Source: Undaria pinnatifida (lineage: Eukaryota > Sar > Phaeophyceae > Laminariales > Alariaceae). Taken from it: DNA of 64,000 bases. The notes under the pieces were generated by a model. It was given only the letters and a program-made list of their open reading frames with translations, was not told the origin of the DNA and made no database searches. The stretch lies in NCBI GenBank assembly GCA_012845835.1, contig JABAKD010000024.1, positions 1,742,362 to 1,806,361 of the forward strand, read 5' to 3'. Made by a program: the position numbers and the translations under genes. Shown here piece by piece: positions 1-64,000 of this stretch (its first letter is position 1; each line of letters opens with the position of its first letter).

Positions 1-3000
1 GAGCTCGAGAAAGGGTATGTACCTACGGTATACCAGTAGCAATCGGCCTACGATAACACGAAGGGCGCGGCCACTGAGCGCAAGGATGCGAAGGGGGCCA
101 AAGAAGAAGGTATAGACGCGGAAACCAAGTCAGAAGAGAATAAGGGAACACGTGTCACGCTGTGAAGGCCAAACGAGTTTACGGCCTGAAGCGTAGTGCC
201 GAAGGGGCGGGCGGTCGGTCCATTTGTCGGAAGACAAGAGAGAAATAAAGGAACACTGCCTAACAGAACATCAGAGTCCGCTACGTTGGACATGGACACC
301 TGACGTGGGGCCATCGCTTGGACGGTGAAAGAGAAACAACCAAGACGCGAAGAAGTACGCAAGCGTCGGGCCATTAATCGAAAGGCAGAAGAGAAAGAGC
401 CTGAAGCAAGAGAAAACAAAAAACAGTGCCTAAAATAATGCCAGGGTCCGCAAGGTTGGACCTGGGAGGCTGACGTGGGACCATTGGTCGAAAGGCAAAA
501 CTATCAATAACCAGTACGCTGATGTGTAACGGAAGCACAGGGGCCGTAATGTGGGACCTAGGAGGCTAGCATAAGGCCCTTGGTCGAACTGTAGAACGGG
601 AAACCGAGGCTACCAAAACAAATCGCGAAAACGCAGTGAAAGACAACACCGTAGTGAAATACAACACCTAAACAGTGGCACAGACAACACCAAAATGATG
701 GTACTGGAGGCGTGTGTGATACGCCGGAAAGCTTAACCGGGGGGCAACAGTGGAGTACCCTTGAAAGCTATCTGGGTACAGTGCCATGAAAACGGGAAGA
801 AATATGTGGTGAAGTCACCTAGCCAAAGCTATGCGCAAACAAGGACGAAACTGAAACGTAGACACCAGAAAGACGGAAGGCACTATCGGAAGCCGGAAAG
901 AGAGTCGACATATGACACCTTGAGAGGGTAACTAATAACGGGAACAATGCCAGCAAACGTAGCGAGGCTATTCAACCATAACAAAGCAAGCCAAAAACGG
1001 GGTCAACACGAGGATACTCGTTCAGCTCGAAGCAGCGCTGAAAGTGTCTAGATCCAAAAAGAATGCAGGGAACAGAGAAGACAATATGAAGAAAAGCCGC
1101 AGCTGGGTACTATACGTCGGGAACGCGGGGTCGCTAACGTGGAGCAACCCTAAAAAGGTAACCGAGAAAAATGCAGGGAAAAACAGGAAATAGGCAAATC
1201 GTGTCATAGCAACGTGCTGCAGCCTGACAAAAAGAAGGGTCCATAGCAAAGGACCTTGAAAGGCTACTTTCAGAAAACGAGCAACACTAGGTACGTAGCG
1301 AAGGTATACCTCCGAAAGCGATTTCGCCGGAAAAAAAAAAACAACACGAAAGGGGGTCAACAGGGAACGACCTATATGGGCTGCGAAGCCAAACTGGAGT
1401 CGAAACGTGGGCCCGATGCGACAAGTACGCCAACAAGCCAAGAGCAAAACGGGGGCCAAGAGGGGAGGGCCTGTGGACTGCACAGTCAGGACGGGCTGTA
1501 AACCCATGATTAAGGCCGGTGTAGTTGAACCCTATTGGCAGGTATGCCGAAAAGAAACAAGAAAAAGTGGTCGAGAAAAACGAGACCTGTTGGCTGCAAA
1601 GCCAGGACGGGGGTCAGTGTCGTTGGACCGTAGGGGCAGCGGTGCCGAGAGAAAAAGGTAAGAAATAGTGGTCCAGGGGAATAGATCCGCTGGCTACGAA
1701 GCAAGAACGGAGCCCGACAGCAAGGGGCTCTTGGCGGCAGGTACGACCAAACAAAAGGCAGAGGCCGAAGAGAACCGACAGATGGGCTGAAGAGTCAGCA
1801 CGGGACCGCTAACATGGAACCTAAGGGGGGCTCTCAATGTGAAGCCAGTGGTCGACAACATGGGACCATAGACAGCAGCAATAGCTGAAATGCCGTAATA
1901 CCAAGTGGCTGAGGCTAAAGTGCAGCGACGTCAGTCGTGGGAAGAAGTACGGCAAGAACAAAGAAAGGTCCAGCAACGAAAGGGACGTATGCCAAGGGGC
2001 AAGGAGAAGTCCAACAGCAACAACAAAAAAGGAGGTAATGCCTCGCGAAAAACGAAGAGAAATAACGCGGAAAGCATCCATGTTGTCACCAATCGCATAA
2101 GGCGAGGTGGGAACGACACGTTAGAAAACCTCGACATGGTCCGGAAACGCCATGTTTCGTCGGTATGCACGAAACGTGGGTAGGCTACATAGGCGGTAGA
2201 AGGCGGAAGCAAAACCACAAAGGCAAACACTCGTCGCACTGTAGAAAAGTAGAACAACTTGGTCGCGAGTTCAGGATCAGGGCGCCCATGAAGGTCACCG
2301 AAAAACTAACAAAAGCCATACTTTGAATGCGGCAAATAAGACAGAAGGCACACTACTACGTTCAAACGTTGTTGGGGCCTCAATGATACTCAGACTGTAA
2401 GGGAGTACTTTGGGGAGCCACGAGGCAATATTACTGACGATATCGGTACCTACCAGGTAAAATTGTACTGAGACAGTAAGGTCCAAAGCTTATACGCGCA
2501 CGAATTCTCCCAGAAGAAAGGAGAGAGGGCAACTACGGTCGGTCGCTAGCTGCGCACGGCGATAACCACTAAAGAGCATACGTGCCCAGAAATAACAAGA
2601 AAACAAAAACAAATAATACCCGCGTTGCATGGACGCGAAAGCGGAAGGTATCGGTTCCGAAAATTCACGAACGCCAGAGTCGGGAGGAAATACGTTCCGA
2701 AAACGCACACACTGCCGAGAGGAGGGGGTGTACGTTCCCATCCGGCACATAGTGCAGGGAGAGGGGAAACCAAGATAGAAAAACCGAGCTAACACGATAT
2801 TAATTTCAACACTCATACCGTGAGAGCGGTAAAAACGGGGTCTTAACACAACGGAGGGCTCAGAAACTCTGCGAAAGAGCACGCACATGGTGCAGACGAT
2901 ATCTCGGCTGAGAAGGAATCAGGCGAAACTATTACGATGTCGCGGGCTGATACCGTAAGCCGGACAGAGGGAGGGGGCAAGTCACGTGCAACTCTAATAA

Positions 3001-3311
3001 TGCTAGCGGCGCGCATGCACAGCGTGCAAGCGAAGTTCAGGCTAATAAGGACCAAGCGAAACTACCATGGTTTCGGGGGTTGATACTGTAAAGAAGCCTA
3101 GAGGGGGGGGGGGTCGTGAACAAACGACGGACCCGAAAATACTAGCAGTTGATGTCGTGAAACTCTGAAAATGTGGCCTACTATAGAGCCATTTCTACTC
3201 GAAGCTAAGCGACAAAAAAAAAACGGGGAAAACATACGCGAAAGCACTTGGATGTCCAACCGAGAAGATGGAACTTGTGCAGGGCAATATGACGCAAACA
3301 AGGGGGGCAAC

Positions 3312-3640
3312 ACGCCTCAATAAGCACCTACGGCGTGCGTAGTACAGAAAATAGAGGAAGGGCCAGAGCACATACCACGTATACCACAGTGGTAACAGAA
3401 CAAATACGACGCCTCAATAAGCACCTATGACACGGAGTGCAAATATTTGGGGAAGGGCTAAGACACATATGCCAAAGCGGTAAGAAGCCGAATATGACGC
3501 CTCATTAAGTACCAATGACGTACGTAGTGCAAAAAGCGGAAGAGCCAAGATGGGCATGCCACAGCGGTTTTGGAGACATATACGATGCCCAATATGCACC
3601 TATTTCGTACGTATTGCAGAAATCAAGGGGAAGGCCAACG
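3312..3640. repeat. Tandem repeat, about 88-97 bp units, four copies
   Basis: Units begin with ACGCCTCAATAAGCACCTA or a close variant at 3312, 3409, 3497 and 3585. The spacing is therefore 97, 88 and 88 bases. Copies share the phrases GCACCTATG.C, GTAGTGCA.AAA and GGAAGGGCC but have diverged strongly. No coding role is visible. Confidence 0.6.
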
Positions 3641-3838
3641 AAAAAAAAATACTACAGCGGATTCGCGGACAGCGAAACAAGGGTACGCTAAACCGACGAG
3701 AGGAAACGAAAACACGGCAGGTTTGGGCCAAGTTACGAAAACGGGGCAGGTTAAACCGTCGCAAACAGGAAGACAGAACCACCAAAACTTTTCGGCCTGG
3801 TTACGAAAATGGGGCCAGCTAAATCAGTGGCTGGAAGG

Positions 3839-3970
3839 CCAGGGTAGCACACCGACGCAAGCACGCAAACATATGTGCTCGTCAAAAGTGGAACAGCCCG
3901 AAAAGTCAGGGTATCACACCGACACAAGCACGCGAACATATGTGCTGTTCAAAAGTGTGACTACCCGAAG
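3839..3970. repeat. 67-bp direct repeat, two copies
   Basis: AGGGTAGCACACCGACGC at 3841 recurs as AGGGTATCACACCGACAC at 3908. Both are followed by AAGCACGC.AACATATGTGCT and a CAAAAGTG run. The period is 67 bases. Confidence 0.65.
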
Positions 3971-4599
3971 CGTCAAGGCAAAGAAGAGGCACCTTGAAAC
4001 TAACTAAACAACAAAATCAAACCCAAAAGAGAAAATCAAGAAGCCAATGCGCACAAAACAAATGCCATGAAAAAAACTCAAGAAGGAACTCAAGAAACAT
4101 GGTGAGGGTCAGGGACAACAAGACAAAAGGGTAAGTGCGACTCAACGCGATAATACCCTGACTGCAGATATCCCTGTCGCGTGGCGTTGTAGGCACGCCG
4201 GTCCGTAGATGGTGCTCCGCGAAGATATGCAGTAGAGACGCCGTAGGTTGATCCTGGAACCGGGTGATGTAGGGTTTGAAGAAAGATCCGATGGAACGCG
4301 GCTGGTGGTCGTACTAGGGTGTGCTGCAGCGCTCCGATCGCGAGACAGTGACGTCGTGGTGTTCGCGGAAGATGTGGTAGGAGCGCTGGAGACGGATGAT
4401 TGTCCAGTAGAACGCGTTGAAGAGCTCCGAGCACGAACCGGTGAGGACGGATTGTTTGCGGACGATGCGGTTGGAGCTATTTGACGGAAGAAGACGAGGT
4501 TGCAGTAGCTCAATATGGTAGGTTGAAGAAGGTGGCGAATAGCGTACGCGGTGGTGGAATGTGCGTGTTCCGCAGCGTACATGTAGACGCAAGCGTTGA

Positions 4600-5060
4600 C
4601 GCTATAGTAGTCCTTTAAAGTGGGCCTGTGGAGATGCCTGCGGTTCTCGCGGTGGTGGAGTTCGCTTTGTACGCGGCGAGGATAATGGCGTGGTTGCTGG
4701 AATAGGCGGTAGAAAAGACCCGAAGTAGCCGGCGATGGCTGTGACGCCGGGGCGGTTAGTAGCGGACTGAAGGAGCAAACCTACCGGCGCGGTGGCTGCA
4801 GGAGTCGGCGAAATATGTCCCCGCTGGTCGGCGCTGACGGCACGATGACGCCGGAGTTGGTGGTAGTGGCCTGGAAGAGGGCGCCTCGCTGTTGGTAGCG
4901 GTTTGAAGCGGCAGACCCATCGGTGCATGGCTGCAGAAGTCGGTGAAACAATTCCCAGATTGTCGGAGTAGATGGTGGCGACGACGTCGGGGCCGGCGGT
5001 AGTGGCCAAAAGAAGAAAGGTCGCCTTGACGTTGGTAGTGGCTTGAAGGGGAAAGACATC
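4600..5060. repeat. About 138-bp tandem repeat, three copies
   Basis: The phrase GTAG(C/T)GG..TGAAG recurs near 4758, 4894 and 5035. Each copy also shares GGCTGCAG(A/G)AGTCGG and a GT(A/T)GTGGCC run. Spacing is about 136-141 bases. Minus-strand frames through it are proline- and alanine-rich low-complexity sequence and are probably not genes. Confidence 0.5.
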
Positions 5061-5525
5061 GAATGATGAAGTCGCGGAAGACGGAGGTGGAGCTCAGGTG
5101 AAAGGTGGAGCTCTGACGAAGGTGGAGCTTTGGTCGCGAAGCTCAGATGACGACAGGCGGCGACGAATTTTCGTGCAGGAGGAGCTGTGGTCGCGAAGCG
5201 CAGGTGACGACAAAGCTCTGTCCAAGATGGAGCTCTGAAAAAGGTGGATCTCTGGTCTTGAAGCTCGGGTGACGGCGAAGCTCTGGTGAAAGGTGGAACT
5301 CCGGTGAACGTGGAGCTCTGGTCGCGAAGCTCAGGTGACGGCGAAACTCAGGTGACGATGGAGCTCTGGTGGCAAAGCTCAGGCGACGACGAAACTCACG
5401 TGACGATGGAGCTCTGGTGGCAAAGCTCAGGTGACGACGGAACTCACGTGACGATGGAGCTCTGGTGGCAAAGCTCAGGTGACGACGGAGCTCAGATGAC
5501 GATGGAGCTCTGGTCGCGGTGTTCG
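5060..5525. repeat. 48-bp minisatellite
   Basis: GATGGAGCTCTGGTGGCAAA starts at 5357, 5405 and 5453, an exact 48-bp period. More diverged units built from GTGGAGCTCTGG and AAGCTCAGGTGACG run upstream to about 5060. Because 48 is a multiple of three, the frames stay open on both strands; the minus strand reads as a 16-residue repeat. That alone does not make it a gene. It ends about 180 bases before the assembly gap, which may hold more repeats. Confidence 0.75.
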
Positions 5526-5699
5526 CGCGGCAGTGGGGGGGGGGTCGATGATCTTGGAAGTGTAGCCACAGATACTGGCGAGGAAAAAACCGTAGTCGGA
5601 AGGGCAGTCCACAGTTTTCAGCGGCGGCTGTGGAGCGGTGACGGCTCCGGGAAAATAATGGTCCGACGAAGGATGAGGCCACAAAGGGATGCGCCAATG

Positions 5700-6199
5700 N
5701 NNNNNNNNNNNNNNNNNNNNNNNNNNNNNNNNNNNNNNNNNNNNNNNNNNNNNNNNNNNNNNNNNNNNNNNNNNNNNNNNNNNNNNNNNNNNNNNNNNNN
5801 NNNNNNNNNNNNNNNNNNNNNNNNNNNNNNNNNNNNNNNNNNNNNNNNNNNNNNNNNNNNNNNNNNNNNNNNNNNNNNNNNNNNNNNNNNNNNNNNNNNN
5901 NNNNNNNNNNNNNNNNNNNNNNNNNNNNNNNNNNNNNNNNNNNNNNNNNNNNNNNNNNNNNNNNNNNNNNNNNNNNNNNNNNNNNNNNNNNNNNNNNNNN
6001 NNNNNNNNNNNNNNNNNNNNNNNNNNNNNNNNNNNNNNNNNNNNNNNNNNNNNNNNNNNNNNNNNNNNNNNNNNNNNNNNNNNNNNNNNNNNNNNNNNNN
6101 NNNNNNNNNNNNNNNNNNNNNNNNNNNNNNNNNNNNNNNNNNNNNNNNNNNNNNNNNNNNNNNNNNNNNNNNNNNNNNNNNNNNNNNNNNNNNNNNNNN
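5700..6199. other. Assembly gap (500 N)
   Basis: Exactly 500 unknown bases, a round number that suggests a scaffold gap of arbitrary size. It lies between the 48-bp minisatellite zone and another degenerate repeat zone, so unresolved repeats are the likely cause. Confidence 0.99.
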
Positions 6200-6239
6200 A
6201 AAATGAAAGGTAAAAAAAAAAGAAACAGTTATCGACTTT

Positions 6240-7150
6240 CAAGCTTGCGCAGCAACGTTACAATTTTGAGCAGCATAGACCCTGCTTTATCGTAAAATTG
6301 AAGCGAAAAATGCGTTGAAATTTGGGCATCATCTACCCTGTATCACCAGAAACGGGGAAAAGTAAACTCGGTCCGGTGACAAAAATCGGGCAAATCTCAG
6401 CAGCGTCTACTCCACTTCATCATACGAGATGGGGCAGATGCGAGGGACTTTGATGCGTTCTGTCGCAAAAAAAAAAAAAAATGTTAGCGTAGAGCCTGCT
6501 TTTGTTATGGCGTAAAAAGCTGGCCGAACGCGGGGGGGGGGGGAATAATCCAATATTAGACAGAGCGTAGAGCTCGGGCACGACAAATATACTGGCAAAA
6601 TGATCTTACAGCAGATGCATATGGGCATGATAGAGCCCATATATAGCTTAAAACTGGTAAGTAAGAGACACGGTTACTGCAGCATTTCGGATGATGTGAG
6701 CAGCATAGGGGGCCGTGCGTGAGACAAAACCGACGGAATTCATATATGACACTAGTATCCTGACAAATTAAGGCAGCATAAAGCCCGTGTATGACAGAAG
6801 GCTGGCGAGATACACGTACTACAGCAGTATTTTGTCAATTTTTTTTAACAGCGTAGATGCGATGCAATGGCCAAAATGTACGAAGTGTACGCTAAACAGC
6901 AGCATGATGACAAACGGCAAAATAGAGCCCTGTACGTCATAAGCTGGTAAGAATTGCACACTAGACAACGGTAATTTCGCCATAGCAGTGTAGGGTCCGC
7001 GTACGATATGTTTTTAACTGGAGAGATGGTACGTGCGACACCACCAGTCAGTGTATAAAAACAAAACGAAAGTTTGCACGAGAAAAAAAAAAACAGTACA
7101 AGTAGAAATTCCCCACGACAAATTTAAGCAGCAGTTACTCGTACGTGCTT
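6240..7150. repeat. Degenerate tandem repeat zone, GCAGCATAGA..CC type
   Basis: Phrases like GAGCAGCATAGACCCTG, GTTAGCGTAGAGCCTG, GAGCAGCATAGGGGGCC and GGCAGCATAAAGCCCG recur about every 80-120 bases. They are followed by CGTA.GACA.AA and GCTGG(T/C)AAGA. The copies are too diverged to fix a unit length by eye. No gene is visible. Confidence 0.45.
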
Positions 7151-8810
7151 GTTAACCATGCAAGAAACAAGAAAACAAAGTAGCTATCAATAAAGCAAAC
7201 AAGGGAAATGCATCAAAACAAAAGAACAAACAAACCAGGGGCAAACCAAAACGACTTTGGGATGGCGGTGGAAACGGGGTACTACCGGGAGTATCAGGAC
7301 AAGACGCAACCGTGCATGCAGGCCTAAAACCCTGGGAGTCAGACTCGGTACAACTCCGTACCTGGTGGGGGGGTAGGTATGCTACGATTATGAGGGTGTG
7401 CCACGCCGGTATGGTACGCGTCAACCCATACGTGTGTACGTGCCACTGCTTGTGCTGTGTACGAGGTACGCAAATTATCTATGAGCCGCTGTCTCACCAA
7501 AGGTACGCAAGCAAAAATATTACTAATACGTCGTACCCGATGCCAATCACACGCCGTAAAAATGACACCACCGGCTAAGTATGCGGGCAGAAAAAGAAAA
7601 AAAAGAGAAACGAGAATTACGAAAAGCGGGCCTATACGAGCACATGAGCCGTACTGTGAGCGAACCCACATAAAGGTGGAGTGTCTCATAGGTCAGAGAT
7701 GCACTGCTCGAAACGTTACAGCACACAGCGTGCTGGTACCTGGTAAAAATATGCCAAGAAACCAAAACCCATACATGGTTCAGCTAAAAAACGAAACCAA
7801 AAAAATAGTCACGCACAACTGCAGGCCTGCTGTGTCTATAATACTCTGTATAGATTATTAGCAGAAATGCGAGGGGATGACCAAAAGTAGGAGAGAGAAA
7901 GGCGAGTCATTGCCTTCATCCGAAGCGCGCAACTCGTACTCGGGGGGGTGTGGTAGGGCAAACTATTGCACATGTACCCCTATTCCGTAACGACACGGTA
8001 CAGTTGTAAGGTGTGGTGCAACGGAGCCGGCCACTCGAATTAGTCGAGTGCAAACAGCTCACAGGGGTCCAACTGCGAAATTTCCCACAAGGTTTTTTTT
8101 ACGGGAACCTGGCGGGGTATTCGTCTGGACAGGACTCCCAACATTGGAACGAACCACTGGGAATTAGAGTGGGAACGCTTTTGGAGTGGAAAAGAGGTGA
8201 AGACAACTGAATAGACCATAGCACCAAAACAAAAATAGGGGAGCATTTTCTTCGTTCGATTGTCATAGTAGTGTCCCACGAAGAGAGAGCACGGGAAGAC
8301 AATATTTCGAAAAACTGCTGCGCAAAGCCGTGGTAGCTGCAGACTCAACAAGTCCGTCGCATAGTAGAGGCCTGGAGAGGCCCGTGGTTTGCGGATAGGA
8401 GACAAACAGATAACCAAGTTCGCTACTGGATGAAAGGGAGTATGTTAAAATACGAGAGGAAAAGCAAAAAAAAGTAAAAAATAAAAACTACCAAAAAAAA
8501 CGGGAAAAGTAAAATGCAAAGCTGTGCAAGCCGAAAAGAGCTTGCCTTGGGGAGAGAAGAACACCGGGGAGAAGGTCACGAAGCCCAAGGTCGACACGTT
8601 CACTGCTACGACGTCGCCAATTGTGGTGGTACTCCGAGTGGGGGATGCGTGGTTGGTCGGTGTTGGGAAGCGTGCTCCTCATGGGTTCCGGTGCCCTTGT
8701 TTGGTCTCTCCTCATGGCTCGCTGGATAGACTCAAAAGCTTATACATTATTTCCTCTTCATTGGACTCTAAAAGACAGACAACACAGGCCTAGCCACGAT
8801 AGGGCTGGGT
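7150..8810. other. No recognisable gene
   Basis: Several short open frames occur, the longest 134 codons at 7457-7861 (+) and 125 codons at 8040-8417 (-). None shows a known domain, a repeat pattern or convincing intron signals. A G-rich, AGGTAGAGC-type simple repeat sits at about 8812-8850. Confidence 0.4.
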
Positions 8811-8849
8811 AGAGCAGGTAGAGCGGGAGGAGCAGGTAGAGCAGGTAGT

Positions 8850-9487
8850 GAGAGCACGGGGGTGGGGTGAAGCTCACAGAGTTCGCTTCACCCCAGCATT
8901 GCTACTGTGCTCTGTTCCGGACCTTTTCCTATGGAACGTACAAGGAACGTTCTCCTGGATGTCCTAATGTTCCCATTAGCGCTTAACGCGCTTACTTCTA
9001 TCTATCTTGTCCAGAGGAGGAGCGTTCCATTTCCGAGAACGCTCTTGTGGTACAAACTAGCTAGATTCTACGGGTTATCCGCTTCACTCGGAATATTCCG
9101 TTTAAGAGAACCTTCTTGTGGCCAATAGACCATGAATCTGCGGACTATCCTACCGAATCTATTGCCAGCTATGCTGACACTCTATAACACTGCAACTAAC
9201 TGCTACGTTTCTTTTTCATTTGGCCATCACGACCCAAATTACGGCAATCTATCTTCTTGTACACTCATGAACGAAAATATTTCCCGCAGAACCTTTGCGT
9301 GTGTGTGTGCTGCCCGTTCCGCGGTCGCCCATTACGCCCAATATGCGGAAGCATAAAAATCTGCGAACGCCCGTTAGAAGAGAGATGTGCTTCTTTTGGT
9401 AAAGATTAACCATTACCATTATTGATTAAGTGAGCTAACAGCCGTCAGCTCATCTTCTAACTCGTCGTTTGTTGCACGGTTTACTTT
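8850..9487. other. No recognisable gene
   Basis: Moderately AT-rich unique-looking sequence. Short plus-strand frames (8907-9128, 9132-9356) have no recognisable domain and I see nothing else to annotate. Confidence 0.4.
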
Positions 9488-9705
9488 TTTTCTTTTTTTT
9501 TTTATCCTCCGGCGGATGGAGAAAAATAAATACTTAGCTCACCGCACTTCCACGTATTTTCATACGCATCGTGTGTCGATTAACTCAGTTGCTTTCGCAG
9601 CCCAACGCTAGCTGGAGCACCCTTGGGGTCCCATTGTAGGTATAGCGTAAGCTGTCCCTATCAGTGGTCTTCGTTACAACCCCGGCAGCGCAAGCTGCCG
9701 TTTAC
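9488..9705 (-). mobile_element. Retroposon family B, 3' end (copy 1)
   Basis: On the minus strand this copy ends with a GGAGGATAAAAAAA-type A tail. It matches about 51,262-51,487 along its whole length and about 24,640-24,775 in its 3' part. Shared phrases include GGCAGCTTGCGCTGCCGGGG, AGCGTTGGGCTGCGAAAGC and CCATCC(G/A)CCGGAGGAT. Three dispersed copies, two of them ending in A runs, point to a SINE or to the 3' end of a LINE. Which of these it is cannot be told from this window. Confidence 0.6.
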
Positions 9706-9839
9706 ACGTTATACTGACTGATACTTTTCTTTGCACCCATGACACAATGTACATGTAACACCTCGCCTCTGTGGTTATCATGGTGTGCCTCTGACAAAGA
9801 AGTCGAAAACTAATAGCATGGCTCTTTACGGCGTTCGGG

Positions 9840-10150
9840 GCGGTTAATAACCGGACCGCACCGCACCGAGCCGACAGGAAAAGCCGCACCGTATCGCACT
9901 GTAAGACATCAATATATCCGAACCGCTATGAAGGGTTCAAGACATCTGAAAACCGCAACGAACCGTATTATAGTACTAATAGTGGTAGAATTTACGACTT
10001 CTGAAAACCGCACCGAACCTCACCGTAGGATATATCATAGCATCAGCACCGAACCGCACCGAACCGCACCGTAAGATTCCCGGTTTCCTAAAACCGCACC
10101 AGACGGCACCGTAGAAATGCCATCGAAACCGCACCGCACCATGCGCATGA
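9840..10150 (+). repeat. CCGCACCGAA degenerate minisatellite (copy 1)
   Basis: The words CCGCACCGAA, CCGCACCGTA(A/G)GA and CTGAAAACCGCACC recur at irregular 20-70 base spacing. The same words form a second cluster at 30,540-30,860. Low-complexity frames on the minus strand read RCGSVRF-like repeats, which follow from the DNA repeat. Confidence 0.65.
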
Positions 10151-10599
10151 AGATACGGCGCTAAAACCCGTTAGATCTCGGTTGTTTATCGGTGTGCAGT
10201 CAACTTGAAACCGTAGAACACCCGCGGTTCCATCGGCCGCGGAACAGCGCTACACGTACGACGTCGTATACGCGCTTTAATCAAGGTTGCCAAACAGTTT
10301 AAAGGATCGTTACTTCTTTATCGCGGTATCTTATCAAGTAGCAGCACGGGCTAACACTCTTGCAGCACTGTGATACTCCGTGTCGCTCTTCCGGGAAGGA
10401 ATATGCTGAATAACTTGACCCTCGATATAACAACCTCGTCACGTGTAGCGAGGCGTTTCCGCTCTGATCTATCGGTACTCTGAAACGGAAAGAAACACGC
10501 GGTTGAATTCGTGCTAAACCGGCATCAACCAGTTGTCGAGCCAACTCTGAAATGGTGACATATTGCGGGATTTAATTTATTTTTGAGGGTTTTTTCGGT

Positions 10600-11345
10600 G
10601 GATGGTGATATATGCATTGGTTTGGGTAGGACAACCCGCTCGAGAAAGGTGTCAAACAGAATGGCCTTTTTCGCGAGCTGGTCGGATGCTTGATGTGGCT
10701 TGCCAACCAGACACATCCGGACATTGCGAACGCAGTGAGAGCGATAGCCAGGCACACCAACTCCCCCAGCGAGATACACTGGAAGAAGGCGGTTGGTAAT
10801 TCGGAGTATGTGTTTTTCACGAGTGATTTTGGTATTCCTTTTCAGAGAGGCAGTGGACTGGAGCTGGTTGCGTATGCGGATGCAGACTACGCCAGCAAGA
10901 CCACTGATAAGAGGTTGGTTTCCGATGGGGCAGTCATGTGCGCAGGGGCATGCGTGTGCTGGTTTTCGAGGACTCAAAAGTGCGTGACACTTTCGACCAC
11001 CGAAGCCGAGTACGTAGCACAGGCAGACACCATCAAGGAGGTGATTTTCTTGCGGTACGTGTGGAGGTGTATGTTTCCTGGTCTCGGTTTGCATCACGGT
11101 TTTCGAGGACAACAAGTGGGCAAGGCACCTGTCTCCTAACCCTGTGCGCGCGTCGAATTTGAAACACATCGACCTTAGGCACCACTTCCTACGAGAGCTT
11201 GTATTAAGGGGGAGAGTTTGACATTGTCACCGTAGAGTCTGAGCAGCAACACGCAGACTTCCTGACGAAGGCACTCGCCAGTCCAGTTTTTCGTTTTGAC
11301 CGGGACTTTGTGATGAACGTTTGATTTTGAGAGAATAGTAGAACA
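10600..11345 (+). mobile_element. Ty1/copia fossil, RNase H end
   Basis: The plus strand encodes a copia-type end of reverse transcriptase and RNase H. Visible motifs are MWLANQTHPDIANAV, LVAYADADYAS and LSTTEAEYVA, then a downstream HADFLTKAL-type ending. These are the standard C-terminal landmarks of copia polyproteins. The piece is decayed, with a few breaks, and no LTR pair can be recognised around it. It is not closely similar to the young copia element at 40,955-48,337, so it is an older family member. Confidence 0.8.
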
Positions 11346-12400
11346 TGTCATGATCTAGTACGCTAGGTTCGCTGTTTCTACTGTTTAACAATGATATTTG
11401 AGCAGGAAGTTTGAGATTTTTAGGACTTGGGGACGGCAACGGTTTCTGGAAACCTACCCATGGTCATCCCCGCGTAATCAGTCTCTGGATTTCTCAACTA
11501 GCCCCATAATGAGACCCAGCTGAGCCAAATCGTTTAGTTTTTATTCTGCAAGGAGAGGTCACGTCCACCTGTCACCGCTTGTGCGGGGAAGGATTTGCTT
11601 GACCAATTCGGAGGATTATAGGTCTCAAAGTCGACGAGTTCGATACGTGTGAACCCGAGGGCGACTAACTTTTTCGCGAGTTGATTTGAATTGTTTCTTG
11701 ACTTTTGAAATAATATCCTTTCACGATTGCGTCGTCTAATATGACATTATTACGCTCTGAATTTGAGCATTTGGAATCTGAATGAATGTTTAGTAAATAC
11801 CCAGCCGGGAGGCATTTGTCTTATTCGAAAGTGAGTTTTGAGACTGCTGTCCGATCACACTTGTTGGCACCCCCGTTTTATGGAGCTGACAACCGTTTTA
11901 TGAGGAAGGCTGAGTGCTGATTACGTGTAAGGCCGACGTTTGAGTTTTTGGATTTTTGGAATTTGGATTTCAGATTTGAGTTTGCGGTCTGGATTTCGGA
12001 TCTGAGTTTCTGTTTTTGGGTTCAGGATTTTACCACTTAGATCTTACGTTCGTGAAGATTCATGTTGGATACTGTCCCTGAACTGTATCTCTAGATTTGT
12101 GAAGTGCTTTTTAAGGACTATGGTGCTGCAATCTTTCTTTCTTGTCACGGTAGTACTGGGGGGATATTGGTTGACCGTATTTTTCATTGAATCGTTTTAC
12201 CCCGATGATATGACCACATAGCATTATACCGTATTATTTACGAATCAGGGAGGCTGTTGAGTGTATGCTTGGATATGATACGGATATGATGACGGTTGAG
12301 TATAGTAGGGGTTTCCAGTGATAGGTTGGCTACATCGTAGCGGTATATCGGGGTGGTGGAATTATTTTGGGTCTTTTGCCGTCACTCCTCGTTTTTCTTC
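11345..12400. other. No gene; T-rich low-complexity sequence
   Basis: This may include what is left of the LTR of the copia fossil just upstream, but no TG...CA pair can be shown. About 11,940-12,020 is a run of GGATTT/TTTGAG words. No open frame of interest is present. Confidence 0.35.
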
Positions 12401-12403
12401 TGA

Positions 12404-12669
12404 CCCAGGCTACGGTAGGGGGGTCCCCTTTTGGGCCTTTTATTTCAGTGGCTAGGGGTCACTCGCGCGAGTAACCCCTTTGTTCCTATGCAATCTTACG
12501 TTTTCTTTATGTTTTAAATTGACGAAATCAATCCGCAATGCAAAGGTGATCTAAGCTGCGGCAAACCAAGTTCCTAAACCATCTTCATCCGTAGGGTACA
12601 GAGCTACTCGTGCGAGTGGCTCAAACACACCAGTGAAAATGGGGGTACCCCCCCCTACCGTAGCCTTGG
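12404..12669. mobile_element. MITE-like element, family F (copy 1)
   Basis: The ends are inverted repeats: GGCTACGGTAGGGGGG at 12,408 and CCCCCCCTACCGTAGCC ending at 12,665; the flanking CCCA/TTGG bases nearly extend them. There is no coding capacity. Two near-palindromes lie inside, built on ACTCGCGCGAGT (about 12,470) and ACTCGTGCGAGT (about 12,606). Three more copies lie at 16,172, 33,931 and 34,587. The target duplication is unclear. Confidence 0.75.
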
Positions 12670-13490
12670 TCTTCTACCGAGTGAGTCTCCTCCTCTCCAC
12701 GATGTGCCTTGGCTAGGAGCAACGTAATATATTTTTGTACGTCTTTTACGTGTCATCATACCGGTTATTCCACTACCCCACTCTTGTCAGCTCAGCGGGT
12801 AAGCCCTCTACGCTTCGTAGGGATCAACAAACAAGATCACCTCCGGTGAGCAAATCGAACTGTTCCTGCAAACACTTGAAAAAGAGCAAGACCGTTGCAT
12901 TATCCAGCACTATACCAGGCTTGAGATGCACGGATGAACAATCAATAACCCACAGAGCCATCCTAGGGCACGGGTTGCGCCTTTCGGGCCAAACGTTTCT
13001 GGCCCGTCGACCCCCTTAGGCGTTGAACTACTGTTTGGCATGATCGTGTCACGAGTTGCTGTAGGACTAGGGCATAGAAAAGGCCGGTAGGGTTGCGCGA
13101 ATGAACGCCTTCACAGTCAATGTACTAGGTTAGATATTCAGTTGCTCATGTTAGAAGTTCAGCGGATGAATCTACCTCAGTTGGCGTTTCTTCCCACTCC
13201 GGCGCTTGCTCCGCCTCTCGAGTATAATGCAATTATCCTAAACCTGAATATTAACAGAGAGGACGAGCAGCACACTTACCCATGCGATCTGCCCACTACC
13301 ACACTTTCAGGATGGACCCTTTCAGGGTGGATCGGGACATTGGTGGGGCCTTAGTATGCCCTGTCGATTAACACCAGGTGCCTGCACGCGAGGTTACCAA
13401 TAGCCAGGACTGTTTTCGGGGTCGTTGGGTTGTTTCTGTACCCGCACCTAGAAGGAAACGATGTTCTCACGCTTCTGGGGAGGACGTATG
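12670..13490. other. Upstream region of the CBM1 gene; no certain exon
   Basis: Short plus-strand frames (12,735-13,019 and 13,142-13,354) could hold upstream exons of the CBM1 gene that begins by 13,537, but none has a signal peptide or domain that I can recognise. A promoter cannot be assigned. Confidence 0.3.
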
Positions 13491-13536
13491 AAAACCTTCG
13501 ACCCACCACCCGACCGCCCCGCGCGTCTCCCGCCGA

Positions 13537-14708
13537 ATGCTTGTCGCTTACACCACAGACGAAAACTCTACTCCCATACCCCCATCCTCGAGTTCTTCTA
13601 CTGGACCCGAGCGCACAAATACGCCTGAAACCGAGGACCTAGCCGCTGCCCCCACCGTCGAGCCCACGCCAGTATTAGCAACAGAAGAGCCAGCCGCCAC
13701 CCCAAGCGTCGAGCCTACCCTGGCTCCGGATACGGAGGAGCCAGCAGCCGGCTCCACTGACGAGCTTACCATGGGGCTCGAAACAGAGGAACCAGCCTCC
13801 TCTCCTACCAATGAACCCACTCCGACCCCCGAAACCCCGGAGCCCACCATGTACGAGACATACGCACCGATACCTATCCTGGTCGCGGAGCCGATAGGTG
13901 AGCCTTCCTCGGTCTCCAAGGCTATGACTCTCGCCCCGGCTACGTTCGCGCCGTCCGTGGCTGTGCCCACGCCCGATGGGGAGTGTGAAGACCCGGTCGG
14001 AGCGTTTGCACAGGTGAGGGTTTACTGAGCGCCGTGCAGATTGTGGGCGTGGCAGTGTCCGGCACTATGCATGAATGCAGTGTAGGTGGGGCAGGGGCGA
14101 CGGCAGGGTTGGTGCGCCGTCGCTGTTCTTGGTTACAGACTACACACCATGTGTCAGAAGTTGGCAATCACCGGATTTGTACGCGTGCAACATAAGCTCT
14201 AGTTCCGCCAACTGGCGGCAATTGCGAATGGCCTTGCCCCTTCGTCCGCCAGCACACTCTACTACCACCATCGGCGTGTTTCGGAACCGTCTCGGCAATT
14301 TCCTCAATTTCAATGCTGTCGGTTCTCTGTTTTTTGTGGCAGTGGGTAAGAGCCTAGAACTCCGCGTGCAAGAACTATAGCACAATTCAAAAAGGGTTTG
14401 TCCACTCCAAGCATCGCCTTATTTGTTGCGGAGGTGATCGTCGTTCACGCTGTGGGGCTACAGGCCACCACTACGATCCCCCCCCCGCCTTCCAAACGTG
14501 GAGTTTTTCCGTGTGTAATGACGAAATATTGTCCCGCCTGTGCTGTTTCCCATCGATAACATTTTTTGCATACCAGTGCGGCGGTGACGACTACGACGGC
14601 TCCATCTGCTGTCGCCCCGGATACGAGTGCACGGCTGTTGCCGACGGTTACTCCGTGGTGCATGATTGTCTCTCTCGTGCCCCGAGCTTCACGAACGCCG
14701 CTTCTTAG
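13537..14708 (+). CDS. Pro/Thr-rich protein with C-terminal CBM1-type domain (partial, two exons)
   Basis: Exon 13,537-14,013 encodes about 159 residues dominated by EPTP, TEEPA and APDTEEP-like repeats, a typical extended, O-glycosylated stalk. It ends in GECEDPVGAFAQ at a GTGAGG donor. A 563-bp intron (14,014-14,576, ending TACCAG) follows. Exon 14,577-14,708 continues in phase 0 with CGGDDYDGSICCRPGYEC, then GYSVVHDC, and stops at TAG. Joined, AFAQCGG...CC..GYEC...GYS..C matches the cysteine frame of carbohydrate-binding module family 1, known for binding cellulose. F of AFAQ and Y of GYS sit where the family has binding aromatics. I infer an extracellular wall or polysaccharide-binding protein. 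The N-terminus is uncertain: the frame is open from 13,492, no signal peptide is visible, and earlier exons are likely. No catalytic domain is seen. Confidence 0.72.
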
Positions 14709-14709
14709 G

Positions 14710-15170
14710 GTAGGTACAGACGAACCTGCCAAGCAGTCACTGTAATGTTTGACACCGGCAAGATACACCGACGGCTAGTACCTCCGCCTCAGGTGGGCTG
14801 CGCCCTCTTTGTTTGGGAAAAAAAAAGCTCCCAGCACAACGTAGCAACCCCCGAAAGCGTCCCTACCCAAACGCACTCACGGCAACCCACACTTTTGCCC
14901 CCCCCTTAAGCGAGCCCTTACCAGATCCCTTGCCGCCATGTTGCAACTCCTCTATTATAACTGTTGTTCCCCGACTTTTGATTTTCTCCATTCACAGTCC
15001 CGCCCCATTGAAGGTGGCTGCTCGGAGGGGTGGGGATAATGCGGCGGAAATGACTGGGACCGGATGAGCTGTTGCTGGGAGGGGACCATGTGCCTGGAGA
15101 GGAACGAGTGGTACTCCCAGTGTGTCCCCGATGCCACGCCGTGAGCGTCTGCCGAGCGGAGCACGAGGCC
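14710..15170. other. No recognisable gene downstream of CBM1 gene
   Basis: C-rich sequence with short frames on both strands and no known domain. It probably includes the 3' end of the CBM1 transcript, but no clear AATAAA signal stands out. Confidence 0.35.
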
Positions 15171-15174
15171 AGAA

Positions 15175-15370
15175 CAGTCAGCAGACCTATTGTTACTACA
15201 ATAAGAACAACACAGGGTTAGAATAGTCGAGATGGCCCACCGTGATTAGTACAGAAGTTGAACATGTGGCCAGAATAATCCAGTAGACCCACCATGATTT
15301 GTAAAGAAATGACCCACGGCAAGAACAAGCAATCAGACCTACCGTGGTCAGTGCGGCAATTGTACAACTA
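15175..15370 (+). repeat. Degenerate ~60-bp tandem repeat, about four copies
   Basis: Phrases of the form CAG.AGACC(T/C)A, (A/C)CCACCGTGATTAGTAC and AGAA.AA recur near 15,178, 15,233, 15,292 and 15,336. Copies are heavily diverged. Confidence 0.4.
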
Positions 15371-15659
15371 CTGCACGACCGCTGCGGTTTAGTCGATTAT
15401 TCCTAACGCGCGATGATATCAGCAGAAGCTGGTTATTTCGTGGAGTACTGCAGTAGCTCCCAAACGGAACGGCGCGGGTTCACGTTTGTACTCATATAGT
15501 AACCGAGGGAATAGTTTCTCCCATTCATCCCCTCGTAGACATATAGACTATATCCTGAGCCAATTCGAGCAGGACGAGATGTATGGTTTTGGCCGGACTT
15601 ATCGTACGCCAGTCATTTTCAGTCGGTGGCATATGCACCAGATAGGAAGTGGGAGTGAC

Positions 15660-15805
15660 GTGGAGTCTGTGTTGTCTCTTGCGTCCTGCGCAAGGTTTCG
15701 GTTTCTGGCAATCTAGTATGGTTTCCCGTAGAATTTGGCTTCATTCAGGCGTGGTCTTCTGTTTCTGGCGATTTTGTGCGATTTCCCGTAATTTTTGGTT
15801 TTGTC
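15660..15805 (+). repeat. ~65-bp direct repeat, two copies
   Basis: GGTTTCTGGCAATCTAGTATGG then TTTCCCGTAGAATTTGG is echoed 60-65 bases later by GTTTCTGGCGATTTTGTGCG and ATTTCCCGTAATTTTTGG. Confidence 0.5.
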
Positions 15806-15947
15806 GGGGGAACGGCTTCGCGTCACCCCGTGGTGTTGCTGCTTTCTCCAGGACGTGGAGTGTCATCGATGCAACTCGACCTCTAGAAATAGGGGCATCG
15901 TGGCGAAATTGATTGGTGCGTTGTTTGTCTTCAATATTTAACGTTCT

Positions 15948-16128
15948 CGCCCGCAAGCGCGACGGTACGGTAACGCCCGCAAGCGTGACGGTACGGTAAC
16001 GCCCGCAAGCGTGATGGTACGGTAACGCCCGCAAGCGTGACGGTACGGTAACGCCCGCAAGCGTGATGGTACGGTAACGCCCGCAAGCGTGACGGTACGG
16101 TAACGCCCGCAAGCGTGACGGTACGGTA
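15948..16128 (+). repeat. 26-bp minisatellite, seven copies
   Basis: CGCCCGCAAGCGTGACGG begins at 15,948 and repeats every 26 bases to about 16,128, almost identical from copy to copy; the only variation seen is GTGACGG against GTGATGG. The homogeneity implies recent amplification. Because 26 is not a multiple of three, an open minus-strand frame changes register from unit to unit, which argues against a coding role. Confidence 0.9.
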
Positions 16129-16171
16129 ATCTACCCATGATGCATTTTACCAGTATGATGTCGCTTTAGAC

Positions 16172-16447
16172 CGTTGCTACGGTAAGGGGATATTTTGTTT
16201 GATCTATGTTCGCAGTGGCCCGGAGCCACACGCACGAGTGGTCCCCTGATTCAGTTGCAGTCTCAAGCTCTTGTTGTGCTGTTTTTGGTTTGTCGAATGA
16301 AATTGTCACGTAAACGTTGGCTGCGCTACGCCCAACTGGTCAGCTGCTTGTCGTCGAGGTACAGAGATACTCGGACGAGTGGATCGAACACAGCAAGCAG
16401 TGGAAAGGGGACACCCCCTCCTACTGCTCCTACCGTAGCCATCCTGG
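16172..16447. mobile_element. MITE-like element, family F (copy 2)
   Basis: The left end GTTGCTACGGTAAGGGG and right end CTCCTACCGTAGCC form diverged inverted repeats. The two internal palindromic sites appear as CACGCACGAGTGG (about 16,229) and ACTCGGACGAGTGG (about 16,370). It is non-coding. Confidence 0.65.
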
Positions 16448-16449
16448 GT

Positions 16450-17370
16450 TGATAAACGTATGTAGCAAATGGTACCGTTGTTCCCCAGTAGTTTCTTGAT
16501 GAAAAAATGTCCGTTTGATCCGGCGCGCACAAGTTACTTTTGTTGATATTTGCATTCCAGCGCTGGGCCGGCACAACTGAAACCTGGTTGCGCAATGAGC
16601 GACAAGCGTGATCGCGCGGTTCATGTATTTAGGACTCATGTTGAAGTTTTACCCGTGTAATTACAATACATTTACGTGTTATTGATAGGGGTGGGGATAT
16701 TGTGGACGTGGGATCCTTGCATCACCAAGCGTTTTTGCTTAGCGTGGACTACCTACTACAATGGAAGATAATGTATTTTCGGAGGGCAGAGAATTTCTAA
16801 TTCCCCTAGGTTTTGGTCGTTCTTTGCTGTGTGGGACCATCCGCTTGTGTGCTATGTAGCTCCTTGACCTGCTGGGCAATAGAGATACACCCGGTGATGT
16901 ATAGTATAGTCGAAGTCTAATACAGTTTTCGGTAGCCGGGCGTGGGTGGTGTGTTCTCGTTCGCCCTTTGTTTGGTACATATGTTTCGTCGTAGGAGGCG
17001 TTTTGTGAGCGGGGGAATATGACAGCAGGTGGTAAGGTGTCTGGTGTATGGCGGTATAGATAGTTTTTGAACAACGACGGACCCCGTCAGTAGAATATGT
17101 TTATTAATCATTAATATATCATGGTCGAGTATCTAAAACTGTTGCAGGTAACTTTATGATACCGCATGAAGGTATGGGGAGAGTGAATATTTCTCCGACG
17201 CCTCTCAATTATTCAACGGTCGACGGTTCGACACAAAAACCCGGTGGAACATCGCGCGATTGCTGATAGTTACTGGTGTAGGCTCTGGCTGTAGGTTATC
17301 CCTGCCCTTATCCAGCAAATAGAATATACGGTCGGGGTGCATAAAACAAGGTGCAAACGTATCTATAGCC
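16450..17370. other. No recognisable gene
   Basis: Mixed-composition sequence. The minus-strand frame at 16,739-17,074 (111 codons) has no recognisable domain. Confidence 0.35.
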
Positions 17371-17371
17371 G

Positions 17372-18035
17372 GCGCACATGCTCGTCCTGTAGAGGTCTCT
17401 CGCTTTTGTCGATATATTACTGTTGTCGCATGACATCCTCGAGCATAAAATAGCAGTGCGTATCACATCAAGGAAGACGGGATAGGGGGTAGGCGTCACG
17501 CTTAAGTCGAGTCAGCTAAACACCATGCCATCATTTGCTCTTGCAGTTCGCTACAGCGGCAATTCGCTGTAGCAGCAGAAGCCAATGGATTCCTGCTTGA
17601 CTGTTCGCGTTCAAAAATTGCGTGGACTTACAGAAGCGCGATGAGTCATCCCACAGTAAGGTTTGCATTTCTTGGGGCCACCGTTTTTGGACGGGTGAGA
17701 TAGCCTGCGCACATGCTCCGTCCTGTACAGGTCTCTCGCTTTTATTGATCGATTACTGTTGTCGCATGACATCCTCGAGCTTAAAATAATAGTGCGTATC
17801 ACGAGCAACACGGGACACGGTGTGGGCGACACGCTCGAGCCGAGTCATCTTAGTACCATGCCATCAGTTGTTCTTGCAGTTCGCTACAGCGGCAATTAGC
17901 TGTAGCAGCGGGTTCGTGCTTGACTGTTCGCGTTCTAAAAGTGCGTGGACTTACGGAAACGCGATGAGTCATCCCACCGTAAGGTTTGCACGTAATGGGG
18001 CTACCGTGTTTGGACGTGTAAGCTCATCAAGCGAG
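17372..18035 (+). repeat. 335-bp tandem duplication
   Basis: GCGCACATGCT at 17,372 recurs at 17,707. The two units stay alignable through GGTCTCTCGCTTTT, TTACTGTTGTCGCATGACATC, GTTCGCTACAGCGGCAATT and GCGATGAGTCATCCCAC. They have diverged by roughly a tenth, with small indels, so the duplication is moderately old. No conserved frame is shared. Confidence 0.8.
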
Positions 18036-18526
18036 TGAAACTACCGCGGTTAGTGTGATACTTTGTTTGAGTACATTTATTTTGAGGAACTAGCGCAAAG
18101 AAGCGATGGGCGAATATTGCGCGATTAATGCCGTCAAAGTCATGTATAGGGGTGATGATGGTGATGATGATGATATTGAGCTCCTCATGCTACCGTGGCA
18201 TGACTCACATGTCCACCTGAACTAAAGCGAAAAAAATGTCCCCGCTCCCCTGGGCCTTCGGCCTCATACTCAAACTCACGGCCCGTCACAACGGCGAAAG
18301 GCGGCCCGCGGGCAGAGCGCATACGCTCAGGCAATTACCGCCGTGTGTCATGCATCCGCGCTTGTGTGATCATGGACTTCCTCCTCCTCGACCTGATCTT
18401 CCAGGTTGATGGCCGTGTTGGCCGCCCATGTTATAATGGCCCTCTTTACCTGTGGAATAGGTTCGGATTAAACGGCGTCGACAATAAGGCGGGACAGACA
18501 CAAAAACCGTAAAGCATACGTATTGT

Positions 18527-19060
18527 TCACCAGCGGTTGGGAAACCAACACGCGGTGCAGCCAAAACAAACAGACGGAGAGGCTAACAGCAATATAGGCA
18601 GATAGACAGACAGACAAGAAGACGGACAGACAGAGAGGCAGGCAGGCAGTACACAGGCCGACAAACCTGACAACAAGGCTACCAGGTTACTTATCAGTAG
18701 GTTGAACAGGAACGATGCGTTGAGTTGCGTTGTGATGCGGTACGGTGTAAGAAGTGGATTATGTACCTTTTTTGTAACCGTGTCGCTCGACTTGACCACC
18801 GACCCACGTTTCTCCGTGCTCTCCGTCCACCAGATTGACCCCCAGACCTGTTGAAAGCTGAGCCATACTATCCCCTTCGAGTCTTCCAGCGTGGGAGGAG
18901 TTATGGCATACATGGGGACGGCGCACTCTTCGTCCTCGCACTCCAACGCCTGCTGGGTGGCCGTTTCGCACTTCGGGAACAGCTTTTGACATTGTGTGAG
19001 GGTCTGTACCTTTCGAGCCACCCATGCAGTATCTCCAGTTCGTTTATTCATTTTTTCCAA
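18527..19060 (-). CDS. Unrecognised open frame, possibly containing an exon
   Basis: A 177-codon minus-strand frame. The first ~95 residues look protein-like, with a cysteine/acidic stretch ALECEDEECAVPMYAIT and SFQQVWGSIWW. A possible splice donor AAAAG|GTACAT lies near 18,767. The remainder turns into a CLSVCPSSCLSV-type read-through of an AGAC microsatellite (about 18,597-18,650) and is unlikely to be coding. I do not recognise a family. If real, the exon would be about 18,768-19,060 of a minus-strand gene. Confidence 0.25.
   Translation of the reverse strand: MEKMNKRTGDTAWVARKVQTLTQCQKLFPKCETATQQALECEDEECAVPMYAITPPTLEDSKGIVWLSFQQVWGSIWWTESTEKRGSVVKSSDTVTKKVHNPLLTPYRITTQLNASFLFNLLISNLVALLSGLSACVLPACLSVCPSSCLSVYLPILLLASPSVCFGCTACWFPNRW
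18597..18655 (+). repeat. (AGAC)n/(AGGC)n microsatellite
   Basis: Interrupted AGACAGACAGAC and GGCAGGCAGGCAG runs. Confidence 0.85.
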
Positions 19061-19099
19061 GTCTCAATTACCCACCCCCCCTTCCCTGCCGCCCCCACC

Positions 19100-19460
19100 A
19101 TCATCTACTAGCATTACGCGTGCAGTAAGCTCCTACTCACTATTGTAAGACCTACCCCATCTCCTCTCACCGATCATACGACTACTACAGGATGTACGAA
19201 ATATACAGTGGTGCGTTCCACAGCCGTCAGATTTTGTCCCTCTCAAAAACGGGTTGCGTAGTTTCCGCGCACAGATTGATTTACTAACATCACCCTGTTG
19301 ACCCTGGTACAAGCTATTTCTAAGGGGAGGCGCCGACCTAAATATTTTTTGAGGACACACCCAGTAGTAAGCGCCATCGGAGCATCACACACAGCTCGCA
19401 AAGACGGGTTTCAACGAAGTCTTCGATCTCACAGCTGGCTAGTATATATTTTTAGTCATA
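19100..19460 (-). mobile_element. Dispersed repeat family E (copy 1)
   Basis: Read on the minus strand this carries the family landmarks in order: CAGCTGTGAGATCGAAGA, GATGCTCCGATGGCGC, TGTGTCCTCA, TAGGTCGGCG and AACAGGGTGATGTTAG, then AACTACGCAACCCG and ACGGCTGTGGAA. Relatives lie at 19,595-20,050 (-), 21,035-21,760 (+) and 60,560-61,450 (+), with shorter pieces elsewhere. It is non-coding and of unknown class. Confidence 0.65.
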
Positions 19461-19594
19461 ATAAACACTACCCGACAGGTGGTATCACCTCTTCACATTT
19501 TGATCCATCCATGCGGTAGCTCCGATTCATTTGTGTTATGGTCTTCAAGTTCAAATTCCTCTCCCCCTCCCCTTCCTTCCCCGCCATCCCCACG

Positions 19595-20050
19595 ATCTCC
19601 TAGACCCAGCACCACGCGTACAGTAACTCATATACATTTATGCAACCTAAACTCTTGGAAGCAACGCCCCCCACCCCCCCCGCTCCCGCCTCCCTCCTTT
19701 TCGCCCCCCCGCCTCCCCGTCCCCCCCCCTTGGCACCCCGCCTTCCTCTCACCAGTTATTCGACTTCCCTGGTACGGGATATACATGATAAGCACATGCA
19801 TTCCTTTCACAGCCGTCCGGTTTTGTCCACATCAAAAACAGGTGGTATAGTTTCCGCGCACAGACTGACTAACAGCACCCTGTTGACCCTGGTACATGCT
19901 ACACTGTAGTTCCAAGGGGAGTCGCCGACCTGTATCCTTACTGAGGGCACACACCCCGTACTACGCGCGATCGGAGTATCACACACAGCCTGCAAAGATG
20001 AGTTTCGACGAAATCTTCGATCTCATAGCTTGAAGAGCGTATTTTTAGCT
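19595..20050 (-). mobile_element. Dispersed repeat family E (copy 2)
   Basis: This is a second minus-strand copy about 590 bases from copy 1 and closer to the consensus (TTTCGTCGAAACTCATCTTTG, TCCGATCGCGCG, GGTCGGCGACTCCCC). It keeps the outer part with the CGCGTGGTGCTGGGTCTAG phrase that ends the plus-strand copies near 21,680 and 61,350. A C-rich stretch at 19,665-19,740 has its G-rich counterpart in those copies. Confidence 0.7.
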
Positions 20051-20059
20051 TATATAGTC

Positions 20060-20570
20060 TAGACCAATAAAACAGTAAGAGGCTTCATAAAATTGCAAGT
20101 GACGTATTTAATGCTGCGCTGCTGATGTTGTACGTGTGCTCCGGGAACATATTTATGCGTGGGCGCTGTTTGCATACAGTTTTTGTATGGCATTTTCGAT
20201 GTACCACCCGGCATGCTTCTTTGAAGTAAATGAGGGGGATACACTGTATAATACACTGAGCCGCACCTGTCGCAGACTCTCGAGCACACAGCCACACAGA
20301 AAAAGCGTGGTATTTGTCGTCCAAGGCTCCACACATATAAACCGCGCAGGAGTGAGCCGTACCTTGTCGTCACGCTCCACTCTCACATATACGGACAGTA
20401 TCTTGTCTTCAAAGCCCGGGTCGTATCTTTGTTATCATCACGACTGCCTCTCGGGGGAGGCGTTCCACACTCGGAGGCATATACTAAGTATTACCTCGAC
20501 ACATAATATAAAACCCCATAATGCACTAAACCTCCAAATATTCGTAGACCAGTAGTATCAAACAACCTCA
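20060..20570. other. No recognisable gene
   Basis: Several short frames overlap on both strands (up to 139 codons at 20,136-20,555), but none has a recognisable domain. Confidence 0.3.
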
Positions 20571-20599
20571 TACCACAAACAGCACCCCAATTTGGTGCG

Positions 20600-20790
20600 C
20601 TACACGATAGGTCCCGAACAACTGAAAACCATTTTCCAGGTAAAACGGCAAATCCCAAGTTCCAAATTAAATAATTGCCAAGGTAAGACGGCAGGCCCAG
20701 ATTCCATCCTCCATCTTTGCTAAGGAAAAACGGCAATCCCAAATACTATCAACAATCACCGGCAAGATAAAACGGCAGTCTGAATACCTA
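20600..20790 (-). repeat. ~41-bp degenerate tandem repeat, four copies
   Basis: CAGGTAAAACGGCAAATCCC (20,637), CAAGGTAAGACGGCAGGCCC (20,678), CTAAGGAAAAACGGCAATCCC (20,719) and CAAGATAAAACGGCAGTCTG (20,762) are spaced 41-43 bases apart. Confidence 0.65.
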
Positions 20791-21034
20791 TATTGTTACC
20801 AGGAAATCCTACGCTTAGGCTCTCTCCTAAATGAAGCTTGTGCAGTGAAACGTCGTCACAACCGTTGGCATCTTTCACTGCTGCTGCAGCACGTGATGCT
20901 ATTCTAGTTGTTAAGGGTATCATTCAACGTACCTGGTATATGTATTCATGCGTACCAGTATGAACACGACCTCCGACATTGGTTGCTCACGTGGTACACT
21001 CACTCGTGGTGCATGCTGATATTATTTTTTACAA

Positions 21035-21760
21035 AGTTTATTCCAGCTGTGAGATCGAAGATTTTGTCGAAACTCACCTTTGCAAGCTGTGAGAGATACT
21101 CCGATCGCGCGTATTACGAGTTGTGTGTCCTCACTAAATATTTAGGTCGGCAACCCCCCTTGAAACTACAGTGTAGCTTATCAGGGTCAAGAGGGTGATG
21201 CTAGTAAGTTTGTGCGCGAAAACTATAAAACCCGTTTTTGAGGGGGACAAAATCTGACAGCTGTGGAAGGAAATGCATCAGTTTACCAAGTGTATCCTGA
21301 AAGTCGTATAACTGGTGAGGGGAGGTCGGAATCTTTAAGAGCGTGGGGGCCTAGGTTTGTACGAGAGAGAACGGGGGTGACGGAGGGGACGGGCAGAGCA
21401 ACTCAATCTGTCGCGGAAACAATAAATCATTTGAGGGGACAAATCTGACGGTTGTGGAAGGAATGCACCAGTTTATCATGTACATCCTGTAAGTCGTACA
21501 ACCAGTGACGAGAGGACGGAGTTATCGAAGGGGTGGCGGAGAGGAGGTTGGGGTAGTTTTTTTTTTGGGGGGGGGGTTGGGGGGGGGGGGGGGGGGGGGG
21601 TTTGGGGGGGGGGGGGGGGGGGGGTTAATAGCTTTAGATTGCATAAATGTAGGGGCTTGCTATATGCGTGGTGCTAGGTCTAGGCGATGGTGCGGGTGGT
21701 GGTTGTGGGGGGAGGGGCTTAATTGGAGCTATGACATGGATGTTTAGAAAGATAATGGGG
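21035..21760 (+). mobile_element. Dispersed repeat family E (copy 3)
   Basis: This starts with CCAGCTGTGAGATCGAAGA and runs through CTCCGATCGCGCGTATTACG, TAGGTCGGC and AACTATAAAACCCG, which contains a TATA-like word. It then passes two rough repeats of GTGGAAGGAA(A)TGCA(T/C)CAGTTTA to a poly-G tract and CGTGGTGCTAGGTCTAG. It is alignable with 60,590-61,390. Confidence 0.7.
21557..21625 (+). repeat. Poly-G tract
   Basis: Long runs of G broken only by TT pairs, inside repeat family E. The length is likely unreliable in the assembly. The tract could form G-quadruplexes. Confidence 0.9.
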
Positions 21761-24580
21761 TGATATCAACTGCGTGGAAGTGTTTATTACTCTGGCAGAT
21801 TTCGATTTTAGGTGGGGCGTTTGAACAAGAGGGAGCGGGGGAAAAGAGACGGGGGGCGGGGGGGCGGAAATGAATTGGAGCTACGGCATGGATTGCTAGA
21901 AAGATAATGAGGTGATATCACCTGCCTGGAAGTGTTCATACTACCCATATGTCCACACGTTATCTTGTCGCCGATTCTTTCGAAGAGACTTGGCGGTTGT
22001 GCTCAGACATCATGGCTGTGGACCAGGCCCATATTATCATGTTGTCCGATATTCTGGAAGATAAAAGCACATGGTGTGTGTCTCGTTGATATTTGGTTTC
22101 TCCCCGGTGTAGACGGAATCGAGCGGGCACGCATCGGTTCACCTGCCATACACGAGGAATTGATTCCTCCCGCACATCCCCTGAGAGAGTACGGAAGAAT
22201 TTCTTTTGCAACCCTTCGTAGGCACTCACTACATAGTCTACATTTATGAGAGTACAAGCGAGACAAAATGTATTGCATCGCTTGACGCTATCATAGTCTA
22301 TACCTGTATGATCGTAAACATAAAGGACTTGTGATGTGCTAGCGTTCCAAGTGTCAATATGCTTTCGACCAGACTGGCAACTGCAGTAGTAACATCTCAT
22401 TGTGTCATAAGGCATAAACACTGTCTGGAACGGCAAAGTAGGGTGGGGGTGGCGTTGGGGTTGTCGTTTGTTTTCTTCACCCGCCGGCGTTTTCGCTTCG
22501 GTTAATTTTGTCTATATATGTCGAAAAACATGGTTCGGTCTGTCACGCGGTTGGTTCTGTTTTGCGTCGTGACGCTGTCGTTATTGGCGGTATTGCCGTG
22601 GTTGTGCTGCTTGTTGCTGTCGGCGAGATATTGTTATCGCTGTCGTTGTCACGGTCTAGAAGGAGTTGAACGGTGTAAGAACACACGTAGCTTAGATGTA
22701 ACAGGGTTAAATCGATGTTTTGTTTTGTCCCCAAGAACGGCGGCACTGTGGGCTGTGCTCGTGATTGAGGTGTCGTCTGCGAAGGGCGGTTGAAGCTATA
22801 TTTCGAGTTTACGTAGTCTTTAAGATTGTTTTACCTATTAATAGCATGCAGGTCAATTCTGTCGTTTGATTTTGCGTGTGGTTTGTAGCCTCGTTACAAG
22901 CATTCGCGCAACGCAACTTTGCCCCAGTTGTGCACGTTACGTCCCTACGCGAATCTACCGCGCTTTCGGTTCTCGTGTTTCTCGGTATCGTCTACCATAT
23001 GTCCAACGCCGTATCACACGGCTAGATGTATTAACATGTTATTGGTCGAGATAATGCGAACATCGTGTCCTTGAATAATCTAACGTATTTGAGTGACGGC
23101 ATTTGATTTTTCATTGGGGTTACCTCTAGTGGGGAGGTTCGGACTGACTAGTGATTTTTTAGTTTTTGAATCTTTCATCAATAAGCTGGGCTCCTTGTAC
23201 CAGTCCCGAGGTTGATGCGTCGCCCATTCACAGCTGCACTGTGCAACATGGATCCTGCACCAGTGAAGCTGTCTGCTCACGGAAAAAAGTGCGGGATGCC
23301 AAAGCTTGAAACGTTTACTACTAGTACAGTAGACTATAGATACCTCAACTGATCGACTCATAGGTTACGCAAGTTTAAATCATTTATTTGGTAAAATGTT
23401 GAAAACGTGAACCAGTTTTTTTTCAAAATGCGTTCATCATGTCTAGACTATAAATGCACATCATATGGTACGATTCGACTTCGTGGTAAGAGACCTAGTA
23501 TTCAAGTTTTTTTGAGGACCCGACCTCAGACGTGGCAACAGCCATCTTTTGCTTCGTGCACTTTCTTTGCCCTCAAGTTATCTTGCAGAAGTTGGTCGAG
23601 GGGAGGCTCTCATGGGGTGTGAGCGACATTCGGTCCTTTGGTACGCCATCATTGGTCCTTTGGTTTGCGATGTTTGGTGATATGTGATATGACAAAAAAT
23701 CGATAATCGGAGCATATATAGACTATGCATGCATTTGTATATACCAGCTACGAGTATGTCATACCTGTATAGACTACATCACGTGCTCTACCCTGTGCTA
23801 CCATTTAACATAATAAATAGGAACGAACAATATTGCGGCACACCTGAAACTAAAAAAAGAAGCCTATGGATCGTGGATTGGCAGTGGCATAGGTATACCA
23901 CCACCAGGTGCCTGTCAACTACAATAGCACCAAGACTCCAGACTAGACACCAAGCGCGCCTTCACCAAAGACAACAAAACCTTGCCCGGCATCGCCAGCG
24001 GCAGGTCAGAGCGCGCAAACTACTTGTTGCTGGTTCATTTCGCTGCCTGCTTGTGCCCTGCTTGGTTTGCCTCCCTGGGAATCGGCCCACGACGAGGGTT
24101 CTGTCTCGCTAACATGGCTCTTATCCTGCCAAATGAAGAACTTGTCGGGCGTGCAGATTGCCAAGTGCCTTGAATCCCACGTGGGTCTTGGTCTTTGCCG
24201 CCTTTTGTTACTGGTGGTGTTCACGAGCAATGGTCATGGCCTTTAGACTATTAAACAGGCGCTGCAGGCCTTTTGCTCTACCGAGGAGGTGGCGGAGCTT
24301 GGGTGGGCAGAACAGTCCCTAGGCTTGTGTGACAATGGATGCTTTCAGGTCAACTCTGCCTGGCTATTTGTGAGTGGTGCTTAAACTCCTAGAAGTAAAC
24401 TGCTTGTGAAGTGTTTTTTTCCGAAATTTGGACGCCTTGTCTAAGAATTAAGCAAATAGCGCATGGAACACTGTGGGAGCCGGTCGATGGCACGGAGGCA
24501 TATTCATCTGTTTTCACCTTCATTACGCATGAACCTAAATTCAATACAAAACAAATATGAATCCGAACCTCTCTAGTACC
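21760..24580. other. No recognisable gene over 2.8 kb
   Basis: The first ~170 bases repeat the flank of family E (GATAATG(A/G)GGTGATATCA twice). Frames such as 21,932-22,249 (+), 21,960-22,436 (-), 22,518-22,793 (+, hydrophobic start) and 23,729-24,112 (+) show no domain that I recognise. A gene with short exons could be missed. Confidence 0.35.
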
Positions 24581-24587
24581 CGGAAGA

Positions 24588-24843
24588 ACATAATAGAGCG
24601 CCAGAAGCAGAAGCGACCAACCACCGGCAGTTAGTCATCTAGCGTTGGGCTGCGAAAGCAACTGAGTTAAATCGACACACGACGCGCATGAAAATACGTG
24701 GAAGTGTGGTGAGCTACGTAAAGCTTTATTTTTCCCCATCCACCGGAGGATGGAAAAAAAAAAAAAAAAGCATTCGAAAGTACTTCGGAGTACATAATAG
24801 AGCGCCGGAAGCAGAAGCGACCAACCACCAGCGGTTAGTCATC
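24588..24843 (+). mobile_element. Retroposon family B (copy 2) between 52-bp direct repeats
   Basis: The core at about 24,640-24,775 matches the 3' part of family B and ends in an A run (about 24,755-24,769). It is bracketed by a 52-base direct repeat at 24,588-24,639 and 24,792-24,843 (ATAATAGAGCGCC then GAAGCAGAAGCGACC) with a few mismatches. The repeat is too long for an ordinary target-site duplication, so insertion into a small local duplication is as likely. Confidence 0.6.
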
Positions 24844-24849
24844 ATTAGG

Positions 24850-26880
24850 GGGTTGGGAGGGGCCTCCCATTTGGTGCCTTGTTCCTTAGCGTTATTCATA
24901 GTTGGTGCCCCGTAAGGCATGAGGTAGTACAAATTGGAATGGCAGGAGCAACAGGAGCAGCTAGCCCCCCTTCAGTTGGTTGTCATCGGGGCTTTGGGAT
25001 CACATACCCACTTTGTGTTGTTTCTCATTTGTGCTGCACCCGGTGTAGTCGGATAGCTGTCGCGCTCTCGTGCGTTCGACTGTACGGTTGATACATCTCG
25101 TTAAAGGTGTCGAAAGAGGTCTACCGATGATACGGGCTCTGGTTTCAGTCAAACTTGCCGATTGTTTTTATCTTATGGAGGATGTTGGACTATATGCCGA
25201 CAGATGGCCGTGCAGTAGTATCCTTTGTGGGGGAGGTATGGACCTAGGGACCGACTGCCGCTATGCAGAGGTGCCTCTGGCTCTGTAATAGTCACTCACA
25301 CGGGGTTGCTTGGATGTTACATCTCTGGTACTTGTTACTTGCTGTCCGCCGGACACCTTCGAACAGAACGAGGGGCGGAGCCGTTCGTTCAGGCAGGATA
25401 TGACGCCTGCCACAGCTGGAGGGGACAACTACTATAGATCATAACGCCCCAGCGGGGTTGAGGGGACACTGTAACTGCCGGACTTTGGTTGGGGGGTTGT
25501 CCGGCTGGTATTGTTGTGATGGACTGGTCCTGGGTGTGGTCTAAAAATGCTTTATATCGCAGCTCGGAGACGTTGCCATATAGATACCGACAAATATTCT
25601 TCTAACGAAGGCCTATTGTATAGCTATACATAACATTTTTTTTTACATACCAGGTATACGTCATCGTTGCTACTGCTATTTCTTGAAAATTTTTATACCG
25701 CAAGATCCAAAAAGATGAGCAAGGTCGACGGCAGTTCCCGTCAACCTCCTTCCCGATACACACGGCCATCCTTCCGTTTTGTTTCATAACTCAAGGCGTG
25801 TTTACCATGTAATTCCTACTGAAACGATACACGAACGCTATAGAGACCATGCATGTGCAGTGTTATGGAGCTTGATACCAGATATTTAGAAGATCAAGTT
25901 GCACGAGCTGGTTCGGTTTGCAGTCGAACGCCAAATAAATTCTGATGTGTTTTCGCAGATCAATTTTGGGAATTTCAATCAGAAAAGTTGCATTGCGCCA
26001 GGCAACGGGTAATGCGGAAGAATAAACGATATTTCCTTTTTTAATAGAATATTAGACTATACACCGGCCAGAATATGTGTGAATAGACACAAAGAGAAAA
26101 TGGTCATAGTCTGACGTCTTAGACGATAGTGTTCCGATTCACGTGTCAAAAATTCAGCAAAAACATTTCGACAGATGAGCTGCGAAAATCATGGTTTGTG
26201 TTGCTCATCGCAAGGTACCAGAACGTTGTATTGAGGATAGAAAACACACAGAACCCTTGAGTGGCGACGAATTAGGTGATGAGGAGGGTCTCTAGTGTGT
26301 CGTAATTCCCCAAGGAATGATAGCACCAAGTACCAGCGTCATCCACAGTACAGAGGTTCGGTCTTTCGTATAAAGACTTTAGTACGGACATTCGTCTGTA
26401 TACGGCGGCATTTGCTCGGCATGGGTGTTCTCGGCGGCATCAACTCCGATTCAGAATATCCAACGTTTGAAACATCGCTCCAGGCTTGTTCGCTTCATCG
26501 CCAGTGTTGAACGCATGCACTAGGTGCAAGCGCGATTACACCGTGATTTTTGAAGAGAGGTTATGGAATATCGCGCCACCGTTTGAAACCACATACCTCA
26601 CCCGCATACAGTACAACGAGAAGCTGTACCAGATTGTCACAAACTCCCTATGCACAAGTACGTTTTGACACTGTCTCCCCTCGGACATATATACGGGTGG
26701 TATCACTATATCACGCACCCGGTTCGTATCGTATAAGCATCGTCGCCTGCCTTCGGTAGGCAAGCCACCCACTTCGTGGAGAATCAAGGCGGCACATCAA
26801 CAATGCTTCCCCATATAATAGAAAACCAAAATATCCGTAGACCAGTATTTGAAACCATAGTACGACAAACAGTAGGGCTG
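24850..26880. other. No recognisable gene over 2 kb
   Basis: Short frames only, the longest about 83 codons. No domain, repeat array or RNA gene was recognised. Confidence 0.35.
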
Positions 26881-27059
26881 GGCCCTGGTGGGTCTAGCCA
26901 GTACAGTACGTACTGGCTGCGTAATATGCCATTAAACTGAACCCGACCATTAGACTGGTAGCCGCGACCCCTGCCCCCCCCGACTGGTGAAGGGGGGGCG
27001 CCAGAGGCGCCGCCGGATAGGCCCGCTGGAGGCGCCCTGTAAAAGGCGCATTTTTTCGC

Positions 27060-29400
27060 GTTTTGGCTTTACTAGAGTTTTAACAAAAATGTCGTCTTTG
27101 GACCATGTTTCAAATGCAATTTGGTGGTAGGTCGACGAAGAAAAATACATAGATAAGAAGAGCAAAAGCGAGCGAAGCGTATGATGGACAGAAGTGTGCG
27201 GTAGTATGCGGAAAAACACGCATCCATCGAGCATGTGCGCCCCTTCGAGGGGTCGAGGGTAATGGCGTGCTCCTGTTGGATCATGTTGAGTGAGTAAAGG
27301 TCGAAAGGTACCCCAGGCACAAACGCCACATTCCTCAAGGTCACTACTACGTCCTCCGCACAATGCACCACTGCATCAATGCAACAAAAAAACTTTGCGT
27401 CCATCTTCTTCCCGTCATCAATGATCAAATACTTTTCGTCGGAGGTGGGGGATATCTTTTTGTAAAAGAGAGCAGAATCACCAGTGCAACGGATTGAAGC
27501 AGCACTATCTCCAATGAGAATCTTACTCCGAGGCCTTGTAGATCTCACTAGACCAAGGTCAACAGAAAGAGCATGCCACTTGCCTATAGACGTAAAGTGC
27601 GCGACGAAGAGGGTGGGCCATTCGACCTGCTGTTGGCTGCTGGCCGGCGCTTGGCTGTCGATAGTCAAGGAAAGCGATCCATCATGGTAAGCCCCTCCAC
27701 CTTCTGGCTCTGGCCGCCCCGGCACCCCGCCTTCCTACAACTCCACGGCCCCCATGCAAGCATTTCTCGCCTCCGCCCCCACCGGCCCCGTCTCATTCCT
27801 ATACGCCTCTGCGCACACCGCCCCCGTCCCGTTGCTGTGCGTCTCCGCCCACACCGCCCCCGTCCCGTTGCTGTGCGCCTCCCTGCAATACTAAGCCGCC
27901 TTGCGGCTGAGGCCAAGCTACCTGTGGCCGCACGCTGCTGTAGTGCTCCTGAGGGGCCGGAGGCCCATGCGAGGCGGCCACGACGATGTTTGCATGCATA
28001 TGGGTGGGAAGAGCAGCATGGCACTGCCTGGTGGTGTGACCGTGAGCTCCACACATACTGCACGTCTCCGCAAAAGCGTTCGGTGCTCCGAAAATCCCGG
28101 ACTTATGTTCGAGAGCATGACCCCCTATCACACATGTATACTTGTTCCATCGGTGGTTCTGGTGGTGGAGGGGACCCCGGCTGATACCACCCACTTCCGA
28201 TGTTTCCAACCCAACCAGTGCCCCCTGGCCTCTGCTGATGCTGGCGCTTCTGTTGCGGTTGAGATGTAGGTGCTGCTGTGGGTAACTGCGGCCTCTATCC
28301 CCACGCTGCTGTTGTTTCCCACCAAACTTATTCTGCTTCTGCTGCGAGGGGTCTCCATACTGCCCCTGCTGCTGCTGTGGCCCCGGCGCCTCCATACTGC
28401 CGCTGCTGTTGCTGCTGTTACTGCTGTGGCCAGGCGTCTTTGTGCTGTCGCTGATGTCACTGCTGCTGCGGCCCGACGCCTCCATACTGCCGTTGTTATT
28501 GCTGCGGCGGCCCGGCACCTCCAACCCCCCCCCCTGCTCTACGGCCCTGAACACCCCCACCAACGGCGAGGGCGTGAGGGTCCGCCAACGGTGCTGCAAC
28601 CGTTGATACGGCCGCCGCTAGCTTCCGATCCTCCAACGCCTTCGTCTTGGGGCTTACGTGGGCAGAGGTGCGGACGATTTCCTACATCTCCGATCGCGTG
28701 ATACCGGGGCGAAGCAAGCTAAGCTAATACGCTGCTCCACGTCGTAAACCTCGGGCGGACGACGACGGGTGAGAATGTAAACAACCTCAAGGTCCGACGT
28801 GTAGATACCCAATGCAGATAACACATTGAGTTTCCCCTCGACACGAGCGAAGAGTAACTCGGGATCTTCATCCCCCTGCATCGAGATGTGCTCGAACTCT
28901 TTCTCTAGATGATCCCTTCCGGCATCACCCTGCGCGACTGGTACTAGGTCGTCACAGCCTTCCACGATCCCTCCACCGACCCAGCGGCATCCATTCGTTC
29001 CTCCGCAGGCTGTCCTTGCTTGGCTTTCATCAGAAATCCCCATGCCTTCTCGCATTTTTCAACTCTCCGCTGCCCATGGAGATTTATAGATCGGTTGCGA
29101 TCCTCCATCCCTCTTAAACCTCCGACTATCCGAATGGTTTTTCTCGTGGGCTCAAACGTCTCGATCAAACCACGCGCCGTCAAGAAATTTTGAAATCTGC
29201 TTGGCTACAAATGCTGCTGGTCATGCCCGTCCAACTTGGTGACTCGCATGCTTCTTCTCGACGACAAGAGGGGCGACGGGGGGATCTGGTTGCGATAGCC
29301 TTGCTCCGGTACAGGCTGTCCAGTATTAGCCTGCTGGGTGGGATAGCCGCACCTCCTACCGGTAACCTCCTGAACCTCTGCCTCGGCGGCCATCTATAAC
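27060..29400 (-). mobile_element. Ty1/copia fossil, gag to protease
   Basis: Read on the minus strand the parts come in copia order. A UBN2-type gag region lies at about 29.4-28.7 kb (phrases such as DEDPELLFARVEGKLNVL). A Q/S/G-rich stretch leads to a zinc knuckle CSMCGAHGHTTRQC near 28.1 kb. A protease and gag-pre-integrase region lies near 27.65-27.2 kb (ILIGDSAAS, then VTLRNVAFVPGVPFDLYSL). Integrase, RT and RNase H are absent and no LTR is recognisable. It is broken in several places and clearly older than the copia element at 40,955. On the plus strand the gag region shows CTG/TGC-rich runs that are only its shadow. Confidence 0.8.
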
Positions 29401-29639
29401 GCTCTATCCGTTGTCAACGCCGCGTCTCGCTCGGTTAACGTCGCATCCCGCTCAGCCAAATTCGCATCTCGCTCAGCAAACGTCGCATCTCGCTCAGCAG
29501 CTCTTGCTCCTCATCCGCAAGAGCACCCCTTCAGCGAGCCCGGAAACTAACGATAATCGGGTTTGTGTACGCTTGCTGTATGCCGTATGTATGCACGTGG
29601 CGTGCCCCAATGAAGTAGGTGAGGAGAATACCATATGGA

Positions 29640-29741
29640 TAAATTCGTCAAACTCACGGCTGACGTCCTTGAAATATTTTTATAAAATACTATTTTATCA
29701 AAAAAATTGAAGGACGTCAGCCGTGAGTTCGACGAATTTTA
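29640..29741. mobile_element. Short palindromic MITE with TA target
   Basis: The arms AATTCGTCAAACTCACGGC at 29,642 and GCCGTGAGTTCGACGAATT ending at 29,738 are inverted repeats of about 30 bases, continuing through TGACGTCCTT. They enclose a short AT-rich loop. TA lies at both borders (29,640-29,641 and 29,740-29,741), typical of Tc1/mariner-derived MITEs. A related arm lies at 59,585-59,640. Confidence 0.8.
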
Positions 29742-29744
29742 GGT

Positions 29745-30540
29745 CAATACTCATCTTTGCAAGCTGCGTTGTTGGTACTTGTAATATACAATAAAGATGA
29801 GTTTTTTTTTGGAGGTTCGTATTTTTGGTCAACTATAATGGTAAGTGTTGTTGGTATTTATACTTTAGGTGGGGAATTTTGAGCTAGATCTAACATCACA
29901 TCTAATTTATAAATGTATTACTGTAGTTTCCACTGTACTGCTCTATCATATGTATGGTAAGCGGTTTATTTTGTTTTTTCTCTCACCCGGGCTTTAATAT
30001 CGGGAAGAGTACGATTACAGAATATTACTAGTTATCTTATATATTACTCTTAATACAGCATTCATTTGTTTACTGGTTTATTGTGACGGTACGCATCGTG
30101 CAATTTATGGATTTTCTTCTAGTAGTTGTCACCTGGTATTTATTTTCATCTATAGAATATTCAATGTTTTTTCTGTCTGTTTTTTACGCAGTTTTACTCT
30201 TGACTTTTCATAGAACGCAAACAAGACGTACCCGGCACGAAAAACGTGCAAACCCGCGGGTTCACATCGTTTATTTCATACGCTGCCTGTAGCAGTTTCG
30301 CTAGTGCGCTAATAATGTTGTCTCTTTAAATTGCCCCGAAAAAACGTGTCGGAAACCGTACGAAACCGCGTGTGTGTACGGTTTATTCATGGGGTGCGCC
30401 GTAGCCAAAGAGCGATTTCGTTAGTGCACCGAGAAAAAGCTTGAGAACCGTACGAAACCTTGATTTTGTGCGGCTTATTATTACCGTGCACCTTACTTAG
30501 AGAAAAACCGCTTTTTTTGTACGGTTTTCTCTGCGGCGAT
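29745..30540. other. AT-rich, no recognisable gene
   Basis: AT-rich sequence. The words CGAAACCG and GTACGGTTT appear from 30,345 as a lead-in to the next minisatellite. Confidence 0.4.
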
Positions 30541-30860
30541 TGGAACTGCACCGCGGCGAAAACGTTTCAACGGGGAATCGCGCCGAATCGCACCGCAGGC
30601 TGTACCACGGCACCGAGTCGCACCGTAGGATTCTTCTGTCATACAGCCGCACCGAACCACATCGTAGGATACATGAAACCACGGAACCGCACCGTAGCAC
30701 TAACGATTGCTGAAAACCGTACCGAACCGCACCGTGCTGGATTTCCTATTTGTCAACACGGCACAGGACCGCATCGTAGGATATATCACAGCACCGAACA
30801 GCGCCGCAGGATTAACCATATCTGAAAACCGCACCGAACCGCACCGTAAGATTTCCGCAT
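30540..30860 (+). repeat. CCGCACCGAA degenerate minisatellite (copy 2)
   Basis: This cluster has the same word set as 9,840-10,150: CCGCACCGTAGGAT, CTGAAAACCG(C/T)ACCGAACCGC and CGCACCGTAAGATT. The two clusters are 20 kb apart and share even the linker words ATATATCA(T/C)AGCA and CTGAAAACC, so they derive from one ancestral array. Confidence 0.65.
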
Positions 30861-31164
30861 TCTTATTACATCGTCGGGGTTTCGCAGGCCGTTGCGGGAT
30901 ATTAAACCATCCCCCCATCTCTGGATTTTCGGCTTACACTAACGTCTAATATGTATTGTTTTAGTGCAGTCAATTACGCCGCATTTGCAACACGTTGCAC
31001 TCTGACCTTCACCCACCGGATGCATCAGCAGAATCGTCGCGCATAGTGTTGCATCGACAGCAGGGCGTTATTCGGTTCGGATAGGCCGTCCGCAAGGTGG
31101 TCTTTACCTCGACGTTGGGGTGCTGCAGAGGTCGAAAACCGTCGAAAACCAGAAAAAACAAAAT

Positions 31165-31749
31165 TCAGGGAAAACGCAACTCCCAACTTAACGTTTCCAC
31201 TTCACTTATGACAGCTGAATTCCCCCCACCAGAAGAAACTGCAGCCCGCGAACTTGAGACACGCTCACTATAAGGTGCGTGAGGGGGTAGGGTGCAGCGA
31301 GCAGCAGTCGTATATGACCATAAAAATGACTCGCGAGGCGGCTTTGTGGAGTCCAAGGTGCTAGCCAGCATCACCACAACATCGAGGTTTCGCTCCAAAA
31401 TCCACGATTTGATACGCTCTGGCGACATAGCATGTGCTGCGATGGCTACAACACGTACGGAGAATCGGCTTTGACCGAACGTTGGCCGGAATTTTCGCGA
31501 ATCATTTATAACAATATGGGTATGTACCCGGAGACCTGTCTCTGTTACGAGGTACCCAAGTATAGGGCTGGAAAAAAGGTGACAAAAGGCGACAAAAGCT
31601 CTGGATTCGTCAAACGTTTCATCAAGTTTTCCGATCCGAGAAAAAACGTTCTTCCTTGTGATACTCTCATATCTATTTCTACGACATTTGTACCTTTTAG
31701 CGAAACGCCTATTATTCACTACCCGAGCTTGCTTGACGCAGTTTTCCAC
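31165..31749 (-). CDS. Unrecognised 194-codon open frame
   Basis: It is long for chance in this window. A 140-codon frame overlaps it on the opposite strand (31,432-31,854). No domain, signal peptide or membrane segment was recognised. It lies just upstream of the DIRS-like fossil and could be part of it or be meaningless. Confidence 0.2.
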   Translation of the reverse strand: MENCVKQARVVNNRRFAKRYKCRRNRYESITRKNVFSRIGKLDETFDESRAFVAFCHLFSSPILGYLVTETGLRVHTHIVINDSRKFRPTFGQSRFSVRVVAIAAHAMSPERIKSWILERNLDVVVMLASTLDSTKPPRESFLWSYTTAARCTLPPHAPYSERVSSSRAAVSSGGGNSAVISEVETLSWELRFP

Positions 31750-31959
31750 TGGGGATCCCCCGCGGGGTTAAGGAGCTCCCCAGACAGAAATAGTTTGGCC
31801 CGACGTTATTACGTCTATCGTAGCACATACATGTCGTGGTTACGAACACGTTAATGAAAAGTAGGCCACTCGGCAAAACTCCAAACGAGCGGACGGTAAC
31901 TGTCTGGGTGCACATAGGACTTCAATCTGTGAATACTTCACACCTGATTCTGCTGACCA

Positions 31960-33445
31960 GGCAGATGTTACTCTGGTGCGTCACGGTTGGTGCTCAGTGG
32001 TAAGACGACTGTCGCGCATGCCATTTCCCCCACGAAATGCCGCGATTGTTTGGAGGCAAACTCGCTTGCGACATGATAGCCGTTGTCAAGCTGGACGCCT
32101 TCGCGGTGCCACAGGCGCCGTTGCACGAGATTAAATACAGTGGAGGGGTCCCAGAGGTGCCGGGTGTAAAGTGCCACACTGCTCTCTACAATGTCAGCAA
32201 AATCCCTTGGCACTGCTGGAAGTCTCTTTACTACCTATGCATGGCCATCCCATTTCCATTCTTGATGGTGTCCTGCAGAGGGCGCCGGTGTATTGGACTG
32301 GCACGTATTGGCGCTATTGAGAGTCCTCGACGACGGCAGCGGGTGGTGTTTTTGACGCGTTGAACCTCTCTGGTGTGGAGAACACCATCATTGACGGCAT
32401 CTCACGATTGAACCGGCGGCTATCGGCGGCAACCTCCATGCTTTCCGGCCCGATATCGTTTGGCCCCCGGCAGGTTCTGGGCATAGCGGGCGTCGCGGTA
32501 TGCTCAGGAGCGTTTGCAGCCAGCTCATCCGCAAGTCGGTTGCACCATTGTCTCATAGAGCTTGCAACGTTACGTTTGCGGTCTTGGACAGGTTTTTGGG
32601 AGTTGATTCGGGAGATTGAGAATTTTGACGCGGCGGCCTCCGATACGTAGAAAAATCAAACCTTGCTCGAGTTTGTGGCGTGGTGTGTATCGGCATGTAG
32701 TCACAACCGTACCATTGGAGGAAAACAATCGGCCGTGTTATTCTTCCACAGGGTCAGCTTACAAACGAAGTTGACCATGTCGTCGCCGCCTATTACACGG
32801 CGCTGGAAGATATTTAACGGTCGCACGTCGCCGCAGGGGCCCCAAAAAAAATGCACCGCCCGATTTCATGGGACTTACTGTTGGGAGGGACAGGGCATAT
32901 CTTCATTGTGAGACTCGGGCGACCGAGGTTCTTAGAATTCTCTCGCCTTTGTAGGTTACTTTTTTGTGACGTGATCGGACTAAACCTTCGCCTCGTTCAC
33001 CAGTGGTACACCACGTGGGTTGTTTGACAAAGCGAAACGTAGCGTTGTACCAGGAGGGGCAGCGGTTGACCTCGTTGCGGTGGTGCCAGGCTACTAGCAT
33101 CGAGGCCTGGTTTTTATGTCTAAAAGGTAACCATACCCAACACGGGTCGGTTGTCGTGCGCACACGCGGCGGCACAAGGTTAGGAGCAGGCGGCGGTGCC
33201 GTCGCTCTCATGGTGGAGTTGCTGTCGGGTTATCTGGCACTGCCGGAAAGCGCTCTCCCTTGTTATCATATCGGTGCGATAACGGCGTTAGAGTGTGGAG
33301 GTACACGGGGGCCCTCGCGACGCATCGCCAGGTGGGAGCGAACCACGGCGGAACTTGTCTCTATTCATTGCAACATTGCGTATTGGTGCACTCATTGCGT
33401 ATCGGGCGGGTAGTGTTGCAAACGATCATCAAGAAAGAAGGTTGA
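31960..33445 (+). mobile_element. DIRS-like fossil with tyrosine recombinase
   Basis: The plus strand carries, in order, an RNase H-end motif of the SGVENTIIDGISRLNRR type (about 32.37-32.43 kb) and an arm-type recombinase N-terminus (LRLRSWTGFWELI near 32.57 kb, IGGKQSAVLFFHRV near 32.72 kb). The catalytic part follows at about 33.0-33.43 kb (LTKRNVALYQEG, GGAVALMVELLSGYLALP and an H-S-L-R-I-G box). RNase H followed by a tyrosine recombinase is the layout of DIRS-order retroelements, which differ from copia in having no integrase. It is broken in several places and old. The 5' part is not recognisable and no terminal repeats were found. Confidence 0.65.
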
Positions 33446-33930
33446 TGGAGGTGCTCGGAGTCGTGTGAGGGATACACCAACAATAACCCAGAAGGCGCGG
33501 GTATAGCATATCTGAAGCTAGCAGAGACTAGAAAGGCGGTTCCAAGGCATCCAGGCGAAGATACACTAGATGGGGTCGACCGCCGTAGTATATCTCGGAG
33601 TTGGGCAATGTCAATGGTTCGCTACCAGTGGGGGTCTCGATCACCCGAGACGGCGTGGTATAGCTCCGGCCAGTTGGCTGGGGGGGGGGGACCCTCGGGT
33701 TCTGGGAGTGCGATAGGAGCCTAGAAGCAGTGACCAAAGCAGCGGCTCTCGTGTCCTGCCAGTGGAGCCCCCCCCCTCATCCACGCAGAGAACAGCAACA
33801 ATAAAACGATGATGGGAAGAATATACGAAAATATTGTCATTGTTTTGTTTCCTATCCGACGATGTGCAGTGTATAGTTTCAATATATTCGGAACGTGTTC
33901 GCGGGGTTCCAACAATTTGGTTTGAACGAA
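33445..33930. other. No recognisable gene
   Basis: It may include the decayed 3' end of the DIRS-like element. Short frames only. Confidence 0.3.
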
Positions 33931-34215
33931 GGCTACGATAGGGGCGTTACTTTTGGGGCCGTATTTTCCTTTGGCTCCGGGTTACTAGCGCGAGTGATCT
34001 CCCCGTTTCTTTGCGACCACCTTGTTGAGCTTTGGCGTCGTCGTTTATTTCACAATATGACTCCGCAATAAAATCGCAACCTACACTCGGCCAAAACAGT
34101 TATCTGGATTATTTTGGCCCGTGGAGTATATTAAGAGTCACCTGTGCGAGTGGTGAAGACCATGTATCAGGTAGTGAAAATGGGGTGGTATGCTATTACA
34201 ATACCGTAGGCTTGG
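33931..34215. mobile_element. MITE-like element, family F (copy 3)
   Basis: The left end GGCTACGATAGGGGC and right end ATACCGTAGGC are diverged inverted repeats. The internal sites are TACTAGCGCGAGTG (about 33,984) and CACCTGTGCGAGTGG (about 34,139). Confidence 0.6.
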
Positions 34216-34504
34216 TCTTGGGTGTAAAGACAAATATCCATGGCATTGAAACCGTTGCACGTGACAGTCGAAGGCCAACCCAACACACGAACAGTCAGCG
34301 AAGCACGATTAACAGCTTAGTAGAAACACAGTGTTATGTTTTCCATCTTTTTCTAGTTTCTAACAGTCGTTCCATGACAGCAGCCCCCCAAACGTATACA
34401 GAAAATATAATTCCGGTTTTGAATCCACAGCCCCCTGTCGCAGATCCTGAAATACGGTGCCCCTTACCACCCCGACATCATCGCTCGACCGCCCCTTGTA
34501 ACTA

Positions 34505-34555
34505 AAAACACACATATATATATATATATGTATATATATATATGTGTGTATATTT
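34505..34555. repeat. (AT)n palindromic microsatellite
   Basis: ACACACATATATAT runs into TATATGTATATATA and then ATGTGTGTATA, so the tract is self-complementary and can extrude a cruciform. Confidence 0.9.
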
Positions 34556-34586
34556 CCATAGCATCCTTCCTCGTGTCGAGCAGCGA

Positions 34587-34879
34587 CCCAGGCTACTGTA
34601 TTGTACTAAGAGGTTTCTTTTGGGCGGGTATCTTTCCAATGTCTTGGGGTCACTCGAGCGAGTGATCCCCCTATTCCTTTTCGCCTTTTAAGTATTCATT
34701 TTCGACTTTAAGTTTCCCGGCGGTTAAAACTCGCGATTTGAATCCGCTATGGGATTGTAAACTGCGCGGGGACAAGATAATCACCGAACGTCGTTCAGTC
34801 CGTGAGGTGCGAAGTCACTATTGAGAGCGATGGAAACCTGGTAGTGAGAAGATGGGTGCACTCTCTACCGTAGCCCAGG
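34587..34879. mobile_element. MITE-like element, family F (copy 4)
   Basis: Ends CCCAGGCTACTGTA and CTACCGTAGCCCAGG. The first internal palindrome is almost perfect (GGGGTCACTCGAGCGAGTG at about 34,648). The second is degraded. It lies only 370 bases from copy 3. Confidence 0.7.
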
Positions 34880-35029
34880 AACGGCCATGAAACGTTCGTA
34901 AAAGAAAATGGCTGGTTTGGGGGGGGGGGGGGGGCTATCGTAGAATCAGTCCTATTTTTTTTTTTCGTGGGTTGGTTAGCCTTGCGTTATACCGTTATGT
35001 TCAGGAAATTGGAGGGTATCAGTAGTCCG

Positions 35030-35640
35030 CTTGAACGCTTGCCAAAGGTTAACCAACTGCCTATCCTAACTAAGCCTTGTAACACTCTCCGCCCTGAAAC
35101 GGCGGGATAGCAAATCGGCCAGACATATACGGGCGGACGGTGTCAATAGCCAAGCGGTTTCAATTTCTGGGTATGCCGGAGAGAGTATTTTTCAAGTTCG
35201 AAGTGGGAAACATCGTACACGTTCATTTTTGGTGGATGGTGGGATTTGAACCAACGGCCCAAAAGGCCATGGTCTGCCGGCAACGCCATTTGCTAAGAAA
35301 CTAGGGGCTTGGATCACTTGCAATTGCCTACCCAAACTAAAGCCCTATTGCGCTCTCTCCCCCGAAGCGGCGGGATAGCAGGTCGGCCAGATATATACGG
35401 GCAGACGTGACAATATCCAAGCGGTTTCATTTTCTGGGTATGGTATGTCAGAGAGAGTATTTTTCAAGTTCAAATTGGGAAAAATCGTGAACGTTTATGT
35501 TTGGTGGATGGTGAGATTCGAACCCACGACCCCAAAGCCATGGTCTGTCGGCAACGCCATTTGTTATGAAATTCGAGAGTATTAATTAGCCCACTTTGAC
35601 CACTTGCAGTCGGTTAACCAACTGCCCACCTAAAACTAAA
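35030..35640 (-). repeat. ~270-bp tandem repeat with tRNA-like arms
   Basis: Two full units and parts of a third. On the minus strand each ends with a T-arm/B-box-like word plus acceptor: GGTTCAAATCCCACCATCCACC (35,220-35,245) and GGGTTCGAATCTCACC then ATCCACCA (35,501-35,525). About 130 bases 5' lies GGTGGGCAGTTGGTTAACCG, which can pair as a D-arm-like hairpin (GCAGT/ACTGC) and whose GGTGG pairs with the 3' CCACC. The distance is too great for an ordinary tRNA, so this is a tRNA-derived repeat, SINE head or intron-bearing tRNA pseudogene rather than a functional tRNA. Confidence 0.5.
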
Positions 35641-36770
35641 AGCCTTAAGCCATCGCTTATAACACGGTTTCTGGATCCGAAAATGAATGTTTTCGTGTCG
35701 GAAAACCTATTTGGCTATCTTGTAGGCTCGAAAGTAGTTATTTGTCAGGCTTCCATTTTCGGATACCATTTTCGGGTCGGCCTTCAACAGAAAAAAGGGG
35801 TTCCATTTTCGGATGAAATCTCCAACCGGAAAGGGCTCCCGGACTTAGTTATACACGTGTCATGGGAGGCAACAAACTTGGTATCGAAAACAGTATTATT
35901 ACCATAGAAGTACAAGACACGAGACACACGCATCTGACACACATATATTCGTCTGCTGTGAGCAAGCAACACGTATCATAGGCGAAGTCGTGCTGCTACT
36001 ACTCGTGCTGCTGCTGTGTCTCGGTGTCCGCTAGAACATACGCCATGCGCCTCACCACGTGCCGATGGGCTCGGACAGTGATGATGACGACAGCGAGAGC
36101 CTTGCCACTCGTCGCAGTCGCGATTGCAGCATTCGCCAAACACACACATTACTAATAATACTACTGTTGTTGAAGTAGTACTACTACTGTTACTACCACT
36201 CGTGTTTGTCGAGGACGAGGACAGCCGCCGTCTGTGACATGCCGTCGTTCATGCACGAGATCGACGGGAGCGAGGGGGAAGACAACCCTCCCCGCGTGAA
36301 GCGCACAAGGCGTGTTTTCCTTTGCCCCACCTTCAAAGCTTCATCTGCGTGCCTAGATGCCATGGTGCAGCGAACTCGTGTACGTACGTGGTCGAGCGAT
36401 CGCCGTTGATATTGATTAGTTTTCGTCGCGAGAAATTTGTTCAAAAAACAATGTGTAAATTGTGTTTCGTTTATACGTACCGTCGATCCGATCCTGCCCG
36501 TCTGATTTTGCGACCCGAAAATCCATCTCATTTTCGGATTCGGACACGATATTGTAAGATATGGCCTCATAGCACCCGCTCTTTGCTTTCAAAATACTGT
36601 TAATAGGTAAATAAATGTTGTTTTCCAGCGTCGATCAAAGCGTTTGAAGATCGCAAGCACCCCCCATTGTGAAAAAAAAACTCCCTACAAATTTAATATA
36701 TATATATATATTTAATAAGACTACCATCGGTGGTAATCGTCTACGTGTACTATGTATATACTGTCCAGTA
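35640..36770. other. No recognisable gene
   Basis: Unique-looking sequence with short triplet-like runs near 36,000-36,190 (CTGCTGCT, ACTACTACT). The minus-strand frame 36,193-36,570 (125 codons) has no recognisable domain. A short (AT)n tract lies near 36,700. Confidence 0.35.
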
Positions 36771-36985
36771 CCCCAGAAGAGGGTTTTGTAGTTTCCGCGC
36801 ACAGACTGACTAACATCACCCTGTTGACCCTGATAGCTACACTGGTAGTTGCAAGGGGAGTCGCCGACCTATATCCTCAATGAGGACACACAACCCGTAA
36901 TACGCGCGATCGGAGTGTCACACACAGCTTGCAAAGATGAGTTTCGACAAAATCTTCGATCTCACAGCTGGAGTGTATTTTTGTT
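36770..36985 (-). mobile_element. Dispersed repeat family E (short copy)
   Basis: It carries TAGTTTCCGCGCACAGACTG, AACATCACCCTGTTGACCC, GGGGAGTCGCCGACCTAT, ATACGCGCGATCGGAGTG, GATGAGTTTCGACAAAATC and CTTCGATCTCACAGCTGGAG. These are the best-preserved family landmarks in the window. Confidence 0.7.
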
Positions 36986-37480
36986 TATTTATAATAATGT
37001 AACCGGTTGATCGCCATCTTGTTGGAAGAATGTCGATCCCAAGAAGAAACTATTCATATCTTATCGTTCGACCTCTAGTGGCCTTGACGAGATGTCTAGA
37101 TTGTTATCTACGATAGAGTATGGAAATTGGGGAGTATTTTGATATACGGGTTTTAATGTGGTCGATTGCATTTTCAACAAAAAAAAAAATCGGATTTTTT
37201 TCGGACGTGGTTCTATGGTTAGGGTTAGGGTCGGGGTCTAAAGTAGTGTTTTGGTCCGTTTTTGGTGTTTTCCGCCTCATATTACTGGAAGCACACGTGG
37301 GTCAAACCAAATTCCCCCGTTTTTCCGTGCTTTTTTATGTATACTAATCTAGTTTATCCTGTAAAATATCCCAGAATTTTGCTGTGAAGGCGGTTCGTTC
37401 GACCAGATAGCCTGTATATTTTCATTGGGTCCTTTTGGCACCATGATAATGATTTTTGCTTGCAGTCACTGCTACTGCCG
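36985..37480. other. No recognisable gene
   Basis: AT-rich sequence upstream of the LINE. GTTAGGGTTAGGG at 37,218 is only two telomere-like units. Confidence 0.4.
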
Positions 37481-39830
37481 GTTGTAGTAGTAGTAAAGTA
37501 CTCCTCAAAGTCATCGCGGGTCGCCTGAGTGACTATTGCGGACGCGAGAACATTCTGCCGGAGGAACAGTGTGGGTTCAGACCCCAACGCTCGACGGTTG
37601 ACATGATGTTCGTAGTACGACGACTGCAGGAACTGGCGCGGAAGGACACCCCCTTGTACATGTGCTTTATCGACCTCACCAAAGCATACGACTCCGTCGA
37701 CCGAAGCCTTTTGCGGGATGTCCTTGCTCGTTTTGGCGTGCCACCGAGAATGCTCGCCGTCATCCGCCAATTCCACGACGGTATGCAAGCATGCGTGCGG
37801 CTGGATGATGGAGAGTGCTCGGATAAGTTCGATGTGGTGCAAGGTCTCAGGCAAGGATGCGTGCTCGCGCCACTGCTGTTCAACATGTTTTTCACTGCGG
37901 TACTGCGTGTGGCCGAGAAACGCTTCCTCGCTGATGCAGCCATCACGGACAACATGGTGCAGCTCCAACGAAAGAAGGAAGGCGAGAAGAAGGGCACTTC
38001 ACGCACAGGCAAAGTCGACGGACGGAGGGGGAAGGAGGGGGAGGGGGTGCAGAGATTGTGGGGTATGCTGTACGCGGACGATGCGGGCATCGTATCGCGA
38101 TCATCAGAAGGGCTGAAGAGGATGATGACGGCGATCGTGACTGCGTGCTCGTTGTTCGGGCTTACAGTATCCGAGGCAAAAACAGAGATAATGTGCCTGG
38201 AAACCAAAAGCGGGGGTAAGGTGTCCTTCACGATCAATGCAGCCGGCCAGGTTTACAAACAAACAATCCAGTTTGTATACTTGGGCGGGGCTATCACCGC
38301 AGACAGAAACCTTAGCACTGAAATAACGCGGCGTCTTCAGAGGGCCTGGGCGTGCTTCCAGCGGTACAAGATGGAAATCTATGATCGCCCGGGTGTGCGT
38401 TTACGGTTGAAGGTGCGGTTGCTGAAAGCTGAGGTGGTCGAGACACTGCTGTACGGTTGCATGACGTGGAGCCCGAAGAAGCCTGACTATGACAGGCTAC
38501 GACGGGTTCACCGCTCCATGCTCCTCCGATGCCTTGGATGGCGGAAACGGAAGCGCGACGACCACGCCCTATCGTACGCCGACGCGCTTGCCCAGACAGA
38601 TTCCGAGAGCGTTGAGGTGATAGTGCGCAAACGGAGGATTTTGTTTGCGGGATTCGTGGCACGCATGGGGGAGGAGCGTCTGCCACAGAGGGCGATGTTT
38701 GGAGAGTTTGTTGGGGGTAAGGGCTACTCAGGGGGGCAAGAGAAAGACTGGATGGATCATCTGAAGGAGGATATGTCGGTCTTTGGAATGAAATTCGAAG
38801 GATGGCGAAAGGCTGCTCAGAAGGCTGGCAGATGGTTTCAAAGAGTAGAGGAGGGAGCCGAGTTGTTCATGCGGAATTGGCATGAAACGGAGAGACGCAA
38901 AGCTGCAGAGCGACGCGCAAAGGCTGCGGCAGCGTCATCCACCGTTGGCATCTCTAAGCGGCCGGGGGGAGGGGGAAGGGGGGGGGGCGGGGTGGGGACT
39001 GGGGGAGGGGGGGAGGGGGGAGGGGGGGACGGGGGAGGGGGAAAGGGAGGAAATGGGGAGGGGCGGAAGGGGGAGCGTCATGCCCAAGAGACTGAAGTCT
39101 GGGTTTGGCCATCATCGTATTGAAAGTTGTGGGCCTTCTAATGGCCGTCACAAGATAGCATAAGACCGCCCTGACTTCTTCGCCATGTTGCGTTCTCTCC
39201 CAGGTGCCCTTGATGATGGACGTGATACCCTCTGTTAGCCCAATGCCATCCTTAGCCAGTTCCTAGGGTCTGCTAGTATGACACTTTTTTTTCTTTTCTT
39301 CTTCTATTTCTTTTTTCTTTTTTTCTCTTCTTTCCTTGCTTTCCTGTCTTGTCTTGTCTTTTCTTGCTCTTCTTGTCTTTTTCTTTTCTTTGCTTGCCTT
39401 TTTCGTCTTGATTCGTTTTTCTTCTCTTTTCTTTCCTTTCCTTTACCTTCTTTTCTTTTCTTTGTTTCTTTTTCTCCAATTGACTTATGCCTGTCGTGCG
39501 TATGCGTAGTAATATATACTACGTGTAATATATACGTGGTAGTCTTACTTGGGTGGCAATCAATCGGAATATTTGGTTTCTCCAGGCGTGAGTAGTGAGA
39601 CGTATGCACCGGCCTGGACCTGGCACATCGTAGACTGACTCCCGATTTCACTTTTATATGTTTCTGGTGGAGGCATGAATTGCGTCAGCTGTGATATATG
39701 CGTGTACCACCTTGGGTTGTGTGTGGTTTCCCTGGGGTATTCCTCAGCTCCAGAGTGACTGGAGCCTGTCCTGTGACCACGGACTTGATTATGTGAGAAC
39801 AACAACAACAACAACAACAACAACAGTAGT
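37456..39830 (+). mobile_element. LINE (non-LTR retrotransposon), 5'-truncated
   Basis: The frame 37,456-39,123 (555 codons) encodes a non-LTR reverse transcriptase. Its finger region begins at about residue 15 ([15 protein letters not shown]), block [10 protein letters not shown] follows, then [13 protein letters not shown] (catalytic Asp region), [17 protein letters not shown] and the active site LYADD near residue 206. A C-terminal region with [20 protein letters not shown] follows, and a Gly-rich tail. The endonuclease and the 5' half are missing, so the annotated Met is an artefact of truncation. Downstream are a short 3' UTR, a pyrimidine tract at about 39,281-39,477, and a (CAA)n tail at 39,799-39,825. 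The same 3' end recurs inverted at 49,229-50,325. The RT frame is open throughout, so the insertion is fairly recent. A convincing target-site duplication was not found. Confidence 0.9.
39281..39477 (+). repeat. CT-rich tract in the LINE 3' UTR
   Basis: Almost pure C/T, dominated by CTTTTCTT words, with a purine-rich counterpart at about 49,745-49,910 in the inverted LINE copy. It is therefore part of the LINE and not an independent microsatellite. Confidence 0.85.
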
Positions 39831-39989
39831 CTCCACCATCAACAGTCACTATGGACGGGTTATCTGCTCACCCAACGGATTGATGTCTGGATGGCACGCT
39901 CGCCAATGACCATATCCCACGCTCGGCATGCCTATTGCCATACTGAGTAACTGATGATAGAGACTTCCAGGTATTTCGCAGCCCCACGC

Positions 39990-40080
39990 ACGACGCATAA
40001 CAACGCACACATCTTGCAAAGAAAGATAAGTTTCGACAAAATCTTCGATCTCGCAACTGGAGTGTATTTTTTTTTTTATA
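39990..40080 (-). mobile_element. Dispersed repeat family E (fragment)
   Basis: It carries GATAAGTTTCGACAAAATC, TTCGATCTCGCAACTGGAG and TGTATTTTTTT only. Confidence 0.65.
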
Positions 40081-40954
40081 ATCGTAATAATAATTAGCTA
40101 TAGTTACTGTTATGATGTAACTGGTATAGTCTAGACTAGACGATAGTTTTATGATAGCTTATTTATTTTGTTCCGAAACACGAAATGCAATGACCTCGAA
40201 TTATCCCGTGGACCTTCCTGGTCACAAGCTTACGATGCACAACTAAAAGCATTCCAAAAACTTTGATGGGAAAATATCCATTGGTTGCGGTGTACCGCTG
40301 AAAAAGGATCAGTTTTGGCACGGCCGAATAAGGTTCCAACTATACTACTAATAGTGCACGTGACTCATGACATTTTTAAACAGCACCGCAAACCAAAACC
40401 CACAGCAGTACGTAGGAATTAACATAATTCCAAGTACTTTGTATTCCAGACAAAAGCGTTGGTGCCAACTTCAGGGGAACCCATTCCCATCTTAAAATTG
40501 TCCCAGTCTAACTCCAAGTGTGTTATACCCATGTTAGGACCGCGGTGCTATAAACGTCAAGCAATAGGACGGTTGGAGCATATCACCACCATTGGGCGTG
40601 CAATGTCAGCTACAGGCAGTCCCCTCGTGGCCTAGCTCGCACCTTCAGCAAAGCCACACCCGCCACCCGACAAATTCTTCTCTCTCCCGACGCACACACA
40701 TACATACCTGTCCCACGCCACATTCCAGCACAACCAGACACGGGCCTGTTTATCCTTCGACAACTTGAAATCGGCACGCTACGCTCACACTCAGTCTACA
40801 TACTGAATTCTGCGGTAATGCCACCCATCAGGATGGTGCTGGGATCGTCATCTTCGCCTGTCCTACTGGGGGGCGTTCTTTTGGGCTTGATGAGCTATCT
40901 TCCTTAGCAGGCCGAAGAGCATGCCTACCTCATGAGCTCTGTTAGCCGGAACTT
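40080..40954. other. No recognisable gene
   Basis: Unique-looking sequence left of the copia insertion, with no open frame of note. Confidence 0.4.
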
Positions 40955-41754
40955 TGTTAAAAATAATGCGCTGTGTCCCAGCAGCAGGTAGATGCCGCTG
41001 ATGCTCGTAGACTGTGTGGCCTACCTCAGAGGTATACACTCAGAGAGCAGTCGAACTGCGAGCGACTCAGAAACAGAGAAATGAAGATGTTTGATTACTG
41101 ACCCTGTTAAGAATAATGCGCTGTGTCCCAGCAGCAGGTAGATGCCGCTGATGCTCGCAGGCTGTGTGGCCTACCTCAGAGGTATACACTCAGAGAGCAG
41201 TCGAACTGCGAGCGACTCAGAAACAGAGAAATGAAGATGTTTGATTACTGACTGACTCCCAAGTCAGGTTTTGCTGGTGCCGATGAGGAGTGAGAAGGGT
41301 GGGCGAGCTAAAGGCTGGGCCACTCTTCTCGAATGCGACAAAAATAAGCCAATCACACAAAAGATCCAGAATGATTCCAGAATAATTCTGGAAGGTTTCC
41401 TACGTTCTAGAAGCAGCAACCTCGATCTGAAACGCTTTCAGAAGCTTACAGAAATTCCAGAAGCTTCTAGAAGGCTTCCAGAAGCTACACACGTTCAACG
41501 TTAATGTCCCGGTCAACCTTGACCTATCATGCTTCCGGAATATTTCTAGAACAAGAGAATACATGCTACGGAGACATAAAGGTGTGCCCGCTAGATTCTT
41601 TTCTACTGCTACGCAAAAATACTAGTTGCTGCAATCTACGTCTGCGCTACATATCGCTACTACCGACACACGACTGTCAAGTTGTCGCAATCGTACACAA
41701 AGGTAGAACTGTGTTCAGCTGTTGACAGATGCACATAGAGACATCCTTGACACA
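40955..41754 (-). repeat. 3' LTR of the copia element
   Basis: 800 bp, TGTTAAAAATAATGCG to CATCCTTGACACA on the plus strand, matching 47,538-48,337 base for base except at about three positions. Its first ~300 bases are a 150-bp tandem repeat (units from 40,955 and 41,105). Confidence 0.93.
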
Positions 41755-44700
41755 ACCCCGCGAATGGACAACCAGTCGATGTGTTTAACGGAAAAACAAC
41801 TTTGTCTCGTGCAACCCCGCAATTCGCATATGATTGCAACTTCCTAATTCACGAATGCCAAGAAACATTGTACTACAATTGAGTCGACATATCATAGACC
41901 ATCATGTCTATTTAGACTAACTACGTAGTCTTTATACGGAGAGAAAAAGTGGTACTCGTCCACGCTCCTGTTCGTGAACTCCTTCCTGGTGATTGCCTTC
42001 CTGCGTCTGATGATGTTCTTGCGCACGTGCACGCATATTCCAAAATCAAATTTCCGTCCGAAAACGCTGTCCTTCACCCAGCCGTCCACGAATAAATCTC
42101 CGACATTCGGCGACGAAAAAAAAAAAAAAAAAAAAAAAATCCTTCAGTGCTTGAAGTTCTGAATTTGCAGGAGGATCGACGTGAAGCGATGCTTGGGCAG
42201 ATGCTTGGTCGCGATGTCCGCCAATTGCTCCTCGCTCCGCTTGTGGTGGAGGTTGATCTTGCCCCTAGATACCAGCTCCCGGATAAAAAAGTAGCGTAGG
42301 GCGACATGCTTCGTTCTCTGGCTGTGCATGGCATTCCCAGCCACTGTGAGAGCCCCGGTACTATCACTGTGGATTGGCACCGATTCGAAGTTCTTGAACT
42401 TCAGCTCTCCCATGAAGTTGGAGATGTAGACCGCTTCCCTAGCGGCGTAGCTGATTGCCTGGATCTCGGCTTCGACCGTGCTCTGAGCAACAATCGTCTG
42501 GCTTTTTGCCCCGAAGTTAAGCAGTCCGCCTCCCAGGGAGAACAAATAGCCGGTGGTGGATCTTCCGTTGTCCGGGTTTGCCCCGAAGGACGAGTCTGCG
42601 TATGCGGTCAGTCGGAATTGTCCGCGCTTGTAGGTGATGGGCAGGTCCGGGTTTCCGCGAAGGTATCGCAGTACGTGCTTAGCTGCCCTCAGGTTGACTT
42701 GAGCCGGGTTGTTGCAGGCCTTGGACAGTTGCAGTGCTGCAAAGCAGATGTCGAATCTGGTGCCTTGCGTCAGGTAGAGAATGCAACCCGTCATTTGTTG
42801 GAACAATCGCTTCTCATCGGACCCGAGCAGCTGGTCCTGAGGGTGTTCCGTGGAGATCTCCGCTCCGTATCCTGGAGTGCTCACTGGGTTCGCATCCTGC
42901 ATTCCGAATCGCTCCAGGATCGTAGCGACGTAGTGTCCTTGCGAGATGGATAGGGTCCCTTGCTCGTAGTCGCGCTTGACCTCGATGCCCAGGATGCGCT
43001 TGACTTCGCCTAGGTCGGTCATCTCGAATCGGTCAGTCAGTTCCCGTTTCTTGTTGTTCACCAAGTTTTGGTCTTCTCCGGTCATGAGAAAATCGTCCAC
43101 GTACACCGACAGAATCACCATGGTAGCGCCGTCTGTGTAGGTGTACACGCAGGGGTCGGACTGCGTCCGCTTCCAGCCGAACGCCGAAAGGGTCGCGTCG
43201 AGAGTGTCGTTCCATTGCGCCGGCGATTGTGATAACCCGTAGAGGCTGCGCTTGAGTTTGTAGATCATCGGTTCTCCTGTCTTCGGGTCCTTGTGAGTTT
43301 CCCCAGGAGCGGGCCTGACGTACACGTCCCTGTCGCAGGGAGCGTTCAGGAATGCTCCGACGACGTCCAATTGATGGATGACCCATCCTTGTTCGTTGGC
43401 GATGGCGAGGATCAAGCGAATGCTCTCGATGCGGCACACCGGTGCGTAGCTTCGTCCGTAGTCGTATCCTGCTTCTTGGCGATGTCCACCGACGACCAGA
43501 CGGGCCTTGAATCGTCCATCCAGTTTTTTCTTGAATACGAACTTTGTGCTGAGGATCTTGTCTGTTTTGGGTACGCTACTGAGCGGGACGAGGGTGTAGA
43601 CGTTGTGTTTCTCCAAACTCCCCATCTCGGTAGGGCAAGCTTCTTCCCACTTCTCGCGCTGGGGTGAACTCATGGCTTCCGCGTAGGTGTCCGGGATTTT
43701 GAACACTTGACTCGTCTCCTCCAAGAGCCCGTGCGGGGCTTCGCTGCGCGTGGCGTAGATGTAGCCGCAACCGGGGAAGGGATCTTCCGGAAAGTGGGCG
43801 AAGTCCCAGACGTCTCCGGGACACGGTTGGGACGATTGAGCTGCGATGGTGCTCAATTGGTCGAAAGCGAGCGCGGTAGGATCGGTGCGCCCAACTGCTA
43901 AGCGTGCGTTGCCGCGTGCGGTTCCGTCGTCGCTCATGGTCACAGTCAGAGCACCCGGAACTAAGGCAGGGTCCACGGGATCATCGTGGGCCGGTTTGCG
44001 ACGCGTGCTGGCGCGAGTGACTTCGAGGCGGCGCATACCTTGACGCGCCGCTCCAGCTGCGCCAGCTCCTCCTGAAGTAGTGCCTCCCCGTGAAGGCGAA
44101 GATGGTCCCGCCGTTCCCGCAGATCCAGCTTCTCCCCCAGCTTCTATACCGCCGTTCGGCTCCACGCCTCCCGTGTCAGCGGCTCCTCCTGGATCAGCGG
44201 TGCTTCCCGGACTAGCAGCTCCCTCCAGCGAAGCTCCTCCTGGTGATGAGGCTCCTCCCGGCGAAGGATCTTCCGGGGAGAATGAGTCTTGGTGGTTGTC
44301 CTGCTGCAGCTCCAAGCGTAGCTCCTCCCGATCGAGGTTGTCTTGTTGCATTTGACGGATTTCTTGCCGGAGGAGTTCGTTCTGCGTTTGGAAGTCCAAC
44401 CCACTGGCAGTAGTGGGGTTTTCGGGCCCCAGGAGGGAAGTGTAGCTCAGGACATCGCTCTCGTAGCCGTGTGCCTCGTCGGAATACTGAAAGGGAACCG
44501 AGCGCGGCGGTGACTCGATGAAGGTTACGTTACGGCTCTCGATCACGGTACCGTTGGACAGATTGAGGATCCGGTACGTCTTGCTGTCTAGTCCGTATCC
44601 ACAGAGTTTGCCTTCGAAGGCCCTGTCGTCCAGTTTCTTGCGATAGCGCTCGTGGTGCACAAAGGCGCGAGCTCCGATCGCGCGAAGTCCCGACAGATCC

Positions 44701-47063
44701 GGAGACTTGTGGTGCATCTTCGAGTAGGGAGTAGTACCTCCCAGCGCTGAGTGCGGCGACCGGTTCAGTAGATACGCAGCCGTCATCATGAGTTCGCCCC
44801 ACATATAGGGCGGAAAATCACCGTCCTTCAGGAGGCATCGGGTCATGGCTGAGAGTGTTTGCCCGTCGCGCTCCGATGTTCCGACCTGTTGAGGCGTGTT
44901 GGTGGCAGCGTATTCGAGCTTGATAGCTGAGCTCTTGCAGTATTCGCGGAATTCAGTCCCGGTGTTTTCACCTCCCTTGTCGCAACGGATGGTTTCGATG
45001 CGGTACCCGTCGCTGGCGACTCGCATGTTGTAGGCATGGATAGCTTCGGTGGTGTCGGCTTTCTTGCGGAGCAGGTACACTTCCTTCATTGTGGTAAAAT
45101 CGTCGGTGATCTTGCAGGCGTACGGGAACAATCCTCCCTTGGACTTTGCTGGTGGGGTGACGGGTCCCAGATTGTCGATGACCACGATCTCTCCAGGCCG
45201 AGAAAGCTCGCGAGTGCTCTTCTTGGGGTGTGGAGACTGCTTGTGTTTCCCCACCTCGCAGATTTCGCAAGGGGAAGGTGTATCCGAGTAATCCACGCCA
45301 GTGTCCGGGTCTTTCCTCAGGATGTCCATGTTGCGAGGGTTGATGTGTCCCAGTCTCCTGTGCCAGGTATCCGCAGCAATTGCTACTGAGCACACTGCTC
45401 GTGAAACCGCTGGGTGGTGATGCCTTGTTGACATTCTTGGAGAGCGGCTGGTCAGACGTCTTGCCAGCTTGGGAAGGAGTCGCAGACGTTTCTTGAAACG
45501 TGACGTCCAGCGTGCACATTCCTTGGTCCTGCGGGTCCTGACGGAGCGGAATGACTGTCTTCTGTACTGTGAGGTGCGGAGTTTTGTCTTCAACCACGCA
45601 TCGCAGCCCTTTCTTCAGCAGTGAAGTTGGCGAAAAAATGTTACGCCCAAGCCCAGGTACAATCAGTCCAGTGAGGCGAGTAGGACGCTGCTTTCCCTCG
45701 TTGTCTGAGATGGTGCAGTGAAGGACACCTATTGCTGTTCCCTGTAGTTGGCCTTCGCCCGCTATGTCGATGATCTTCGGGATAGTTCGCGCCTTGTAGT
45801 CTTGGATGCGTCCCTCGGGGATCAGACGGCTGTCGAACATCGTCTCCGACGCTCCTGTGTCCACCAGCAGTCTGACTCCAGTCTCACTGGCCGAAAAATC
45901 CCGTCCCCTGAAGCGGGAGCAGGTGGCGAACATGAATGCATTGTCGAATCCGTCGTCCTCGTCGCGAGTGAAGTCGATCGCTGTTTTCTCTTTGCTCGGT
46001 TCTTGCTTGTCCGATGATGCCGAACAGTGATGACAGTGAGAGCATGCTGTGAAGGCCTTGCCTCGCTTCCGTGCTTCCGGCTTCTTGGCGCCCTGTTGGA
46101 GGCATTCCTCGTTGGAGTGAGAGGTGGTGTTGTGTACTGAGCACCACTTCGTTGCTCCGGCCGGCTGTTTCCTTTCTTCCCTGAGCTTGGGGCAGTGCCT
46201 TCGGATGTGGCCGGGCTCGTTGCATCTGTGGCAGATCAGCGTCGCTGTGGTTGTCATGGCAAACCCGCGACCAGAAATCCGCCCTTTTGATCCCTTACGC
46301 GACTGTGAGTCGAGGAATATGTTGCGCATGGTGGACTGGATCTCGCCAAGCGCGAAGGACGGGTCGCGGAACACCATCATCTTGACGTCGTTGCACTCGT
46401 CGGTGATTCCCTGGATACATATGTCCTTGAAGCGTCGATCCGTCACAGGTTCACCCATCTTGTTCAGCTGAGCGCGCAGGAGCATCTTATTGGTGAAGTA
46501 GTCGTCAGGGTTCTCACCAGGGTTCATTGGATTATTCTCCATCTCGTCCATCTTTGCCCTGATCACCTCGTCGGTTACTCTGTCGTAGTTGTCGCAGAGC
46601 TCCTGAAAGGCAGCCTGCCCGTCTCCGCTGATTCCAGTGTCGTCCTCGTGCTTCTGTACTGCTAGTGCAGCCGGTAGTTCCACCAGAAGAAACAGGATGG
46701 CGTAGAGATCCTCGTTAGCTCTTGTGTATAACTCGAGTGCGTTGGTGTCCCCAGGGTCTGGCCGCGGTTGTTTCTTCAGTAGTGGTAGAATGTCCTTCCT
46801 GGTAGCTCCAACCACGACACAGAACTCCTTCATCCATGTCTTGAATTCCGCAGGGTCCTTGCCGTCGAACTTCCTGAGTCCTTTGATCACGGTTACCAGG
46901 TTCGTGGAGTTGTCGCTGGCGAAGGTGCTTCCTCCCGTGTTGCTCGGTGGGATCACTTCTCCTCCCTCCGGCATGATGATTCTTATGATCTTCGTCTTTT
47001 ACTAGATGTCCCTTCTGCCGCAGAAGTATTCTTGCTCTGGGTGTCTATGCCCGAGTGTTCCCC

Positions 47064-47210
47064 ACCCCGCTCCTGCTTATGATAAAGAGGACTCCGGTTG
47101 TGGTTTTTGTTCCTGACCCCGCTCCTGCTAATGATATAGAGGACTCCGGTTGTCTTCCCCACCCCGCTCCTGCTAATGATATAGAGGACTCCGGTTGTGG
47201 TTTTTCCTTG
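47064..47210 (-). repeat. ~50-bp tandem repeat in the copia leader, three copies
   Basis: CCCGCTCCTGCT(A/T)ATGATA followed by AGAGGACTCCGGTTGT occurs three times between 47,064 and 47,205, in the leader between 5' LTR and gag. The last two copies are identical over the core. Confidence 0.8.
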
Positions 47211-47519
47211 ATGATTATACCGCAGTGTTCTTGTCCCGATGTAAAATACTCAAAATTCTTCCGCACAAGTGATTCGCTTCACAACCCACTACTGCTGTTG
47301 CAGTACTGGGTAGGTGTTGAGATGTACTTGAAGCTCCTCGGTGTAGATGATCGAGGTTGTGCGCTCACGTTTGTTGCCGCTGACCGATGACGACGTCGCA
47401 ATCTCCAAAAATTTCCGAGGTTCCAAGAACTCCGCTCGCTGTCCGCAGAGGCTGTCGAGTATCCCAAGAAGGATGTGTTGACCTCCCCTTGACGTCCGTA
47501 GCTCGTAGAGTGCGTGCGT

Positions 47520-47537
47520 TAACCGAGGCTCATAACC
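47520..47537 (-). promoter_or_regulatory. Putative primer-binding site of the copia element
   Basis: Directly inside the 5' LTR the minus strand reads GGTTATGAGCCTCGG. GGTTATGAGCC is complementary to the anticodon-loop sequence GGCTCATAACC typical of initiator methionine tRNA. Use of an internal half-tRNA-iMet as primer is established for Drosophila copia and yeast Ty5, so the same is inferred here. Confidence 0.6.
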
Positions 47538-48337
47538 TGTTAAAAATAATGCGCTGTGTCCCAGCAGCAGGTAGATGCCGCTGATGCTCGTAGGCTGTGT
47601 GGCCTACCTCAGGGGTATACACTCAGAGAGCAGTCGAACTGCGAGCGACTCAGAAACAGAGAAATGAAGATGTTTGATTACTGACCCTGTTAAGAATAAT
47701 GCGCTGTGTCCCAGCAGCAGGTAGATGCCGCTGATGCTCGCAGGCTGTGTGGCCTACCTCAGAGGTATACACTCAGAGAGCAGTCGAACTGCGAGCGACT
47801 CAGAAACAGAGAAATGAAGATGTTTGATTACTGACTGACTCCCAAGTCAGGTTTTGCTGGTGCCGATGAGGAGTGAGAAGGGTGGGCGAGCTAAAGGCTG
47901 GGCCACTCTTCTCGAATGCGACAAAAATAAGCCAATCACACAAAAGATCCAGAATGATTCCAGAATAATTCTGGAAGGTTTCCTACGTTCTAGAAGCAGC
48001 AACCTCGATCTGAAACGCTTTCAGAAGCTTACAGAAATTCCAGAAGCTTCTAGAAGGCTTCCAGAAGCTACACACGTTCAACGTTAATGTCCCGGTCAAC
48101 CTTGACCTATCATGCTTCCGGAATATTTCTAGAACAAGAGAATACATGCTACGGAGACATAAAGGTGTGCCCGCTAGATTCTTTTCTACTGCTACGCAAA
48201 AATACTAGTTGCTGCAATCTACGTCTGCGCTACATATCGCTACTACCGACACACGACTGTCAAGTTGTCGCAATCGTACACAAAGGTAGAACTGTGTTCG
48301 GCTGTTGACAGATGCACATAGAGACATCCTTGACACA
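47538..48337 (-). repeat. 5' LTR of the copia element
   Basis: 800 bp, near-identical to 40,955-41,754 and with the same internal 150-bp tandem repeat. The outer flanks read AACTT on the left and CTTCT (or CACTT if the LTR ends two bases earlier) on the right. The target duplication is therefore either imperfect (AACTT/CACTT) or absent. Confidence 0.93.
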
Positions 48338-48339
48338 CT

Positions 48340-48830
48340 TCTGGGCTACCGGACGCCTTCCAAGACTCGCGAATCAACAAATAGTCTTCATTATAATGAG
48401 GCATCCACTGCGCGCGGTGCTGGTGGTAGCACGACGTCGTTCGTTCGTTCGTTGTGTTCATTGCTATGAATTCTCATTGCTATCACGCGTATATGAATGG
48501 CGAGAAGAGTATTCGAGCAAGTGCGACATTTGGCCAAAAGTTGGCATTGCGCCGCGCAATACATACGGAGTATAGACTATATGATGCAAGACACCAATAA
48601 TACGTAACATATATACGTACCAGAGAGAAGTTTTATCATGTGTCTAGGCCAGTTGAAAGTTTGCGCAATAATAGTACCACCAGGTACGAAATTCACGAGA
48701 CGTGCGTTTGTACTGAAGAAGTCGGTGTGGAACGCACATTTTCACGCGCCAAGAAATTTACCCAAGAACCACAAATAGTTCTCAGTCAATCTCAAAGTCA
48801 TTTTGTTCATTTGTGAGAGAGGGTGAAGTC
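48340..48830. other. No recognisable gene
   Basis: Sequence right of the copia insertion. It has a short (GTTC)n run near 48,440 and no coding signal. Confidence 0.4.
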
Positions 48831-48834
48831 TGCT

Positions 48835-49115
48835 CTCATATAATATGCGATCGGAGTATCACACACAGCACAGCTTGCAAAGATGAGTTTCGACGAAATC
48901 TTCGATCTCACAGCTGGAGTGTATTTTCGTTTTTTATAATAATATAAGATAGCTACACTAACAACTGTGGTTGCAAGGGGAGTCGCCGACCTATTTCCTT
49001 GATGAGGACACACAACCCGTATACGCGCGGTCGGAGTATCACACACAGCTTGCAAAGATGAGTGTCGACAAAATCTTCGATCTCACAGCTGGAGAGTATT
49101 TTTATTGTAATAAAA
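48835..49115 (-). mobile_element. Dispersed repeat family E, two partial copies in tandem
   Basis: CGGAGTATCACACACAGC occurs at about 48,852 and again at about 49,032, each followed by GCAAAGATGAGT and TCTTCGATCTCACAGCTGGAG. The period is close to 180 bases. Confidence 0.7.
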
Positions 49116-49227
49116 TACATTAAAAATTTCTTCGATCTCAGGCCATTTATTTCTTTTACAGTCGGATTTCGCCAGTCAAAACGGCCCTTTTCGACTGGAC
49201 TTTTTTTCGACTGGATTATTCTAGTCC

Positions 49228-49407
<180 letters not shown>

Positions 49408-49408
<1 letters not shown>

Positions 49409-50325
49409 GCTCACATTAACTCGCATAATCAAGTCCGTGGTCGCAGGACAGGCTCCAGTCACTCTGGAGACGAGGAATACCCTAGGGAAAAACACAAACA
49501 ACCCACCAAGGTGATACACGCATATATATATCACAGCCGACGCAATTCATGCCTCCACCAGAAACATGTAAAAGTGAAATCGGGAGTCAGTCTACGATGT
49601 GCCAGATCCATACCGGGGCATACGTCTCAGTACTCGCGCCCCGGGGAAAACCAACTATACCGCTTGCCACCCAAGAAATACTACCTCGTATATATTACAT
49701 GTAGTATCTATCACTACGCATACGCACGACAGACGCATGTCAATTGGAAAAAAGAAACAAAGGACAAATGAGAATAGAAAGGAAAGAAAAGAAAAGAGAA
49801 GAAAGCAAAAAGAAAACGAAAAAGGAAAGGAAAGAAAAGAAAAGACAAGAAAAGCAAGAAAAAACAAGACAAGAAGAGGAAGCAAGGAAAGGAAAAGAGA
49901 AAAAAAATGTCATACTAGCAGACCCTAGGGACTGACTACAGACGGCATTGGGCTCATAGAGGGTATCAAGTGCATCATCAATGGCACTGGGGAGAGAACG
50001 CAACATGGCGAAAAAGTTAGGGCCGTCTTACGCTATCTTGTGACGGCCATTGGAAGGCCCACAACTTTCAAGACGATGATGGCCAAACCCAGACGTGAGT
50101 CTCTTGGGCATGACGTCCCCCCCCCCCCCCCCCCCCCACTTCCCCCCTTCCCCCCTCTCTCCCCCCCCCCTTCCCCCTCCCCCCGGCCCCCCCGGCCGCT
50201 TAGAGATGCCGACGGTGGATGGCGCTGCCGCATCCTTTGCGCGTTGCTCTGCAGCTTTGCGTCTCTCCGTTTCATGCCAATTCCGCATGAACAACTCGGC
50301 TCCGTCCTCTCCTTGTCGAAACCTT
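49408..50325 (-). mobile_element. LINE 3' end, second copy (5'-truncated)
   Basis: On the minus strand it starts in the last coding section of the LINE at 37,456 (shared residues [28 protein letters not shown] and a Gly-rich tail). It continues through the same 3' UTR (GGCCTTCCAATGGCCGTCAC-type phrase) and the purine/pyrimidine tract, and ends in the CAA tail. Only about 1.1 kb of the element was copied, typical of incomplete reverse transcription. Both copies carry the G-run-rich Gly tail, whose length differs. Confidence 0.88.
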
Positions 50326-50339
50326 CTTATCGTCAGTTG

Positions 50340-50820
50340 AGTCGTTTTCATAGTTTTTGTGCTCTTCCTAGAGGTGGTAGGTGTGAGGGAGTACTGCTGT
50401 ATGGCACTCCAAAATCGGTTGGCAGCTCTGTGCTCCGCGCGTTCTTCGCGAGCAACGCGTGCTTCACGCGCGACGAACCTTCGTCCAAGCGGGTTGGTGG
50501 CGTCGGGCTTAGCCGAAAGCCGCCAAAGCTACGTGCGTGGCGCTGCACTCAGCCGAGAGCCGCCAAAGTTACAGCAAGCGTAGCCGTTGTTGGCAAAATG
50601 TCATCGATAACGCGCGTTACTGCTGTCGTGTGATACACGCTGCTGGCGAGCGGAGCTAGGAGTGCTCCACGCTGACTTGCGGCGAGAACCAACAGCAGTG
50701 ATAGCCAAGGCAGCGTCGGCGCTGTTGTATGATACTGCTGTGTGGTACCTGGTATGGGTGTGGTGGTGTGTGGGTGTGTGTTTGGTTGTGGGATAAGCGA
50801 TGCGATGGGTTCAATAAACA
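50340..50820. other. Unassigned; local GCCAAAG/CGCCAAAGCTAC echoes
   Basis: GCCGAAAGCCGCCAAAGCTAC and GCCGAGAGCCGCCAAAGTTAC occur 39 bases apart near 50,512 and 50,551. No gene was recognised. Confidence 0.35.
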
Positions 50821-50824
50821 GGTG

Positions 50825-51040
50825 TAAATCTTTTTCGACCGAGTTTTTCGACTGACAGATCCAGTCGAAAAAATCGAGTTTTTTTTCTTTGGCTGGATCC
50901 GCCGGTAGGATTTTTCAGTCGAAAAAAGTTGAGTCGAAAAAGCCCTTTCTCGACTGTGTAAGATAGCTCGATTTGAGCTTCTTTTTCAGTCGAAAAAGGC
51001 CGTTTTCGGCTTACAAATCCGACTGTTTGTTTAATAAGAA
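50825..51040. repeat. CAGTCGAAAAA fold-back cluster
   Basis: The word CAGTCGAAAAA and its complement TTTTTCGACTG occur repeatedly and in both orientations (about 50,840, 50,861, 50,916, 50,986). One pair is separated by only seven bases and would form a hairpin. A related piece lies at 49,163-49,225 (CAGTCGGATTTCGCCAGTC ... CCTTTTCGACTGG). It is probably a MITE or fold-back remnant. Confidence 0.6.
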
Positions 51041-51246
51041 ATGGCCTCACAGCTGGAGAGTATTTTTTTTTATTATAAATCGAGGACCAACGCCCGAATG
51101 GGTAGGGTGGACCGTAACTGGACCAAGTCCGGCGGAAGGCCATCTCCCATGGCCAGGGGGTTTGTTAGTGGGTGAGCTTGCGCAAGTCCCGCACTACCCG
51201 GAAAGATGGCATTCCGGGTGGCTATCTCCACCGAAACTGACCTTCA

Positions 51247-51487
51247 GGGGACAGGCCGGGTTGACATACACACGCACCCGTATACAACGGCAGCTTGCGC
51301 TGCCGGGGTTGTAACGAAGACCACTGATAGGGACAGCTTACGCTATACCTACAATGGGACTCGAAGGGTGCGCCAGCTAGCGTTGGGCTGCGAAAGCAAC
51401 TGAGTTAAATCGACACACGACGCGTATGAAAATACGCGGAAGTGTGGTGAGCTAAAGCTTTATTTTTCCCCATCCGCCGGAGGATAA
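51247..51487 (+). mobile_element. Retroposon family B (copy 3)
   Basis: This is the longest copy. It shares GGCAGCTTGCGCTGCCGGGG, GACAGCTTACGCTATACCTA and the 3' end GCCGGAGGATAAAA with the copies at 9,488 and 24,640. The upstream 51,075-51,246 may also belong to it but has no partner in this window. The frame 51,206-51,403 ends inside the repeat and is not clearly coding. Confidence 0.6.
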
Positions 51488-51718
51488 AATATACTAGGGT
51501 AAGGTGGCCGCCCGCCGTAGGCGGCGGGACGGCCACCCGGAGATACGCCCGAAGAAGGCCAATCAATGAATTGAGGATGAGAAGTGCGGGAAATAGAGAG
51601 GAGGATGCAGGTTATGTCTAATAAAGGAGGAAGTGGCATCGATGATACATCCCCGCGACTTTGGGCATGACTGAATTGAAACGCGGTGGCCGTATCAGGG
51701 GCGATGAATAATGTGTAA

Positions 51719-53178
51719 TCAGTATAATTTTAGATGAAATATCAATGGAAAGTACGCAGGATGGGCAGGCGGATGAATGACTCGGAAAGAGACATCGGTG
51801 ACGCCGCACTGTTGTTTATGTAACGGAGTAAGTGTAATAGCTCCGTGAGCGCGTCGTAGTCGCGATATGTAAGGGGAAACGGATCGCAGTCCCTTCAACA
51901 GTCTTCGCAAAACTGTATCGTCGATGTCTTCGGAGGTGTACGCCGGGTCGTGCAGTAGCCATTGTATGTTGCTGTGATCGCTCTTGCGAGTGTTATGATA
52001 TGTCCTGCGCGTAACAAATATAAGGATGCACGAACAGATTTCGCAGTAGAAAGTGTCATGTGCACACCTGTTGGTATGATCGAGTGGTAGTCGCGATATG
52101 TAAGGACACGGATCGCAGTCCATACACATTTCTTGCAAAATTGTGCTGGAGTAATAAACAAAAAATCATTAGTGAATTCCCGTGTGTAGACTAAACGTCT
52201 CACCTTCCTTGAACGGACAGGAAATGAGGCCCAAACATCTTCTTTAACTCTCCGTCTTCGACGCACATAGCGCAGAAGTTCGAGCATGAGTTATATTTGC
52301 GATCCATTCGACGGAATCTTTGAAATCGTTCCGCGTTCCCTTCATAAAGTGGGACGAACTCTCTTGGTGGCGGTGGTAGTGGTGGCAAGACCAGTTGTCC
52401 GTTACTGCAGCAAATGCCACGAGATTCACCTGTAGAAGCACAGGTGGTTGGCATGTCATCTACTATAGTTGTTGTCTATGTCTTATAGGAACAGACGATA
52501 ATAAATGATCGGCGTGAGGAGAGATTGAATTTGACAGTTTCATGGATATATGCCAGGAAGTAGCAATGGAAGAAAGACCCGAAATGAAATGTTGAAAAAC
52601 TCACCTTTGAACAACTGAGCACCGCAGTGTTCGCATGGTGAAGCAATATCAACGATGATGTTGGCAGCCCGTTGTGCGGTGTTGATGATTTCGTTCCGCG
52701 CATCCAGCGTAAATGCTCTTTGTCCTTCGTTGTCTTCTGGACGAAGCGGGGGTAATTCCCAGAACTGAGATATGGAGGTGGACACGTTAGGACTACGCAC
52801 GTATGTTGATGTTGGACGGGCGCCCTCGCCGCTCCTTCCATCACGTGAATTTCTGCGACAATTGAGTGTTTCGTTCCTCCTCGCGCGTCGAAGTCGCCTT
52901 TGTTCGTTGCGTCGGTTCTGTTGAGCTTTCGAGTATTGTCGTGTTGACGGCATCGGAATGGGCTGTAGAGGTTTGGCAGGGTGCCGCGTATGATTGCGGC
53001 GGAAATGTAGATGCGTAGATGCGTAGTGTAGATGCGGGTAAACATAATATGCGGCGGAATTTTGATTGGCGAGGTTGTCTGCAGAAAATCCGCATATTTG
53101 CTCGTATGCGGCAGCGGGCATGGGGCATCTCAATGCTGTAATCTGCAGTGGGCATGGCCAATCGTAACTACTTGACAT
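51719..53178 (-). CDS. Helitron-like N-terminal gene fragment, three exons
   Basis: Exon 1 (53,178-52,605) encodes an Arg-rich region, then a zinc-finger start CEHCGAQLFKG and a GTGAGT donor. Intron 1 is 52,604-52,430, ending CTACAG. Exon 2 (52,429-52,204) continues in phase as ESRGICCSNGQLVLPPLPPP, then FQRFRRMDRKYNS, to a second donor AAG|GTGAGA. A 58-bp intron (52,203-52,146) leads to exon 3 (52,145-51,719), with more Cys pairs (CMDCDPC, CEICSC) but no known domain. C.HCGA...CC..G...LP.LP..P...YN is the hallmark upstream region of Helitron Rep-helicase proteins. The Rep and helicase domains themselves are absent. Both introns keep phase, so the model is coherent; it may be a captured or truncated Helitron gene. 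The start lies inside the 443-bp duplication and is uncertain. Confidence 0.6.
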
Positions 53179-53538
53179 ATGTTGTGACGACGTTTGATGA
53201 ATGCATAAATAGGGTGGCGGTGTTTGTGTTGTGTAATGTCACGTCCATGCGCGTCGAAGCATGCACAACGAGTACAGAGATACAGAGTGGTGCCGAGGAT
53301 GTTGGGCAGCACCACAGCGGCTGAGGTCTACTCATTTGAAGGTGTTCATGTCGGTGGCATATAACGAGCAACGCGTCATTGCATTCGTAGGTGCCATAAA
53401 GTGCACGTGATGAATGCACTTGCGTGGTTTCAAGTCGTGAAATGGACTATTGGGCGAGAGAGGCCAACAAATATCAAAAAATGATTTTTTTTAACCTCGC
53501 ATGAACCGGATGCCTTCATTAATCAAGATGTGGGAGCC
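53096..53538. repeat. 443-bp tandem duplication, unit 1
   Basis: ATTTGCTCGTATGCGGCAGC begins at 53,096 and again at 53,539. Units differ by a two-base gap near 53,180 and about one substitution, so the duplication is recent. Unit 1 overlaps the start of the Helitron-like frame and preserves the intact sequence GCGTCATTGCATTCG that is interrupted in unit 2. Confidence 0.9.
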
Positions 53539-53820
53539 ATTTGCTCGTATGCGGCAGCGGGCATGGGGCATCTCAATGCTGTAATCTGCAGTGGGCATGG
53601 CCAATCGTAACTACTTGACATGTTGTGACGACGTTTGATGAATGCATAAATAGGGTGGCGGTGTTTGTGTTGTGTAATGTCACGTCCATGCGCGTCGAAG
53701 CATGCACAACGAGTACAGAGATACAGAGTGGTGCCGAGGATGTTGGGCAGCACCACAGCGGCTGAGGTCTACTCATTTGAGGGTGTTCATGTCGGTGGCA
53801 TATAACGAGCAACGCGTCAT

Positions 53821-54088
53821 TGTGAAATTAATAGGTGGGGGACACAGAGTGCCCCCTGCAGGTCTGCCAATTGGGTAGGTCCTCGGAGTACTCACTTTCG
53901 TTCCTTCGTAGAGATGTAGCTTTATTCGTTTCCACCAGAGCCCGGGATAGCTTCTGAGATCGGAGGCGCGTGCCTCCGATCTAATTCCTAACTTCCCCGA
54001 ATATAAACCGCCAACCTCATCATACGAAACCCATCCAAATGATCTCAAATTCGGATACCTACAGGCCTTTCGAGGCCGTATCTTAACA
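53821..54088 (-). repeat. LTR 1 of the TRIM-like array
   Basis: 268 bp. It contains a perfect 11-bp stem with a four-base loop at 53,957-53,982 and, on the minus strand, an AATAAA word (53,931-53,936), as expected for an LTR polyadenylation region. A GTGAGT donor-like word on the minus strand lies near 53,897. Confidence 0.8.
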
Positions 54089-54343
54089 CTAGCCCACCCT
54101 GATGAGTCGCATATGCAGAAATATGGGAGATTCGGGGAAACTCCGGTTCTACGAACTAGACCATGAGTCGAAGATGCGGCTCCTCAAAACCCACTCCCAC
54201 ACCTCTAACCGTCTGGCTACGGAGCCAGGAACACGCGACGATATGGAGGGGGACACAGGCGCTAACACAAGGGAGAAGTCATGCGAAAAACCTCCCGCGG
54301 GCCATCGGCAAGGCGGGGGGGTTAGACGGGGAAGCGACGAGTG

Positions 54344-54733
54344 TCAGCGTGTTGGGTGACCTTTCACTGTGCTCGACATAATGAGCCCCACTGCTCGATG
54401 GTCTTGCAAAAACTTGGTATTTTCGGCCATCATGTACTGCTCCGCGCAAGAATATGGTACGTCGTCCACGGCAAACGACGAAGGAGACCACGGTGGGAAA
54501 TAGGATGGGGGCTGCCAGAATAACACCACTTTGGCTGTGGAGTATTCGAGAGAAGGGTCAAAATCCGTGTTGAAATTTGGGCCTGCAATGTCCCCGTCCA
54601 GGAACACCAGGCCTCGGGAGCACGACGCGAATCCGAACCCGTGGTATCTCGCCTCGGGTCTTTCTTCGCTCGTTGGCGGAAAAGCGCGAGAATCCGCTCT
54701 AACTGCGCCCGAAGTCCTGCCGTCGACGCCACT
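54344..54733 (-). CDS. NADAR-domain fragment carried by the LTR element (unit 1)
   Basis: The minus-strand frame of the internal segment encodes a piece of a NADAR (YbiA/DUF1768-like) domain: LFWQPPSYFPPWSPSSF, then VPYSCAEQYMMAENTKF and AVGLIMSST. The S-x-AEQYMMA-x-K-F signature is diagnostic of the family. NADAR proteins are N-glycosidases, known in riboflavin-pathway by-product clearance and in removing ADP-ribose from guanine in DarT-type toxin-antitoxin contexts. The preceding residues (YHGFGFASCSRGLVFLDGDI) may belong to the source gene. The frame runs in from the LTR, so no independent start is visible. It is the N-terminal portion of the domain only, so enzyme activity is not implied. 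It is best read as a captured host gene fragment. Confidence 0.65.
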   Translation of the reverse strand, partial: SGVDGRTSGAVRADSRAFPPTSEERPEARYHGFGFASCSRGLVFLDGDIAGPNFNTDFDPSLEYSTAKVVLFWQPPSYFPPWSPSSFAVDDVPYSCAEQYMMAENTKFLQDHRAVGLIMSSTVKGHPTR

Positions 54734-55001
54734 TGTGAAATTAATAGGTGGGGGACACAGAGTGCCCCCTGCAGGTCTGCCAATTGGGTAGGTCCTCGGA
54801 GTACTCACTTTCGTTCCTTCGTAGAGATGTAGCTTTATTCGTTTCCACCAGAGCCCGGGATAGCTTCTGAGATCGGAGGCGCGTGCCTCCGATCTAATTC
54901 CTAACTTCCCCGAATATAAACCGCCAACCTCATCATACGAAACCCATCCAAATGATCTCAAATTCGGATACCTACAGGCCTTTCGAGGCCGTATCTTAAC
55001 A
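54734..55001 (-). repeat. LTR 2 of the TRIM-like array
   Basis: Same 268-bp sequence as LTR 1, at the start of the second 913-bp unit. Confidence 0.8.
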
Positions 55002-55256
55002 CTAGCCCACCCTGATGAGTCGCATATGCAGAAATATGGGAGATTCGGGGAAACTCCGGTTCTACGAACTAGACCATGAGTCGAAGATGCGGCTCCTCAA
55101 AACCCACTCCCACACCTCTAACCGTCTGGCCACGGAGCCAGGAACACGCGACGATATGGAGGGGGACACAGGCGCTAACACAAGGGAGAAGTCATGCGAA
55201 AAACCTCCCGCGGGCCATCGGCAAGGCGGGGGGGTTAGACGGGGAAGCGACGAGTG

Positions 55257-55646
55257 TCAGCGTGTTGGGTGACCTTTCACTGTGCTCGACATAATGAGCC
55301 CCACTGCTCGATGGTCTTGCAAAAACTTGGTATTTTCGGCCATCATGTACTGCTCCGCGCAAGAATATGGTACGTCGTCCACGGCAAACGACGAAGGAGA
55401 CCACGGTGGGAAATAGGATGGGGGCTGCCAGAATAACACCACTTTGGCTGTGGAGTATTCGAGAGAAGGGTCAAAATCCGTGTTGAAATTTGGGCCTGCA
55501 ATGTCCCCGTCCAGGAACACCAGGCCTCGGGAGCACGACGCGAATCCGAACCCGTGGTATCTCGCCTCGGGTCTTTCTTCGCTCGTTGGCGGAAAAGCGC
55601 GAGAATCCGCTCTAACTGCGCCCGAAGTCCTGCCGTCGACGCCACT
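55257..55646 (-). CDS. NADAR-domain fragment (unit 2)
   Basis: Same protein as in unit 1, from the second internal segment; no residue difference is seen. Confidence 0.65.
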   Translation of the reverse strand, partial: SGVDGRTSGAVRADSRAFPPTSEERPEARYHGFGFASCSRGLVFLDGDIAGPNFNTDFDPSLEYSTAKVVLFWQPPSYFPPWSPSSFAVDDVPYSCAEQYMMAENTKFLQDHRAVGLIMSSTVKGHPTR

Positions 55647-55914
55647 TGTGAAATTAATAGGTGGGGGACACAGAGTGCCCCCTGCAGGTCTGCCAATTGG
55701 GTAGGTCCTCGGAGTACTCACTTTCGTTCCTTCGTAGAGATGTAGCTTTATTCGTTTCCACCAGAGCCCGGGATAGCTTCTGAGATCGGAGGCGCGTGCC
55801 TCCGATCTAATTCCTAACTTCCCCGAATATAAACCGCCAACCTCATCATACGAAACCCATCCAAATGATCTCAAATTCGGATACCTACAGGCCTTTCGAG
55901 GCCGTATCTTAACA
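55647..55914 (-). repeat. LTR 3 of the TRIM-like array
   Basis: Same 268-bp sequence, at the start of the third unit. Confidence 0.8.
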
Positions 55915-56169
55915 CTAGCCCACCCTGATGAGTCGCATATGCAGAAATATGGGAGATTCGGGGAAACTCCGGTTCTACGAACTAGACCATGAGTCGAAGA
56001 TGCGGCTCCTCAAAACCCACTCCCACACCTCTAACCGTCTGGCCACGGAGCCAGGAACACGCGACGATATGGAGGGGGACACAGGCGCTAACACAAGGGA
56101 GAAGTCATGCGAAAAACCTCCCGCGGGCCATCGGCAAGGCGGGGGGGTTAGACGGGGAAGCGACGAGTG

Positions 56170-56559
56170 TCAGCGTGTTGGGTGACCTTTCACTGTGCTC
56201 GACATAATGAGCCCCACTGCTCGATGGTCTTGCAAAAACTTGGTATTTTCGGCCATCATGTACTGCTCCGCGCAAGAATATGGTACGTCGTCCACGGCAA
56301 ACGACGAAGGAGACCACGGTGGGAAATAGGATGGGGGCTGCCAGAATAACACCACTTTGGCTGTGGAGTATTCGAGAGAAGGGTCAAAATCCGTGTTGAA
56401 ATTTGGGCCTGCAATGTCCCCGTCCAGGAACACCAGGCCTCGGGAGCACGACGCGAATCCGAACCCGTGGTATCTCGCCTCGGGTCTTTCTTCGCTCGTT
56501 GGCGGAAAAGCGCGAGAATCCGCTCTAACTGCGCCCGAAGTCCTGCCGTCGACGCCACT
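56170..56559 (-). CDS. NADAR-domain fragment (unit 3)
   Basis: Same protein as in units 1 and 2. Here the open frame continues upstream through the outer LTR into flanking DNA (to 56,871), so the apparent start depends on the insertion site and is not informative. Confidence 0.65.
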   Translation of the reverse strand, partial: SGVDGRTSGAVRADSRAFPPTSEERPEARYHGFGFASCSRGLVFLDGDIAGPNFNTDFDPSLEYSTAKVVLFWQPPSYFPPWSPSSFAVDDVPYSCAEQYMMAENTKFLQDHRAVGLIMSSTVKGHPTR

Positions 56560-56827
56560 TGTGAAATTAATAGGTGGGGGACACAGAGTGCCCCCTGCAG
56601 GTCTGCCAATTGGGTAGGTCCTCGGAGTACTCACTTTCGTTCCTTCGTAGAGATGTAGCTTTATTCGTTTCCACCAGAGCCCGGGATAGCTTCTGAGATC
56701 GGAGGCGCGTGCCTCCGATCTAATTCCTAACTTCCCCGAATATAAACCGCCAACCTCATCATACGAAACCCATCCAAATGATCTCAAATTCGGATACCTA
56801 CAGGCCTTTCGAGGCCGTATCTTAACA
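56560..56827 (-). repeat. LTR 4 (outer) of the TRIM-like array
   Basis: Same 268-bp sequence, ending CTTAACA directly against the second TCAT. Because this last copy stops exactly at the LTR end, it defines the LTR boundary. Confidence 0.85.
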
Positions 56828-56994
56828 TCATTGCATTCGTAGGTGCCATAAAGTGCACGTGATGAATGCACTTGCGTGGTTTCAAGTCGTGAAATGGACT
56901 ATTGGGCGAGAGAGGCCAACAAATATCAAAAAATGATTTTTTTTAACCTCGCATGAACCGGATGCCTTCATTAATCAAGATGTGGGAGCCATTA

Positions 56995-57425
56995 GCTGAA
57001 TCGTGATATTATATATATATAATATAAATAATATTATAATATATATAATACATATATATATAATCAAAATAATAAAATACGGATCGAAGATTTTGTCGAA
57101 ACTTATACCCTCCAGGTGTGAGATCGAAGATTTTGTCGAAACAGGAGAGTTTCGACAAAATCTTCGATACAGTGTTTCGACAAATAAATTCTTCGATCTC
57201 GCAGCTGGAGAGTATTTCAAAAATGATAGAATACGTTATAGTATGTTCGATCTCACAGCTGGAGAGTATTTTTATTTCAATAAAATACATGTATAGACCA
57301 TAGTCTAGTCTAAACGACGAAAAAAAAATACTATATACTTGTATGGAATTTTTAAAATTAAAATACTCTTCAGATGTGAGATCGAAGATTTTGTCTCGAA
57401 ACTCATTTATTATATTATTATTATT
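56995..57425. mobile_element. AT-rich block with nested family E fragments
   Basis: A TATATAATA-rich stretch (57,005-57,085) precedes at least five copies, in both orientations, of GATCGAAGATTTTGTCGAAA or its complement (57,086-57,400). Inverted neighbours such as those at 57,122-57,170 can fold on themselves. Confidence 0.6.
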
Positions 57426-57542
57426 TCATTTGCCATCTGACAATGTAGCGTGAGTGTCAAAAACCATAAACATGATGAAAGAACACAAAATCCAGATGAA
57501 AGCGTGGAACGATGTTTCCAACAACCAAAAACCACGAAAATA

Positions 57543-58931
57543 CTAGATGTACCTCCCTGTTTTCATGGCCCTGCCCCCTCCAGCCGCAAGGGCCAAGCCC
57601 TTCCCCCCATACACTTCCGAAGAAGCATCGAACAACAACCCGCTATCCATATAAATGGCTAGTTTGTAACTGCTGCGTGTATGTTTCAACGCGCAGAAGG
57701 CTGTGCGGTATTGCTGCTTAATGCTATCGGCCGTGGCAAGGAAAGAGTCCCCGCCGTCTCGCTCTCTCTGTGGCCCTACCCTCTTAACCCCTCCCCCAAA
57801 CACTCTACTGCTCCCACCCCTATCCTTGCCACTTCCGACCGCAAGGGCCAAGTCCTCCCCCCCATACACTGCCGAAGAGGCATCGAATGACAACCCGCTA
57901 ACCATATAAATGGCTGATTTGTAACTGCTGCGTGTATGTTTCAACGCGCAGAAGGCTGTGCGGTGTTGCTGGCTGATGCTGTCGGTCGTGGCAGGGACAG
58001 AATTCCCGCCGTCTCGCTCTCTGTGTGACCCTGCCCTCTTAACCCCCTCCCCAAAAACACTGCCTCTCCCACCCTTGAGCTTGCCACTTCCAACCGCAAG
58101 GGCCAAGTCCTCCCCCCCATACACTTTCAAAGGAGCATCGAACAACAACCCGCTATCCATATAAATGGCTGATTTGTAACTGCTGCGTGTATATTTCAAC
58201 GCGCAGAAGGCCGTGCGGTATTGCTGCTCAATGCTATCGGCCGTGGCAAGGAAAGAGTCCCCGCCGTCTCGCTCTCTCTGTGGCCCTACCCTCTTAACCC
58301 CTCCCCCTAAAACACTACTGCTCCCACCCCTACCCCTGCCACTTCCGACCTCAAGGGCCAAGTCCTCCCCCCCATACACTGCCGAAGAGGCATCGAATGA
58401 CAACCCGCTATCCATATAAATGGCTGATTTGTAACTGCTGCGTGTATGTTTCAACGCGCAGAAGGCTGTGCGGTGTTGCTGGCTGATGCTGTCGGTCGTG
58501 GCAGGGACAGAATTCCCGCCGTCTCGCTCTCTGTGTGACCCTGCCCTCTTAACCCCCTCCCCAAAAACACTGCCTAATCTCCCACCCTTACGCTTGCCAC
58601 TTCCGACCGCAAGGGCCAAGTCCTCCCTCCCATACACTTCCGAAGAAGCATCGAACGACAACCCGCTATCCATATAAATGGCTGATTTGTAACTGCTGCG
58701 TGTATATTTCAACGCGCAGAAGGCCGTGCGGTATTGCTGCTCAATGCTATCGGCGGTGGCAAGGAAAGAGTCCCCGCCTTCTCGCTCTCTCTGTGGCTCT
58801 GCCATTAGTACCCCCCCCCCTCTCATCGACCTTCCGGTTCTACCGTGCACAAAACCTCCTCTCGCGACACGGGTCGCCCCTCTTGTTGTGATCCACGATG
58901 TGACCACGTTAGACAACAGCAGGAGGCGCAT
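57543..58931 (-). CDS. Protein of five 85-residue tandem repeats, unknown function
   Basis: A single 462-codon frame from ATG at 58,931. After an N-terminal segment (MRLLLLSNVVTSW, weakly hydrophobic) come five repeats of about 85 residues with the core RTAFCALKHTRSSYKSAIYM, then GLSFDAS..VYGGEDLAL.VGSG. The DNA period is 255 bp; the word CCATATAAATGGC occurs at each 255-258 step. Two unit types alternate (RERDGGNSVPATTDSISQQH and RERDGGDSFLATADSIEQQY), giving a 510-bp higher-order repeat. The single length difference seen is a three-base insertion that keeps frame. The core matches no family I know. A related copy lies inverted at 63,230-64,000. A TATA-like word lies about 800 bases upstream. 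It may be a genuine repeat protein or a non-coding satellite that happens to stay open. Confidence 0.5.
   Translation of the reverse strand: MRLLLLSNVVTSWITTRGATRVARGGFVHGRTGRSMRGGGVLMAEPQREREGGDSFLATADSIEQQYRTAFCALKYTRSSYKSAIYMDSGLSFDASSEVYGREDLALAVGSGKRKGGRLGSVFGEGVKRAGSHRERDGGNSVPATTDSISQQHRTAFCALKHTRSSYKSAIYMDSGLSFDASSAVYGGEDLALEVGSGRGRGGSSSVLGGGVKRVGPQRERDGGDSFLATADSIEQQYRTAFCALKYTRSSYKSAIYMDSGLLFDAPLKVYGGEDLALAVGSGKLKGGRGSVFGEGVKRAGSHRERDGGNSVPATTDSISQQHRTAFCALKHTRSSYKSAIYMVSGLSFDASSAVYGGEDLALAVGSGKDRGGSSRVFGGGVKRVGPQRERDGGDSFLATADSIKQQYRTAFCALKHTRSSYKLAIYMDSGLLFDASSEVYGGKGLALAAGGGRAMKTGRYI
57648..58790 (-). repeat. 255-bp tandem repeat with 510-bp higher order
   Basis: ATAAATGGCT lies at 57,651, 57,906, 58,161, 58,416 and 58,674. 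Units one apart differ more than units two apart (for example CTGCTTAATGCTATCGGCCG against CTGGCTGATGCTGTCGGTCG), the pattern of a two-monomer higher-order array. Confidence 0.9.
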
Positions 58932-59559
58932 GCGACCGCTGTAATATTTTTGTTACGGCTACTACAGTTTAATTACCTCGCTCGCGACTAAACGTTGACC
59001 TTTTCTCGAACCGCGTGTACGAGTGTACGAGTGACTGCAAGAAAGATAGAGGTTACAGCCAAGGGCTGTCTGCCCCCAACTCACACGAAAAGTAAAATAA
59101 ATAAATAAATAAAAGAACGAACGAAAAACAGTTGTGCCAACACTGGAATGCTGGCACACAACAATAATACTGTAGTGTCCCCTCCCAACCCCAGCAATTG
59201 CCACGCCAAACAGCGTCCCTCCTAGAGCTGTGTTGGTTGGGCTGCAATTTGTGCAGCACCGTTTTTAGACTACGCTCTTTGTTTTGCCTTTTTTCACGCG
59301 ACGTACTTACAGTACAACAAATGCGATCAGCACCAGCACAGCAAGCAGCAGTATCTAGAACCTACTAGGCTAGTAGACCGCCAAAATAAGGCGCGATGTT
59401 ATTTACGCTCGTTGTTTCGCGCGTCCTACGACAGCAGCAGTCTAAATCGCGGAAACGATACACTCGCCAATCTACAGCAGTATCTCTCGTGGGTATCTTC
59501 TGCTATAAGGTACATAGTCTATTAAAAGAGTACAAGTAGACAGAGCTGAAACGCAGCTT

Positions 59560-59690
59560 GCAAAGATGAGTAGTCTATTGACCTGAAATTCGTCGAACTC
59601 ACGGCTGACGTCCTTGAAATATATATCCCTGGTATATTTTTTATGAAATACACTTGATTGAGTACGAGCAAAAAGTACGTCAAGATTGTA
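59560..59690 (-). mobile_element. MITE arm inserted in the left arm only
   Basis: ATTCGTCGAACTCACGGCTG and GACGTCCTTGAAATAT match one arm of the TA-flanked MITE at 29,640. The surrounding bases also match its right flank (GGTCAATA.ACTCATCTTTG). The stretch is missing from the corresponding part of the right arm near 62,580, so it arrived after the duplication or was lost there. Confidence 0.6.
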
Positions 59691-59733
59691 CGTAGCGTAT
59701 CCTGTGATATATTTTCCGCTCTTTCTCGTCGCG

Positions 59734-59743
59734 CTTTTATATA
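59734..59743 (-). promoter_or_regulatory. TATA-like box of the left-arm gene
   Basis: TATATAAAAG on the minus strand in the context GTTGTATATAAAAGCG, about 800 bases upstream of the ATG at 58,931. It is conserved in the right arm, which supports function or simply recent shared origin. Confidence 0.45.
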
Positions 59744-59904
59744 CAACCAACAGCAGAACGAGCAGCGGACAAGGTGCGGTCACCGGCAACACGGCAGCGT
59801 CTAGACAGTCAGAGATAAATACGACGAGGCGCAACGCACGATCTTAGGCTTTGCCGGCCGAACGTGATTCCGAAAACAGCGGTTACGTCGGTGGACCCAC
59901 TGCT

Positions 59905-59978
59905 ACTGCCAAGGAGACCACGACGATCTTTTTGCCAAATGGACTGCTGGGTGATGAAGGTAACTTCCACTCGTACCT
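59905..59978 (+). repeat. 74-bp direct repeat, also at 60,475-60,548
   Basis: GCCAAGGAGACCACGACGAT through GGTAACTTCCACTCGTA occurs twice in the left arm, at about 59,909 and 60,481, essentially identical. The second copy sits exactly at the inner edge of the inverted duplication. Confidence 0.85.
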
Positions 59979-60559
59979 CTCTGCTCCGAGACCACCGACC
60001 TAGCTAGCTTCCCCCCCTCCCTCTCTTATCCGTCGATCGACACGAACCGGGCAATCCTTCTTCCTTCGTGCCTCCCTCCACGCCGCGGAGCAGCTCTCAA
60101 CCTCCAAAGCCACCACTCGCCTCGCACACCCTCAAGCGTTGATTCGGCTCACTGCGAGGTTCCGCCGCGTTTCGGTACGCGCACACCCTCGCAAGCGGGC
60201 GCGGCGTGGTGCGATCGAGAGCTCCACTTCCTAGGCCGGTCGCTGTAGACCGTTGGATTGTCGGGGCTGCCTTCCTTCTCCCGCACCGCCGCGTCCGTGT
60301 CGCAGTTTTCACACGATGCGTTCTCGTACGTAACAGGTACCAATATTTTCCTCGATGCGTACGTATCTTTCTCAGATTTCTCACTTTCTATCCCTTATTT
60401 TTTCTTCTCAAATACCCCTACCCTGAGCTCCCGACGGGGACACACGCCTTCAAGACGTGCGCCCCCGCCACCCCGCTACTGCCAAGGAGACCACGACGAT
60501 CTTTTTGCCAAATGGACTGCTGGGTGATGAAGGTAACTTCCACTCGTATTGTATTTTAT

Positions 60560-61450
60560 CAAAATAAAAAACTCTCCAGCTGTGAGAATACTCTCCAGAT
60601 GATGTGAGATCGAAGATTTTGTCGAAACTCATCTATATTGTATTTTATAGAAACAAAAATACTCTCCAGCTAGCTGTGAGATCGAAGATTTTGTCAAAAC
60701 TCATATATATTTGCAAGCTTTAATATATACTCCGGAGTATGTATGTTATTAAAATAAAAATACTCTCCAGATCGAAGATTTCGTCGAAACTCATGTTTGC
60801 AAAACCTGTGTGTGTTGCACTCCGATCGCGCGTATTACCGGGTGTGTATCCTCATTAAGGGTATCTAGGTCGGCGACTCTCCTTGGAACTACAATGTAGC
60901 TTGTACCAGTGTCAACAGGTTGATGTTAGGCAGTCTGTGCGCGGAAACTATAAAACCGGGACAAAACCTGCAGCTGTGGAAGGAAATGCATCAGTTGATC
61001 AAGTGTATCCTGTAAGTCGTATAACCGGCGTGGGGAGGGCGGAGTTTTTAAGCGCGTGGGGGGCTGGGTTTGAACAAAAGAGAGCGCGGGGTGGAGGGGG
61101 AGCGGAAACGGGCGGGGCAACTCGATCTGTGCACGGACACCATAAAGTCATTTAAGGCGACAAATCTGACGGTTGTGGAAGTATTGCATCAGTTTATATG
61201 TACATCCATCCTGTAAGTCGTACAACCAGTGAGGAAGGGGCGGAGTGTTCGAAGTGGCGGAGTGTTCGAAGGGGTGGGGGGGGGGAGGGCATTTTTTAAC
61301 AGCTTTCAGTCGCTTAGATGTATGGGCTTGCTATACGCGTGGTGCTAGGTCTAGACGTTGGTGCGTGTGGTGGGGAAGGAGGGGCGTTAGGGGGGGGCGG
61401 GGGGGGCGGGGGGGGGGGGTGAATTGGCGGTACAGCATGAATGGCTGAAA
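60560..61450 (+). mobile_element. Dispersed repeat family E (copy 4)
   Basis: It opens with several partial CTCCAG.TGTGAGATCGAAG units (60,575-60,790). The fullest plus-strand copy follows: TCCGATCGCGCGTATTACC, GGTCGGCGACTCTCC, AACTATAAAACCGG, TGTGGAAGGAAATGCATCAG, a G-rich tract near 61,390-61,425 and GTGGTGCTAGGTCTAG. It forms most of the spacer of the inverted duplication. Confidence 0.7.
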
Positions 61451-61639
61451 AGATAATGAGGTGATATCCACTGTGGGTGGGGTAGCGTTTATAACTCTGG
61501 CAGATTTCGATTAATACTACCCTGGTATATAATAGGCTATGTATATAGTCTATACCAGGCAGCTGTTGTATTTTTTGTGTGATACGTGTATAGTCTATAT
61601 TATATATATTTTTTGGCATTGAAAAGCATCCCAGACAGT

Positions 61640-61640
<1 letters not shown>

Positions 61641-61712
<72 letters not shown>
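61641..61712 (+). repeat. (CAA)n microsatellite
   Basis: About 24 uninterrupted ACA/CAA units at the inner edge of the right arm. It is not preceded by the LINE 3' end, so it is independent of the LINE tails. Confidence 0.95.
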
Positions 61713-62486
61713 CCGACGGGGTGGCAGGGGCGCACGTCTTGAAGGCGTGTGTCCCCGTCGGGAGCTCAGGGTAGGAGTATTTCAGAAGGAACAAGGAAAT
61801 AAAGGACAAAAAGTGATAAATCTAAGGACGATAAGTACGCACCGAGGAAAATATATACGTGTTACGTACGAGTTTATACGTGTTACGTACGAGTACGCAT
61901 CGTGTGAACACTGCGACACGGACGAGGCGGTGTGGGAGCAGAGCCCAGACAATCCAACAGTCTACAGCGACCGGTCTAGGAAGCGGGGTATTGGGCGACC
62001 TCTCGATCGCACCACGCCGCGCCCGCTTGCGAGGGTGTGCGTGTACCGAAACGCGATGGAACCTCGCAGTGAGCCGAATCAACGTTCGAGGGTGTGCGAG
62101 GCGAGTGGTGGCTTTGGAGGTTGAGAGCTGCTCCGGGGCGTGGAGGGAGGCACGAAGGAAGAAGGATTGGCCAGTCCGTGTCGATTGACGGATACGAGAG
62201 AGGGAAGGGGGTGAGCTAGCTAGGTCGGAGGTCTCGGAGCAGAGAGGTACGAGTGGAAGTTACCTTTGTCACCCAGAAGTCCATTTGGCAAAAAGATCGT
62301 CGCGGTCCCTTGTACTCGGCAGTGGCAGTGGGTCCAACGACGTGACCGCAGGTTTCGTAATCACGTTCGGCCGGCAAAGCCCAAGATCGTGCGTTGCGCC
62401 TCGTCGTATTTATCTCTGACTGTCTTCTAATGCTGCCGTGTTGCCGGTGACCGCACCTTGTCCGCTGCTCTTTCTGCTGTTGGTTG

Positions 62487-62496
62487 TATATAAAAG
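62487..62496 (+). promoter_or_regulatory. TATA-like box of the right-arm gene
   Basis: TATATAAAAG in the same context as the left arm, about 735 bases upstream of the matching ATG at 63,230. Confidence 0.45.
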
Positions 62497-62767
62497 CGTG
62501 ACGAGAAAGAGCCGAAAAGGTACCACAGGATACTGTACGTACAATCTTAATACTCTTACTCTTTGCTCGTACTTATCAGTGTATTTGTGTCAGCTCTGTC
62601 TACTCCAGATGTACCTTATGGCAGAAGATACCCACGAGAGGTACTGCTGTAGGTTGGCGAGTGTATCGTTTCCGCGATTCAGACTGCTGCTTGCTGCTGT
62701 CGTAAGACGCGTGAAACAACGAGCGCAAATAACATCGCACCTTATTCCGGCTGTCTACTCGTAGATT

Positions 62768-63200
62768 CTAGATACTGCTGCTTGCGGTGCTGCTGCTGAT
62801 CGCATTTGTTGTACTGTAAGTAGGTCGCGTGACAAAAGGCAAAACAAAGAGCGTAAACGGTGCTGCACAAATTGCAGCCCAACGAACACAGCTTTTTTTA
62901 AGCGGGACGCTGTTCGGCGCAGCAATCAGACTACTGGGGTTGGGAGGGAACACTACGATATTATTGTTGTGTGCCAGCATACCAGTGTTGGCACAATTTT
63001 TTTGCGTCATTTTAATAGTTCTTTTTATTTTAATATCTTTAATTTTTTGTGTGAGTTAGGGGCAGAGAGCCCTTGGTTGTAACCCCTATCTTTGACGGTA
63101 CACTTTCAGTAATACTTGCAGTCACTCGTACGCTCATACCCGTGGTTCGAGTAAAGATCAACGTTCAGTCGCGAGCGAGGCAATTAAACTGTAGACTAGT
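62768..63200. other. Unassigned part of the right arm
   Basis: Counterpart of about 58,980-59,340. Short frames on both strands are not conserved between arms. Confidence 0.4.
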
Positions 63201-63229
63201 AGTCGTACCAATAATATTACGGCGGTCGC

Positions 63230-64000
63230 ATGCGCCTCCTGCTGTTGTCTAGTGCTGTGGTCATATAGTGGATCACGAGAGGGGCGACCCGTGTCGCAAG
63301 AGGAGGTTTTGTGCACGGTAGGACAGGAAGGTTGATGAGGGAGGGGGGGGTAATAATGGCAGAGCCACAGAAAAAGCAAAACGGCGTGTACTCTTTCCTT
63401 GCCACGACCGATAGCAATATCAAACAGGGACACCGCACAGCCCTCTGCGGGTTGAAACATACGCGTAGCAGTTACGAATCAGCCATTTATATGGACAGGG
63501 GGTTGTCGTTTGACGCTTCTTCGGGAGTGTGTGGGCGGGAGGACTCGGCCCTTGAGGTTGGAAGTGGCAAGGTTAGGGGTGGGAGAGGTAGTGTTTTAGG
63601 GGAGGGGATGAAGAGGGCAGGGTCACGGAGAGAGCAAGACGGCGGGGACTCTTTCCTGGACACGACCGATACCAGTAATAAGCAGCAATACCGCACAGTC
63701 TTCTACGCGTTGAAACATACACGCAGCAGCTACAAACCAGCCATTTTTATGGGTAGCGGGTTGTCGTCCGATGCCTCTTCGAAAGTGTTTGGGGGGGAGG
63801 AGTTGGCTCTTGCGGTTGGAAGTGGGAAGCTTAAGGGCGGGAGCGGTAGGGTTTGGGAGGAGAGGATGAAGAGGGCAGGGCCACAGAGAGAGCGAGACGG
63901 CGCAGAGACTCTTTTCTTGCCACGACCGATAGCATTAGGCAGCAATGCTGCACAGCCTTCTGCGCGTTAAAACATACGCGCAGCATTTACAAACCATCTG
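63230..64000 (+). pseudogene. Second copy of the 85-residue-repeat gene, apparently decayed
   Basis: The ATG at 63,230 matches the left-arm start (MRLLLLSSAVV), but an in-frame TAG follows within 13 codons. The frame 63,311-63,970 then carries two full repeats (HRTALCGLKHTRSSYESAIYM and QYRTVFYALKHTRSSYKPAIF) with the same 255-bp period, before a one-base register change in the third unit. Repeats here are more diverged than in the left arm and do not show the strict alternation. The array continues beyond the window. If splicing or a later start is used it could still be expressed. Confidence 0.5.

Follow-up and report, generated by a model that had tools for sequence, protein, structure and literature searches.

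The tandem array of LTR units found in the window, i.e., the whole 64,000-nt stretch of Undaria pinnatifida DNA analysed (C31:1742362-1806361), is probably a TRIM-like non-autonomous element that stems from a longer LTR family, was born at a faulty second-strand step, and either became tandem later or was inserted as a pre-made tandem. The array occupies positions 53821-56827 and comprises three 913-bp units (period 913) closed by a 268-bp LTR, with the element sense on the minus strand. Its four LTRs, LTR 1 (53821..54088), LTR 2 (54734..55001), LTR 3 (55647..55914), and LTR 4 (56560..56827), the last being the 5′ LTR in the element sense, show 0 differences in 6/6 pairwise comparisons. They have TG...CA ends and carry TATAT at position 84, a 26-nt palindrome at 107, and AATAAA at 163 of the minus-strand LTR, while the fold of the LTR is not special (z −1.06). 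Unit 2 is identical to unit 3, and unit 1 is one base off (T vs C at window position 54218).

The 645-bp internal regions lie, also on the minus strand, at 54089..54733 (unit 1), 55002..55646 (unit 2), and 55915..56559 (unit 3). In sense coordinates each consists of a spacer (1-2), the primer binding site (PBS, 3-20), a NADAR segment (21-360), an antisense piece of 41 bp (360-400), and a 3′ suffix (394-645), the inner joins overlapping by 1 and 7 nt. In window coordinates the 18-nt PBS is found at 54714..54731, 55627-55644, and 56540-56557, and the 340-bp NADAR segment at 54374..54713, 55287-55626, and 56200-56539. The 41-bp piece, at 54334..54374 in unit 1, belongs to 84-bp repeats that adjoin the 5′ LTR of a long relative, and the 3′ suffix (54089..54340) is common to long relatives and short copies. 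The idea that the 3′ side of the internal region holds a tRNA-like gene was rejected, as Rfam gave no tRNA match up to E 10. The first-pass annotation had described a three-unit LTR array with these coordinates, TG...CA ends, and a single TCAT target duplication, all of which proved accurate; its description of a small LTR element devoid of gag and pol and carrying a piece of NADAR also holds, only a partial NADAR frame having been found.

The TCAT duplication is present on both outer flanks of the array, at 53817..53820 and 56828..56831. A ~441-bp stretch is duplicated in tandem at this place; the array sits inside one of the two copies, and its neighbour has one TCAT (53376..53379) and no insertion, and therefore represents a paralogous empty site. 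When the array and one TCAT are removed, the joined flanks match the neighbouring copy at 446/450 positions with no gap across the junction, the single 2-bp gap of the alignment lying away from it. The TCAT duplication together with the empty site is explained by one insertion, either of a single unit amplified later in place or of a ready-made array.

Two bases after the array LTR begins the PBS, TGGCGTCGACGGCAGGAC, and the other LTR is preceded by a polypurine-tract-like end, CAGGGTGGGCTAG (minus strand; 54089..54101 in unit 1). The 3′ end of a tRNA-Ser(CGA) gene with CCA added is the exact complement of the PBS, which thus covers tRNA positions 76 to 59 (numbering assigned in this analysis) with the CCA; this makes tRNA-Ser the primer and places the NADAR segment in sense. 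A tRNA 3′-end pattern built from the PBS has 37 exact matches in the same genome, against 0 for the reversed control. Three of the eight pattern loci examined are tRNA-Ser(CGA) genes according to ARAGORN, with T runs behind them. In the other five no tRNA was called, introns allowed, and CCA stands directly behind the match, so that they look like extended PBSs and not like genes; by coordinates, 11/37 pattern matches are extended PBSs of the family to which the array belongs. No ARAGORN-called tRNA gene was matched to the variant of the PBS that has T (CGTCGTCGG). In viral contigs the exact pattern gave 0 matches and a loosened one three loci, all at tRNA 3′ ends.

Searches of the assembly (511,146,479 bases in 68 contigs) revealed two kinds of relatives, long and short. 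With the 913-bp unit as a query 93 matches were obtained (40 scored of 3258 candidates), of which three cover the whole unit, all in the array, and many others span unit positions 1-501 at 92-95%. The 340-bp NADAR segment has, beyond the three units, 37 near-full-length matches at 98-99% (40 scored of 924 candidates), and nine of these lie ~5 kb from the family LTR tail on the same relative strand, as judged by eye from the listed rows. All five 10-kb NADAR loci examined (L053-L057) contain family LTR sequence, the 3′ suffix, NADAR, and ~228-bp repeats in a common order. The family LTR in L053 is a remnant only. Extension of four long loci by 4.5 kb revealed a full 5′ LTR for the one on C18 and a partial one for that on C2, and no correctly oriented 5′ LTR in the two others, L068 and L069. 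The complete long relative, C18:7421452-7432322, is 10,871 bp in size and has an ACTG duplication on both sides; its LTRs are identical to each other (268/268) and show 3 mismatches vs the array LTR, and the last 20 nt before its 3′ LTR are the same as in the array. In this element (L054) Pfam profiles detect NADAR (3e-16), Integrase_H2C2 (5e-11), and rve (1e-7, 32.5 bits at a cut-off of 32.6), and in L057 NADAR (1e-18), H2C2 (3e-10), and rve (9e-7, below the cut-off). A Pfam scan of the minus frames (E 0.01) gave no reverse transcriptase, RNase H, protease, or gag in L054, in L057, or in L066 and L067, the latter two being 5′ pieces of long relatives.

The examined long relatives cover 475/477 of the internal bases between the PBS and the common 3′ part of the array unit. 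Because these bases and NADAR at 98-99% lie in long family loci, the array element is, judging from its sequence, a non-autonomous derivative of a longer NADAR- and integrase-bearing LTR family and not a fresh capture of a host gene. The string spanning the PBS/NADAR junction has exactly three occurrences in the genome, all in the array, and no master copy with this junction is seen elsewhere in the assembly.

The NADAR piece in the array is not a gene and has no protein function there. Its frame matches only profile positions 2-64 of 163 of PF08719 with 26.5 bits (cut-off 35.1), and the first in-frame ATG of the 250-aa frame is codon 222, with no usable start upstream, which falls short of a complete, expressible domain. 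Among bacterial and archaeal genomes 181 stretches were retrieved with the NADAR protein and one was confirmed, L001, located on a contig titled as a Litoreibacter MAG whose initial ~900 bp look algal. The mismatches between the array NADAR and the L001 copy, 4/13/8 at codon positions 1/2/3, show no third-position excess. None of seven stretches in viral contigs was confirmed, and the search for the NADAR region in long proteins gave 40 candidates and 0 matches. A search for NADAR-related proteins gave 104/106 candidates; among the aligned rows 73/105 match Pfam NADAR and 1/105 a Copia-type RT. One paper retrieved as NADAR literature, PMC7290008, was discarded, NADAR being an author name there. 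The NADAR part is an ordinary passenger.

The short relatives were sampled as 11 complete LTR-LTR elements, array included, leaving out loci where only one LTR was present or the LTRs faced opposite ways. Identical 4-bp target duplications flank 11/11 of them, as they do one long relative, and 20/20 LTRs of the ten others have TG...CA ends; on both points the other copies bear out the first-pass annotation. The shortest examined copy is 789 bp (a unit of 521 plus one LTR). In six of the ten others (L033, L036a, L036b, L037, L041, L045), and nearly so in L044, the internal part is composed of the PBS and a long-relative 3′ suffix of variable length. The PBS runs straight into this suffix, each time from a different point, in L033 (with a PBS of 13 nt), L041, and L045; in L036a 39 nt of tRNA-Ser complement lie between the two, and in L036b, L037, and L044 an A-rich stretch follows the PBS. 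L038 and L042 begin with a common stretch not found in the examined long relatives, and L039 is covered by them over 118/183 positions.

Genome-wide, the LTR end followed by 13 nt of the PBS occurs 485 times and that followed by 18 nt 417 times (reversed controls 0); the LTR end with 18 nt of the PBS and then [AGT]CGAACC, i.e., with the tRNA complement read on, occurs 64 times (reversed control 0). From the 417 post-PBS places 40, hand-picked from the first 100 listed, were read over 30 nt each, and their first 12 nt are of 30 kinds. They comprise 16 of an AGAAA type, 7 with ACGAACC read-through, 2 with TCGAACC, 3 of a CATGGG type, 5 that, judged by eye, continue with a piece of the family's LTR, integrase, or 3′ part, and 7 others. 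The AGAAA stretch of the 16/40 sampled copies may be an inherited leader, and since copies that agree behind the PBS may go back to a single event, copy counts are not counts of independent events.

Such joins at the tRNA copying stop in many relatives hint at how the mini-elements arise. In the origin proposed, plus-strand strong-stop DNA, consisting of the LTR and 18 tRNA nucleotides up to m1A58, would not be transferred to a complete minus strand and would instead be joined to the end of a minus-strand cDNA that had stopped early or switched template. Enzymes acting in trans would then make and insert the joined product, and the three units could result from unequal LTR-LTR recombination after one insertion or from insertion of a concatemer. 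Several observations fit this origin poorly. In L033 (13 nt), L066 (13 nt), and L067 (11 nt) the match to the tRNA breaks off short of nucleotide 18, showing that the 18-nt stop is not universal; L068 and L069 have no correctly oriented 5′ LTR, L038, L042, and L039 contain stretches from outside the examined long relatives, and the minus frames of the scanned long relatives yield no RT, RNase H, protease, or gag by Pfam.

The short copies could have been produced by ordinary genomic deletions in inserted long elements and not by reverse transcription, which would accord with their internal parts being mostly subsets of the long relative and with the short overlaps at the joins (1 and 7 nt). 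Such an origin is unlikely, as one breakpoint would need to hit the 18-nt PBS end repeatedly, some copies have tRNA read-through between the PBS and the body (there is none behind the PBSs of L066 and L067), and the target duplications are intact in 11/11 cases. It is quite unlikely that a single insertion was wrongly assembled into three units: the near identity of the units and the 500-N gap carried by the scaffold elsewhere in the window would agree with such an error, but unit 1 is set apart from the other two by one base, and the spacing of other PBSs suggests further candidate arrays with other unit lengths. Among the matches listed, close same-strand PBS places are found at C30:5800608/5801561/5802514 (953 and 953 bp apart), C2:12728655/12729136 (481), C22:2635548/2636025 (477), and C1:13828165/13828803 (638). 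It is very unlikely that the array element took up part of a NADAR gene from the host, as supposed in the first-pass annotation. The PBS/NADAR junction is indeed abrupt and unique to this locus, and gene fragments carried by TRIMs have been described (PMC4717578, cited, like the other papers here, from excerpts of its text). Yet the 37 further matches of the NADAR segment at 98-99% (40 of the 924 candidates being scored), the position of 9/37 ~5 kb from a family LTR tail, and the pairing of NADAR with the family LTR in 5/5 examined loci all speak against capture. Since the NADAR piece also lies in the interior of the long family loci, pick-up or transduction of a host gene is not supported.

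The faulty second-strand step remains the preferred reading, and the copies with tRNA read-through bear on one detail of it. Nucleotide 19, the first after the 18-nt PBS, sits opposite tRNA position 58, where in HIV-1 m1A58 ends plus-strand strong-stop DNA according to PMC13191261, the review that was also the match of a literature search for m1A58 and a retrotransposon tRNA primer. The three called tRNA-Ser genes carry A58, so the expected nucleotide 19 is T. A is present there in 48/64 read-through copies; among the other 16, 15 have the expected T and one has G or T. In the longest read-through read (L036, 39 nt) nothing but the A at nucleotide 19 deviates. Reverse transcriptases frequently insert a wrong base opposite m1A, as described in the excerpt of PMC7472051, whose authors report there no such misincorporation in ERV PBSs. 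The A of the 48 copies could, on the other hand, be an old inherited substitution or come from a tRNA-like sequence with T58, and the arguments for and against this are evenly poised. A 26-nt string with T58 is commoner in the genome than the one with A58 (139 vs 76 occurrences), and at least 91/139 lie outside the 48 read-through copies, including 17 at a 359-bp spacing in C13:868346-874090. Against inheritance speak the A58 of the three called genes, the sole change over 39 nt in the one copy read that far, the expected T kept in 15/16 other read-through copies, and the frequent misincorporation by reverse transcriptases opposite m1A (PMC7472051). One T58 string, in L053, lies behind a different LTR-like end.

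Tandem TRIMs, gene capture by TRIMs (PMC4717578), and NADAR in a brown-algal Gypsy lineage (PMC12477816) are already known from the excerpts cited; the first-pass annotation knew of no element that carries NADAR and sits as a near-identical tandem array. TA-TRIMs are common in plants, with 129 subfamilies in 35/43 genomes (Gao et al. 2016, PMC4717578). The array resembles them in its LTR-internal-LTR units sharing LTRs, one target duplication, and no coding capacity, and its NADAR fragment recalls the gene fragments of some TRIMs; it has direct TG...CA LTRs, no gag or pol, a PBS with a PPT-like end, and a target duplication within the 4-6 bp of TRIMs. It differs in its 4-bp duplication, that of gene-carrying and new TRIMs being 5 bp, in its brown-alga host, and in the source of its NADAR, a longer element of the same family. 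Moreover, its single LTR-internal-LTR unit measures 1181 bp, above the TRIM limit of <1,000 bp (~1,000 bp), and the element is therefore called TRIM-like. Gypsy-12_Ec32, which stands for a Gypsy lineage with NADAR in Ectocarpus (Dinatale et al. 2025, PMC12477816), is likewise a brown-algal LTR element, with NADAR upstream of integrase, and NADAR and integrase occur in one element also in L054 and L057. The long relatives are set beside it by description; as no Gypsy-type RT was found in the minus frames of L054, L057, L066, and L067, the long family is filed as a relative of the NADAR-bearing Gypsy and not as a member. Of the NADAR region no more than 340 bp is left in the array unit, unlike in Gypsy-12_Ec32. 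Tandem LTR insertions of rice (PMC11899658) show the same alternation of LTRs and internal parts with one target duplication, and recombination or retrotransposition of concatemers has been proposed for them; the 28 tandems selected in rice have coding capacity for retrotransposon domains, whereas the array has none. Finally, in plus-strand strong-stop synthesis it is m1A58 in the primer tRNA that fixes the 18-nt PBS end, with read-through possible (PMC13191261); there it is described for retroviruses, while here the joins stand in the genome, in numerous copies of a single family.

The array itself is thus of a known kind, and the join at the tRNA stop with its read-through is the less expected part of the finding. 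The mechanisms of TRIM transposition are termed poorly understood in the abstract of PMC4717578, and no paper was found that joins strand transfer, internal deletion, the PBS, and non-autonomous LTR retrotransposons. The origin of TRIM-like elements becomes testable by reading junctions, as there are 417 exact LTR-plus-PBS ends, the sequence behind them mostly changing at the tRNA stop. A tentative and rather doubtful extension is that the mini-LTR elements of this genome are generally strong-stop DNA halted at m1A58 and joined to any cDNA end, with bypass of the modified base often writing A. If this were true, each short copy would be a record of one failed second-strand transfer, and a tRNA modification and its bypass would have left dozens of traces in the genome that could be dated.

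Two of the long LTR loci of the source genome (L054 and L057) carry NADAR together with an integrase, but no reverse transcriptase was detected in either by Pfam search of the minus-strand frames. Repeats of about 228 bp precede NADAR in both loci, and in L066, a 5' extension reaching the 5' LTR of a long relative, 84-bp repeats lie just behind that LTR. Among the 105 aligned rows of NADAR-related proteins a single one has an RVT_2 match; in one public protein, P0047, the end of a Copia reverse transcriptase appears, as judged by eye, to be fused to the NADAR segment. The bacterial MAG record CALFWN010000031.1 starts with algal-looking NADAR sequence (positions 1-900), and this contig is probably a chimera.

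The window also contains a Copia element (40955-48337, minus strand) with 800-bp LTRs, 99.6% alike, within which a 150-bp tandem duplication is found; no clear target duplication was seen at this element. Its PBS region, GGTTATGAGCCTC, resembles the anticodon arm of tRNA-iMet, a primer type different from the tRNA-Ser of the array. Tandem repeats of about 255 bp form two mutually inverted blocks (57569-58821 and 63343-63996).

Of the 40 places where the 30 nt following the PBS were read, 16 have an A-rich stretch, AGAAA(A)n, immediately 3' of it, with the longest A run of 28 and, in five of the 16, with ATGG inside those 30 nt; this stretch may be a leader or an untemplated addition. Seven others of the 40 have a PBS that extends into tRNA-Ser with an A opposite position 58, as does L036 (3123-3392), a locus of short family elements, where the match stops adjoining tRNA position 27/26.

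The tRNA-Ser T58 string also occurs in 17 copies spaced by exactly 359 bp (G000:C13:868346-874090), possibly a satellite grown from LTR-PBS units. At four further loci (L058, L062, L063, and L065) CCA immediately follows the tRNA-Ser 3' end and no tRNA gene is called; these look like extended PBSs, perhaps of LTR families other than that of the array but sharing its primer.
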